Virus record (IMG/VR): IMGVR_UViG_3300048597_000661
Location: 1-39,067 of that record
Strand: one strand, 5' to 3'
Length of the DNA: 39,067 nt
From: a virus
The notes under the pieces were generated by a model that ran no database searches, was not told the origin of the DNA, and saw only the letters and a list, made by a program, of their open reading frames with translations. Shown here piece by piece: positions 1-39,067 of the stretch. Every line of letters starts with the position of its first letter. Within the stretch, counting starts at the first letter, position 1. Made by a program: the position numbers and the translations under genes.

Positions 1-1824
1 TCACGGGCGGGCGACGTCCAGATCGACCACCACAGGAAAAGATACGGACGAGTATACCTTGCCGTCCTTTGTCCACTCGATTTCGCCAATGCAGGGAAAA
101 CCTTCGTTCTTCTTGGCGGTCTCGACCCACTCCTCGACGATTTCGCGCTGGCGGGAGGACGTGCTGGCTTCGATCAGGTAGTATGGGTCCGGTTCGGAGT
201 CGACGACGGTCGGAGTGTCTTTGGTCACGAAAACCAGGGAGTCGCCAATGTTGTCGGCGGTGCGAAGGATGATGCGAATCTCATCGGGCCCCAAATCGAA
301 GGCGGCATTGGCGGCGCCGATGTGGAAGATGGCGAAGGCGAGGCTGTCGCCGATTTTCACGCGCAGGCCGCTGGCTCCCATGAGGGTCGACTCGACCGCC
401 CGGGTGCGGGCCATGACTTGCAGATCGATGAGGTCCCACTTGTCGAGAATCCAAGGGATGCGGTTCTGCGGGGTGATGGATGGAGGGGTGGCGGGCCCGT
501 TGGGGGTTCCGGCGCGGATCGTGAAGGTGATCAGCGCCGGGAAGCTGGCGGACTTGCCCGGGGCTGTCGCGGTGATGCTGGCAATGAACCGGCCCTCGAT
601 GGTCGGCGACCCGCTCAGGAGCCCCGTGGTGTCATCCATTACGATGCCCGGCGGCAATCCCGTGGCAGACCATGCCGCAGGAGCAGGTTGCGAGATCAGC
701 GCCAGTGCGACGTTGTCGCCGACGGAATAGGCAAGGCCGTTGTTGAGCCAGCCGGGATTCATGACGATACGTGTCTGTTCGCCAGTGCCAGGCGTGGCGG
801 TGATCGTCAGATCGAGGGTGGCCGTGGCGGTGTCGGAGTCGGCTGTGCGGGTGGCCGTGAGGGTGACGCTGGCCGTGCCTGCGATCGTGGGAGTGCCCAC
901 GAGCACGTAATCCACCCCAGGGCGGGGTATTTCAATCCCATCCCCTGCATCGGCCACGGCAACGACGGCAAAGCCGGCGGGGGCGCCGGAATCAATAACC
1001 CATGTGGCGGGGTGCGAGGCCAGAAGCGGGATCCGGGCCGTCTCCCCGACAAGCAGGCGCAGAGCTTGATTGCTCGCGGTAAAGGTGCCGCTGGTGGCCG
1101 GGGTGTCGAAGATGATGGTAGGCGAAAGAGTGACGGGATTGCCTTCGGCGAAAGCGTAGCCGCGCAGCACGGCGGGCAGACGCTGTTCAAAACTCGTGCC
1201 GGGCATGAGGGTCGTAAAGTAGTTGTAATTCGAGGGGACGACGGTGCCGGTCTTCAGGTCCAACTGCGCGCGGTGGGTTTGCTCTGGCCGCAGAGTTGTC
1301 GGCATGGGCGCCACCAGATCCCCGTGGCTGAAGCGGACATCGCCGACGACGGATTGCGCGAGACGAATCAAAATGCGCCCGTCGTCCACGATTTCGATGC
1401 GATTCATCACGCCGGTTCCCCAGGCGGGCAACTCGAACTGATCACCGTCGACAATGAGAGGCCCAGACAGAACGGCGGCCACGGCACCCGGCACGGTGAG
1501 GCTGAGGGTGGCAGCGCTGCTTTCCTCGGTGGCACTCTTGACCTTGACCGAGAGGGCGACGGTCTTATTCGCGACGTCGGGCGTGGTCCATGTGCCCAGA
1601 AGGACGTCCATCGCGAGGGTGGCGCCACGGGGCAGCCAGGTGACCGCTCCGCCGACGGTCAGCTCGACGGCATGCGTGGTCGCTTCGGTGTTGTCCCAAG
1701 TGATGCGGCCGAACACTTGAAAAGTGCGGGGACCCCATTGGCGGCCGTCGCCGGCGACTTGGTTCGGACCCATCACCCGGAACATGCGGGTGACGGCGAG
1801 GCCTGTGGGTGCGGTGAGTGGCAT
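1..1824 (-). CDS. Tail-associated Ig-like repeat protein
   Basis: The 607-residue product is the most distal late gene seen. Residues about 230-440 contain at least two putative Ig (He_PIG-type) repeats; the clearest has the hallmark pattern TGLPPGIVMDDTTGLLSGSP followed by a beta-rich tail. The C-terminal part (about 460-607) has alternating strands with GEIEWTKDGKVYSS near its end and resembles the baseplate-upper-protein-like module at the N-terminus of the fibre gene at 11590-12825. Such proteins usually decorate tails or bind the cell surface. The start at 1824 follows a CA-rich leader with no Shine-Dalgarno, 13 bases after the preceding gene. The exact role is inferred from position and domain type. 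Confidence 0.7.
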   Translation of the reverse strand: MPLTAPTGLAVTRMFRVMGPNQVAGDGRQWGPRTFQVFGRITWDNTEATTHAVELTVGGAVTWLPRGATLAMDVLLGTWTTPDVANKTVALSVKVKSATEESSAATLSLTVPGAVAAVLSGPLIVDGDQFELPAWGTGVMNRIEIVDDGRILIRLAQSVVGDVRFSHGDLVAPMPTTLRPEQTHRAQLDLKTGTVVPSNYNYFTTLMPGTSFEQRLPAVLRGYAFAEGNPVTLSPTIIFDTPATSGTFTASNQALRLLVGETARIPLLASHPATWVIDSGAPAGFAVVAVADAGDGIEIPRPGVDYVLVGTPTIAGTASVTLTATRTADSDTATATLDLTITATPGTGEQTRIVMNPGWLNNGLAYSVGDNVALALISQPAPAAWSATGLPPGIVMDDTTGLLSGSPTIEGRFIASITATAPGKSASFPALITFTIRAGTPNGPATPPSITPQNRIPWILDKWDLIDLQVMARTRAVESTLMGASGLRVKIGDSLAFAIFHIGAANAAFDLGPDEIRIILRTADNIGDSLVFVTKDTPTVVDSEPDPYYLIEASTSSRQREIVEEWVETAKKNEGFPCIGEIEWTKDGKVYSSVSFPVVVDLDVARP

Positions 1825-1837
1825 AGTGTTGCTTTGG

Positions 1838-4231
1838 TTAAGAGATCAGGGCTTTGAGAGTGAGCGGTTCGGATTTGAAGCGGTCGTTGATGGCCTTTGC
1901 CGCGTCCGCGGTCGCGGGCGCCGCGCCCATCTGCAGATAGACCTGGCCGAGCGGCTGGCCCATCGGATCGCTCCAGTTCTCCAGATCGAAGCGCGAGAGC
2001 TCGGCGCGCAGGATGAAGCTCGTCGACGACGGAGCCGGGGCCGAGGTGGCGTTGCCGTAGATCGAGCGGTAAGCGGCGAGGTCGCCATTGGCCGCACGGT
2101 CCACGATCACGCCGAACGAATGCACCATCCCCGCCCGCGTGAGACTGATCTTCTGCTCGAAGAGCAACTGCTCCGCACCTTCGACCTCATCCCAGGCGAT
2201 GCGCTCAATGTTCGGGGCCGACCCGAAAGCGCTTTCCGGGAGAGGCACACCCTTACGCACGCGCATCATGTAGCTGCCGCGCAGCTCCGGTCGCTCCGCG
2301 ATGAGTGCCAAGAGAAACGACCAATCCACCGTCAACGCCCGCCCAGGGGCGAGCATCTCGGGCGTCACCGCCAGCTCCCACAGCACTCGATTCATTTCGA
2401 GCGGATAGTAGGCGTCGGTCCCCTGGGCCTGCTCGGCCGGGTAGTAGTAGTAACCGTCGCCGATGACAAAGGGGCCATCCGCGGAAGTCAGCGTGCGACC
2501 CCGGCGCAAGCGGTCGCCGGGAGCGTAGACACGGGAGCCACTGGACATACCGGTCACAAAGCCCGGCGCATCGGCGGCGGGATCGAGAATGGTCTCGGCA
2601 TCGGGCTCGAAGACGGGCACGGGATCCGCACTGATCGCCCGGGGCAAGGGCGGGAGCAAAGACTTGTCGCCGCGTTTGACCGTTGCCGGGAAGACATCGG
2701 CCAGCGGTGCCAGGCTGATGAATCCTTTCCACCCCGCGCCGCTCTCGCTCGTCCCGATCCCCGGAATGATCAGCTTGTCGAGCAGATCGTCCACGTCCGC
2801 CTCCAGATTCGACAGCCGCGCCTCCAGGCCATCGATCTCGCTAACCGGGTGCGTGTGCCCGCTCCACTGCGAGGCCGGCACCGCGCCAAGAATCATCAAC
2901 CGCAGCGAGTCCTCCGCCGGCGCGCCGCCGGGGAAAGTCAGCGTGATCTCCTGATCATCCACCACCGCCGTGTAGTTCGTGAAAAGCTGCCCCGTCGCGA
3001 TGGTCCGCAGCGTCACGTGAAGGTCCTCGGTATCTAGCGCGTGCTGCACGACGATTTCGGCCGCCTCGCCGTCGCCGATCGTCGCTACATAGTGCCTCGT
3101 CCCGGTCTGAATTTGATCTGGGTTCGGCGGCACGTAAATCTTCGGCGCCGGCGGCCGCAGCCAGTCCAGCTCCAAGGCCGTGGCCAGATCGTCGGAAATG
3201 TTTTCGCGCCGCAGCGTCACCGTCTGCCGCAAGAGAGGAATCTTCTCCAGCAGGACCGGCTCCTCTTCGTCCGAGTAGATATGCCCCTGCAGCTCCAGCA
3301 CGGCCTCCGTGTCCTTGCGGCCGTGCGTCAGGGGTCGAATCTCCGCCCGGTCCAGATCGAGCTCCACCTCGACCTTGCCCGGCTCGAAGCTCACCACCTC
3401 GACCGTGATCAGGTCCTGAGGCGACGCCTTCAGCGGCCCGATAAATTCGATGTCCACCTCCCCGGTCGGATCCACCACTTTCGTGGCGAACCGGATCTGG
3501 CCATCCGCGTAGAGCGCGTTCAGCCCATCGGCCACCTCGTCCACGGTCGCCGACGACCCCAGCGGAGTGGTCTTCCGGCCGCTGAAGACCAGGCGAAACG
3601 AGCCGACAAACTCCAGGTCAAGGGCCAGCCGCTGCAGCTCATTGATGCCCCAGCCGCCCAGCGGGTTGAGCGAGCCCTCCGAGCCGCCCTGGATGCGCGT
3701 CACCTCCGGCATCGGCACCAATTGCCGGTCGAAGGACTGCTCCCACGCGACTGGCGCCTGGACCAAGCGCAGCTCGTGCCACCACCGCCCATCCTGCTCG
3801 TAGGCCCGGACCTTGCCGAACGAGCGCGGGCTCAGCTCGTTCTCCGAGACCTCGAACTCCTGCGCGCCCGTGGCCGTGAAGCGCACCAGATAAATCCCAT
3901 CGCTCGGCTTGAGCACCTCCTGCACCGAGCCCGACGTCGCCGTATTCAGCGCGCCCTTCATCGCATCGGCCGTGGCCTTCGCGTCCAGCCAGGCCGTCTC
4001 CGCCGCGCCAAGCGTGAGTTTGAGCCGCCCGCCCACCGGCGGCGTGTCTACAAGGCCCAGCGAAGCCCTCAGCGTCTGCAGGCCCTCCTGGGCCACCTCG
4101 CTCGGCTTGGTGTCGTCGCCGAGGCGACGGTAGAAGCGCAGCCTCAGCCGCTCCTTGCTCCCCACGGTGAGCGGCGGGATTGTCGTCTCGCGCAGAGTGC
4201 GCGTGTCCAGGTCGAGTTTAAGATTGATCAT
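1838..4231 (-). CDS. Large baseplate/tail fibre-like protein
   Basis: The 797-residue protein starts at MINLKLDLDTRTL. The open frame extends further upstream, but that extension is low-complexity shadow sequence overlapping the preceding small gene. The first 400 residues are beta-rich and contain repeated strand patterns. Around residues 450-490 there is HTHPVSEIDGLEARLSNLEA followed by a heptad stretch, which is typical of trimeric tail fibres at the start of a coiled coil. The C-terminal 300 residues are a further beta-rich domain. It follows three small tail genes and precedes the Ig-like protein, so it is probably the receptor-facing baseplate or fibre protein. I recognise no specific family, and the role is inferred from layout. 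Confidence 0.7.
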   Translation of the reverse strand: MINLKLDLDTRTLRETTIPPLTVGSKERLRLRFYRRLGDDTKPSEVAQEGLQTLRASLGLVDTPPVGGRLKLTLGAAETAWLDAKATADAMKGALNTATSGSVQEVLKPSDGIYLVRFTATGAQEFEVSENELSPRSFGKVRAYEQDGRWWHELRLVQAPVAWEQSFDRQLVPMPEVTRIQGGSEGSLNPLGGWGINELQRLALDLEFVGSFRLVFSGRKTTPLGSSATVDEVADGLNALYADGQIRFATKVVDPTGEVDIEFIGPLKASPQDLITVEVVSFEPGKVEVELDLDRAEIRPLTHGRKDTEAVLELQGHIYSDEEEPVLLEKIPLLRQTVTLRRENISDDLATALELDWLRPPAPKIYVPPNPDQIQTGTRHYVATIGDGEAAEIVVQHALDTEDLHVTLRTIATGQLFTNYTAVVDDQEITLTFPGGAPAEDSLRLMILGAVPASQWSGHTHPVSEIDGLEARLSNLEADVDDLLDKLIIPGIGTSESGAGWKGFISLAPLADVFPATVKRGDKSLLPPLPRAISADPVPVFEPDAETILDPAADAPGFVTGMSSGSRVYAPGDRLRRGRTLTSADGPFVIGDGYYYYPAEQAQGTDAYYPLEMNRVLWELAVTPEMLAPGRALTVDWSFLLALIAERPELRGSYMMRVRKGVPLPESAFGSAPNIERIAWDEVEGAEQLLFEQKISLTRAGMVHSFGVIVDRAANGDLAAYRSIYGNATSAPAPSSTSFILRAELSRFDLENWSDPMGQPLGQVYLQMGAAPATADAAKAINDRFKSEPLTLKALIS

Positions 4232-4418
4232 AAGTCGTCGTGTCCGTGGTTTGCACCGCGCGCCGCTGCAAGTCCCTCGACAGCGGCACCGGCGTAAAAT
4301 CTGCCGCCCCACCGCGCGACATCACCCCGAAGTCCGGGGCGATCCGCGGGAAAGGCCAGCGCGCATTGAGCCGAGGCGGCACGCGCGAAAAAGGGTTCTC
4401 TGGGCGCTTCGTGATCAT
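4218..4418 (-). CDS. Small hypothetical tail-module protein
   Basis: A 66-residue gene fits exactly between its neighbours: its ATG at 4418 overlaps the TGA of the upstream gene in an ATGA, and its end overlaps the start of the 797-residue gene by 14 bases. The product begins MITKRPENPFSRVPPRLN, is basic and proline/arginine-rich, and has no membrane segment or recognisable domain. Overlaps on both sides suggest translational coupling in the tail operon. I do not recognise the family. Confidence 0.6.
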   Translation of the reverse strand: MITKRPENPFSRVPPRLNARWPFPRIAPDFGVMSRGGAADFTPVPLSRDLQRRAVQTTDTTTYDQS

Positions 4419-5341
4419 GTCCAGAAAGCCGCCTGCGGCGGTTTGGCTTGGGCGAAACTGCTCGCGAGCTGCAGCAGCGCGGCATCCGCAAAGGCATTGG
4501 CCTGCAGCACCCCGGTATAGCGGCCGACGAACCACCCCAGGGCCGGATCCAGCAGCGGGTCCTGCACGGGCGTGTCGACCTGCGGCTGCAGGTGAAATTC
4601 CAAGTTCAAATAGACGCGCTGTTGCACCACCAGCGTCCACCCCGCGCCGACGACATCCTGCGTCGGCTCAGCTTCGGGAGCCAGGGCCCAGAGCGTCGCC
4701 AGCTCGACCACCGTCGAGAGCACCGGCGGGATCTCGTCCAACCCGAAAAAATCCCTCACACCCGCATCGAGCGCGGTCAGTTCAAAGGTCGGCAACTGCG
4801 GAACCAGCACCACCGTGAATCGCTCCCCACGCTTCCGCATCGGGTCCGCCTTGATCGCCAGCGACGCGCAGCGCACCGTCCGCGTCGTCTCCCCGACGTT
4901 CGCCATGTTGAAGATCACCTCCGGCAGCCCTTTGCGGATGTCCCGCGCCCGCGGCATCGCCGAGCCCTCGACCGATAGCATCCAGGCCGACGTCGCATCG
5001 CTCAGCGCCACATCGGCCGGCCGCCGCACCTCCGCGGGACCGTCCGCATTCGCCGGCAGGATCGGCTCCTCCTCGTCCACCGTGCCAGGCGAGAGCCTCA
5101 CCAGCGCCGTGAGCGTCACCTCATCATTCTGCCCGAGCGAGCCCTTCCACACCGCCTCTGCCTGCCATGGGTGCGGAGAAAGCATCCGCCCATCGAGCAC
5201 CAGCACCGTGCCCGACCGCGTCTCACGTGCGAGCAGACCGCGCCCCGCCCGCGGGCGGTTCGCCAGCAGGCGGCGGTCCCGTCGCATCTGCCGCGCGTAG
5301 GTCGGCCGCTCGCCGCGTTTGACTGTGAGTTGGTCCGTCAT
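4415..5341 (-). CDS. Distal tail protein, hypothetical
   Basis: The 308-residue protein starts at the ATG forming an ATGA overlap with the upstream gene; a GTG three codons earlier is less likely. The N-terminal 50 residues, including RPRAGRGLLARETRSGT, align by eye with the N-terminus of the neighbouring 184-residue protein (QPRAGYGLRAKERPNGT), which suggests a shared docking module or a duplication. The remainder is mixed alpha/beta with no motif I recognise. Its place after the tape measure gene suggests a distal tail, hub or baseplate component. Confidence 0.65.
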   Translation of the reverse strand: MTDQLTVKRGERPTYARQMRRDRRLLANRPRAGRGLLARETRSGTVLVLDGRMLSPHPWQAEAVWKGSLGQNDEVTLTALVRLSPGTVDEEEPILPANADGPAEVRRPADVALSDATSAWMLSVEGSAMPRARDIRKGLPEVIFNMANVGETTRTVRCASLAIKADPMRKRGERFTVVLVPQLPTFELTALDAGVRDFFGLDEIPPVLSTVVELATLWALAPEAEPTQDVVGAGWTLVVQQRVYLNLEFHLQPQVDTPVQDPLLDPALGWFVGRYTGVLQANAFADAALLQLASSFAQAKPPQAAFWT

Positions 5342-5892
5342 GATGCCCACCAGAAAAACCGCACATTCTTCCAGGCCTTCAGGTCGCCCGTGGCCACAAA
5401 CTCCTGGTTGTGATGCACGACCTGAATCACCCGCGCAAAATCGTTCGGCGCGCTCGGCGTCCCCTTGATGATGGCCAGCGTCCGCCAGGCTTCATGCGGG
5501 AGCAGCTCATCGAGGCTCGCGATCTGCCCGACCTCGATGGCCTCCACCTGGCCCGCGACGAACTTCACCCGCAGCCCCACCAGCCGCTTCCGTTGGAACG
5601 CCACCTCCACCGGGCCGCCCGTCAGGGCGACGACCTGCCCGCCCGGCAACGTCACTTCCACGCCCCTGCAGAGGCCCGGCCGCAGCCAGAAAATCCCATC
5701 GCCCAGCGTCACCTTGAATGGCGTAGGCGGCAACAACCCCGGCTTCACCGAGAGTGTCGTCCCGTTCGGCCGTTCCTTCGCCCGCAGGCCATAGCCCGCA
5801 CGCGGCTGGTAGCGCCGGATCAGGCGCACCTTGGCATTCTCCTTCCAGGCAAGGAGACGCTCGCGGGGTTCGACTAGAAGGTTCTCAGCCAT
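5338..5892 (-). CDS. Distal tail protein, hypothetical
   Basis: The 184-residue protein overlaps the upstream gene by 8 bases and the downstream gene by 4. Its first 50 residues share the (Y/N)xPRAGxGLxA pattern with the next protein downstream. The remainder contains short beta strands (VEVTLPGGQVVALTGGPVEV) and ends in an aromatic run (VRFFWWAS). The position two genes after the tape measure fits a distal tail or hub role, but I recognise no family. Confidence 0.62.
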   Translation of the reverse strand: MAENLLVEPRERLLAWKENAKVRLIRRYQPRAGYGLRAKERPNGTTLSVKPGLLPPTPFKVTLGDGIFWLRPGLCRGVEVTLPGGQVVALTGGPVEVAFQRKRLVGLRVKFVAGQVEAIEVGQIASLDELLPHEAWRTLAIIKGTPSAPNDFARVIQVVHHNQEFVATGDLKAWKNVRFFWWAS

Positions 5893-6586
5893 ACCAGGGG
5901 AAATAGATTTCCTCGGGGTAGGTCCCCGAGCGGTATTCCACCGTCACCTCGACGATCGAATCATTCGGCCCTTCGGCCCGCGCCAGTTCGCGAGTGCTCA
6001 CGAACGCCCGCCACACCTGGCCGCGCGGGAGCGCCACATTGGGCGCGCCGGCCGGAAGCGCCTTGAAAATCAAACCCGCCACCTCGTCCTCGGCATAAGC
6101 ATCCTTCCCCGCCAGCACGACCTCCTTGCGCACGGTCTTTCCGACATCCCCGTAGTCCTTCCGTCCCGCCAGCGGCGAGATCGAGGAATCTGCCGCGACC
6201 CGCGACGACTTCACCCTGCGACGTTTGCCCGCCGGCAGAAACTCGGGGAACTGCAGCTCGCTGCTCTCGAAATACCCACCATAGTCCGCGAGGAGCGAGA
6301 TCACCTCCGGGTGCTCCAAGAGCGGACGATCCGCCTCCGTCGTCTCGACCGACCAGGTGACGCGGCCCAACACATCCGCGCCGACGCGCAGCAGCTCCGC
6401 CTCCTCGACGATGAGACCACGCTCATTGCGTTCTGATCGCCGACGCAGCACATCCGTCTGGTTGTTCTGTGCCAGCAGGTCCGGCGTGGTCTTGAGCGTC
6501 CGCCGTTTCGTCGTGATCAGCCCACGCTCATCCTCCGACGCCTCCGGGCGCGACACGATCGGGAAGGTGCCTAAGATTTTGCTCAT
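5885..6586 (-). CDS. Distal tail protein, hypothetical
   Basis: The 233-residue protein starts at an ATG overlapping the TGA of the tape measure gene by 4 bases. The sequence is charged, with an RRK-rich first third and a beta-rich C-terminus (SIVEVTVEYRSGTYPEEIYF). In long-tailed phages the gene directly after the tape measure often encodes the distal tail protein, so this is the positional candidate. No diagnostic motif is visible. Confidence 0.6.
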   Translation of the reverse strand: MSKILGTFPIVSRPEASEDERGLITTKRRTLKTTPDLLAQNNQTDVLRRRSERNERGLIVEEAELLRVGADVLGRVTWSVETTEADRPLLEHPEVISLLADYGGYFESSELQFPEFLPAGKRRRVKSSRVAADSSISPLAGRKDYGDVGKTVRKEVVLAGKDAYAEDEVAGLIFKALPAGAPNVALPRGQVWRAFVSTRELARAEGPNDSIVEVTVEYRSGTYPEEIYFPWYG

Positions 6587-8433
6587 TGATACCTCCCCAC
6601 ATTGCTGAGCGCGGTTGCTGCCGCCGTGAGTGCTGAGGCGGAGGTATTGAGCGCCGAGGCGGCGGCCGTCATCTCTGCGGTCGGGATCGCGGCCACCATT
6701 TGGTTGATCTCCGCCTTGGCCAAGTCACGCCCTGCCACGCCATCGAGGCCCTTTTCCTTTAGCGCATCACCGGCCTGACGTTCCGCCGTGCTGAAGGCTT
6801 TCTTGCGAATCTTCTCCGCCGTCGAGAAGGCGCCCATTTCTTCGTAGCGGTCCGCCCGAGCCAAGTCCCGCTGCAGTCGGCTCTGGATGCGGCCATTCAG
6901 CCCGGCCGTCGAGTCCGACGACTCCGCCGACGCCGAGGCCGCCAGCTTCGCCTGATTGCTCACCGAGCTGTCCATCGCGTCGGCGATCTTCGCCGCGTAA
7001 TCCGCCGCCTGGGCCCACTCGGCCGTCCCCGGCTCCAGTCCATCCGTCAGGCTCGATAGTTCCGACTTGTAAGTGCGCAGCCATTCCAGCCGGCGCTGTT
7101 CCGTCGGCGAGTCCGTTGCCGCCATCCCTGCCCTCTGCTCCGCGTCGTAGAGTCCTTCATTACGCCCGGCGTCCGCCTTCGCGCGCGCCAGGTCTTTGGC
7201 GATTTGATCCTGCTCGGACTGAGCCTGCGCTGCCTCCGCTGCCTGACGCGAACGCTCGGCATCGGCTGCCTGCCGGTCCAAGCCTTCCTGCCGGGCGGCC
7301 TCCACGGCCGCCTTCGTGTCCTCGTAGGTATTCGCCGCATCCGGCAGCCGGGCGTTTGCGCTGTCCTTCGCAAAACCGTAGGGGTCAGCCATCCCGGCCG
7401 CCTGAGCCTGGCGGAGAGCCGCCGTGTATTCCTTGACCCACTCCAGCCGCTGTTGCTCCAGGAGGTTCCCCGCCTGCTTGGCCTGGGAGATCTGCAGTTC
7501 GATTTGAAGCTGCTCCTGCTTCGCGGCCTCGATTTTGGCCAGCGCGACGTCCTCGGCGGCGTATTTCTCCTGCAGCGAGGCCATCGCATTGCTGGCCGAG
7601 AGTTTTTCGTCCGGCGTTTTCGCGGACGCCAGGATTTCCTGCAGCTTACGCTGTTCGTCTTCGCGGGAGGTGCTGCGTTGCAGGTCGCTTGTGCGGCCCG
7701 CGTCCAACGGGTCGACGGCCAGATTTTGGGCAAGTCCCACTTGCCTAGCCATCGAACCGGAGAGAGCCGAGAACGCACCCGAGCGCTGCTGATCCGCCTG
7801 CGCCTGTATCTCCCGGAACGCCTCACCTCCGGTCAACAGGTTGGCCGTCCACGAGCCCCATTCAGAATTGAGCTTGGCCAAGTTGGCCTGCGTCGAGGCG
7901 GCAATCGAGCTTAGTTGATCAAACTGTGACACCGCCGCGTCCAGCGTCACCGCATTCGAGGCGTCGCCGAAGGATTTGATCATCTCGCGGGTATTGGCCG
8001 TGGCCGCCTTGACGCCCTCGCTCAGCTTGTCCACTTGCGCCGACGCGATTTTCCCCACCGCGATTGCGCCAATGGCCAACCCACCCGCCCGAATCGCGCC
8101 GGTCAGAAATCCCCCCCCGCCACCGCCCCCGCCGCCGCTTTCCATCACGGCTTTTGTCTGTGTCGCCTGCCCTTCGAGGTCCGCCAGGGATTTCCGCGCG
8201 GCCTCCGCCTCCGCTTTCCACTGCTTTGTCCACTCAGACGCGATCGACTTCGATTGTTCGCTCGTGAACATCTTCCCCGCCGGCTTGGTCCCGCCGGCCG
8301 GGGTGCTGCCTACCTTGGCCACCGACTTGTTCGCGTCATCCGCGGCCGCCTTGACCTTGCGCAACTGCTGCTCGGCCTCTTGGAAGCCCGAACCGGTGAG
8401 GAGCGACTTGAGTTTGATTAAGAGCTCATTCAT
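6583..8433 (-). CDS. Tail tape measure protein
   Basis: The 616-residue protein is mostly alpha-helical and rich in Ala, Gln, Glu and Lys, with long heptad stretches. A hinge of nine consecutive glycines near residue 100 precedes a short hydrophobic segment (AIRAGGLAIGAIAVGKIAS) of the kind tape measures use for membrane passage. It follows the tail tube and chaperone-like genes, which is the normal order in long-tailed phages. The tape measure sets tail length and travels with DNA into the host envelope. At 616 residues it is short to average for the class. The start overlaps the upstream gene by 8 bases. Confidence 0.8.
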   Translation of the reverse strand: MNELLIKLKSLLTGSGFQEAEQQLRKVKAAADDANKSVAKVGSTPAGGTKPAGKMFTSEQSKSIASEWTKQWKAEAEAARKSLADLEGQATQTKAVMESGGGGGGGGGFLTGAIRAGGLAIGAIAVGKIASAQVDKLSEGVKAATANTREMIKSFGDASNAVTLDAAVSQFDQLSSIAASTQANLAKLNSEWGSWTANLLTGGEAFREIQAQADQQRSGAFSALSGSMARQVGLAQNLAVDPLDAGRTSDLQRSTSREDEQRKLQEILASAKTPDEKLSASNAMASLQEKYAAEDVALAKIEAAKQEQLQIELQISQAKQAGNLLEQQRLEWVKEYTAALRQAQAAGMADPYGFAKDSANARLPDAANTYEDTKAAVEAARQEGLDRQAADAERSRQAAEAAQAQSEQDQIAKDLARAKADAGRNEGLYDAEQRAGMAATDSPTEQRRLEWLRTYKSELSSLTDGLEPGTAEWAQAADYAAKIADAMDSSVSNQAKLAASASAESSDSTAGLNGRIQSRLQRDLARADRYEEMGAFSTAEKIRKKAFSTAERQAGDALKEKGLDGVAGRDLAKAEINQMVAAIPTAEMTAAASALNTSASALTAAATALSNVGRYQ

Positions 8434-9055
8434 CGCTCGCGGCCTCCCCCAGAATCTCCTGCTCGCGGAAGTTGTAGCCCTTCACGTCCCACCCTTCGCG
8501 GAACCGGGACGCGGCCGTGAGCAGATGCGCCTCGCTCACCGGGCAGGCCCGCGCATCGGCACGGCTCATGCCGAGGTCCTGCACGAGCGTGACATAGAGC
8601 AGCGTCCACAGCCCCAGCCCGCCATCCCGCGACGGCCGCTGGCGCGGGGCCGGGGTGTTCGCCGGCCGGGGAGGCGGCTGCATCGCCAGGATCGGCGCCT
8701 CCGCTTCGTTGATCCGCGCGGACACCGTCAGCATCGACGAGAGAATCTCCACCTCGGTCGTCCGCTGGAACGCCGCCGCCACCTCCGGCGCCGTGCGGCC
8801 GCTCAGCACCTCCACCGCGAAGCAGAACTGCCGCACCTCGGCCAGCAGCGACGCCGGCGGAACGCTGTCGAGATACATCGACTCCACATCGATGAGCCGC
8901 AGCCAGCCCTCCATCGTCAGCGGGCCGAGGGCGAGCCCCAGGGCCGACGCCGGCGGCGGCAGCAGACCGTCCACCACCCGGCGGGGCATGCGCATCGTGC
9001 GCTCACCCTCCGCCAGGGCGGCGGCATCCGCCCGCAGCTCGTCATCGGTCACCAT
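8426..9055 (-). CDS. Probable tail assembly chaperone
   Basis: The 209-residue, mainly helical protein lies between the tail tube gene and the tape measure gene, where the tail assembly chaperone (lambda G/GT equivalent) is usually found. Visible segments are FAVEVLSGRTAPEVAAAFQR and a C-terminal half rich in Trp and Arg that includes a GWDVKGYNF stretch. No slippery heptamer or overlapping second frame is evident, so a single product is predicted. The call rests mainly on position. Confidence 0.55.
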   Translation of the reverse strand: MVTDDELRADAAALAEGERTMRMPRRVVDGLLPPPASALGLALGPLTMEGWLRLIDVESMYLDSVPPASLLAEVRQFCFAVEVLSGRTAPEVAAAFQRTTEVEILSSMLTVSARINEAEAPILAMQPPPRPANTPAPRQRPSRDGGLGLWTLLYVTLVQDLGMSRADARACPVSEAHLLTAASRFREGWDVKGYNFREQEILGEAASDE

Positions 9056-9062
9056 ACGCGCC

Positions 9063-9809
9063 TTACTCGCCGTCGGTCACCCCAGGGATGAGAAAGCCGT
9101 TGATAGTGACCCGTCGCTTGTCGCGGATACGCAGGCCCGTTTCCACGCCGTTGACCCGGAACCCGCCGAAGAGCGTAAGCACATCGCCGTCCTCCGGCAG
9201 CTCCGTCGCCGCGGTGAGGATTTCCAGCCGCGCCGTGCCCTCGTAGTCGTAGACCACCACGGCCACGATGGGAGAGCCCTCCTGGTCATCGTCCTGCGTC
9301 TCGTCGAACTGCACGCTCTCCTCGATGGCGAGGCTCTCGACGATCCCGGTGAGCCCGGCCTTCGGCACGCTCTCCGTGCCCCACCAGATCTGGTCCGCCG
9401 GCAACTGCAGCGCCTTCGCCGTCCGCGAGAATGTGAGCGACCCGGGCGTGATGCTGCCCACTCCGCTCCCGAGCCCCGGATATTCATTCGCCGTCGCGTC
9501 GAAGGTCAGCGGCTGCCCGCGCCGCCAATTCGCGCTGATCCGGGCGGCAATGATCTTGCTGCCGGAGATGCCCGACACGCTCATCTCCGCGCCCGCGCGG
9601 ATCGGCAGCGCCGTCACCGTGCCGGGAGGTTTCGAGGAGAAGTTCAGCTCGCCCTTGCGGCCGTGCAACACCGCCCCGGCGATGTCCGCCTCGCCCGGAA
9701 CTTTGAAGAGTTGATCGCCGATCCGGCGCGTGAAGTTTTCGCAGATACCGGTCAGCGGGTTCGGTGCCCCGACCGTGCTCCATTCGATTGGTCCATAGAC
9801 TTTGCTCAT
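9063..9809 (-). CDS. Major tail tube protein
   Basis: The 248-residue, beta-rich protein begins MSKVYGPIEWSTVG. It is followed by the chaperone-like and tape measure genes, the normal order for tail tube proteins. Features such as GSKIIAARISANWRRGQPLT and a long C-terminal domain ending RRVTINGFLIPGV fit the tube fold only loosely, so position is the main evidence. The leader on the coding strand is CA-rich with no Shine-Dalgarno. The product would polymerise into the tail tube around the tape measure. Confidence 0.6.
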   Translation of the reverse strand: MSKVYGPIEWSTVGAPNPLTGICENFTRRIGDQLFKVPGEADIAGAVLHGRKGELNFSSKPPGTVTALPIRAGAEMSVSGISGSKIIAARISANWRRGQPLTFDATANEYPGLGSGVGSITPGSLTFSRTAKALQLPADQIWWGTESVPKAGLTGIVESLAIEESVQFDETQDDDQEGSPIVAVVVYDYEGTARLEILTAATELPEDGDVLTLFGGFRVNGVETGLRIRDKRRVTINGFLIPGVTDGE

Positions 9810-9837
9810 GATGTTGTGTGTGTTGGTTGGTTAATGA

Positions 9838-10200
9838 TTACTCCGCGACGCTTTCTCCTCTGGCCATCCGCAGCCAGAGGGTGCGTTGCAGGGGCGCGAA
9901 GGCGTTGCCGCCGTAGTTTGGTTTGTCCGCCGCCGCGCGTGTGCCGAGTAGCACCTGGGGCTGCCCGAGCGCAGAGACGAAGCGGGCTTTGCGCGCCTCG
10001 GTGGTCTGAGCTTCGAGCCATTGCGCAAAGAGCGACTGCCGCGCCTGCCCGCTGAGCCAGAGGCCGTAGTTGGCCTGCTGGCGCATGGGGATGAGCGCGG
10101 TCAACGCTCGCACGGTCGGGGTGTCGGTCGGGTCGTTCGTGTTCGTTTGCGCGAACAGAACGCCCGACATGACTACGAGGATGGCGGCAGCGAGCTTCAT
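9838..10200 (-). CDS. Small secreted protein, unknown
   Basis: The 120-residue protein has an N-terminal signal peptide: MKLAAAILVVMSGVLFA, then QTNTND, with a signal-peptidase-I-like site before the Gln. The mature part is helical and Gln/Arg-rich with no recognised domain. The ATG abuts the stop of the upstream gene, whose mature N-terminus also begins QTNTN, so the two look like relatives at their leaders or recently co-recruited. A secreted protein inside a tail gene cluster is odd. It could act in the envelope of the lysogen or be displayed on virions. Confidence 0.6.
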   Translation of the reverse strand: MKLAAAILVVMSGVLFAQTNTNDPTDTPTVRALTALIPMRQQANYGLWLSGQARQSLFAQWLEAQTTEARKARFVSALGQPQVLLGTRAAADKPNYGGNAFAPLQRTLWLRMARGESVAE

Positions 10201-10845
10201 TTACTGTTGCTGGTCGAGAGACAGCGCGATGAGGTCGGCGGAGATTTCCGCGAGCCATGCGTTTTGCGCTTCGGTGCGGGTAGGAACGGCGATCAACAGA
10301 GCCTTCTGTTGGGCCGTGACAGCCAACTGCTCTGCTGCTGGCAGGGTGGCGCGATATAGCTTGAAGAAGTGGTTGTAGCTACCGTTGCCGCCCGCTTTGT
10401 TTTTGGCCACCTCCCACACCTGCTGCCGGAACTCTGGCGAAGCGGCAGGGAGACGTGCCACACTCATTGCCCAATCATTTCCTTGCTCGATCATCTCCTG
10501 CGTCCAGCCGGTTGGGTCTTTGTCCCAAACCTTGGTCATCGCCATCAAGGCGAAGCTTTTTCCTGCATTGGTGCGAGCGGCGTCCATCCACGCTTCACGC
10601 CCACCAACGGCAGTAACCACATGACGAGCGATGAATACTTCCGGCCACGGGATCTGCTCCTGCGCCAAGATGGAGTCTTTGATCGCCACCGCTTCCGCAG
10701 CGGCGGGGTTGAAGTTTGTGCCCTGAGACTCTTTGAGAGCTAACCATGCCGTGACGTTGGCAGAGTTGGTGTTGGTCTGAGCGTTGAGGGTTCCCCCTGC
10801 CAACAGGGACAGGGCCAGTGCGATGATGACGTATTTGGTCTTCAT
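10201..10845 (-). CDS. Secreted protein, unknown
   Basis: The 214-residue protein starts at MKTKYVIIALALSLLAGG; upstream extension of the frame is shadow sequence. The first 22 residues form a signal peptide ending LNA, then QTNTNS. The mature region is helical with conserved-looking Trp residues (EQIPWPEVFIARHV, KVWDKDPTGWTQEM) but matches nothing I recognise. Codon use and base composition look less GC-rich than the head and tail genes on either side, suggesting separate acquisition. It is immediately followed by the other QTNTN secreted gene. Confidence 0.6.
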   Translation of the reverse strand: MKTKYVIIALALSLLAGGTLNAQTNTNSANVTAWLALKESQGTNFNPAAAEAVAIKDSILAQEQIPWPEVFIARHVVTAVGGREAWMDAARTNAGKSFALMAMTKVWDKDPTGWTQEMIEQGNDWAMSVARLPAASPEFRQQVWEVAKNKAGGNGSYNHFFKLYRATLPAAEQLAVTAQQKALLIAVPTRTEAQNAWLAEISADLIALSLDQQQ

Positions 10846-10858
10846 AAAGTTTAGAGTG

Positions 10859-11590
10859 TTACCAGACGAAATTGTTGGGCAGCGTGGCGTAAAGAGAGTC
10901 CATTTCTCCCTCGGTCGAAAACGCCTGTTGGATGAAAAGTGCGTAGCCAAGCGTCCCGGTGAGTTGTCTCTGCCCCGAAAGCCCAGCCCCGAATCCAACA
11001 AATCCGTTGAAGCTCTGCGAACTTGCCGAAGCTGTCCGCGTTCCATTGAGGTTGCCGCTTTGCTTCCTTACGGCGTAGCGGACTGTTGAACCAAGGAAGC
11101 TGAAGGCAACGAAGTAGTCTTCCGTTGAGGCAACGTGAGGGATGCTGTTATTGTCCGACCCGTTGTAAGGCAGGATGCCTTGGAAGGTTCTGGCGAACAC
11201 AAGGGCGTTCGTGTTGCTCGTCTGCGACCATTTGGTGGGCTGTGTTGAAAGAATGATCGAATCACCGCCCGTGGCAGTTGTCGTCTTGCCGTAATAGACC
11301 AACGTGAAAGGGTAGCTAACTGCGATGGTGGCATTGGAGTAAGCCTGACTCACCCCCTTGGTAAATTGCGCCCCCGCCGAAACGGGCGTCAGCCCATCGC
11401 AGACCAAGCTCGGCCCGACAATCCCAGCAAGCGTCCCGCCTGACATCTGCCGAAAGTCGTAAGCTGCTCGGATGTTTGCAGCGAAACCGCTTGATAAGGC
11501 ATCCTCCCACCCCTCCACGGGTGGCGGCTCTGGCGGCGGCGTGACCGTGCCAGACTCAGGCGCAACAAAACCTATGGGATGGATAGGCAT
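10859..11590 (-). CDS. Jelly-roll-like virion or surface protein
   Basis: The 243-residue protein starts at an ATG overlapping the TAA of the upstream fibre gene by one base (TAATG). A proline/glutamate-rich linker (SGTVTPPPEPPPVEGWEDAL) precedes a beta-sandwich-like domain. The features are YDFRQMSGG, TLVYYGKTTT, SIILSTQPTKW, DYFVAFSFLGSTVRYAV and a C-terminal GYALFIQQAFS, reminiscent of LamG/concanavalin-like carbohydrate-binding folds. Likely a receptor-binding or fibre-tip domain partnered with the preceding fibre gene. The fold is inferred by eye. Confidence 0.6.
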   Translation of the reverse strand: MPIHPIGFVAPESGTVTPPPEPPPVEGWEDALSSGFAANIRAAYDFRQMSGGTLAGIVGPSLVCDGLTPVSAGAQFTKGVSQAYSNATIAVSYPFTLVYYGKTTTATGGDSIILSTQPTKWSQTSNTNALVFARTFQGILPYNGSDNNSIPHVASTEDYFVAFSFLGSTVRYAVRKQSGNLNGTRTASASSQSFNGFVGFGAGLSGQRQLTGTLGYALFIQQAFSTEGEMDSLYATLPNNFVW

Positions 11591-12825
11591 TATCGCAGGT
11601 CGGCGTTCTGTGCGCCGTAGATGGTTCCGCCGATGTTGATGAAGGTGTAGATGTCCGTCCCGCTGGCGGTCTGTGTCGGAGGCGTCCCCACCCGCCACTT
11701 CACCGAGGGCCAGGTCACGGTGTGCGAGGCGGGGTTCACCACCCGCACGATGATGGTCTGCCCGTCTGCCGAGTTGGTGAACGTGAAGGTCTTGTTGCCC
11801 GTCAAGGAGTGCGTGAAGGTCGAGGACGCGGCCCAATCAATCGCCGTTGTGACCGTGGCAGCAGACGGCAGGGACGGCAGGCCGTTGAAGTTGACCGTAA
11901 AGACGTTTGTGGAACCCCGCTGAACTTTGAGAGCAATGTTTGTCCCGTTCGTCGGGCTTCCCGCGATCAGGACGGCGGAGGAGAGCGCGTCATTGCCATT
12001 CGGCGTCCGCCAGACGGTGAGTGCGGGAGAGTTGAAATTATTGCTCTGCACCAACTTCATCGCGGGCGCACCGCTCTCGGACCAGCCGTAGAACGCCGCC
12101 CCGTCCGCCTCGTCCGAAGCGCGAGCGGCGATGGCGTGATTCCCGCCTTGGGCCTCCACCTGAAGCGATCCGCCGACACCTCCAAAATTGAAGTTGGTGG
12201 CCGTGTTGATGCGCAGGCTCGTGCCTTGGAGCGTGCCGTTGGTCGTTGTGAGGTCGCGCACCGTCTGGCCCATCGCGCCCGCAGAAAATGCGCAAAGCGC
12301 CATCAGCGCGAGCGCCGTGCGCAGAATGACGCCGGCGTCATCAATGGTGATCCTCCATCGCGTAAGACCCGTGACGCTTTGTATGTCGAAGCTCGTCAGC
12401 GGCGTCACCGGGCTCGGCGCGCCCTCATCCCCCCGCCACACGTCGCGCGCCACGACGAGATCGAAGGTCTGCGACGACCGCGTAACGCTGCCGACCGTCC
12501 AGGTAATCTCCCCCATGAGCACCTCCTCGGACTTCTCATCGATAAAAAGTGCGTTGAGCGGGTCGGTGTTGAGCGAGAGGGAGAACAAATACCCCGCACC
12601 CTCCGTCTCAGGCGCGCTCCAGGCCGAGTCCAGCACGATCACCTCGCCCGAGTAGATGCCTTTGCGCTTCGCGACCAGGATTCCGGTGGCGTCGGCCATC
12701 GGCGCGCTCGGAACCACTTCCAACTCCAGCGTGTCGCCGCGTTTGGCGGCCAGCCGCCGGATGGGCGAGGTCCCATTCGCCTCCGCCGTCAGCAGCCCCG
12801 TCTCGATGTTCAGGTAGGTTTTCAT
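11590..12825 (-). CDS. Tail fibre with BppU-like N-terminus
   Basis: The 411-residue protein has three parts. Residues about 1-150 form a beta-sandwich resembling baseplate-upper-protein (BppU) N-terminal domains, with RGDTLELEVVPSAP and GEITWTVGSVTRSSQTFDLV. Residues about 165-190 are a strongly hydrophobic stretch (TALALMALCAFSAGAMG followed by QTV) that looks like a signal peptide in mid-protein. The rest is a fibre region with NGTLQGTSLRINT and a C-terminal module FTFTNSADGQTIIVRVVN plus TVTWPSVKWR, typical of phage fibres. It may be a fusion of a baseplate-docking domain with a secreted fibre protein. Downstream genes form one transcription block with it. Confidence 0.7.
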   Translation of the reverse strand: MKTYLNIETGLLTAEANGTSPIRRLAAKRGDTLELEVVPSAPMADATGILVAKRKGIYSGEVIVLDSAWSAPETEGAGYLFSLSLNTDPLNALFIDEKSEEVLMGEITWTVGSVTRSSQTFDLVVARDVWRGDEGAPSPVTPLTSFDIQSVTGLTRWRITIDDAGVILRTALALMALCAFSAGAMGQTVRDLTTTNGTLQGTSLRINTATNFNFGGVGGSLQVEAQGGNHAIAARASDEADGAAFYGWSESGAPAMKLVQSNNFNSPALTVWRTPNGNDALSSAVLIAGSPTNGTNIALKVQRGSTNVFTVNFNGLPSLPSAATVTTAIDWAASSTFTHSLTGNKTFTFTNSADGQTIIVRVVNPASHTVTWPSVKWRVGTPPTQTASGTDIYTFINIGGTIYGAQNADLR

Positions 12826-12844
12826 TTCAGTGTTTCAAGTCTTT

Positions 12845-13294
12845 TCATCCCCGCCATCCGCACGCCGTCTTGAACGTGATCTCGCGGATGGTCTCGTCCT
12901 CCGAATCCGCGCGGATGATCCGATGCTCTCCCAATTCCTCCGAAAGCAGCCCGTCCAAGTCCGAGCCGACCAGGGCGGCAATCACGAAGTCGCGAAGGGC
13001 CGTGCCATCGATCCCAGTCGCGTTGAGCAGCGTCGACTCCACCACATGCACAATGAGCTCGGCTTCGTCATAGAATGCCGGCGCGCAGCCAGGGATCGCG
13101 TGGATCGTCTCAAAGGGGAGCACGATCACCGCGAGGCCCAGCGCCGCCAGACTCTTGTCGATCTCGCTCTCGATCTCTCCCTTCTCATACGCCACCACCG
13201 CAACCCCCTCCGGAATATGCGTCGAGGCACGAATCAACTCCGCGGCCGCCTCGCTGATGGCGTGAAACTGGCTGCGTTGCTTTTGCTCGCTCAT
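12845..13294 (-). CDS. Probable tail terminator protein
   Basis: The 149-residue alpha/beta protein starts with an ATGA overlap after the G-type completion gene, where head-tail joining and tail terminator proteins are encoded. The segments LAALGLAVIVLPFETIHAIP and AELIVHVVESTLLN give the helix-strand pattern of small terminator folds. No motif is diagnostic, so the assignment rests on length and order. Confidence 0.5.
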   Translation of the reverse strand: MSEQKQRSQFHAISEAAAELIRASTHIPEGVAVVAYEKGEIESEIDKSLAALGLAVIVLPFETIHAIPGCAPAFYDEAELIVHVVESTLLNATGIDGTALRDFVIAALVGSDLDGLLSEELGEHRIIRADSEDETIREITFKTACGWRG

Positions 13295-13902
13295 GCCGCC
13301 CTCCTCGCCAGGTAATCCGCCACCACGATCCGCGCCGCGCGGGTCATCTTGTCCGTGCTCGGCAGCGCATTCGGGTCCGCCTTCTGTTTCACGCTCTTGA
13401 CCAGAAGATACTGCGCCTCACCGCCCTCGATGCGCTTCCCGCGGTCACGCTTCCGGCCCTTGAGCGAGCTGTGCAGGTTCTCGCGCAGCAAAAGCTTCCC
13501 GCTGCTCAGTCGCAGCACATGCAGGCTGGTGCCCGTCCAATTTCTCGGCCGACCCACCGCATACGCCCGCGCGGTGAGCGGGATGGCCAGAAACTTCCCA
13601 CTCCCGGCCCGGATCGTCCCGCCGAAAAGCTTCTGCGAGAACTCCCGGCTCGCGATTTTGACCGTCGCCGTGTCATTCGTCGCCCCGGAGAAGGCTGTGG
13701 CCCGTCGCACGACGCGGTTCCAGAAATGTTTCCGGGGCCACCCCTTCTTGTTGCCCTCCGCATCACGCCTCGTGAAATGGCTATGCAGCACCCCTTCCAC
13801 GGCCTTGCCGGCCGCCTCCATGAGTGGCTGGCGGTTCTGCAACTCCTGCAGCCTCTGCCGCAACGCCGGCGTCGCCCCGTCCTCGATGGTGATCTCGATC
13901 AT
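13291..13902 (-). CDS. Virion morphogenesis protein G, tail completion
   Basis: The 203-residue protein starts at MIEITIEDGATPALRQRLQE; a longer frame upstream is shadow sequence crossing a plus-strand gene. The opening helix, LMEAAGKAVEGVLHSHF, TRRDAEGNKKGWP and the basic FWNRVV stretch match the Mu gpG / phage virion morphogenesis family (Pfam Phage_tail_S type), which completes the head-proximal end of the tail. The central half (SREFSQKLFGGTIRAGSGKF) fits the same family. The stop overlaps the next start in an ATGA. Confidence 0.8.
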   Translation of the reverse strand: MIEITIEDGATPALRQRLQELQNRQPLMEAAGKAVEGVLHSHFTRRDAEGNKKGWPRKHFWNRVVRRATAFSGATNDTATVKIASREFSQKLFGGTIRAGSGKFLAIPLTARAYAVGRPRNWTGTSLHVLRLSSGKLLLRENLHSSLKGRKRDRGKRIEGGEAQYLLVKSVKQKADPNALPSTDKMTRAARIVVADYLARRAA

Positions 13903-13941
13903 CGCTTGACCTCCGGGCCTTGCGGCGCGATAAATTCCTCC

Positions 13942-14142
13942 ATGAGGAATCCTCGTCCCATCGAAGACCTCGACAGGGCTCTGTCCGCCGTCGACGCGGG
14001 CGACACATACGCCACCGACGAGTTCGGCATCGTCGTCCGCGACGAGCCGCGCGCCGAAGAGGAACTCATGAAGCCTTGGGACGAGCGGGCGGACGCGGTG
14101 AGAGAGCGCATGGGCGTCATGGCATCCACCCCTTCCCCTTAA
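13942..14142 (+). CDS. Small acidic protein on opposite strand
   Basis: A 66-residue plus-strand frame occupies the only sizeable gap in the minus-strand head-tail genes, between the G-type protein start (13902) and the end of the MuF-like gene (14117), overlapping the latter by 26 bases tail to tail. The product MRNPRPIEDLDRALSAVDAG continues with an acidic, balanced composition (DEFGIVVRDEPRAEEELM) and GC-rich third positions, unlike nearby shadow frames. No domain is recognised and no Shine-Dalgarno is seen. It may be a lysogeny-expressed moron or a regulator such as an antitoxin-like protein, but neither is shown. Confidence 0.45.
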   Translation: MRNPRPIEDLDRALSAVDAGDTYATDEFGIVVRDEPRAEEELMKPWDERADAVRERMGVMASTPSP

Positions 14143-15589
14143 AGAGTTTTTCAAACTCCGCCGCGATCGGCGCGAAGGTTTCCGGCTTCCACTGCGAGCC
14201 CCAGCCCAGAGCCATTCTCGACTCGATACCCTGCGAGTATTCCATGCGTCCACTGCGCTCGGCGATCCATTGGCTGTAAGCGCGGGCAAATTGTTCGTGA
14301 TCTTCTAGCAGGTAATTTCTGTGCCCGCGGGCCTTCTGCACCGCGGCCGACCTGCCGGACCAGCGCATGCCTTTGAGTGCCTGGATTTCCTCGCTTGCCT
14401 CGATTGCGCGCATCAGCGGCGCAAGCTCCGGGTTGAAATGCGACCCGAAAGTCATCCCGTGGCCGAAGAGCCTATGGTCAACCTCGTGCCCGATCTCATG
14501 GACCACAGAAAGGGCGTCCCCCCTGGGAGAGACATTGATGGCCGGCATGTTAGTCGCGGGATGGTTGCGATAATATTCCGCATTGCTAGAGGCCTTGGCT
14601 GTTTTACCTCCCACCGGCGTGAGCGGGATTCCCACGCCCTGTGCCGAGTCGGTGTAATCATGCACCCGGGCTACGTCTGCCACAGCCTCCCTGATCAGTT
14701 GCGCGTTGGGCAGAGAGGAGGGCACATCGATCGAAATGGCCACCGAGTGTCGCCCGGCGACCCATCGCACGATGCCGTCCTTTGCTTCCACCAGACGGCC
14801 GAACTTGCCCATCGTGTCCGTCAAAATTGAAGGATCCATGCGCACCACGCTTTTCTGCAGGCTGTCATTGAAGCCGACCGCCGGCGGCGTGATCCGCTGG
14901 GCGGGCGCGATCACGCCCAGGGCTTCGGCCTCGCGCCGGGAAATGTCCCGCACATCCATTCCACTCTGGTAGTCGAATGGAGGGAAAGGCGTCCCAAACG
15001 CCGAGATGGCCACCCAGATCGGGTCGTCCTTCGCTGCGATCAAACGGCCGCCGTCGCTGATCTGCCCGCCGGCCGCCTGCCAGCGGGCGATCCAATTGCG
15101 CGGCACCTGGCGCGACTCCGAGCGGAACAGCTCCTGGGCGGGAAACGCAAAGACCGCGCCCTCGGCCTGCCCGGACTTCCACCGGGCATAACCCTGCGCC
15201 GCCTGCGTGTTCATGTCGAAAATCAGTCCGAGCCGCCCCGTGCTCGTCAGATCCTGAATCGTTCCACGCTTCCCCTGGGGTGGCACGTAGCCGGACGCCT
15301 CGAGGCGGTCCCGCAGCTCGGTGATGAAGTTGTCCCGCGACATCGTCACCGCTCCGCGCCCAGGCACACTCTCGCGAGGTTCGAGTTTCAGTCGGTCGCC
15401 GATCGCATCGTGCATCACCTGCAGCACGTCCGCCTTGGCAAAGTTCGCCGTCCAAAACGCCCGCTCCCGCAAGGCCAGCGGCACGTCCGCCCACTCGGCG
15501 CTGGTCAGAGCGCGGGCGATCGGCATCTTGCGGTCCATCCGCCCGACGGCCTCCTCCAGAGGAGCGATTTCGAGAGAGACCTTGCTCAT
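14117..15589 (-). CDS. MuF-like head protein fused to HExxH metallopeptidase
   Basis: The 490-residue protein starts with an ATGA overlap after the gp36-like gene. Residues about 25-230 match Mu F-like head morphogenesis proteins: FWTANFAKADVLQVMHDAI, then an FDMNTQAAQGYARW stretch and the end motif GTPFPPFDYQSGMDVRDISR. Residues about 280-490 form a second domain with a zinc-peptidase motif H364-E-I-G-H368 and a downstream EDHEQFARAYSQWIAE in which E432 could be the third ligand. This resembles the LPD-type peptidase domains of polyvalent phage proteins. It probably rides in the capsid and may be injected; substrate unknown. In Mu the F gene precedes the protease gene; here it follows the connector gene. 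Confidence 0.8.
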   Translation of the reverse strand: MSKVSLEIAPLEEAVGRMDRKMPIARALTSAEWADVPLALRERAFWTANFAKADVLQVMHDAIGDRLKLEPRESVPGRGAVTMSRDNFITELRDRLEASGYVPPQGKRGTIQDLTSTGRLGLIFDMNTQAAQGYARWKSGQAEGAVFAFPAQELFRSESRQVPRNWIARWQAAGGQISDGGRLIAAKDDPIWVAISAFGTPFPPFDYQSGMDVRDISRREAEALGVIAPAQRITPPAVGFNDSLQKSVVRMDPSILTDTMGKFGRLVEAKDGIVRWVAGRHSVAISIDVPSSLPNAQLIREAVADVARVHDYTDSAQGVGIPLTPVGGKTAKASSNAEYYRNHPATNMPAINVSPRGDALSVVHEIGHEVDHRLFGHGMTFGSHFNPELAPLMRAIEASEEIQALKGMRWSGRSAAVQKARGHRNYLLEDHEQFARAYSQWIAERSGRMEYSQGIESRMALGWGSQWKPETFAPIAAEFEKLFKGKGWMP

Positions 15590-16020
15590 AGCCCGCTCAT
15601 GTCCTCCGTTTGGCGCGGCCGGCTGGTCACCACCGTGACCCCACCCGCGCCGGCCTGCTCGCTGGCGGCCATCGCCGGCGCAGCGACTTTGAATTCTCCC
15701 CGGCCGACCTGCCCCATGAGAGTGCGGGCCTGGTCGTTGGCCGTCTTGCGGTCGTCCTTGACCGAGATCCCGAGGCGGGTCGTGAGCCGGAACACAATCA
15801 TGTCCACGGCAGCGGCGAGCAATTCGTCGGGAATGGTGAGGCCGTTGCCGAGGACATTGCCACCCCCGGCCACGTGTCCGCGCACCTCGCGCACCACCTG
15901 GGCGGTGATGTCAGGCAACGGGTCGGTCTGGCCCTGGCCGAGTGCGCGGGTCGTATAGGCCGCAAACTCCGCCGCCGCCAGGCGCGTCTTTACGTCGTCA
16001 GTTGTGATCGTGGTCCACAT
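15586..16020 (-). CDS. Head-tail connector, gp36/DUF1320-like
   Basis: The 144-residue protein begins MWTTITTDDVKTRLAAAEF and continues with helices typical of Mu gp36-like adaptors (ITAQVVREVRGHVAGGGN, then LTIPDELLAAAVDMIVFRLT). These proteins attach below the portal. The order capsid protein, gp36, completion protein agrees. It overlaps the next gene by 4 bases. Confidence 0.75.
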   Translation of the reverse strand: MWTTITTDDVKTRLAAAEFAAYTTRALGQGQTDPLPDITAQVVREVRGHVAGGGNVLGNGLTIPDELLAAAVDMIVFRLTTRLGISVKDDRKTANDQARTLMGQVGRGEFKVAAPAMAASEQAGAGGVTVVTSRPRQTEDMSGL

Positions 16021-16033
16021 GGTTAGCTCAATG

Positions 16034-16057
16034 CTGCGGCCGCCGAAGCGGCCGCAG
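16034..16057 (-). terminator. Perfect GC hairpin after capsid gene
   Basis: A 10-bp perfect inverted repeat (CTGCGGCCGC / GCGGCCGCAG) with a 4-base loop lies 8 bases past the capsid gene stop. On the coding strand the loop reads TTCG, the stable UUCG tetraloop. No T-run follows, so it is not a classic intrinsic terminator. It could be an mRNA 3'-end stabiliser or a processing or partial termination site keeping capsid mRNA in excess over the connector gene. Confidence 0.55.
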
Positions 16058-16065
16058 GGTTTGAA

Positions 16066-17025
16066 CTAGCTGATGTTCAGCTTCTCGACGCCGACCGTGC
16101 TCGTGGCCACGATGTTCGAGTAGTGCTCGACCGTGATGTCCACGAACTTGTCTTTCTCGTCGCGATAGACGCGCACGCCTTCCGGTCCGACCGGAGTGAC
16201 GAAGCGCTTCACGCACGACGGGTCGTCCTTGCCCACGCCGTCCTCGCCGAAGAAGACGACGGCGACGGCGCCGACGACTTTCGACTTGCCGGAGGCGCTC
16301 GACTGGAACCGCTCGCCGCTCACACGGCCCCCGGAGAGGCCGAGCTTCTGCGCGACCTGATCCGCTGTCTGGGCGAGCGCGGCGAAGGCCCCGGCGGTCG
16401 CCTGCTGTTCATAGCTGGCGTAGCGGAGCTGCCATGCGGCCAGGCCGTAGAGCAGGCGGTTCGGCGAGATGCCGGCGCTGTCCCCGGCGGCGACGATGGC
16501 GGCCATGACATCGCTGTCCGGCTTCCCCGTGCTGCCCCAGGTCTTGTTGGTGCCGTTGCCGGCGGCAGCCAGCAGGATCGCACCGGCGCGACGCAGGTCA
16601 TTGCGGAAGAGGCGCGTCTTGAGGCGCATCACTGCGCGCTCCTCGTCGCCGTCCACCGCCTCGTCCTTGTCCAGGCGGATGGTGAGCCCCTTGTTCAGGG
16701 TCTTCTCGTTGACCGTCTGGCCCTTGTATTCCACCCGCTTGAAGGTGGAGCCAATGCCGCGCACGTCGTCGGTTTCGCTGAGGAACTCCTCCGCGTTGGT
16801 CGACTTCTTGAACTCGAAGCGACGGCCAACCACCACCTCGGGGGCGATGAATTGGAGCGAGGCCAGGATGTTCTGGTCGTCCTTCCAGCCGACGCTAAAC
16901 GTGGTCAGCGGCTGCGAGAAGGTGGCGCTGGTGAACCGCGCCTCGTTGGCGAGATAGATCTCGCCCGGGTGATTGGCGCCGCCCTGGTCAGCCAGGAGGG
17001 CGTCCACAATGTGGTTTGTCTTCAT
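16066..17025 (-). CDS. Major capsid protein
   Basis: The 319-residue protein follows the decoration protein and precedes the gp36-like connector. The sequence fits a Mu gpT/HK97-fold capsid protein: N-terminal arm MKTNHIVDALLADQGGA, a long helix with RRAGAILLAAAGNGTNKTW, and a P-domain-like SPNRLLYGLAAWQLRYASYE. A basic C-terminal domain ends in VEKLNIS. Mu-type capsids are cut by the I protease, so the mature N-terminus may be shorter. The coding-strand leader is A/C-rich with no Shine-Dalgarno. Confidence 0.8.
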   Translation of the reverse strand: MKTNHIVDALLADQGGANHPGEIYLANEARFTSATFSQPLTTFSVGWKDDQNILASLQFIAPEVVVGRRFEFKKSTNAEEFLSETDDVRGIGSTFKRVEYKGQTVNEKTLNKGLTIRLDKDEAVDGDEERAVMRLKTRLFRNDLRRAGAILLAAAGNGTNKTWGSTGKPDSDVMAAIVAAGDSAGISPNRLLYGLAAWQLRYASYEQQATAGAFAALAQTADQVAQKLGLSGGRVSGERFQSSASGKSKVVGAVAVVFFGEDGVGKDDPSCVKRFVTPVGPEGVRVYRDEKDKFVDITVEHYSNIVATSTVGVEKLNIS

Positions 17026-17064
17026 GTGATTTGGATTCGCTGAGATTCCTTGGTCGCTCAGGCC

Positions 17065-17565
17065 TTAGGCCACGACGCGCTGGACCGGGAACGAGGGCAC
17101 GAACTCAATCGTGTCGCCATCCGCTCCGGCTGCCGTGATGGCTCGGCCGACGATGTAGTAGGTGCCCGTGGTGGCCGGCAGGGTGCGCAGCTTGCCGCTG
17201 GCCGCAGGGGCCAGAAGGTCGCCGGCTGTGATCGCGGCCGAAGCCACGCCCAGGAGCGTGCTGTCACCCGCGCCCAGGAGAGCCACATTGACGGGATCCT
17301 CCGCGGCCGCCGGTTCGTCGGTCGCCACCCCGAGAGGGATGTCGCTGACGCCCGCGAGGGCTACGTGGCCGATGTCAGTGCCGATCTTGACCAGCAGATG
17401 CCGGGTCGTGATGGCGGCGTCGGCCAGCTTGGTGATGCCGTGGGCGTGCGTGCCTTCCGCCACGTTCGCAAGGAAGGTGAGCGGGTTACGCTTTGCCAGC
17501 CACACGCACGTGGCCAGAAGAGCGAGCACTGCCATGAGTGCCAGGAGTGTGAACAGGATGTTCAT
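17065..17565 (-). CDS. Capsid decoration protein with membrane anchor
   Basis: The 166-residue protein starts at MNILFTLLALMAVLALLATC. Residues 2-25 form a transmembrane or signal-anchor segment followed by KRNP. Residues about 35-166 match the DUF2190-type capsid cement/decoration domain: NVAEGTHAHGITKLADA, AAITAGDLLAPAASGKLRT and AGADGDTIEFVP. Decoration proteins normally lack a membrane segment, so this fusion is unusual. It could deliver the protein to the membrane or be removed during maturation. It sits between the protease/scaffold and capsid genes as expected. Confidence 0.72.
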   Translation of the reverse strand: MNILFTLLALMAVLALLATCVWLAKRNPLTFLANVAEGTHAHGITKLADAAITTRHLLVKIGTDIGHVALAGVSDIPLGVATDEPAAAEDPVNVALLGAGDSTLLGVASAAITAGDLLAPAASGKLRTLPATTGTYYIVGRAITAAGADGDTIEFVPSFPVQRVVA

Positions 17566-17603
17566 ATTTTCGGTTTTTGCTTTCTGTTTTGTGCCGTGGC
17601 CGG

Positions 17604-18740
17604 TCAGGCCTTGGCGGTTTCCATCTGGTCGAAGAGGGCGGGATGTTCCCGCTTCACGGCCGCCCACGCGGGCGTCCATTCCTCTCCGGTCGCAGCCATG
17701 CGCTCGTTGACCAGCTCGACGACCTTGTCGGACGCCGCGCTGACTTCCTTGCGCTGGCCGAGATTCTTGGTGGTGGCCTCGGTCTTCATGACCGGCTTGG
17801 CATTGGCCAACTCGGGGGCCTTGGCCTCGAAGTTCGCTTCGAGGTCGGTCTCCCAGCGGCTGCGGTCAGCGGCCGTGACCTTGCCCGCGGCGATCGCGCC
17901 ATCGAGCAGGAGCCCGATCCGGGCCTTGCGCTCGTTGGCCAAGGCCGTCTCCGCTTCCAATTTCGCGGCCTCGGCGGTCGCCTTTTCGGTCGCCGCTTGA
18001 TCCGCACGTTGTTTCGCCTCGTTGGCCAGATCGACGGCGGCGAGGATTTGCTCATCGGTCGCGTCGGCCGGGAGGCCCAGTTTTTCCAGCATTTGCTGTT
18101 TCATAGATTCTTCGACTTCGTTCGCCAGGGTCACCGGAGTGACCGGGATGTTGGGCTCGTTGGTGAAACCCACGCTCTTGATCCGCACCGGCCGCCACAC
18201 CCCGGCGCGCTTCACCGCGCCCCAGTTGACCGAGTGACCATGGAAAGCCTCGCTGCGGATCAGATCCTCCCCTGCGGCGGACCATTTGACGTTGGCGAAG
18301 AGTCCTTCCTCGCGCGCCTGGAGACCCTTGATGCGGCCGTAGGCCTTCGTGTCGGGGTAGCGGTCTTTGAACTTCGGATGGTCCGGGTGCCCGATATACC
18401 AGGGCAGGCCCAGCAGCCGGGAAGGCAGGCCGAGCAGTCCGTTGAACTCGTTGCACAACCCCTCGGCATCCTCCTTGGTGAACCGCTGGATGCCCTGCGA
18501 GTGCTGGAAGTCGCCGTAGGGGGCGAGCATCACCCAGCCGTCCTGGCCGGGGGCGAACTCGTTGCCCAAAAGCTGGGGCTCTTCAGTCTCTCCGGCCTCG
18601 TTGGCCAAAAAAGCGCTCTCGGCCCGCCCCCCAGCAACGCGTCTTACCCATTGCAAACCCATTGCAAAGGCGTTTTCACGGGTCGGGGAGGGTGACCACC
18701 GCAGGGACAGGATAAAAAGGGCGTAGAGGGCGTTTTTCAT
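17604..18740 (-). CDS. Mu I-like capsid protease and scaffold
   Basis: The 378-residue protein starts with an ATGA overlap after the portal gene. Residues about 60-200 resemble Mu gpI proteases: LPWYIGHPDHPKFKDRYPDT, then AYGRIKGLQAREEGLFANV and a Ser/His-containing FHGHSVNWGAV, plausible catalytic sites of this herpes-assemblin-like family. Residues about 213-340 are a helical scaffold segment, strongly coiled-coil (EAAKLEAETALANERKAR). Methionine 213 (base 18104) could start a separate scaffold as in Mu gene Z, but no clear ribosome site precedes it. It processes the capsid protein during maturation. Confidence 0.82.
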   Translation of the reverse strand: MKNALYALFILSLRWSPSPTRENAFAMGLQWVRRVAGGRAESAFLANEAGETEEPQLLGNEFAPGQDGWVMLAPYGDFQHSQGIQRFTKEDAEGLCNEFNGLLGLPSRLLGLPWYIGHPDHPKFKDRYPDTKAYGRIKGLQAREEGLFANVKWSAAGEDLIRSEAFHGHSVNWGAVKRAGVWRPVRIKSVGFTNEPNIPVTPVTLANEVEESMKQQMLEKLGLPADATDEQILAAVDLANEAKQRADQAATEKATAEAAKLEAETALANERKARIGLLLDGAIAAGKVTAADRSRWETDLEANFEAKAPELANAKPVMKTEATTKNLGQRKEVSAASDKVVELVNERMAATGEEWTPAWAAVKREHPALFDQMETAKA

Positions 18741-20344
18741 GAGTTCGTGTTTTGCTGCTTGAGCGAGTCCCGGACCCCGGCGACCACCGCCGAGCCCAAG
18801 ACCCCCTCGAAAATCCCTGCCAGCGCGACCTCATCGATGCCGCCCAGCAATTCCGGCAGCCGGCGCTGCGTCTCGGCCAGGAAGGTCCTGGCCTCGTCCT
18901 CGGTCAGTCCGCCCTGGGCCAGCTTGGCCTCCATCTCGGCGATGAGTTTCTCGATGGGGGCCAGCCATCCCGCCGGCACCCCGAGCTCGGAGGCCAGCTC
19001 GTTGGCCAGGGCGGACGGATCCTCACCCCCGTCTTTCGGCTTTTCCGTTTTCGGCTTTTCAGCTTTTGCCCGAAGAAGCTCCTGATCCGGGCGCGGCCGC
19101 GAGAGCCCGAAGCGTTCGAGGACGTCGTCCACCGCCAGCGGAACGCCCAACGCCGCGAGCTTCTCGAACATTTCTAGGTCGAGCTTCGTGTCCTTGCGGT
19201 CCCGCGTGCGGATCTGCACGTAGGCCAGCGGCCGTGTCCCCGCGCCGAAGTGGTATTCGATGACCTGACGAATGACCGAGGTCTGCAGGACCTCGCTCAG
19301 CCAGGCCGCATCATCCTGCTCCAGGAGGTCGGTCTCGTCGCCCTGCAGGCTGGCCCCGGTGTTGTCCGCGCCGGTGCCGCTGGCCGTGCCGAGATCGCCG
19401 CCGCGCCACATGATGGCCAGGGCCTTGTCCATGCGCTCGATCAGCGGCTCGAAGGGCAGCGTCGTGCCGCCGCCTTTCGTTTCCACGAGTTGGATCCCGC
19501 TGCCCTTACTCACGACTGCGGAGAAATCATTGGCGAAGGCCCGCACCGCCGCCTCCATGGCATGCCATTCGGGACTGTTCAGCGGTGCGTCGGTCTCGCC
19601 TAGCACGCCGGGGAATCCGAACTTCTCGCAGTAGGCCAGCCAGTCCCGCAGGGGTAGGCGCTTATACATCCACGCGACGCTGGACGCCTCCATGAGCCCC
19701 GCGCCCACCGTGACCAGCCACTCATCCTCCGGCATGTCCACGCCCTCGATGCCGTAGTCCTGTTCAAGGAAGCGCAGCTTGCCGGTCCGGTTCTCGAAAA
19801 ACCACAAGGGCACATTCCGAAACGTGGCCGTGAGTCCGTCCGCCGTGGGCTGCCAGACGATCTCATGCACCGCGTAGCGCATGCCGATGGCCGAGGCCAT
19901 CTGCCGCACGAGGAGCTGGAACCCGCCGCGCTCGTTCTCGTCCAGGGCGTTGGTCGCGGTAAGGTGGTTGAGGAAGAATTCGATGACCTCGGCATGCGCC
20001 TTGGCCTCCTTCTCCATGGCCTCGTCCCCGTCGCAATCGACCGCCACCACATCGAAGCCATAACGAGCGATCGCCGAGGTGCGCTTCTGCGCGAGAGCCG
20101 GCAGCCGGTCGTCCCGGCGCAGCATCGCGTCAAAGGTGCGCGCCGCTTCGCTCAGGTAACCGGCGTTGAAAGCATCGAGCTGCGCGACCAGGCGCTGCGG
20201 CGTCAGGTTCGCCAGCGGCTGGAACCGGGATTGGATCGAGCGGGCGATCCGCTCCGGGGCCACATGCAAAGGAGCGCGGGCATCCTGCCCGCTTTCCACG
20301 GACCCCCCGCCCCTCCGCTGCTTCCTGCGCTCCCTGGCGTTCAC
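18737..20344 (-). CDS. Portal protein, Mu gp29/DUF935-like
   Basis: The 535-residue protein is recognisable as a DUF935 portal. It opens with an Arg-rich segment and then IARSIQSRFQPLANLTPQRL. It continues with MLRRDDRLPALAQKRTSAIA, the FGFPGVLGETDAPLNSPEW block and MDKALAIMWRGGDLGTASG. The C-terminus is helical and ends with a GLTEDEARTFLAETQRRLP stretch. The portal is the 12-mer at the packaging vertex. The N-terminus contains a dispersed repeat translated as GQDARAPL. ATGA overlaps link it to the terminase upstream and the protease downstream. Confidence 0.9.
   Translation of the reverse strand: MNARERRKQRRGGGSVESGQDARAPLHVAPERIARSIQSRFQPLANLTPQRLVAQLDAFNAGYLSEAARTFDAMLRRDDRLPALAQKRTSAIARYGFDVVAVDCDGDEAMEKEAKAHAEVIEFFLNHLTATNALDENERGGFQLLVRQMASAIGMRYAVHEIVWQPTADGLTATFRNVPLWFFENRTGKLRFLEQDYGIEGVDMPEDEWLVTVGAGLMEASSVAWMYKRLPLRDWLAYCEKFGFPGVLGETDAPLNSPEWHAMEAAVRAFANDFSAVVSKGSGIQLVETKGGGTTLPFEPLIERMDKALAIMWRGGDLGTASGTGADNTGASLQGDETDLLEQDDAAWLSEVLQTSVIRQVIEYHFGAGTRPLAYVQIRTRDRKDTKLDLEMFEKLAALGVPLAVDDVLERFGLSRPRPDQELLRAKAEKPKTEKPKDGGEDPSALANELASELGVPAGWLAPIEKLIAEMEAKLAQGGLTEDEARTFLAETQRRLPELLGGIDEVALAGIFEGVLGSAVVAGVRDSLKQQNTNS
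20268..20293. repeat. Dispersed palindromic repeat, copy 1
   Basis: A 26-base element containing GCGGGCATCCTGCCCGC, a near-perfect palindrome, lies in the N-terminal coding region of the portal gene. It matches the second copy at 24416-24441 at 23 of 26 bases, with the pattern AAAGGAGCGCGGGC(A/G)TCC(C/T)GCCCGC. Elements read as GxDARAPL or GTPAL peptides are a familiar feature of some verrucomicrobial genomes, and this looks like one inserted into phage DNA. Confidence 0.55.
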
Positions 20345-21819
20345 GCGAACACCTCCTTCCGGTTGTCCTCGTCCTCAGTCATCGGCACGAACGCGAACGG
20401 CACGCCCTGGGCCGACCACAAGGCCAGTTTCACCGCGTCGAACGTGTCCGCATGGTTCCCGGAGGAATCGACCTCGTTGTTGAACGAGCCCTTTTCCTTC
20501 CGCACCAGGCGAAAATCTTCCCGCACCCAGCGATCCGGAGGCAGCAGCACCATGCCGTCCTCTAGGGCGTTAACCAGCAGAGACCCTGCATACTGCTTGC
20601 AGCTCATCTCCTCGGCCTTGTAGTCGGCCTTCTCCCCCGCGATGAAGAGGCGCACCTGCGTGCGGCTGCCCAGCTCGCGCTTGAGGTCCGCCGCGAAATA
20701 CCGCTCGTTGCTCGCGTCGAGGGCCAGCGACCGCACCCGGCGACCGCCGGGCAAATCCAGAGCTTTCCCGATGAGCAGACGCGAGAGCCGAGGGTCGGCC
20801 GTTTTCCACCGCACCAACGCACGCACCGCAAAGTCCCGGCCGATCTTCTCGACCACGGCCAGCGCGCTGGGGTTGCTGTGGTCCTTCTCGGTCGTGGCCA
20901 GATCGACCCCCACGTAAATCTCGCCCTGGCCGAGCCCGGCTTCCCAGCCGGCCGGATAATCGTCCTGAGATGCCACGCACCCGGCCACGCGGCCGCGCTC
21001 CTGGGCATGGTGCAGCGCGAGGTAGGAGCACGCCGACGTGCCACCCATGGCGAACTTCAGCGCGTAGTTTCGGTCCCACGCGTCCTTATCAATCGCCAGC
21101 GCCCGGTGCTCCTCGGCACTGATTACCGCACCCGTCTCGGGGTGGTAAAGCACCACACCGGCCGCGTAGCCATCGTGGACGTCCACCCGATGTACGAGCA
21201 GCCCCGTCTCGCTGCGATACCAATGCCCGGCGGGATTCGGCTCGAAGGTCACGCCGGGCCCTGGGCTCAGCATCTCGTGCGAAAGGTGCGCATCGTCGGC
21301 CGGCGGCGTCGTCGCCAGGATGATCCGCATGGTCGGGTCCGAGGACGCGATCGGCTCGATGGCTTCCCACACCCCGCGCCAATCACGAATGAAGCCGATC
21401 TCGTCGAAAAGCACCGTGCCCGAAAACCCGCGCGCCGTGGCCGGGTTCGGCGCAATAACCTTGAGGCGGCTCACCTGGGCATCCTTGTGCCGCAGCTTCA
21501 ACTCCAGCCGTCCCTGCTCGAAGACCTCGCGGAAGGCGGACTCATCATCGAAGCGCACGTTGGCCTCCATCTCGCGGTGCTTGTGGGCTGACAGAAATTG
21601 CCGCATCTGCTCGGCCGCCCGATAGGTCACCTCGCCGCCGACGCTCAGCGAGGCCGAGCCAAAGATGACCACCCGCCCCGGCCGCGACGCCATCTCGTAA
21701 AGCCCGATCCGCGAAAGGTTCGTTGTCTTCCGGCCTTGGCGTCGCCAGATCAGGCCGAACTGCCGCACGTCCCGCCGGTTCAACGGCTCCAGCTCGTATG
21801 AGGCGGGCTTCTGCATCAT
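20341..21819 (-). CDS. Terminase large subunit, Mu gp28-like
   Basis: The 492-residue motor starts at MMQKP, whose ATG overlaps the upstream TGA; a longer frame is shadow sequence. A deviant Walker A (WRRQGRKTT, residues 25-33) precedes Walker B (TVLFDE, D139/E140), and LATTPP at 169-173 is a coupling-type motif. The nuclease domain has VGVDLATTEKDHSNPSA (D306), LALDAS (D368) and DTFDAVKLAL (D458/D461), the RNase H-like metal ligands. This enzyme drives headful DNA packaging and cuts the concatemer or host-flanked DNA. All key residues are present. Confidence 0.92.
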   Translation of the reverse strand: MMQKPASYELEPLNRRDVRQFGLIWRRQGRKTTNLSRIGLYEMASRPGRVVIFGSASLSVGGEVTYRAAEQMRQFLSAHKHREMEANVRFDDESAFREVFEQGRLELKLRHKDAQVSRLKVIAPNPATARGFSGTVLFDEIGFIRDWRGVWEAIEPIASSDPTMRIILATTPPADDAHLSHEMLSPGPGVTFEPNPAGHWYRSETGLLVHRVDVHDGYAAGVVLYHPETGAVISAEEHRALAIDKDAWDRNYALKFAMGGTSACSYLALHHAQERGRVAGCVASQDDYPAGWEAGLGQGEIYVGVDLATTEKDHSNPSALAVVEKIGRDFAVRALVRWKTADPRLSRLLIGKALDLPGGRRVRSLALDASNERYFAADLKRELGSRTQVRLFIAGEKADYKAEEMSCKQYAGSLLVNALEDGMVLLPPDRWVREDFRLVRKEKGSFNNEVDSSGNHADTFDAVKLALWSAQGVPFAFVPMTEDEDNRKEVFA

Positions 21820-22373
21820 TTGACCCCCAAAGCCTCGAACTCCGCCAGGAGCGCCTGCACGCCGTCCTTGTTCGCATCGGTCAGGCCCTGCTCCCGGATA
21901 CGTTGCAACTGCGACCACGCCTTGCTCAGCACCAGCCGCTGCCGCGAAATCACAAGCTTCTCCTGCTCCAGCCTGGCCTTGGTCTCGGCCGACTCCCGCT
22001 TGAGCTGCAGGTGCTCCAAGTTGACGTAGGTCTCCGCGTCCCCCGCGTCCACCGCCTCCAGCGTAAACACCGACTGCGCCACGGACCGAACTTTCTCCGG
22101 CGACATGTCCGGCGACTGCTGGCGCAGCATCTCCGCGATCTCCTCGGCACGGCTCGCCGCCCGCGAGAACCGCTGTTGCAAACGCCACCACGAGACAAAA
22201 TCCGCGAGCGTGGACATGGAGACCGTAAGCCCGTCGCTCTTGAGCTGCTCCAGCGCGAAGGCCAGCCCGCCCACGCACTCCTCGCTCTTCGGCGTGTTGG
22301 CCCAGGCAATGATCTGTTCCTGCCGCTCCACGGGCAGCGACTTGAGCTTCGAGTCGGACCTTGGCTTTTTCAT
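21816..22373 (-). CDS. Terminase small subunit, DUF3486/gp27-like
   Basis: The 185-residue, helical protein begins MKKPRSDSKLKSLPVERQEQ, the DUF3486 hallmark opening seen in Mu gp27. It continues with GLTVSMSTLADFVSWWRLQQ and a long coiled-coil (ESAETKARLEQEKLVISRQR). It recognises phage DNA and loads the large subunit. The 4-base overlap with the motor gene fits a coupled pair. Confidence 0.85.
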   Translation of the reverse strand: MKKPRSDSKLKSLPVERQEQIIAWANTPKSEECVGGLAFALEQLKSDGLTVSMSTLADFVSWWRLQQRFSRAASRAEEIAEMLRQQSPDMSPEKVRSVAQSVFTLEAVDAGDAETYVNLEHLQLKRESAETKARLEQEKLVISRQRLVLSKAWSQLQRIREQGLTDANKDGVQALLAEFEALGVK

Positions 22374-22646
22374 TCACGCGAGTCCCTCCTTGGCGCGGCC
22401 GCGATCCGTCAAAAACCATTCGTCCTGGTCGATGTCGTGATTGCGCGCGTAGTCGATGAAGTTCCGCGAGTGGTTCCACTCGATGGCGCCGTTGAGCTGT
22501 GCATCGGTCGGCGCAAATCCCAGCGCCGACAGCCCGGACCGCAGCACCGCCATCGTCGCACGTCGCCTCGCCGGCAAAGCCGAGAGCACACTGCGCACCG
22601 CACTGCGCAGCGCGATCTCCCCAACCGTTGGTTCCTTATTCGCCAT
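22374..22646 (-). CDS. Winged-helix DNA-binding-like protein, gp26 position
   Basis: The 90-residue product begins MANKEPTVGEIALRSAVRSV. A winged-helix pattern is visible: ATMAVLRSGLSALGFAPTDA for helices and WFLTDRGRAKEGLA at the end. It sits between the DUF2730-like and DUF3486-like genes, the place of Mu gp26. A function in packaging or regulation is not known. An alternative ATG 10 codons upstream would overlap the previous gene more. Confidence 0.65.
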   Translation of the reverse strand: MANKEPTVGEIALRSAVRSVLSALPARRRATMAVLRSGLSALGFAPTDAQLNGAIEWNHSRNFIDYARNHDIDQDEWFLTDRGRAKEGLA

Positions 22647-23100
22647 CGTAGTTGCCTCCTCCGGTTCTTCCCTCATGCAGTTTTTGCGAGATCGCCTGCG
22701 CGGCCGAGTGGTCGCCGTCGTGCTCATACCGCCCGGCGACGAAGGACAGCGCGTTTTCCATCGCATTCTGCCGGTGGTGGATCGCCTGCCGCGCCTTCGC
22801 CTGGTAGCGGTTCGAGTTATCCATTTCCTTTTTGATGTCCCCGAGAAGCCTCATGATCTTCTCGCGGTCGTCCTTTCGCTCCTGCTCGATCTCCTTGAAA
22901 TTCGGGATGGTCACATACGTCTCCGAGGGCTTCGGCTGCTCCCTCAAGTGCTTGTTGATCACATCCAGCACGCCGCCACCGCTTAGGATGAGGCAGGTCA
23001 AAATGACGAGCACCCAGCCGATGCTGGAAAAGTGGTTCGGGTCCGGCAGCGTGATCGGCGGCACCGCCGCCGTCGCCTGGGCGAGGAAAACGAGCATCAT
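22636..23100 (-). CDS. Membrane coiled-coil protein, DUF2730/spanin-like
   Basis: The 154-residue protein has a short N-terminal hydrophobic lead, then a transmembrane segment (IGWVLVILTCLILSGGGVLD). A long charged coiled-coil follows (NFKEIEQERKDDREKIMRLL, then GDIKKEMDNSNRYQAKAR). The position between endolysin and terminase and the shape match both Mu gp25 (DUF2730) and inner-membrane spanins. The lipoprotein three genes upstream could be its outer partner. ATGA overlap at its start. Confidence 0.6.
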   Translation of the reverse strand: MMLVFLAQATAAVPPITLPDPNHFSSIGWVLVILTCLILSGGGVLDVINKHLREQPKPSETYVTIPNFKEIEQERKDDREKIMRLLGDIKKEMDNSNRYQAKARQAIHHRQNAMENALSFVAGRYEHDGDHSAAQAISQKLHEGRTGGGNYDGE

Positions 23101-23645
23101 CCCTGGCCCTCCATGAGCGCGTAATTGATCCGCGAAACTTTCGCCCGCTGCATTTCGAGCTGCACCGAGGCGATGAAGGCCGCCCACTGCCGCGGATGAA
23201 TCGTCTGGCAACCCTCGCTGCTCACCGAGGATTCACCGCCCTTGTGAATATTGATCCCGAACCAGCCCGACTCCTCCTCTTTGTCCCGCAGCACCGTGAC
23301 CGCGGCCGCTTGGATCAGCGCGGTGTAACTCTGCTTGTGGAGGCCGACCTTGTAGAGCCACACGCCGGGCTTCAGCACCGCGTAGGGTTTGCCCACCTTC
23401 GGATTGATCCCGCTGCGCGCCGGGTCGGTGTTCGCGTTGAACCCGGCAAACGTGTTCGGCCCGCAAAGGAAAATCGCATCGTCATAGATGCCGAGATCGT
23501 TGCGCCCTTTGGCGCCCATGCTGTCCCGGTAGTAGCCCCGCACCCCGAGCAAAGACACCGTCCCGAGCGCGCCGAGTTCGGCGAGCTTCACCATCACGCG
23601 TTCGCGCGACCACTGCGGGCGATTGGCTGGAACGATGCCACTCAT
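23097..23645 (-). CDS. YkuD-like phage endolysin, probable
   Basis: The 182-residue protein contains the signature of a phage family with YkuD/L,D-transpeptidase-like residues: a GVRGYYRDSMGAKGRND segment, then IYDDAIFLCGPNTFAGFNAN. The catalytic-like GINIHKGG (H134) and SSEGCQTI (C146) resemble the HxxG...SxGC active site. Such proteins act on peptidoglycan cross-links, so it is the likely lysis enzyme. It is embedded between an alpha/beta hydrolase and a spanin-like gene. It starts at MSGIVPANRPQW with an ATGA overlap. The enzyme activity is inferred. Confidence 0.7.
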   Translation of the reverse strand: MSGIVPANRPQWSRERVMVKLAELGALGTVSLLGVRGYYRDSMGAKGRNDLGIYDDAIFLCGPNTFAGFNANTDPARSGINPKVGKPYAVLKPGVWLYKVGLHKQSYTALIQAAAVTVLRDKEEESGWFGINIHKGGESSVSSEGCQTIHPRQWAAFIASVQLEMQRAKVSRINYALMEGQG

Positions 23646-24283
23646 ACTCGGCAGACCCCCGGCCGCTGGTTGTCCGAGCCCTTGTGGATGTGAATGCCAG
23701 CTTTTTCCCCAGCCCCCGCCCAGGACCGAGCCTCGCCCCTCACCATCGCCCGCCAAGCCGGGTTTGAATCGATCCGGGTATGTGCGTCCGGCAAGACAAT
23801 TTCAGGCGCAACATCCGTCACCTCCGGGTCCTCGGGGAAAAGATCATGACCGCGAGGCAGCGTCAGTTGCTGCCGCACCCAATGCACGCGCGCCACGCTC
23901 GACGGGATCCCGATCCGCGGCCGCCCTACCAGGGCAAGGGGATTCAGCGGCAGCCACCACGGAAGCAGGCCCGACCGATAGACCGGATCGCAAAGGCACG
24001 CCACGTCGATCGGCACCCCGAGCTGCTCGCACTGCCGGGCAAAGCGCGGGAAGGCGTAGCCGGCCCCCCACGAGTAAGCAAAAACAAACACCCGCGGCGA
24101 CGACCCAGGCGAATTGCGCACGATGAACTCCGCCAGCGCGCGCATGTCGTCGCGCCATTCCCATGGCATCACAACCGTCAGGTCCGGCGAGGCCAGCCCG
24201 CGAAGCTCCGCCCACAGCCGCTCAATCCCCGTCGGGCGGCTCACCGATTCCGTGAAACCCATGATGGGAACGAGCCACTTCAT
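23642..24283 (-). CDS. Alpha/beta-hydrolase-like lipase/esterase
   Basis: The 213-residue protein shows a hydrolase core: start MKWLVPIMGFTESVSR, nucleophile elbow FAYSWGAG (S71), CLCDPVY (D99) as candidate acid and LPDAHTRID (H168) as candidate base, giving a plausible Ser-Asp-His triad. No signal peptide is visible. It lies in the lysis block just before the YkuD-like endolysin. The arrangement recalls LysB esterases that cut lipid-linked envelope layers, but any such role here is inference. Upstream extension of the frame is shadow sequence. ATGA overlaps flank it. Confidence 0.7.
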   Translation of the reverse strand: MKWLVPIMGFTESVSRPTGIERLWAELRGLASPDLTVVMPWEWRDDMRALAEFIVRNSPGSSPRVFVFAYSWGAGYAFPRFARQCEQLGVPIDVACLCDPVYRSGLLPWWLPLNPLALVGRPRIGIPSSVARVHWVRQQLTLPRGHDLFPEDPEVTDVAPEIVLPDAHTRIDSNPAWRAMVRGEARSWAGAGEKAGIHIHKGSDNQRPGVCRV

Positions 24284-24393
24284 CGCGCGGCACCTCCTAC
24301 GAGGAAAAGCAGACAGAACGCGCCAAGCCAGAACATGAGCAGGCCAAGGCAAACGACAACGCGGGGCCGGAACTTCTGCAGGCGTTGGATCAC
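24280..24393 (-). CDS. 37-residue membrane peptide, holin-like candidate
   Basis: A short gene with GTG start overlaps the lipoprotein TGA (GTGA) and ends in an ATGA with the hydrolase gene, so it fills the gap exactly. The product starts MIQRLQKFRPRVVV and has one transmembrane segment (CLGLLMFWLGAFCLLFLVGG) with a basic N-terminus. Position and shape suggest a lysis accessory or small holin. A single membrane pass of 37 residues is at the small limit for holins, so the function is inferred. Confidence 0.6.
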   Translation of the reverse strand: MIQRLQKFRPRVVVCLGLLMFWLGAFCLLFLVGGAAR

Positions 24394-24674
24394 GGCCGCA
24401 CCGCCTTCCCATCCCAAAGGAGCGCGGGCGTCCCGCCCGCATTTGTCGGCGCTGGGCTCCGCGGGCTCCAGCGCACTTCGTAGTAATTCCCACGCGCATC
24501 ATCACGCCCCGCCACGACCTCACGCTCCAGGTGCGCGTCGTAAAATTCGTAAGCACCACGCGCCGCCTCGACCACGTCGCCGGTCGCGCACCCGTTCAGC
24601 GAGGCCACCGCAAGCACCGCGCAGGCAAAAAGCAGGCGGGGCCCCGCCACAGAACCCCGCCTGCCACCCGTCAT
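24390..24674 (-). CDS. Small lipoprotein, o-spanin-like candidate
   Basis: The 94-residue protein starts at MTGGRRGSVAGPRLL, preceded by GGAG six bases upstream on the coding strand. A hydrophobic segment ends in the lipobox LNGC, so it should be a lipoprotein. The mature part is charged (YEFYDAHLEREVVAGRDD) and includes GGTPALLWDG, which is the translation of a dispersed palindromic repeat. It could pair as an outer-membrane spanin with the coiled-coil membrane protein at 22636-23100. Confidence 0.65.
   Translation of the reverse strand: MTGGRRGSVAGPRLLFACAVLAVASLNGCATGDVVEAARGAYEFYDAHLEREVVAGRDDARGNYYEVRWSPRSPAPTNAGGTPALLWDGKAVRP
24416..24441. repeat. Dispersed palindromic repeat, copy 2
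   Basis: This second copy of the 26-base element holds GCGGGCGTCCCGCCCGC, an inverted repeat with arms GCGGGCG / CGCCCGC. It is inside the lipoprotein gene and matches copy 1 in the portal gene at 23 of 26 positions. It adds an in-frame peptide near the C-terminus, so the gene tolerated insertion. Confidence 0.55.
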
Positions 24675-24691
24675 GCTATCTCCACCAATCG

Positions 24692-24712
24692 GAAAACCCG
24701 CCGTGCGGCGGG
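24692..24712 (-). terminator. Intrinsic terminator-like hairpin
   Basis: On the minus strand a stem CCCGCC/GGCGGG with a 4-base loop is followed by TTTT. It lies in the 142-base gap between the GYF_2 gene and the lysis block. It would end or attenuate transcription before the lipoprotein gene. Confidence 0.45.
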
Positions 24713-24731
24713 AAAGGAGTGTGGCGCTCAA

Positions 24732-24752
24732 CATGCGAGCCACGCTCGCATG
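24732..24752. repeat. 9-bp perfect inverted repeat
   Basis: CATGCGAGC and GCTCGCATG flank a 3-base spacer. It sits between two terminator-like hairpins in a non-coding gap and looks like a REP-type palindrome. No T-run follows on either strand. Confidence 0.5.
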
Positions 24753-24756
24753 CCAT

Positions 24757-24778
24757 CAAAAAACGGGGAAACGCCCCA
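24757..24778 (-). terminator. Weak hairpin with T-run
   Basis: On the minus strand GGGG-CGTTT-CCCC is followed by G and six T. It is the first terminator-like structure downstream of the GYF_2 gene. The 4-bp stem is short, so termination would be partial. Confidence 0.4.
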
Positions 24779-24816
24779 TTGCGTCCATTCGCTCTATTGG
24801 ACTTTTTTTGCCGGGA

Positions 24817-25332
24817 TCAGCGCGGCGGCGTTGCCTCCAAGCCCGTTCCGAAAATGCGCGCCGCCGCCTTCATCCAAAAATCCGACTCACATTTCCGCTG
24901 CAACGCCTCCATCTGATCGGCGGTTGCCATCGCCGCATCAAAATTTGCAAACGTCGCGTCGAGCGTGGTCGAGCTGGCAGTCCGACTGTTCTGCATCTGC
25001 CCGAGGCGCACCAGTTGTTGAAACTCAGCCATGGTTTCGGCCAGCCGAGCCTTGCCCTTGAACAGCTCGTTGGTCGGTATGATCACAACCAGCAGCGCGA
25101 GCAACGCCACAAGCGCAATAATCACCCGCGGCCTCTTGGTCGGCGTCGGCAAAGGAAGTAGGTTTAAGGTCGTCGCGGAAACCCACTCCTGGCTCCGCTC
25201 CCAGCACACCTGGCTACCGGCATGGACCCGGCCCGAGGCAAACATCGCCCGCAGTTGCTCAACCGTGAAAGGTCCAACCGCCTCGCCATTCTCCGCGAGG
25301 TAGTAGCGCGCTGGAGGTGGGGTGTAGCTCAT
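24817..25332 (-). CDS. GYF_2-domain membrane protein
   Basis: The 171-residue protein starts MSYTPPPARYYLAENGEAVG; residues about 8-60 match the GYF_2 (DUF4339) fold with GPFTVEQLRAMFASGRVHAG and a conserved-type Trp pair. A transmembrane segment follows (VIIALVALLALLVVIIPTN, about 70-90), then a helical tail of about 80 residues. GYF_2 membrane proteins are frequent in PVC bacteria and usually sit at the inner membrane with the GYF domain in the cytoplasm. As part of a prophage it may modify the lysogen or help lysis. Two terminator-like hairpins follow it. Confidence 0.75.
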   Translation of the reverse strand: MSYTPPPARYYLAENGEAVGPFTVEQLRAMFASGRVHAGSQVCWERSQEWVSATTLNLLPLPTPTKRPRVIIALVALLALLVVIIPTNELFKGKARLAETMAEFQQLVRLGQMQNSRTASSTTLDATFANFDAAMATADQMEALQRKCESDFWMKAAARIFGTGLEATPPR

Positions 25333-25414
25333 TTGAGGTGCTTGTCATCATCGGCATTTTCTCAGCGCCGCCGCAAGCTCTTGTAGATCGCCTCCCACAT
25401 CTGGCCCGGCAAAC

Positions 25415-25669
25415 TCACCGCATCACCACGCAATCCTCCAGAGTCGCGTCGTAGCTGGTGACCTCCTTGATGGTCCCTTCCACCTCGATTTCCGCCTCTT
25501 CCGGCACAGCCTTGAGCGCCGCGCAGGCCTCAAGGGACATGCGGCATTTCACGGACACGCACGACCCATCTCCCAGCCGTATCCATATCACCGCATAATC
25601 CGCATGGCGCATCACCAGCGAGAGCCTTCCGCGCCACCGCACCCGCTCACCCACGAACGTCTTCTCCAC
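25415..25669 (-). CDS. Small beta-rich protein, OB-fold-like
   Basis: The 84-residue product begins MEKTFVGERVRWRGRLSLVM and shows alternating strands (ADYAVIWIRLGDGSCVSVKC) with AEIEVEGTIKEVTSYDATLE near the end, the strand pattern of small OB-like nucleic-acid-binding folds. It stands in the accessory region between the repressor and the lysis block. The fold is a guess from strand pattern. Confidence 0.55.
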   Translation of the reverse strand: MEKTFVGERVRWRGRLSLVMRHADYAVIWIRLGDGSCVSVKCRMSLEACAALKAVPEEAEIEVEGTIKEVTSYDATLEDCVVMR

Positions 25670-25687
25670 GTCCTGCCGGTGAAATGG

Positions 25688-25954
25688 CTACGCCGACGTG
25701 ATCGCCGCCGCGATCTCCTTATGGCTCAAGCCCCCCGACGCGGCCACGGTCTTATCATCCGCACGCACCATCTCAATCGCCGGCGCACTCGGCACACCGT
25801 TCACCGCCACATTCACCGGCACGTGCACAGTCACGTTCGACGTTGCCGCCGCTCCTCCCGAATCTTTCTTCCGCCGCGACGCCCACACCACGCCCGCCGC
25901 CGTGATCAACGCGGCCAACAACGTAACCATTGCCCACTCGCTCATCGTTTCCAT
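25688..25954 (-). CDS. Small membrane protein
   Basis: The 88-residue protein starts METMSEWAM; GGGAAG lies close upstream. Residues about 8-27 form a transmembrane segment (MVTLLAALITAAGVVWASRR) followed by a basic stop-transfer and a Val/Thr-rich tail. It is a candidate holin or lysogeny membrane protein from its location ahead of the lysis block, but no family is recognised. A second in-frame ATG three codons later is possible. Confidence 0.55.
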   Translation of the reverse strand: METMSEWAMVTLLAALITAAGVVWASRRKKDSGGAAATSNVTVHVPVNVAVNGVPSAPAIEMVRADDKTVAASGGLSHKEIAAAITSA

Positions 25955-25977
25955 TGTCTTCCCGAAAACATAACAGG

Positions 25978-26322
25978 TTAAATTTTTTTGAGGAGCCCCT
26001 GCAGCCCGCTCTTGAGCATCTCCACTTTGCCTTGCGCAATGTCCGCCTTCCGTCGCCACTCGTGAGCGTCCTCGCTCTTCGGGAGAGGATCAAAACCCAG
26101 TAAGCTTTCAGCCGTCGTGCCGAGAGCTCGCGCGAGAGCAACGAGCTTTTCGCCGCTCGGCACGCGCCCCTTGAGGTATCGCGAGATGTCAGGCTGAGAG
26201 CATCCCGCACGGGCGGACAGCTCCTGCTGCGTCAAGCCAGCAGCCCCCATGGCAATCACAAGTCGCCGAGAGAAAATGTCTTCGGGTATACTTTTCGCTT
26301 GCGGCGTAATGCTTGTAGGCAT
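25978..26322 (-). CDS. XRE-family phage repressor
   Basis: The 114-residue protein has a clear helix-turn-helix: residues about 20-76 read RLVIAMGAAGLTQQELSARA then GCSQPDISRYLKGRVPSGE, ending AESLLG. The C-terminal 35 residues are a charged helix, possibly for dimerisation; no LexA-like peptidase domain is present, so release by RecA self-cleavage is unlikely. It lies head to head with the early operon and is the candidate lysogeny repressor. Its start (26322) and the early-gene start (26335) are only 12 bases apart, so the palindromes there could control both promoters. AAGGA is only 2-3 bases from its ATG. Confidence 0.85.
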   Translation of the reverse strand: MPTSITPQAKSIPEDIFSRRLVIAMGAAGLTQQELSARAGCSQPDISRYLKGRVPSGEKLVALARALGTTAESLLGFDPLPKSEDAHEWRRKADIAQGKVEMLKSGLQGLLKKI

Positions 26323-26336
26323 ATTCCTTCAAGCAT
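26309..26336. promoter_or_regulatory. Candidate operator, 7-bp inverted repeat
   Basis: ATGCTTG and CAAGCAT are perfect 7-base arms separated by 14 bases, giving a two-turn spacing of half-sites. The repeat spans the repressor start codon and ends in the start of the early gene. It is a plausible repressor or Ner-type binding site. Confidence 0.45.
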
Positions 26337-26640
26337 GTTTTCAGACAACACAAGCAACGGCGAGGAAAATTCCCCCCGCGTAGGGGCGGCACTTAGCCCT
26401 GTGAGGCAATCGACCCGCGGGGAGACGCCCTCCTGCGCGAGCCGCAAGCCCGGCCAGTGGAGCGAGGCCGGGCAAGACGAGATCGTGTATCACCTTGCGG
26501 GCGGCGCCTACATCCGCCGCCAGAGCGTTCCGGGCGAGGTGGCGTGGCCCGGCGAGGCCGTGCCCGGCCACATCGTCATCAAGGGCCGCATCCTCATCCC
26601 CGAGCAGTTCGCCGTGCTCGTGGAGCATCTCCTGCCGTGA
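26335..26640 (+). CDS. First early gene, hypothetical
   Basis: The 101-residue frame starts at MFSDNTSNGEENSPRVG. The first 40 residues look unstructured and Ser-rich. The more protein-like part is at about 45-101 (DEIVYHLAGGAYIRRQSVPG ending IPEQFAVLVEHLLP), so a later start is possible. It opens the rightward early operon opposite the repressor, where Mu carries ner, but I see no Ner-like helix-turn-helix. The stop overlaps the next GTG. Confidence 0.55.
   Translation: MFSDNTSNGEENSPRVGAALSPVRQSTRGETPSCASRKPGQWSEAGQDEIVYHLAGGAYIRRQSVPGEVAWPGEAVPGHIVIKGRILIPEQFAVLVEHLLP
26336..26350. promoter_or_regulatory. Candidate operator, 15-bp palindrome
   Basis: TGTTTTCAGACAACA has 12 of 15 positions symmetric (TGTTxTCxGAxAACA), the form of XRE operators. 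It overlaps the start codon of the rightward early gene and abuts the inverted repeat at 26309-26336. Confidence 0.5.
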
Positions 26641-26843
26641 AGACCCTCACCATTCCCCAGGCCCGCGCCGCGCTGCGGCGCAAAGGCTACAGCTACCGCC
26701 GCGCCGCGCTGGCCCTCGGCTGCAGCTTCACCCACTTGAGCCATGTGCTCACCCATCGCCGCGAGAGCCGCCGCCTCCTCGGCCGCATCGCCGAGTTGCC
26801 CGAGAGCCCCGTCCCCTACCGCCGCAGCGGATTCGCCGCCTGA
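26637..26843 (+). CDS. Small HTH DNA-binding protein
   Basis: The 68-residue protein starts at a GTG overlapping the upstream TGA. It is basic and contains an HTH pattern: YRRAALALGCSFTHLSHVLT followed by HRRESRRLLGRIAELP, the arrangement of small phage Cro/Ner-type regulators (alanine-rich helix, GCS turn, recognition helix with Arg-rich wing). It is the positional equivalent of an early anti-repressor or Ner protein. Confidence 0.7.
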   Translation: MKTLTIPQARAALRRKGYSYRRAALALGCSFTHLSHVLTHRRESRRLLGRIAELPESPVPYRRSGFAA

Positions 26844-26848
26844 TCCCC

Positions 26849-27280
26849 ATGGATTCAACCACCCAACTCGACTTCCTTTTCGCCCTTTTCCGCCCGCTCA
26901 TCAGCACAGCCGATGCAGGCTTCCTGCTCGACGATTGCAGCGAGCGGCATGTCCTCGACCTGGTGGACGAGGGGCAACTGCTAGCCATCAACATCGCCGT
27001 CGACACCACCGGCCGGCGGGAGCTGCGCATCCACCGCTACAGCGTCCTCCATCGCATCGCGCGTCCCAAGCGCCCGCTCGGTCGCGTGCCGGCCGATAAG
27101 ATCATCCCGCACTTCCGCCCCACCGTGCTGCGCCGAGAACTCGCCGACTGGATGAGCTGCAGCGAGCAGCACATCAGCAACCTCAACCTCGCCGGCCCCC
27201 GCGACGGCCACGACCGCCGCCACCGCATCTACCGCCACGCCGTCGTCGACTTCCTCACCACCCGCGAAATCAAACCCTAA
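26849..27280 (+). CDS. Double winged-helix/MerR-like DNA-binding protein
   Basis: The 143-residue protein starts MDSTTQLDFLFALFRPLIST. It shows two tandem units with the pattern of AlpA/MerR-like wings: LLDDCSERHVLDLVDEGQLL then RRELRIHRYSVLHRI, and ELADWMSCSEQHISNLN then RHRIYRHAVVDFL. A short acidic/hydrophobic head precedes them. It likely binds two half-sites in early control or transposition. I do not know the family name. Confidence 0.6.
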   Translation: MDSTTQLDFLFALFRPLISTADAGFLLDDCSERHVLDLVDEGQLLAINIAVDTTGRRELRIHRYSVLHRIARPKRPLGRVPADKIIPHFRPTVLRRELADWMSCSEQHISNLNLAGPRDGHDRRHRIYRHAVVDFLTTREIKP

Positions 27281-27295
27281 CCGCCACCAATGAAC

Positions 27296-27655
27296 TCAAT
27301 CCCACAAGGTCACCTGCACCAACACGAGCAACTCGTCCTCACCCGCGAGACCCAACTGATCCACGCTCTCGGCAAAGTAAGCCAACACATCTGGATCCAG
27401 TTTCATGGCCAACGTCGCATCAGGAAAACTGCGGCCCTTCGCCAGTTCGTAGAATGCAACCGGGGATCTGTCGTCATTGGTCAAGGTGTGGGCCTCCACG
27501 ATCCTGCGCAACCTGGCGATGCGGTCCCAACCAGCCTCGCTCCAATTCCGCCAGTAACCCTTCCCCTCGGTGAAGGTGTAACTCACGAGCCAGCCGGCCT
27601 CGACCATTCGGTCCAGAACCAGATCGAACAAACGTCGCATTTCGGTGGGGTCCAT
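27296..27655 (-). CDS. Antisense gene in early operon, unknown
   Basis: The 119-residue protein MDPTEMRRLFDLVLDRMVEA continues with balanced composition (GWLVSYTFTEGKGYWRNWSE, then SVDQLGLAGEDELLVLVQV). It reads on the minus strand between rightward early genes; the plus-strand frame here is less protein-like. The product is helical with a Trp-rich middle and no recognised motif. Its orientation means separate transcription from the early operon, as for a gene expressed in the lysogen. Confidence 0.6.
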   Translation of the reverse strand: MDPTEMRRLFDLVLDRMVEAGWLVSYTFTEGKGYWRNWSEAGWDRIARLRRIVEAHTLTNDDRSPVAFYELAKGRSFPDATLAMKLDPDVLAYFAESVDQLGLAGEDELLVLVQVTLWD

Positions 27656-27690
27656 GGAGCGGATTCCACACCCATTTCCTGATCTTTCCC

Positions 27691-28533
27691 ATGAAAAAAG
27701 CACCCTCAACACAACCTTCCCGCGCCCGGCGGGACAGCGCCAACCCTGCACAGGGAACCCTAGCTACCACGGGGCCAAAGGCCGTGGAAAAACCTCAGCG
27801 CGCACCGGGCCATTCTCTCGCCACCACGTCGCAGTTCTCCGACGACGACAAGCTGCGCGGCCAGCAGATCACCGAAGCCTTCCGCGAGGCCAACGGCGCC
27901 CTCAAGCGCGTCCTGGTCTTCGGAGCCATGATGCTGGTCCAGCGGGAGGCCATCTTTTCCGCACGCGGAAAAGTTCGGACGGGCGGGGCCGGCTCGAAAG
28001 GCGACGGCTTCAGCGCCTGGCTTGAAGCCTGCGCCCCCGAAGTCGCCGCGAGCCTGTCCACCGCCTACCGCTACATGGGCCTGGCCGAGGGCCTGCGCGA
28101 CGCGCTCAAGCTCGGCAAGAAGGCCGACCTGACCCTTCTACTCACCGCCCCCGACGAAGAACTCTCCGAGTCGCTCCGCAAAAAGCAGGCCGAGATCGAC
28201 AAGCTCATCGAGGGCAAGAGCCAGCGGCAGCTCATCTTTGAGTTCGGTAAGGCCGAGCCCAAGCTCAAAGGCGGTCACCGCACCAAGAGCGGCCCGCCCG
28301 AAACCCCGGAGGAAAAGTTCAAGCGCCACGCGCAGGACCAGCACGACAAGTTCGTCGCCACCTTCGAGTCGGTGAAATTCCGGCACGACGACAAAGCCCT
28401 GCGCTTTGCCTCCGATGTCGAGATCGAGCTTGCCTGCGATTTTTGCGAGGAGTTCATCACCGCCGCCCGCGCCTGGCTCAAGCTCCCGCGCCGCGAACGC
28501 GCCGCGATCGCCGTCGAGGAGGCTGCAAAGTGA
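27691..28533 (+). CDS. Early protein, DUF3102-like
   Basis: The 280-residue protein starts after a C/T-rich leader without Shine-Dalgarno. About 50 residues are low-complexity and basic. Residues about 70-150 hold MLVQREAIFSARGKVRT and then GDGFSAWLEACAPEVAASLS followed by YRYMGLAEGLR, resembling DUF3102-type ParB-like plasmid/phage proteins. The C-terminal half is charged and helical. It precedes the transposase by a GTGA overlap, so it may be a translational partner or DNA-binding accessory of transposition. Confidence 0.6.
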   Translation: MKKAPSTQPSRARRDSANPAQGTLATTGPKAVEKPQRAPGHSLATTSQFSDDDKLRGQQITEAFREANGALKRVLVFGAMMLVQREAIFSARGKVRTGGAGSKGDGFSAWLEACAPEVAASLSTAYRYMGLAEGLRDALKLGKKADLTLLLTAPDEELSESLRKKQAEIDKLIEGKSQRQLIFEFGKAEPKLKGGHRTKSGPPETPEEKFKRHAQDQHDKFVATFESVKFRHDDKALRFASDVEIELACDFCEEFITAARAWLKLPRRERAAIAVEEAAK

Positions 28534-30341
28534 CTGCGACCGACCTCGCTCCGCTCACGGACGCCGCCCGCCTCGATCTGCACCACTGGCGCGGCATCAT
28601 CGAGCCCCTCCTCGCCGCCGAGCACGGCGTCGTCGCCATGATCCGCCAGGCCGCCGCAGAAACCGGCGAACCCGAGGGAACCATCCGGCGGAAGTATTAC
28701 GCCGTCAAAAAGCAGGGCATGGCCGCCCTCATCGACCGCCGCGCCCTCCCGTCGCCCAACTCGCAGCTTTCAACCATCAACTCCTCCGACCGCGAACTCC
28801 TGCGCACATACGTGGAGCGGAACCAGCGTTGCTCCGAGGCCGGCATCCGGGCCCTGCGCCGCGACTGGAGGCGCGGCGTCGTCAACACCGACACCCCGCT
28901 CGACCCCCGCACCGGCTACCCACGCGGCTGGTCACCCCGTAACCTCGCCCGCTACGCCCCTTCCCGCTTCGAGCTGCGGGTCGCCCGCATCGGCCGCAGC
29001 GCCGCCGCCTCGGAGCGTCGCCTCGTCTACACCACCCGCCGCGATCTGTGGGTCGGCAGTCACTATCTCTTCGACGACATCTGGCATGACCATTTCGTGA
29101 ACTGCCTCGCACGCCGACTCTCCGGCCGCCCGATGGAGTTCCATGCGCTCGACCTTTTCAGCGCCAACAAATTCGCCTGGGGAATGCGCGTCCGCACCGA
29201 GGCGGCCGACGGCAAGATGGAACACCTCAAGGAGGCCGACATGCGCTTCCTCCTCGCCTGCGTCCTCGGCGGCTACGGCTACTCCCAGCGCGGCACCGTG
29301 CTCGTCGCCGAACACGGAACCGCCGCCATCCCCGCCTGGCTCGAAGAGCTCATCCACAACGAGACCGGCGGACTCATCACCGTCGCTCGTTCCGGCATGG
29401 AAGGTGCCGCCGCCGCCGCGCACCAATACGCCGGGCGCAGCAAAGGCAACTTCCGCTTCAAAGCCGCTTTGGAGTCCCTCGGCAACCTTATCCACAACGA
29501 AATGGCCGCGCTCCCCGGCCAGACCGGCCTCGACCGCGATCACCGCCCCGAGCAACTCCACGGCCTGCTCAAATACAACGACGCCCTTCTCATGGCCGTC
29601 GCCCAGCTTCCGCCCGAGCGCGCCGAAATGCTCCAGTGGCCGCTCCTCACCCTCCAGCAGTTCCTCGCCGTCGCCGGCGAAATCTACGAGCGCATCAACG
29701 CCCGCGAGGACCATGACCTCGAAGGCTGGGACATGCACCACGTGCCCGACCGCCGCACCGGCCTCATGCGTCGCCTCGCCCCGCGCGAAGTCTGGCGCGC
29801 CGGCGCACGACAACTCACCCGCCTGCGCCCCGAGGCCGTCGCCATGATCCTCGTCCGCGACAGCGGCACGGAACGAATCGCCCGGCGCGGCATGTTCGAG
29901 CTCGCCGACGCCGAGATCACCGGTGACCTCCTGCGCTTCGATGCGCGGGATCTGACCGACCGCGAAAAGTATCTCACCGTCCTCAACCCCTACGCGCCGG
30001 ACACCCTCTACGCCTTCGACTCGCGCGGCCGCTACGTCGCCGCCTGCCCACGCATCCACTCCGTCAACCGGGCCGATGTCGAGGCCGTGCAACGCGAATG
30101 CGGGGCCGCTGCAAAGGCCGAGACCGAGCGACTCGTCCCCTTCCGCGCCCGCCATCTCGCCGCCGGCCGCGAGAAGCGCGACATGCACCGTAACAACGCC
30201 CGCATCCTCGCTGGCGATCCCGTCACCCCCTCCCGCCTCCATGAGGATTCCGACGCCTTTGACGCAGCCACCGAACGCACCGCGCTCCCTCTCCAGGACG
30301 ACGCCGATTCCCTCGCCGACGCCCTGCGCGAACTCACCTGA
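28530..30341 (+). CDS. Mu A-like transposase with D-E-E triad
   Basis: The 603-residue protein starts at a GTG overlapping the upstream stop. The N-terminal 150 residues are basic, with helix-turn-helix-like segments (TGEPEGTIRRKYYAVKKQG, CSEAGIRALRRDWRRG) that would bind transposon ends. The core runs from SHYLFDDIWHDHF (D183 or D187) through EFHALDLFSANKFAWGMR to VLVAEHGTAAIP, where E261 stands at the usual second Asp. It ends with FKAALESLGNLIHNEMAALP (E315), then PGQTG. Spacing of 78 and 54 residues fits DDE transposases. The C-terminal part resembles the Mu-type beta-barrel and tail. The catalytic assignment is inferred. Confidence 0.8.
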   Translation: MTATDLAPLTDAARLDLHHWRGIIEPLLAAEHGVVAMIRQAAAETGEPEGTIRRKYYAVKKQGMAALIDRRALPSPNSQLSTINSSDRELLRTYVERNQRCSEAGIRALRRDWRRGVVNTDTPLDPRTGYPRGWSPRNLARYAPSRFELRVARIGRSAAASERRLVYTTRRDLWVGSHYLFDDIWHDHFVNCLARRLSGRPMEFHALDLFSANKFAWGMRVRTEAADGKMEHLKEADMRFLLACVLGGYGYSQRGTVLVAEHGTAAIPAWLEELIHNETGGLITVARSGMEGAAAAAHQYAGRSKGNFRFKAALESLGNLIHNEMAALPGQTGLDRDHRPEQLHGLLKYNDALLMAVAQLPPERAEMLQWPLLTLQQFLAVAGEIYERINAREDHDLEGWDMHHVPDRRTGLMRRLAPREVWRAGARQLTRLRPEAVAMILVRDSGTERIARRGMFELADAEITGDLLRFDARDLTDREKYLTVLNPYAPDTLYAFDSRGRYVAACPRIHSVNRADVEAVQRECGAAAKAETERLVPFRARHLAAGREKRDMHRNNARILAGDPVTPSRLHEDSDAFDAATERTALPLQDDADSLADALRELT

Positions 30342-30373
30342 CACACCAACCCACCACCAACCACCGCCACCAC

Positions 30374-31444
30374 ATGACCACCACCAGCCCAGACGAAGCA
30401 CCCAACGACCGCAGCCTAGCCGCCGAAGCCTCATCCGCCCACGCGCGCGTCAACGTCCCGCTCAACCTCACCGTCTGGCGTGACCGCACGCCGGAAGAGC
30501 AAGACCTCCTCACCTGGTTCCACCAGCACATCCTCGATGAGGGCCTGAGCTGGGACGATGCCTCCGAGGCCGTCGGGTACGAGCGCAGCGTCATCTTCCG
30601 CCTCCTCAAAGGCACCTACCAGGCCGACTCCTGGGCCAAGCCCATCAGCGCAATTAAGAGCTACCGCCGCATCGCCATCGCCCGCGGCACCATCACCAAG
30701 AACGTTTTCGCCGAGACGGCCACGTCCCGCATGATCTGGGCCGGGCTGGACTACGCCCTGGCCAACAACTCGATCACCACCATCATCGGGGAGTCGCGCC
30801 AGGGGAAAACCATCTCCGTGCGCGCCTGGGCCGAGGCCAACAACCACGGCCGCTCCGTCTTCGTCACCGCCCCGCCCGTCGGCGGCATCAAGGGCCTCAT
30901 GCGCATGATCGCCGGGCAGGTCGGAGCCAACAAGAACCAGAGCATCATCCAGCTCGCCGAGAGCCTGCACCGCGCCTTCAACCGCAACCGCATCCTCATC
31001 GTGGACGAGGCCCACCGCCTCATGCCCAACGACCAGCGCACGGTCAACCCGGCCAACCTCGAACTCCTCCGCGACATCCACGACCAGACCGGATGCGCCC
31101 TTGCGCTCATCGCCACGTCTCGATTCTCCGAGCGCCTCAAGTCTGGCTCCTACCAATTCGAGCAACTCATCGGCCGCATCGGCATGCCCATCCGCCTGCC
31201 GAAAAAACTCGGCCGCAATGACGTCCTCCCCATCGTGCGCCAGTTCATCGAGAACCCCTCGACGGCCCTGCTCACCACGCTGGTCGACACCGCCAACCGG
31301 CCCGGTCGCCTCGGTATCGTCGCCGAGACGCTCAAGGTGGCCAGCCGAATCGCCGCCAAGACCAAGACCACGTTCCACGAGGACCACATCCTCAAAGCCC
31401 TGGAACTCCGCGCCCGCATGACCGGCGAAAGTCACCAAAACTAA
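30374..31444 (+). CDS. Mu B-like AAA+ ATPase, target selector
   Basis: The 356-residue ATPase begins after a CCAC-rich leader. Residues about 45-80 contain a small helix-turn-helix (GLSWDDASEAVGYERSVIFR), as in Mu B. The AAA+ core has Walker A GESRQGKT (139-146), Walker B ILIVDEAH (D211/E212) and sensor-1-like LALIATSR. The C-terminus is the lid and helical DNA-binding region ending KALELRARMTGES. It would bind target DNA, stimulate the transposase and give target immunity. It directly follows the transposase gene as B follows A in Mu. Confidence 0.88.
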   Translation: MTTTSPDEAPNDRSLAAEASSAHARVNVPLNLTVWRDRTPEEQDLLTWFHQHILDEGLSWDDASEAVGYERSVIFRLLKGTYQADSWAKPISAIKSYRRIAIARGTITKNVFAETATSRMIWAGLDYALANNSITTIIGESRQGKTISVRAWAEANNHGRSVFVTAPPVGGIKGLMRMIAGQVGANKNQSIIQLAESLHRAFNRNRILIVDEAHRLMPNDQRTVNPANLELLRDIHDQTGCALALIATSRFSERLKSGSYQFEQLIGRIGMPIRLPKKLGRNDVLPIVRQFIENPSTALLTTLVDTANRPGRLGIVAETLKVASRIAAKTKTTFHEDHILKALELRARMTGESHQN

Positions 31445-31467
31445 GTCCTCTAACTCACATCCGTCCC

Positions 31468-31722
31468 ATGCCCACCACCCAAAAAACCGGCATCCCGCCC
31501 TGCGGGATCATCTCCTGGACCACCTTCGGCCTGCTCACGGCGATCGAAGCAAACGAGCACCTGATCCTGAACCAGACCCAGCGCAACGACCTTGCAGCCC
31601 TGTTGCAGGAATGCGCCCTCGTCCTGCTCGGAACCAGCCAACGCTTCCGCATGACACCCACCCAAGCCAAGGCCCTCTCACACATCCAATCCAACCAACC
31701 CAAAAAACTGTCCCAAAACTGA
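31468..31722 (+). CDS. Small early protein, unknown
   Basis: The 84-residue product MPTTQKTGIPPCGIISWTTF continues with a hydrophobic helical centre (QRNDLAALLQECALVLLGTS). The leader lacks a Shine-Dalgarno but matches the pyrimidine-rich style of its neighbours. It lies between the B-like ATPase and a coiled-coil protein. I recognise no family. Confidence 0.5.
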   Translation: MPTTQKTGIPPCGIISWTTFGLLTAIEANEHLILNQTQRNDLAALLQECALVLLGTSQRFRMTPTQAKALSHIQSNQPKKLSQN

Positions 31723-31750
31723 ACCACTGAACACTGAACCACTAAATCCC

Positions 31751-32194
31751 ATGACCACCAACAAGCTCAAAGCAACCGTCAGCGAATCCGTCGCCCTCGA
31801 TCGCGAGATCGCGGAAAAAACCGAACGCCTCAAGGAGCTCAAGTCCGACCTCGTCACCGAGGCCGCCCTGCGCGCTGAGGAACACACCGAGACCGCCGGG
31901 GGCGGCAAGTCTTGGACCGCCGAAGGCAACGACGGCTGTGTGGTGCGCGTGACGTTCCCAGCCGCCCGCCTCAAATCGACCATCGCAGGCGAGGGCAGCG
32001 CGATTGAAAAGGTCCGCACCCTCGCCGGCCGCTGGTTCACCACGCTCTTTGCCCAGGTGCCGGCCTACAAGCCCATCGTGGGCTTCCGCGAGCAGGCCGA
32101 GCAATGCCTGGGCAAAGACGCGAAGAAGCTCATCAAAGCCTGCGAGGCCGCGAGCTCTCCGACCGTCAGCTTCGAGACCAAGGAGGCTCCATGA
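31751..32194 (+). CDS. Early coiled-coil protein, unknown
   Basis: The 147-residue protein starts MTTNKLKATVSESVALDREI; an N-terminal coiled-coil (EKTERLKELKSDLVTEAALR) is followed by a mixed beta/alpha domain (CVVRVTFPAARLKSTIAGEG, then AGRWFTTLFAQVPAYKPIVG). In Mu the region after B carries kil and gam; a Gam-like role is conceivable but not supported by motif. The leader has a direct repeat GAACCACT (31721 and 31736) and no Shine-Dalgarno. Confidence 0.6.
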   Translation: MTTNKLKATVSESVALDREIAEKTERLKELKSDLVTEAALRAEEHTETAGGGKSWTAEGNDGCVVRVTFPAARLKSTIAGEGSAIEKVRTLAGRWFTTLFAQVPAYKPIVGFREQAEQCLGKDAKKLIKACEAASSPTVSFETKEAP

Positions 32195-32376
32195 GCGATC
32201 TCTGGCACTGGTCGCTCCAATTCGACGTGCCCGTGTGGCTCATCGCCCTGCTGGCCCTCGGGCTTGCCCTGAGTGTGGCCTGGCACCTCCGCAGTAGCCT
32301 CCAGGCGGGGGCACAGGACATCCGCCGCAACCACCGGCGCTACATCGCCCACAATCTCCTCAGCTCCCTGCGCTGA
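32191..32376 (+). CDS. Small single-pass membrane protein
   Basis: The 61-residue protein MSDLWHWSLQFDVPVWLIAL has one transmembrane helix (about 14-32) and a basic C-terminal tail (DIRRNHRRYIAHNL). ATGA overlap with the previous gene. Such proteins in early phage operons can affect host membrane or superinfection, but the function is unknown. Confidence 0.6.
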   Translation: MSDLWHWSLQFDVPVWLIALLALGLALSVAWHLRSSLQAGAQDIRRNHRRYIAHNLLSSLR

Positions 32377-32378
32377 TC

Positions 32379-32828
32379 ATGCTCACCAAAAAGCAGACGA
32401 CCCTCTACTGGCGCACCTGGGCCGCGATCTGCGCGGCCCAGGGCTGGGAGCGCAACGACGACGACCGCCGTTATTCCGTCCATGAGCACGCCCGCTGCCC
32501 GCAGAGCATGCGCGACTTCACCAACCGCGATTTCTCCAAATTTCTCGAAGCCTCCGCGCCCCTCCGCGACCAAGTCGACATCCGCGACCGCGACCGGGAA
32601 AACGCTTTGCACACCATCCGCAAAGACGCTGCCCGCGCCGATCTCGACGAGGCCTATCTCCGCTCCATCTCTCGCGACCTCTACAACACCACCGACTACG
32701 ACCGCCTGCCGCAGGATCAACTCGAGAACTTCCGCAACATCATCCACAACCGCGCGCGGGCCCACTCGGCACTCATCGCCCGTCACGCGTCACCGGCAGC
32801 CGTTCCGGCCGCCAACTGCCCCTTCTGA
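32379..32828 (+). CDS. Early protein, GemA/gp16-position
   Basis: The 149-residue product starts MLTKKQTTLYWRTWAAICAA. The opening LTKKQ followed by a Trp/Arg helix weakly resembles DUF1018/gp16 regulators that sit in the same early region of Mu-like phages. The remainder is highly charged (FSKFLEASAPLRDQVDIRDR, then LDEAYLRSISRDLYNTTDYD) and helical. No metal site or HTH is evident, so the family is uncertain. Confidence 0.5.
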   Translation: MLTKKQTTLYWRTWAAICAAQGWERNDDDRRYSVHEHARCPQSMRDFTNRDFSKFLEASAPLRDQVDIRDRDRENALHTIRKDAARADLDEAYLRSISRDLYNTTDYDRLPQDQLENFRNIIHNRARAHSALIARHASPAAVPAANCPF

Positions 32829-32830
32829 CC

Positions 32831-33204
32831 ATGACCCCGCCGGCTGACAATGCCATCGCCCGCCAGATCGAGCTCCATCTGCTCGCCGCTGGCGACTGGA
32901 TCAGCACCGGCGACCTTTGCGCCCGCTTTGGCATCAAGAGCGCGCCCTGCGCCAGGACGGCCGCCGGCCAGGCCTCCTCGACAGCTTTGCCGTCTCCAGC
33001 ACCCGCGGCGGGGAGAGCGGCTTCATCCATCACCGCCACCTTCCCACGCCCGCCTGGCTGCCCATCAAACACCGCCTGCGCCGTCACGCGATTTCCGAGC
33101 TCCGCAAGCTCCGCGCCTGGACCGAAGCCCGCGCCCGCTGCCTCACCGGCCTGCGCCCCGATCTCCGCGAAGTCCACACCGGCCAAGGCCTCCTTTTCCC
33201 ATGA
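32831..33204 (+). pseudogene. Frameshifted DNA-binding early gene
   Basis: The first 36 codons (frame of 32831) read as a winged-helix start (IELHLLAAGDWISTGDLCAR, then FGIK). At AAGAGC (about 32935) the protein-like sequence continues in the -1 frame: ERALRQDGRRPGLLDSFAVS, then FIHHRHLPTPAWLPIKHRLR and LRAWTEARARCLTGLRPD, ending at TGA 33204. Restoring one base (AAGGAG) gives one uninterrupted protein of about 124 residues. It may be a mutation, programmed frameshift or sequence error; no slippery heptamer is present. The next gene overlaps its stop by ATGA. Confidence 0.6.
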
Positions 33205-33524
33205 ACGACATCGAATGCAAGGTCTGCCACCGGATCACGTTTGCCTGGGATCAAAACACCAACTGCCCGGAGTGCCATTGGCCGGTTCGCCCTGTTGTGC
33301 TCTCGGCTCCGATCTTCGGCTGGGAAGTGGCGATCAAGGTCCGAGCCGCCCGCGGCGCAACCGAGATTCTGGAAAAACACTTTTTCACCCCATCGGAGAG
33401 CGCTGCCAGAAGTCGCGCCAAGCGCACTCCCAACTTCGTCGAGATTGCCGCCGTTTGCCCCCTTACCGAGTCGCAGTGGATCGGGGGCTACGGTGACCCC
33501 CGCGACAAATCGAAATTCTCATGA
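33201..33524 (+). CDS. Zinc-ribbon-like early protein
   Basis: The 107-residue protein starts with two CxxC pairs: CKVCHR and CPECHW at about 6 and 23, a zinc ribbon. The second half is basic (SESAARSRAKRTPNFVEIAA) with GGYGDPRDKSKF at the end. It may bind nucleic acid in early control. ATGA overlaps lie at both ends. Confidence 0.6.
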   Translation: MNDIECKVCHRITFAWDQNTNCPECHWPVRPVVLSAPIFGWEVAIKVRAARGATEILEKHFFTPSESAARSRAKRTPNFVEIAAVCPLTESQWIGGYGDPRDKSKFS

Positions 33525-33745
33525 TCATCGACGAATACGGACTCGACATCTTTGTGCGTTTCTCCGGGGGCACGCACATTGCCCGATGCTCTGGACTCAC
33601 CGCGAGCTGCACCGCAGGTGCTCAGCTCGCCGCCGAGGCTGTCGCTCGCAAGGTGGCTGCGGCCCGGAAAGTGAAGATCCTCGCCGTCACCCGCATCTCC
33701 GAAGCCCATTTCATCGCGATCCTCCGCGCCCCATCCGACACCTGA
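33521..33745 (+). CDS. Small early protein, unknown
   Basis: The 74-residue product MIIDEYGLDIFVRFSGGTHI is an alpha/beta sequence with a long Ala-rich helix (AGAQLAAEAVARKVAAARKV) and a final strand. It is coupled to the previous gene by ATGA. Unknown family; the compact fold suggests a small binding protein. Confidence 0.55.
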   Translation: MIIDEYGLDIFVRFSGGTHIARCSGLTASCTAGAQLAAEAVARKVAAARKVKILAVTRISEAHFIAILRAPSDT

Positions 33746-33747
33746 CC

Positions 33748-33972
33748 ATGATCAAAATGAGCATCCAGAAACACGCTGCCCTTTTCCTCAGCAACGGGCA
33801 CTGCATCGGCACCCGTCGCGCCCGGACGCACAAGGGGGTGCTCCAGATTCTGATCGGAGACAGATGGACTACGCCCGGAATCAATATCGCGCGCGTCGAA
33901 ATCTGCCGTCATGCGGTTGCCGTTTGCTCATCACGACTCACCCCCACCGAACCACTCACCACTCGCCACTAG
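33748..33972 (+). CDS. Small early protein, unknown
   Basis: The 74-residue frame starts MIKMSIQKHAALFLSNGHCI two bases after the previous stop. The middle (GVLQILIGDRWTTPGINIAR) is strand-rich; the last 20 residues are low-complexity and run into a C-rich stretch. Weakly supported as a gene but in frame with the operon. Confidence 0.45.
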   Translation: MIKMSIQKHAALFLSNGHCIGTRRARTHKGVLQILIGDRWTTPGINIARVEICRHAVAVCSSRLTPTEPLTTRH

Positions 33973-33991
33973 TCACCCGTCACTTCCCATC

Positions 33992-34381
33992 ATGACCTAC
34001 ACCGCCATCATCCAAGCCAACCGCGCCCGCACGCTGCGCACTGCCGCGCCGCCTCAGCTCCGCCTCCTGCCCAAGCACGACGACACCCCGCCCGAGGTTG
34101 GCGATCTCGACGTGATCGCTTGGGCCAAATCCCGAGCCGCCCGCGGCCATCGTCTCGCGGCCGCGCCAGCACCCGAACCCTGCAAGCCCCGCCAACATTT
34201 CAAGCGGAACCCCGAACTACGCTACCTCCTCAACCGCGGGGGCTGGTGGCATTTCCAGAGAATCACCAAAGGCGAGGTCGTCCGTTTCGCCCTCAACACC
34301 CGCGATCTCTCCGAAGCCCAACGGCTCCGCGACAAGTTCCTGAACCCAACATCAGGAAAGGAAACAAGCCATGCCGACTGA
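33992..34381 (+). CDS. Early protein with integrase arm-like domain
   Basis: The 129-residue protein starts MTYTAIIQANRARTLRTAAP. The C-terminal 45 residues (NRGGWWHFQRITKGEVVRFA then LNTRDLSEAQRLRDKFL) read like the N-terminal arm-binding domain of tyrosine integrases, three strands plus a helix, with no catalytic domain. It could be a DNA-binding accessory. The middle is Pro/Ala-rich. It overlaps the next gene by 11 bases. Confidence 0.55.
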   Translation: MTYTAIIQANRARTLRTAAPPQLRLLPKHDDTPPEVGDLDVIAWAKSRAARGHRLAAAPAPEPCKPRQHFKRNPELRYLLNRGGWWHFQRITKGEVVRFALNTRDLSEAQRLRDKFLNPTSGKETSHAD

Positions 34382-34580
34382 CGATCAAATCACGCCTGGA
34401 CGCTACCTCTGCGAGCACGATGACCCCAGCGTTGAGACCTTGCGGGGCGAAGTGAATGTCATCCAGGACGAGCGAGGCTTCCCCACGATCCTGATCAGCA
34501 GAGTGGGCCGTTGGCCGATCCACATGCTGCCGGAGGGCACCCGGCTGCGGCCTCTGCTGAACGAGAAAGGGCAGCCATGA
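34371..34580 (+). CDS. Small early protein, unknown
   Basis: The 69-residue product MPTDDQITPGRYLCEHDDPS continues as a strand-rich domain (GEVNVIQDERGFPTILISRV) with a Trp/Pro motif at the end. It overlaps its neighbours on both sides, and an ATGA couples it to the DUF2786-like gene. No known family. Confidence 0.5.
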   Translation: MPTDDQITPGRYLCEHDDPSVETLRGEVNVIQDERGFPTILISRVGRWPIHMLPEGTRLRPLLNEKGQP

Positions 34581-35278
34581 GCACCGGTCCCTCCATCGTC
34601 GAGCGCATCAAGAAGCTCCTGCGGCTGGCCCGCGACAAGGCCGCGTCGCCGGCCGAGGCCGCCAATGCCCTCAACCGTGCCTTGGAGCTGATCCGACAGC
34701 ACGAGATTGACATCGCCGGCCTGGATCTCGACGAACCCACCGAGCGCCTGGTCTGCGAGCACATCCACCTCGGCGAGCGCGTGAGCCTCATCAAGTTCCT
34801 CATCGCCGGCGTGCTGGAGAATTACTTCCGCGTCCGGGTCTGCATCAGCCGGCCCAAGCTCGCGGTGGTCGGCTTCGAGACCGACGTCACCATCGCGGGT
34901 TATGTGTTCGCATTCCTCGTCCGGGCCTGCACCCAGGGCCTCAAGGCGTTCTGCGATGGCGAGCGAAAGAGCCGCCGCAAAGTGACCACTCTGAAAAAGG
35001 AGAGCTACGTGCGGGGCTGGATCTACGGGATCGCCTGCAACCTGCGCGGGTCCGACCAGGCCGGCCACCTATCGGACTCACACACCGCCCTTGTCGTGGC
35101 CAAGAAGGGCCTGATCGAACGCGAGTTCGACCGCCTTTTCCCCAATACCACCAGTAGCCGCCGGCCGAGTGCTCGCAAGAACCACGACGCCCTCGTGACC
35201 GGCTACGGCCACGGCCGCAAGACCACCATCACCACGCCGCTGCCTGGATCAGCCAGCGGGGTTCTTCTCCTCTCATGA
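34577..35278 (+). CDS. DUF2786-domain early protein
   Basis: The 233-residue protein opens MSTGPSIVERIKKLLRLARD, then KAASPAEAANALNRALELIR and QHEIDIAGLDLDEPTE, the DUF2786 signature. A following domain carries KLAVVGFETDVTIAGYVFAF and a basic KSRRKVTTLKKESYVRGW. Such proteins are common in phages and mobile elements; the function is not known. ATGA overlaps lie at both ends. Confidence 0.75.
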   Translation: MSTGPSIVERIKKLLRLARDKAASPAEAANALNRALELIRQHEIDIAGLDLDEPTERLVCEHIHLGERVSLIKFLIAGVLENYFRVRVCISRPKLAVVGFETDVTIAGYVFAFLVRACTQGLKAFCDGERKSRRKVTTLKKESYVRGWIYGIACNLRGSDQAGHLSDSHTALVVAKKGLIEREFDRLFPNTTSSRRPSARKNHDALVTGYGHGRKTTITTPLPGSASGVLLLS

Positions 35279-35511
35279 CCACCATCCTCGACGACCGCCA
35301 CAAAGCCCTCCTGAACCTGTTCTTCTTCCAAGCTGACGAGCACGACCGCCTCGGCATGCGCCGAGCCATGCTCGAGGCCGCCCTCAACGTCCAGGGCGAC
35401 TATTTCAAACGAACCCTCGCCCAGCTTCCCGTCTCCATGACCACCCACGCCGAGGTTCAGGGAGCGATGAAGCTCCAAAACGACAAGCTTATCAAGCTGA
35501 TCTGCTCATGA
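35275..35511 (+). CDS. Small early protein, unknown
   Basis: The 78-residue helical product MTTILDDRHKALLNLFFFQA ends KLQNDKLIKLICS. It has a helix-rich body with no motif. It is coupled by ATGA to both neighbours. Confidence 0.5.
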   Translation: MTTILDDRHKALLNLFFFQADEHDRLGMRRAMLEAALNVQGDYFKRTLAQLPVSMTTHAEVQGAMKLQNDKLIKLICS

Positions 35512-35867
35512 GCGGCACTGAAAGATTCCCCAGTCCCGTGGTCCCGTTTGGGCCAGTGCAAGGAGTTTGCTGGGCCAGCGTTCACTGTCTCAATCGCTTT
35601 CGCGAACGCGCCGGCGTGAAGGGCACGGCTGGCGAAGTCCTCAGACAGCTGGAGGGATGGATGTCGAAAGCGCGGGCGGCGGAGCTCAGGCCCGGAAAGG
35701 TCCTGCACAAGATTCTGAATCACGGCGGCCGTGTCGCCAGCTATTACCTCGTCGGAAACCCACGCAAGGGATGCGGTTGGATTCTGGTCGTGGAGGGTCA
35801 GACCTTGAGAACTGTTCACCGCAACGAATCTGGAGAGTGGCGCCTGCCCAGCGCCGGCAAACCATGA
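35508..35867 (+). CDS. Early protein, unknown
   Basis: The 119-residue protein contains WASVHCLNRFRERAGVKGTA and later GKVLHKILNHGGRVASYYLV, then ILVVEGQTLRTVHRNE. Helical N-half and strand-rich C-half. It is coupled by ATGA overlaps. I do not recognise it. Confidence 0.5.
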   Translation: MSGTERFPSPVVPFGPVQGVCWASVHCLNRFRERAGVKGTAGEVLRQLEGWMSKARAAELRPGKVLHKILNHGGRVASYYLVGNPRKGCGWILVVEGQTLRTVHRNESGEWRLPSAGKP

Positions 35868-36088
35868 CAGCTCCCGAAGCTCAGGCGAGATTCGTTCGGT
35901 TGTGCTATGGCTGCGCGAAGTCTCCAAGCACGCGGCCTGAGCATTTGGAGGGATGGCTTCGCTCTCTGGATTACTCGAAGGGCTTTGCCTGTGAGCGGTG
36001 CGGACTTGTTGATTTCACCTGCAGATTCAAGTCGTCCCCCGCTCCGAAAACCAAACCCGCGAAGGAGCGCAATGCCCCTGAGCCCTGA
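35864..36088 (+). CDS. Small Cys-rich zinc-like protein
   Basis: The 74-residue product has CYGCAKS and CERCGL (two CxxC pairs at about 14 and 43), with a WLRSLDYSKG linker. The end is basic and proline-rich. It may bind zinc and nucleic acid. ATGA overlap with the gene before it. Confidence 0.55.
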   Translation: MTAPEAQARFVRLCYGCAKSPSTRPEHLEGWLRSLDYSKGFACERCGLVDFTCRFKSSPAPKTKPAKERNAPEP

Positions 36089-36102
36089 GGCGGTCGGAGC
36101 GG

Positions 36103-36291
36103 GTGGATCTTGGCCTCGCCCTGCTCGCCTGCAGGGCTGAGCCCGGGGCGCGGTTCACGGTGCGGGAAATCGCAGCCTGGTGCGACTGTTCCCCCTCCTA
36201 CATTCACGGTCTCGAACGTCGCGCCCTCGAAAAACTCAGGCGGCACTGTGAACAAAACAGGGGGCACACGCTAAACCCTTCCCGTGAATGA
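36103..36291 (+). CDS. Sigma-70 region 4-like HTH protein
   Basis: The 62-residue protein from a GTG (GGAG three bases upstream) contains FTVREIAAWCDCSPSYIHGL followed by ERRALEKLRRH, the exact layout of sigma-70 region 4 (helix, CxCS turn, recognition helix, ExxALxKLR). It is a lone region 4-like domain and could touch RNA polymerase or a -35 site, for instance as a late-gene switch; that role is inference. It overlaps the methyltransferase start by 8 bases. CTG at 36085 is a second possible start. Confidence 0.6.
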   Translation: MDLGLALLACRAEPGARFTVREIAAWCDCSPSYIHGLERRALEKLRRHCEQNRGHTLNPSRE

Positions 36292-37156
36292 AAAACCGAC
36301 CAAAGACCATCGCCGAACAGCCACCCCAACCCTCGGCAGCCTCTTCGCCGGCATCGGCGGACTCGACCTCGGCTTCGAGCGCGCGGGCTGGCGCAGCGTA
36401 TGGCAAGTCGAGATCGATCCCATCGCGCGGGCTGTCCTTGGTCACAGATTTCCCGATGCCCGGCAGTTTGAAGACGTCCGGCATTGTGGCGCGGCGAACC
36501 TTTCAGCGGTCGATTGCATCACGGCAGGCTTTCCGTGCCAGGACATCAGCACGGCCGGAAGCTGCTCCGCTCGCCTTGGGCTGGCGGGGGCGCGCAGCGG
36601 GCTCTTTTCCGAGGCAATGCGCATCGTCCAAGAACTTCAACCCCGCTGGCTGGTCCTTGAAAACGTCGCGGCGCTGCTCCATTCGCAAGATTGCCGAGAC
36701 ATTGAAACGGTCGTCAGGACCGTTGCCGACTGCGGGTATATGGGATTCTGGCGAGTGCTTGATGCTCAATATTTCGGAAGCCCCTGCCGCCGTCGCCGCA
36801 TTTTCCTGGTCGCAGGTCTTGGACGCTACCCCACTTTCGACCTGCTGGCTGACGCCGCTCCAGTGGACTCAATACCTAGCTCGTCTTTCCCGGAGTGGAA
36901 GCCACGCGATGAGACTGCATGGGCTGGGCATACTCTTTGCGCCACCACCGCCCCATCGCAAATCTGTCTCGGCGGTGAGTCTCTTGTTGCTCACCCGCAC
37001 GGATGGCATCAGATGGTTGAGCGGCGCCGAACGTCTCAAGATCATGGGTTTTGCCTCGGACTGGATGCGGCCAACCTTGCGGAGGCTAAAGGTGCCGGAA
37101 ACGCTGTTGCTGTCCAAGTCGCGCAGTGGATCGCGCAAAAGCTCCTCCGCAGCTAA
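36284..37156 (+). CDS. Cytosine-C5 DNA methyltransferase
   Basis: The 290-residue enzyme transfers a methyl group from S-adenosylmethionine to cytosine C5. Motif I is SLFAGIGGLDLGFERAGW (about 19-36), motif IV AGFPCQDIS (catalytic C85), motif VI ENV (E126), motif VIII QYFGSPCRRRRIFLV, and motif X GNAVAVQVAQWIA near the C-terminus. The target-recognition part is short. No restriction enzyme gene lies beside it, so it is an orphan modifying phage DNA or regulating. GTG at 36284 precedes an ATG in another frame, which is shadow. Last gene of the early operon. Confidence 0.9.
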   Translation: MNEKPTKDHRRTATPTLGSLFAGIGGLDLGFERAGWRSVWQVEIDPIARAVLGHRFPDARQFEDVRHCGAANLSAVDCITAGFPCQDISTAGSCSARLGLAGARSGLFSEAMRIVQELQPRWLVLENVAALLHSQDCRDIETVVRTVADCGYMGFWRVLDAQYFGSPCRRRRIFLVAGLGRYPTFDLLADAAPVDSIPSSSFPEWKPRDETAWAGHTLCATTAPSQICLGGESLVAHPHGWHQMVERRRTSQDHGFCLGLDAANLAEAKGAGNAVAVQVAQWIAQKLLRS

Positions 37157-37501
37157 TCCTCCGGGGGCAGCATGATCTTCCATGCTCCTCGTTTCAGGAG
37201 CTTCCGGCGCACGGCCTCCAGGACCATCTTGCGGAACAGGCCCGTGTGGGGCAGATCAACCGCGCTGAGATCGATAACCTGCCCGGTCAAATCCCGGCCG
37301 AGGTGCTGCTCGCCGATCCACCGGCCGGCCTCCTCCTGGGCATCCTCCCAGCTCAGGGTCCATCCACTTGCGCTCCTCCGCGGGTAAATTCCACCCCTCC
37401 ACACTGCCCACCTGCCCATCCCAGGTAAAGCCCCCTGCACAGCCGGTGCAAGGCCCCGGAAACATTCCCAACTCGTTGTCAATCGGGCGAAATCGGCCCA
37501 A
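37153..37501 (-). pseudogene. Decayed gene remnant, minus strand
   Basis: Two frames together look like one protein: FTWDGQVGSVEGWNLPAEER then KWMD in one frame, and LSWEDAQEEAGRWIGEQHLG then DLTGQVIDLSAVDLPHTGLF in the next, ending in LKRGAWKIMLPPED at the stop TAG (37153). The join lies near 37350. An intact 123-residue frame (37153-37524) also exists but its first half is unlike protein. It may be host sequence at the prophage edge or a broken phage gene. It overlaps the methyltransferase stop by 4 bases tail to tail. Confidence 0.4.
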
Positions 37502-37515
37502 AAATTCCCAACTCG
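37464..37515. repeat. Direct repeat ATTCCCAACTCG, 40 bp apart
   Basis: ATTCCCAACTCG occurs at 37464-37475 and 37504-37515, with a related TTCCCAACT at 37612-37620. The 40-bp spacing is about four helical turns. They lie between the last early gene and tRNA-Ser, where a transposon end or integrase arm sites could lie. Confidence 0.5.
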
Positions 37516-37560
37516 GCCGCCCACGAGCTCTGAGGCCTGCCCCGTGTCCTAAACCCCTGT

Positions 37561-37620
37561 AAATCAGCCCGATTCAGGCCTATTCCGGCTTACTCCGCCC
37601 TCTTCCGCTCTTTCCCAACT
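37561..37620. repeat. Six degenerate 10-bp tandem units
   Basis: The 60 bases divide into six 10-mers in register: AAATCAGCCC, GATTCAGGCC, TATTCCGGCT, TACTCCGCCC, TCTTCCGCTC, TTTCCCAACT. Position 5 is C in all six, position 4 is T in five, and position 9 is C in five. The 10-bp period matches one helical turn, as expected for a phased protein-binding array. Confidence 0.5.
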
Positions 37621-37644
37621 GCCACGTCAAGCCTCAGCTTCAAC

Positions 37645-37659
37645 CTCGCCTGCGGCGAG
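37645..37659 (-). terminator. Hairpin downstream of tRNA-Ser
   Basis: CTCGCC and GGCGAG form a 6-bp perfect stem with a 3-base loop, two bases past the tRNA CCA end in its direction of transcription. No T-run follows; it may be a 3' processing signal or weak terminator. Confidence 0.35.
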
Positions 37660-37661
37660 AA

Positions 37662-37752
37662 TGGCGGAAGGGGTGGGATTCGAACCCACGGTGGGTTTAA
37701 CCCCACGTTCGATTTCGAGTCGAGTGCCTTAAACCAACTCAGCCACCCTTCC
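37662..37752 (-). tRNA. tRNA-Ser(CGA)
   Basis: The 91-base gene on the minus strand has acceptor GGAAGGG pairing with CCCTTCC, discriminator G and encoded CCA. The anticodon loop is CTCGAAA, giving anticodon CGA, read for UCG serine codons. The long variable arm (stem GTGGG/CCCAC) is typical of class II serine tRNAs, and the T-arm carries GTTCGAATC. The top pair of the anticodon stem is a C-A mismatch; the other four pairs are perfect. It is probably a host gene and a possible integration target; no second copy of its 3' end is in the window. Confidence 0.92.
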
Positions 37753-37831
37753 GATACTGAAAATCAACGACTTGTGACACGTAATCCAGCTTCCGGTTGA
37801 CATTTACACGGTCAGTTTCTACGGTCACGGC

Positions 37832-39067
37832 ATGAAAACCGTGAAAGAAGCCCCCGTGTGGCAGCCGACCAGCTTGGATCAGGTGTATCGTCATCGAAAC
37901 GGACGTTACTATGTCCGAACGTATGCCCGCGGCAAGGAGAAATGGGCAAGCCTCAAGACGACGCTGCTCTCGGTGGCCAAGCACCGCGCGAAGCCTCACC
38001 TCGCGGCGGCAGACAAGCTGAGGGCAGCAGCAGTGCAGACAGCGGCCACGGGGACCTTAAACTTCGGACAGGCGCTGGCCATTTACCGGAAACAGCTCGG
38101 GCAATCCCCCCTTCGCCCCAACACCAAAGCCTTCCGCGAGGCAGGTGTGAAGCTCGTCGAGCGTTCGTGGGAAAACATCGCGACGGTCAACGTGCAACGG
38201 ATCACAGTGGAAAGTGTGGTCGAGTGGTTGAGGACGCTGGTGGCTGCGGCCAAACCCTACGTTCCAACGCGGGCCAAACGGGCGTCCCGAAACTCCACGG
38301 GGGCGAGCCAGACCACGTTGACCTGCGCCCTGGGGACGCTCCGCCAGATTCTGGATGCGGCCGTGGAAAGTGGACATCTCGCCGTCAACCCTGCAAGGCA
38401 ACCGGTGGTTGCGCGCGAGCTGGCTGGGATCTTGAAAAAGGTTCGGCGCGACAAAGCCGAGCGAGGCGATCTTCCCGTCATCCCGTCGAAAGAGGACTTC
38501 ACAAGGCTGGTCCAAATCGTCCGAGGAGCGGGGGTCTCCGACTGTCGTGCAGCGGCCAACTTCATCGAGTTTGTGGCCTATTGCGGCGCGCGAAAAAACG
38601 AGGCCATCAACGTGCAATGGCGGGACATCGACTTTGCCCAAGGGCTGGTTCACCTGCGCGTGACCAAGAACGGGGAAGCTCGGGCCGTGCCTATGACCGC
38701 AGAGATGAGATGCCTGCTTGAGAGGTTGTCTAGCGAACGCCAGGGCTCAGAGGAGTCGGATCTCGTGCTCGGCATCAAGGATGTGCAGGGCTTTATCACC
38801 AGCGCCTGCAGGAAGCTCGGCATCCAGCGGTTTACCACGCATTCCCTGCGCCACCTTTTCGGAACCGCCTGCCTCGAAGCGGGGGTGGATGTGCGCACCG
38901 CAGCGAAATGGCTTGGACACAAAGACAACGGAGCACTGTTGCTCAAGACCTACTCGCATGTGAGGCCTCAGCATGAGCTGGAGATGGTCGGCAAGATCCG
39001 GTTCGGAGCACCTGCAGAGCCGCCAAATCCTGATTCAGCGCCAGCCCCTCCCAACGCCGCTCAGTAG
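37832..39067 (+). CDS. Tyrosine recombinase/integrase
   Basis: The 411-residue integrase has an N-terminal arm-binding-like domain (HRNGRYYVRTYARGKEKWAS), a core-binding helical domain (about 75-200) and a catalytic domain with R254 (CGARKNEAINVQW), K279, H337xxR340 (HSLRHLFGTACLEAG), H363 (WLGHKDN) and the nucleophile Y374 (TYSHVRP). All catalytic residues are present. The C-terminal 20 residues are proline-rich. It begins 80 bases from the 5' side of tRNA-Ser and reads away from it, so it is not at the usual position for an island inserted at the tRNA 3' end. It may belong to a separate element to the right. Confidence 0.9.
   Translation: MKTVKEAPVWQPTSLDQVYRHRNGRYYVRTYARGKEKWASLKTTLLSVAKHRAKPHLAAADKLRAAAVQTAATGTLNFGQALAIYRKQLGQSPLRPNTKAFREAGVKLVERSWENIATVNVQRITVESVVEWLRTLVAAAKPYVPTRAKRASRNSTGASQTTLTCALGTLRQILDAAVESGHLAVNPARQPVVARELAGILKKVRRDKAERGDLPVIPSKEDFTRLVQIVRGAGVSDCRAAANFIEFVAYCGARKNEAINVQWRDIDFAQGLVHLRVTKNGEARAVPMTAEMRCLLERLSSERQGSEESDLVLGIKDVQGFITSACRKLGIQRFTTHSLRHLFGTACLEAGVDVRTAAKWLGHKDNGALLLKTYSHVRPQHELEMVGKIRFGAPAEPPNPDSAPAPPNAAQ

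Follow-up and report, generated by a model that had tools for sequence, protein, structure and literature searches.

The window, by which we mean the whole 39,067-base IMG/VR virus record analysed here, carries a single copy of a phage tail-fibre gene set that is movable, has not been described before and bears predicted export signals. Sequence comparison identifies this cassette as a recurring module comprising a BppU-type adaptor, a putative fibre with its own signal peptide (SP), a predicted helical SP protein A (~214 aa) and a small SP protein B (~120 aa), and our literature search, incomplete in its coverage, found no description of SP-bearing fibre cassettes. To our knowledge, tailed-phage virions, tails included, are taken to assemble entirely in the cytoplasm, and we know of no two-compartment assembly route for tailed phages. 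A widespread SP cassette on fibres and their partners would break this rule of cytoplasmic assembly without SPs, would mislead annotation pipelines, and would suggest that the periplasm offers fibres folding, disulphides or modification. That variable receptor-binding proteins originate from phages has been supported by pointing out that they have no signal peptide (PMC6199706).

A fused variant of the cassette in the window

All four open reading frames (ORFs) attributed to the cassette by the first-pass annotation are present on the minus strand at 9838-12825, with boundaries that needed correction. The largest (11590-12825) encodes 411 aa and reads as an adaptor-fibre fusion, in which a BppU-N-type adaptor domain (residues 1-149; 12379..12825) is followed by an internal hydrophobic segment (residues 166-186; 12268..12330, modelled as a helix at 169-182) and a fibre part (residues 187-411; 11593..12267). 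Downstream, on the same strand, lie a LamG/jelly-roll-like protein of 243 aa (10859..11590), whose ATG overlaps the stop of the fibre gene as TAATG, the putatively secreted protein A of 214 aa (10201..10845; SP at 10780-10845) and the putatively secreted protein B of 120 aa (9838..10200; SP at 10150-10200). The ORF of protein A was listed as starting at 11046, but its SP-bearing ATG is at 10845. The LamG/jelly-roll-like gene is an extra of the window, found in none of the related cassettes, and its jelly-roll fold is judged by eye only, since profile searches gave no match. As had been noted from composition, the block is poorer in GC: the fraction is ~0.65 in the flanks but 0.56-0.59 at 10.0-12.0 kb, where the contig has its lowest 1-kb windows.

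The block is bordered upstream by a tail-terminator-like gene (12845..13294, minus strand; 64% identity to its counterpart in locus L002) and downstream by a tail-tube-like gene (9063..9809, minus strand; 49% identity). Gene order and synteny with L002 uphold these two names, which are assigned by position, but the profile searches returned no naming match for either gene. The portal, head maturation protease and minor head genes were named by PHROGs profile matches. Relatives of the major capsid protein occur in the IMG/VR contig of L002/L004 (77% identity), in a Spartobacteria MAG (53% identity) and, by profile match, in 30 of the 388 Verrucomicrobiota genomes sampled, which points to a verrucomicrobium as the most likely host. 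Directly before the capsid gene lies a decoration-like gene (17065-17565, minus strand; ...NVAEGTHAHGITKLADAAITTRHLL) with an N-terminal membrane segment followed by K/R; a strongly hydrophobic N terminus is found at this gene in ~16 of 25 related loci, and its product is possibly a membrane-tethered capsid protein. A tRNA-Ser(CGA) near the contig end (37662-37752, minus strand) may mark an attachment site or host flank.

The adaptor domain shares 55-70% identity with L002 and L010 and 31-39% with many other contigs, and was present in 59 viral loci. AlphaFold models residues 1-130 with pLDDT mostly 85-93, and the resulting N-terminal β-sandwich fits phage baseplate BppU-type domains: the top Foldseek matches were the baseplates of NF5 (E 4e-4) and 80alpha (5e-3), with several BppU-domain proteins among the top matches in BFVD. 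At the sequence level, the Pfam BppU model matched neither the window nor eight relatives, even at E 10, and the adaptor search gave a weak LtfC Pfam match (0.18) for L024. A weak second BppU-N-like domain (E 4e-4) was seen at the C terminus of a 607-aa distal tail gene (1-1824, minus strand), whose stop codon lies exactly at the contig end.

The fibre part is 36% identical over 165 residues to the separate SP-fibre of L057, has PHROG matches to tail-fibre (3.5e-4) and virion (5.9e-4) families, and finds annotated tail fibres by tblastn. The fibre part, A and B are homologous to cassettes with split genes, which leads us to read the 411-aa ORF as an adaptor and an SP-fibre fused in frame. The third hydrophobic segment pointed out in the first-pass annotation (AMG|QTVRD) is thus real but internal, owing to the fusion, and in relatives it corresponds to the N-terminal SP of a fibre gene that is normally separate. 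A frameshift or assembly error behind the fusion would need two independent shifts to produce a TGATG junction, so that an in-frame fusion is the simpler reading. The window would accordingly represent a variant in which the fibre SP is either vestigial or used via an unseen internal start.

Signal peptides of proteins A and B

Signal peptides were called with a custom rule-based Sec/SPase I test (n, h and c regions, with small residues at -3/-1) rather than with SignalP; the rule accepts OmpA, MalE, PhoA and Lpp, and passes 0.9% of internal pseudo-starts (19/2070). Proteins A and B, already taken to be secreted in the first-pass annotation, both pass with scores like those of OmpA, MalE and PhoA. 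By this rule each has a positive n-region, a hydrophobic core and small residues at -3/-1, with predicted cleavage at NA|QTNTNS in A and FA|QTNTND in B; a glutamine follows both sites, and the lipobox cysteine is absent from both proteins. Across unrelated families, cassette SPs have in common a positive n-region and an SPase I site, in many cases with Q at +1. A host-wide Q-rule as the source of the AQT motif was rejected, Q being at +1 in only 2 of 28 predicted SPs from 2 x 200 kb of two Verrucomicrobiota genomes; the motif therefore seems to belong to the cassette family and not to reflect those hosts.

Homologues of protein A (41-46% identity) were found in L035, L036, L037, L044 and L057, and those of protein B (36-42% identity), which shares the motif ADxPNYGGNA, in L044 and L057. 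Single-sequence exact-word scans of viral contigs had given no match for A, B or the tail tube; for A and B this is a false negative, given the ~40%-identity homologues later found beside BppU genes. The AlphaFold model of protein A (pLDDT 87) is all helical with a low-confidence SP, and structure searches with it returned a best Foldseek E of 0.34 and VIA Z scores of ≤7.5, which are noise for helical proteins. Protein A falls into no Pfam or PHROG family, and neither A nor B, whether from the window or from L057, matched the DUF4376/fibre chaperone families of Pfam above cut-off. A weak match to protein A in one Verrucomicrobiota genome was set aside, being short (33% identity) and in a frame beside unrelated genes.

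Recurrence of the module in other phages

When the genes around BppU loci were called, those after BppU were often seen to begin with signal peptides. Five loci (L035, L036, L037, L044 and L057) share the order BppU (273 aa), SP-fibre (~238 aa), SP-A (211-233 aa) and SP-B (~113-127 aa), several of them with a 62-aa hydrophobic holin-like protein after SP-B. A homologous set is found in contig L136, which has a holin and neck genes of T4 type (head closure Hc2 and a tail sheath stabiliser); there an adaptor C-domain with no recognisable N-domain precedes SP-fibre, SP-A and SP-B. The same layout of consecutive SP genes recurs with unrelated sequences in a second set (L038, L040, L042, L048, L052, L058 and L059), and in Verrucomicrobiota genomes BppU is followed by an SP fibre at L127, L157, L160 and L161. 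The mature SP-fibres form eight groups without detectable mutual similarity. The SPs are conserved, and their region (pN/pS 0.38) is under purifying selection similar to that on the adjacent mature region (0.43). Type II adaptor stops and fibre starts mostly overlap as TGATG. The proposal that the cassette is exchangeable is borne out by these loci: homologous parts keep together when they reappear in other phages or at other positions, and the secreted proteins travel with the fibre.

The cassette described in the first-pass annotation is real and goes beyond chance. Across 47 loci after dereplication, SPs were called in 38 of 101 genes among the first three after BppU and in 10 of 370 other genes (Fisher p=8e-20), a p-value that, like those below, is only indicative and overstates independence, since the loci share ancestry. 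Adaptor length tracks the split: on viral contigs an SP fibre directly follows all 15 short adaptors (202-273 aa) and none of 25 long ones (281-626 aa; p=2.5e-11), and with Verrucomicrobiota provirus loci added the counts become 18/20 and 1/26. The rule is not absolute, because two short adaptors (L159 and L162) have no SP gene next to them and one of 330 aa (L161) does. By the same test, no control virion gene carries an SP in Mu or TP901-1, and in lambda the test returned the known outer-membrane protein lom together with one weak hit. Where the BppU fibre is long and in one piece, the partners encoded after it lack SPs; one such partner was confirmed as DUF4376 (E 1.7e-5).

Position within the tail genes

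The slot between terminator and tube had been thought foreign to fibres, a view that does not survive comparison with L002, in which the same slot also holds fibre genes: an adaptor of 202 aa, an SP-like fibre that matches a tail-fibre PHROG in its mature part (1e-4), and a Gly-rich protein with matches to PHROGs for tail-fibre assembly and minor-tail proteins. BppU directly follows the terminator-like gene in L010, a BppU/SP-fibre pair precedes it in L161, SP fibres come after the tube gene in L112 and L115, and several Verrucomicrobiota phages have fibres near neck or tube. In most of the distant BppU phages the module instead lies after the tape-measure gene, near the end of the tail genes. 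These positions indicate that the block moves and that a place near the neck is common in this host group. A constant slot in all relatives, together with a lack of predicted SPs, had been named in advance as speaking against a cassette; the slot varies and SPs are predicted. In L010, a 472-aa head-module gene (5015-6433) also begins with a signal-peptide-like segment.

Discussion

We propose that the genes form a portable split tail-fibre cassette, whose exported fibre and partners would mature in the periplasm and meet the tails at lysis, an account that we regard as having about an even chance of being correct. In this scheme the BppU-N adaptor, which has no SP, would attach to the tail or neck, as its fold suggests. 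Next in order there would normally be the gene of the receptor-binding fibre, which has a Sec signal peptide of its own, and then those of the SP proteins A and B. All three would be exported late in infection, the fibre folding and trimerising in the periplasm, where A and B would serve as its partners or chaperones. Holin-driven lysis would then mix the compartments and allow the fibre to join the cytoplasmic, adaptor-bearing tail. In the window variant the SP of the fused fibre is internal, with A and B keeping theirs at the N terminus and the block placed between terminator and tube. The compartments of fibre and partner appear to match, since one-piece fibres have partners without SPs and split adaptors have SP fibres with SP partners. 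Taken with the shortest adaptors, which lack an obvious receptor domain, and with the fusion in the window, this match suggests that the fibre of the virion is the one with the SP, which would leave the cytoplasm along with its partners and be attached to tails at lysis. The wider generalisation, that some tailed phages, many of them in Verrucomicrobiota, send receptor-binding fibres through Sec together with dedicated exported partners and finish their virions at lysis, outside the cytoplasm, is put forward more tentatively, and we incline to doubt it.

Export could serve a different end, and the immunity role raised in the first-pass annotation counts here only as a rival reading. The SP fibre and its partners might act as a receptor mask, binding the phage receptor from within the host envelope and leading to superinfection exclusion or to progeny that do not stick to debris; they would work like Llp of T5, but as fibre-like proteins. 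Exported phage proteins beside receptor-binding genes are known, T5 Llp being encoded near such genes and lambda lom adjoining J, and in most relatives the SP fibre has a gene to itself and lacks the BppU-N tail anchor. This reading sits poorly with those adaptors (202-214 aa) that show no obvious receptor-binding domain of their own, for which the likely fibre is the next gene, and with the fusion in the window, which suggests that adaptor and fibre work jointly. The lack of a lipobox and the place of the genes among late genes, right before holin-like genes, also argue against a mask, and we consider it unlikely.

It is decidedly unlikely, in our judgement, that the N termini stay uncleaved as membrane tethers or hydrophobic plugs joining fibre to adaptor, with the proteins remaining cytoplasmic or membrane-attached. 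The window does keep the segment at the adaptor-fibre joint after fusion, and in the same group of phages an N-terminal membrane segment is likewise encoded by the gene ahead of the capsid gene; the capsid-side segments differ, however, in the K/R after the hydrophobic stretch, whereas the cassette SPs combine positive n-regions with SPase I sites, often with Q at +1, in unrelated families, and the helical partners A and B carry them too. That phages merely carry host-derived adhesin or lysogenic-conversion genes, which are not virion parts, we hold to be highly improbable. The cassette genes come straight after BppU adaptors and give matches to tail-fibre profiles, the T4-like copy adjoins head-closure genes, and no homologue of protein A occurs in the 388 sampled Verrucomicrobiota genomes. 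Cellular SP-bearing adhesins that resemble phage fibres do exist, namely the mosaic adhesive trimer (MAT) proteins of Bdellovibrio (PMC10769870). These surface proteins join an SP to a phage-fibre-like shaft and tip, with a ~130-aa β-rich domain right after the SP and a trimeric β-helix (PMC10769870), and share with the cassette the SP and fibre-like parts, but they are not in any phage tail module.

Our split cassette displays individual features of several known systems. Like the BppU-type baseplate or neck fibres of the lactococcal TP901-1 family, 80alpha and NF5, it pairs an N-terminal β-sandwich adaptor fold with diverse C-terminal fibre parts; it differs from them in lacking a Pfam BppU_N sequence match, in its often split-off fibre with an SP and in its helical SP partners, and the SP-free virion genes of TP901-1 are again unlike it. 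Proteins A and B, as the fibre assembly partners DUF4376, Tfa and Mu U, are encoded after the fibre, but they carry SPs and match no such family, while DUF4376 instead follows a long one-piece BppU fibre. The superinfection-exclusion lipoproteins Llp and Ltp of T5 are likewise exported phage proteins near receptor-binding genes, from which the cassette is set apart by the missing lipobox and by consecutive SP genes that include a fibre. Porphyromonas gingivalis phage proteins have SPs that obey the Q-rule, and SPs on capsid proteins have also been noted there (PMC10367356). In both cases phage genes would use host SPase I sites with Q at +1, but those of P. gingivalis phages are genes of unknown function for which no fibre cassette has been described.

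Several loci show further gene arrangements beside BppU. In L053 and L056 a 151-aa SP protein resembling a fibronectin-III domain lies after BppU, between DUF4376-like and small hydrophobic genes. A protein of 471-473 aa without an SP, weakly similar to nucleotidyl/glycosyl-transferases, follows the long BppU genes of L013, L012, L046 and L066. Five loci in Verrucomicrobiota genomes (L108, L109, L110, L111 and L116) consist of a short cluster of capsid gene, connector and long BppU-like fibre, followed by apparent host genes with no tail genes seen, and may represent a remnant or a domesticated element.
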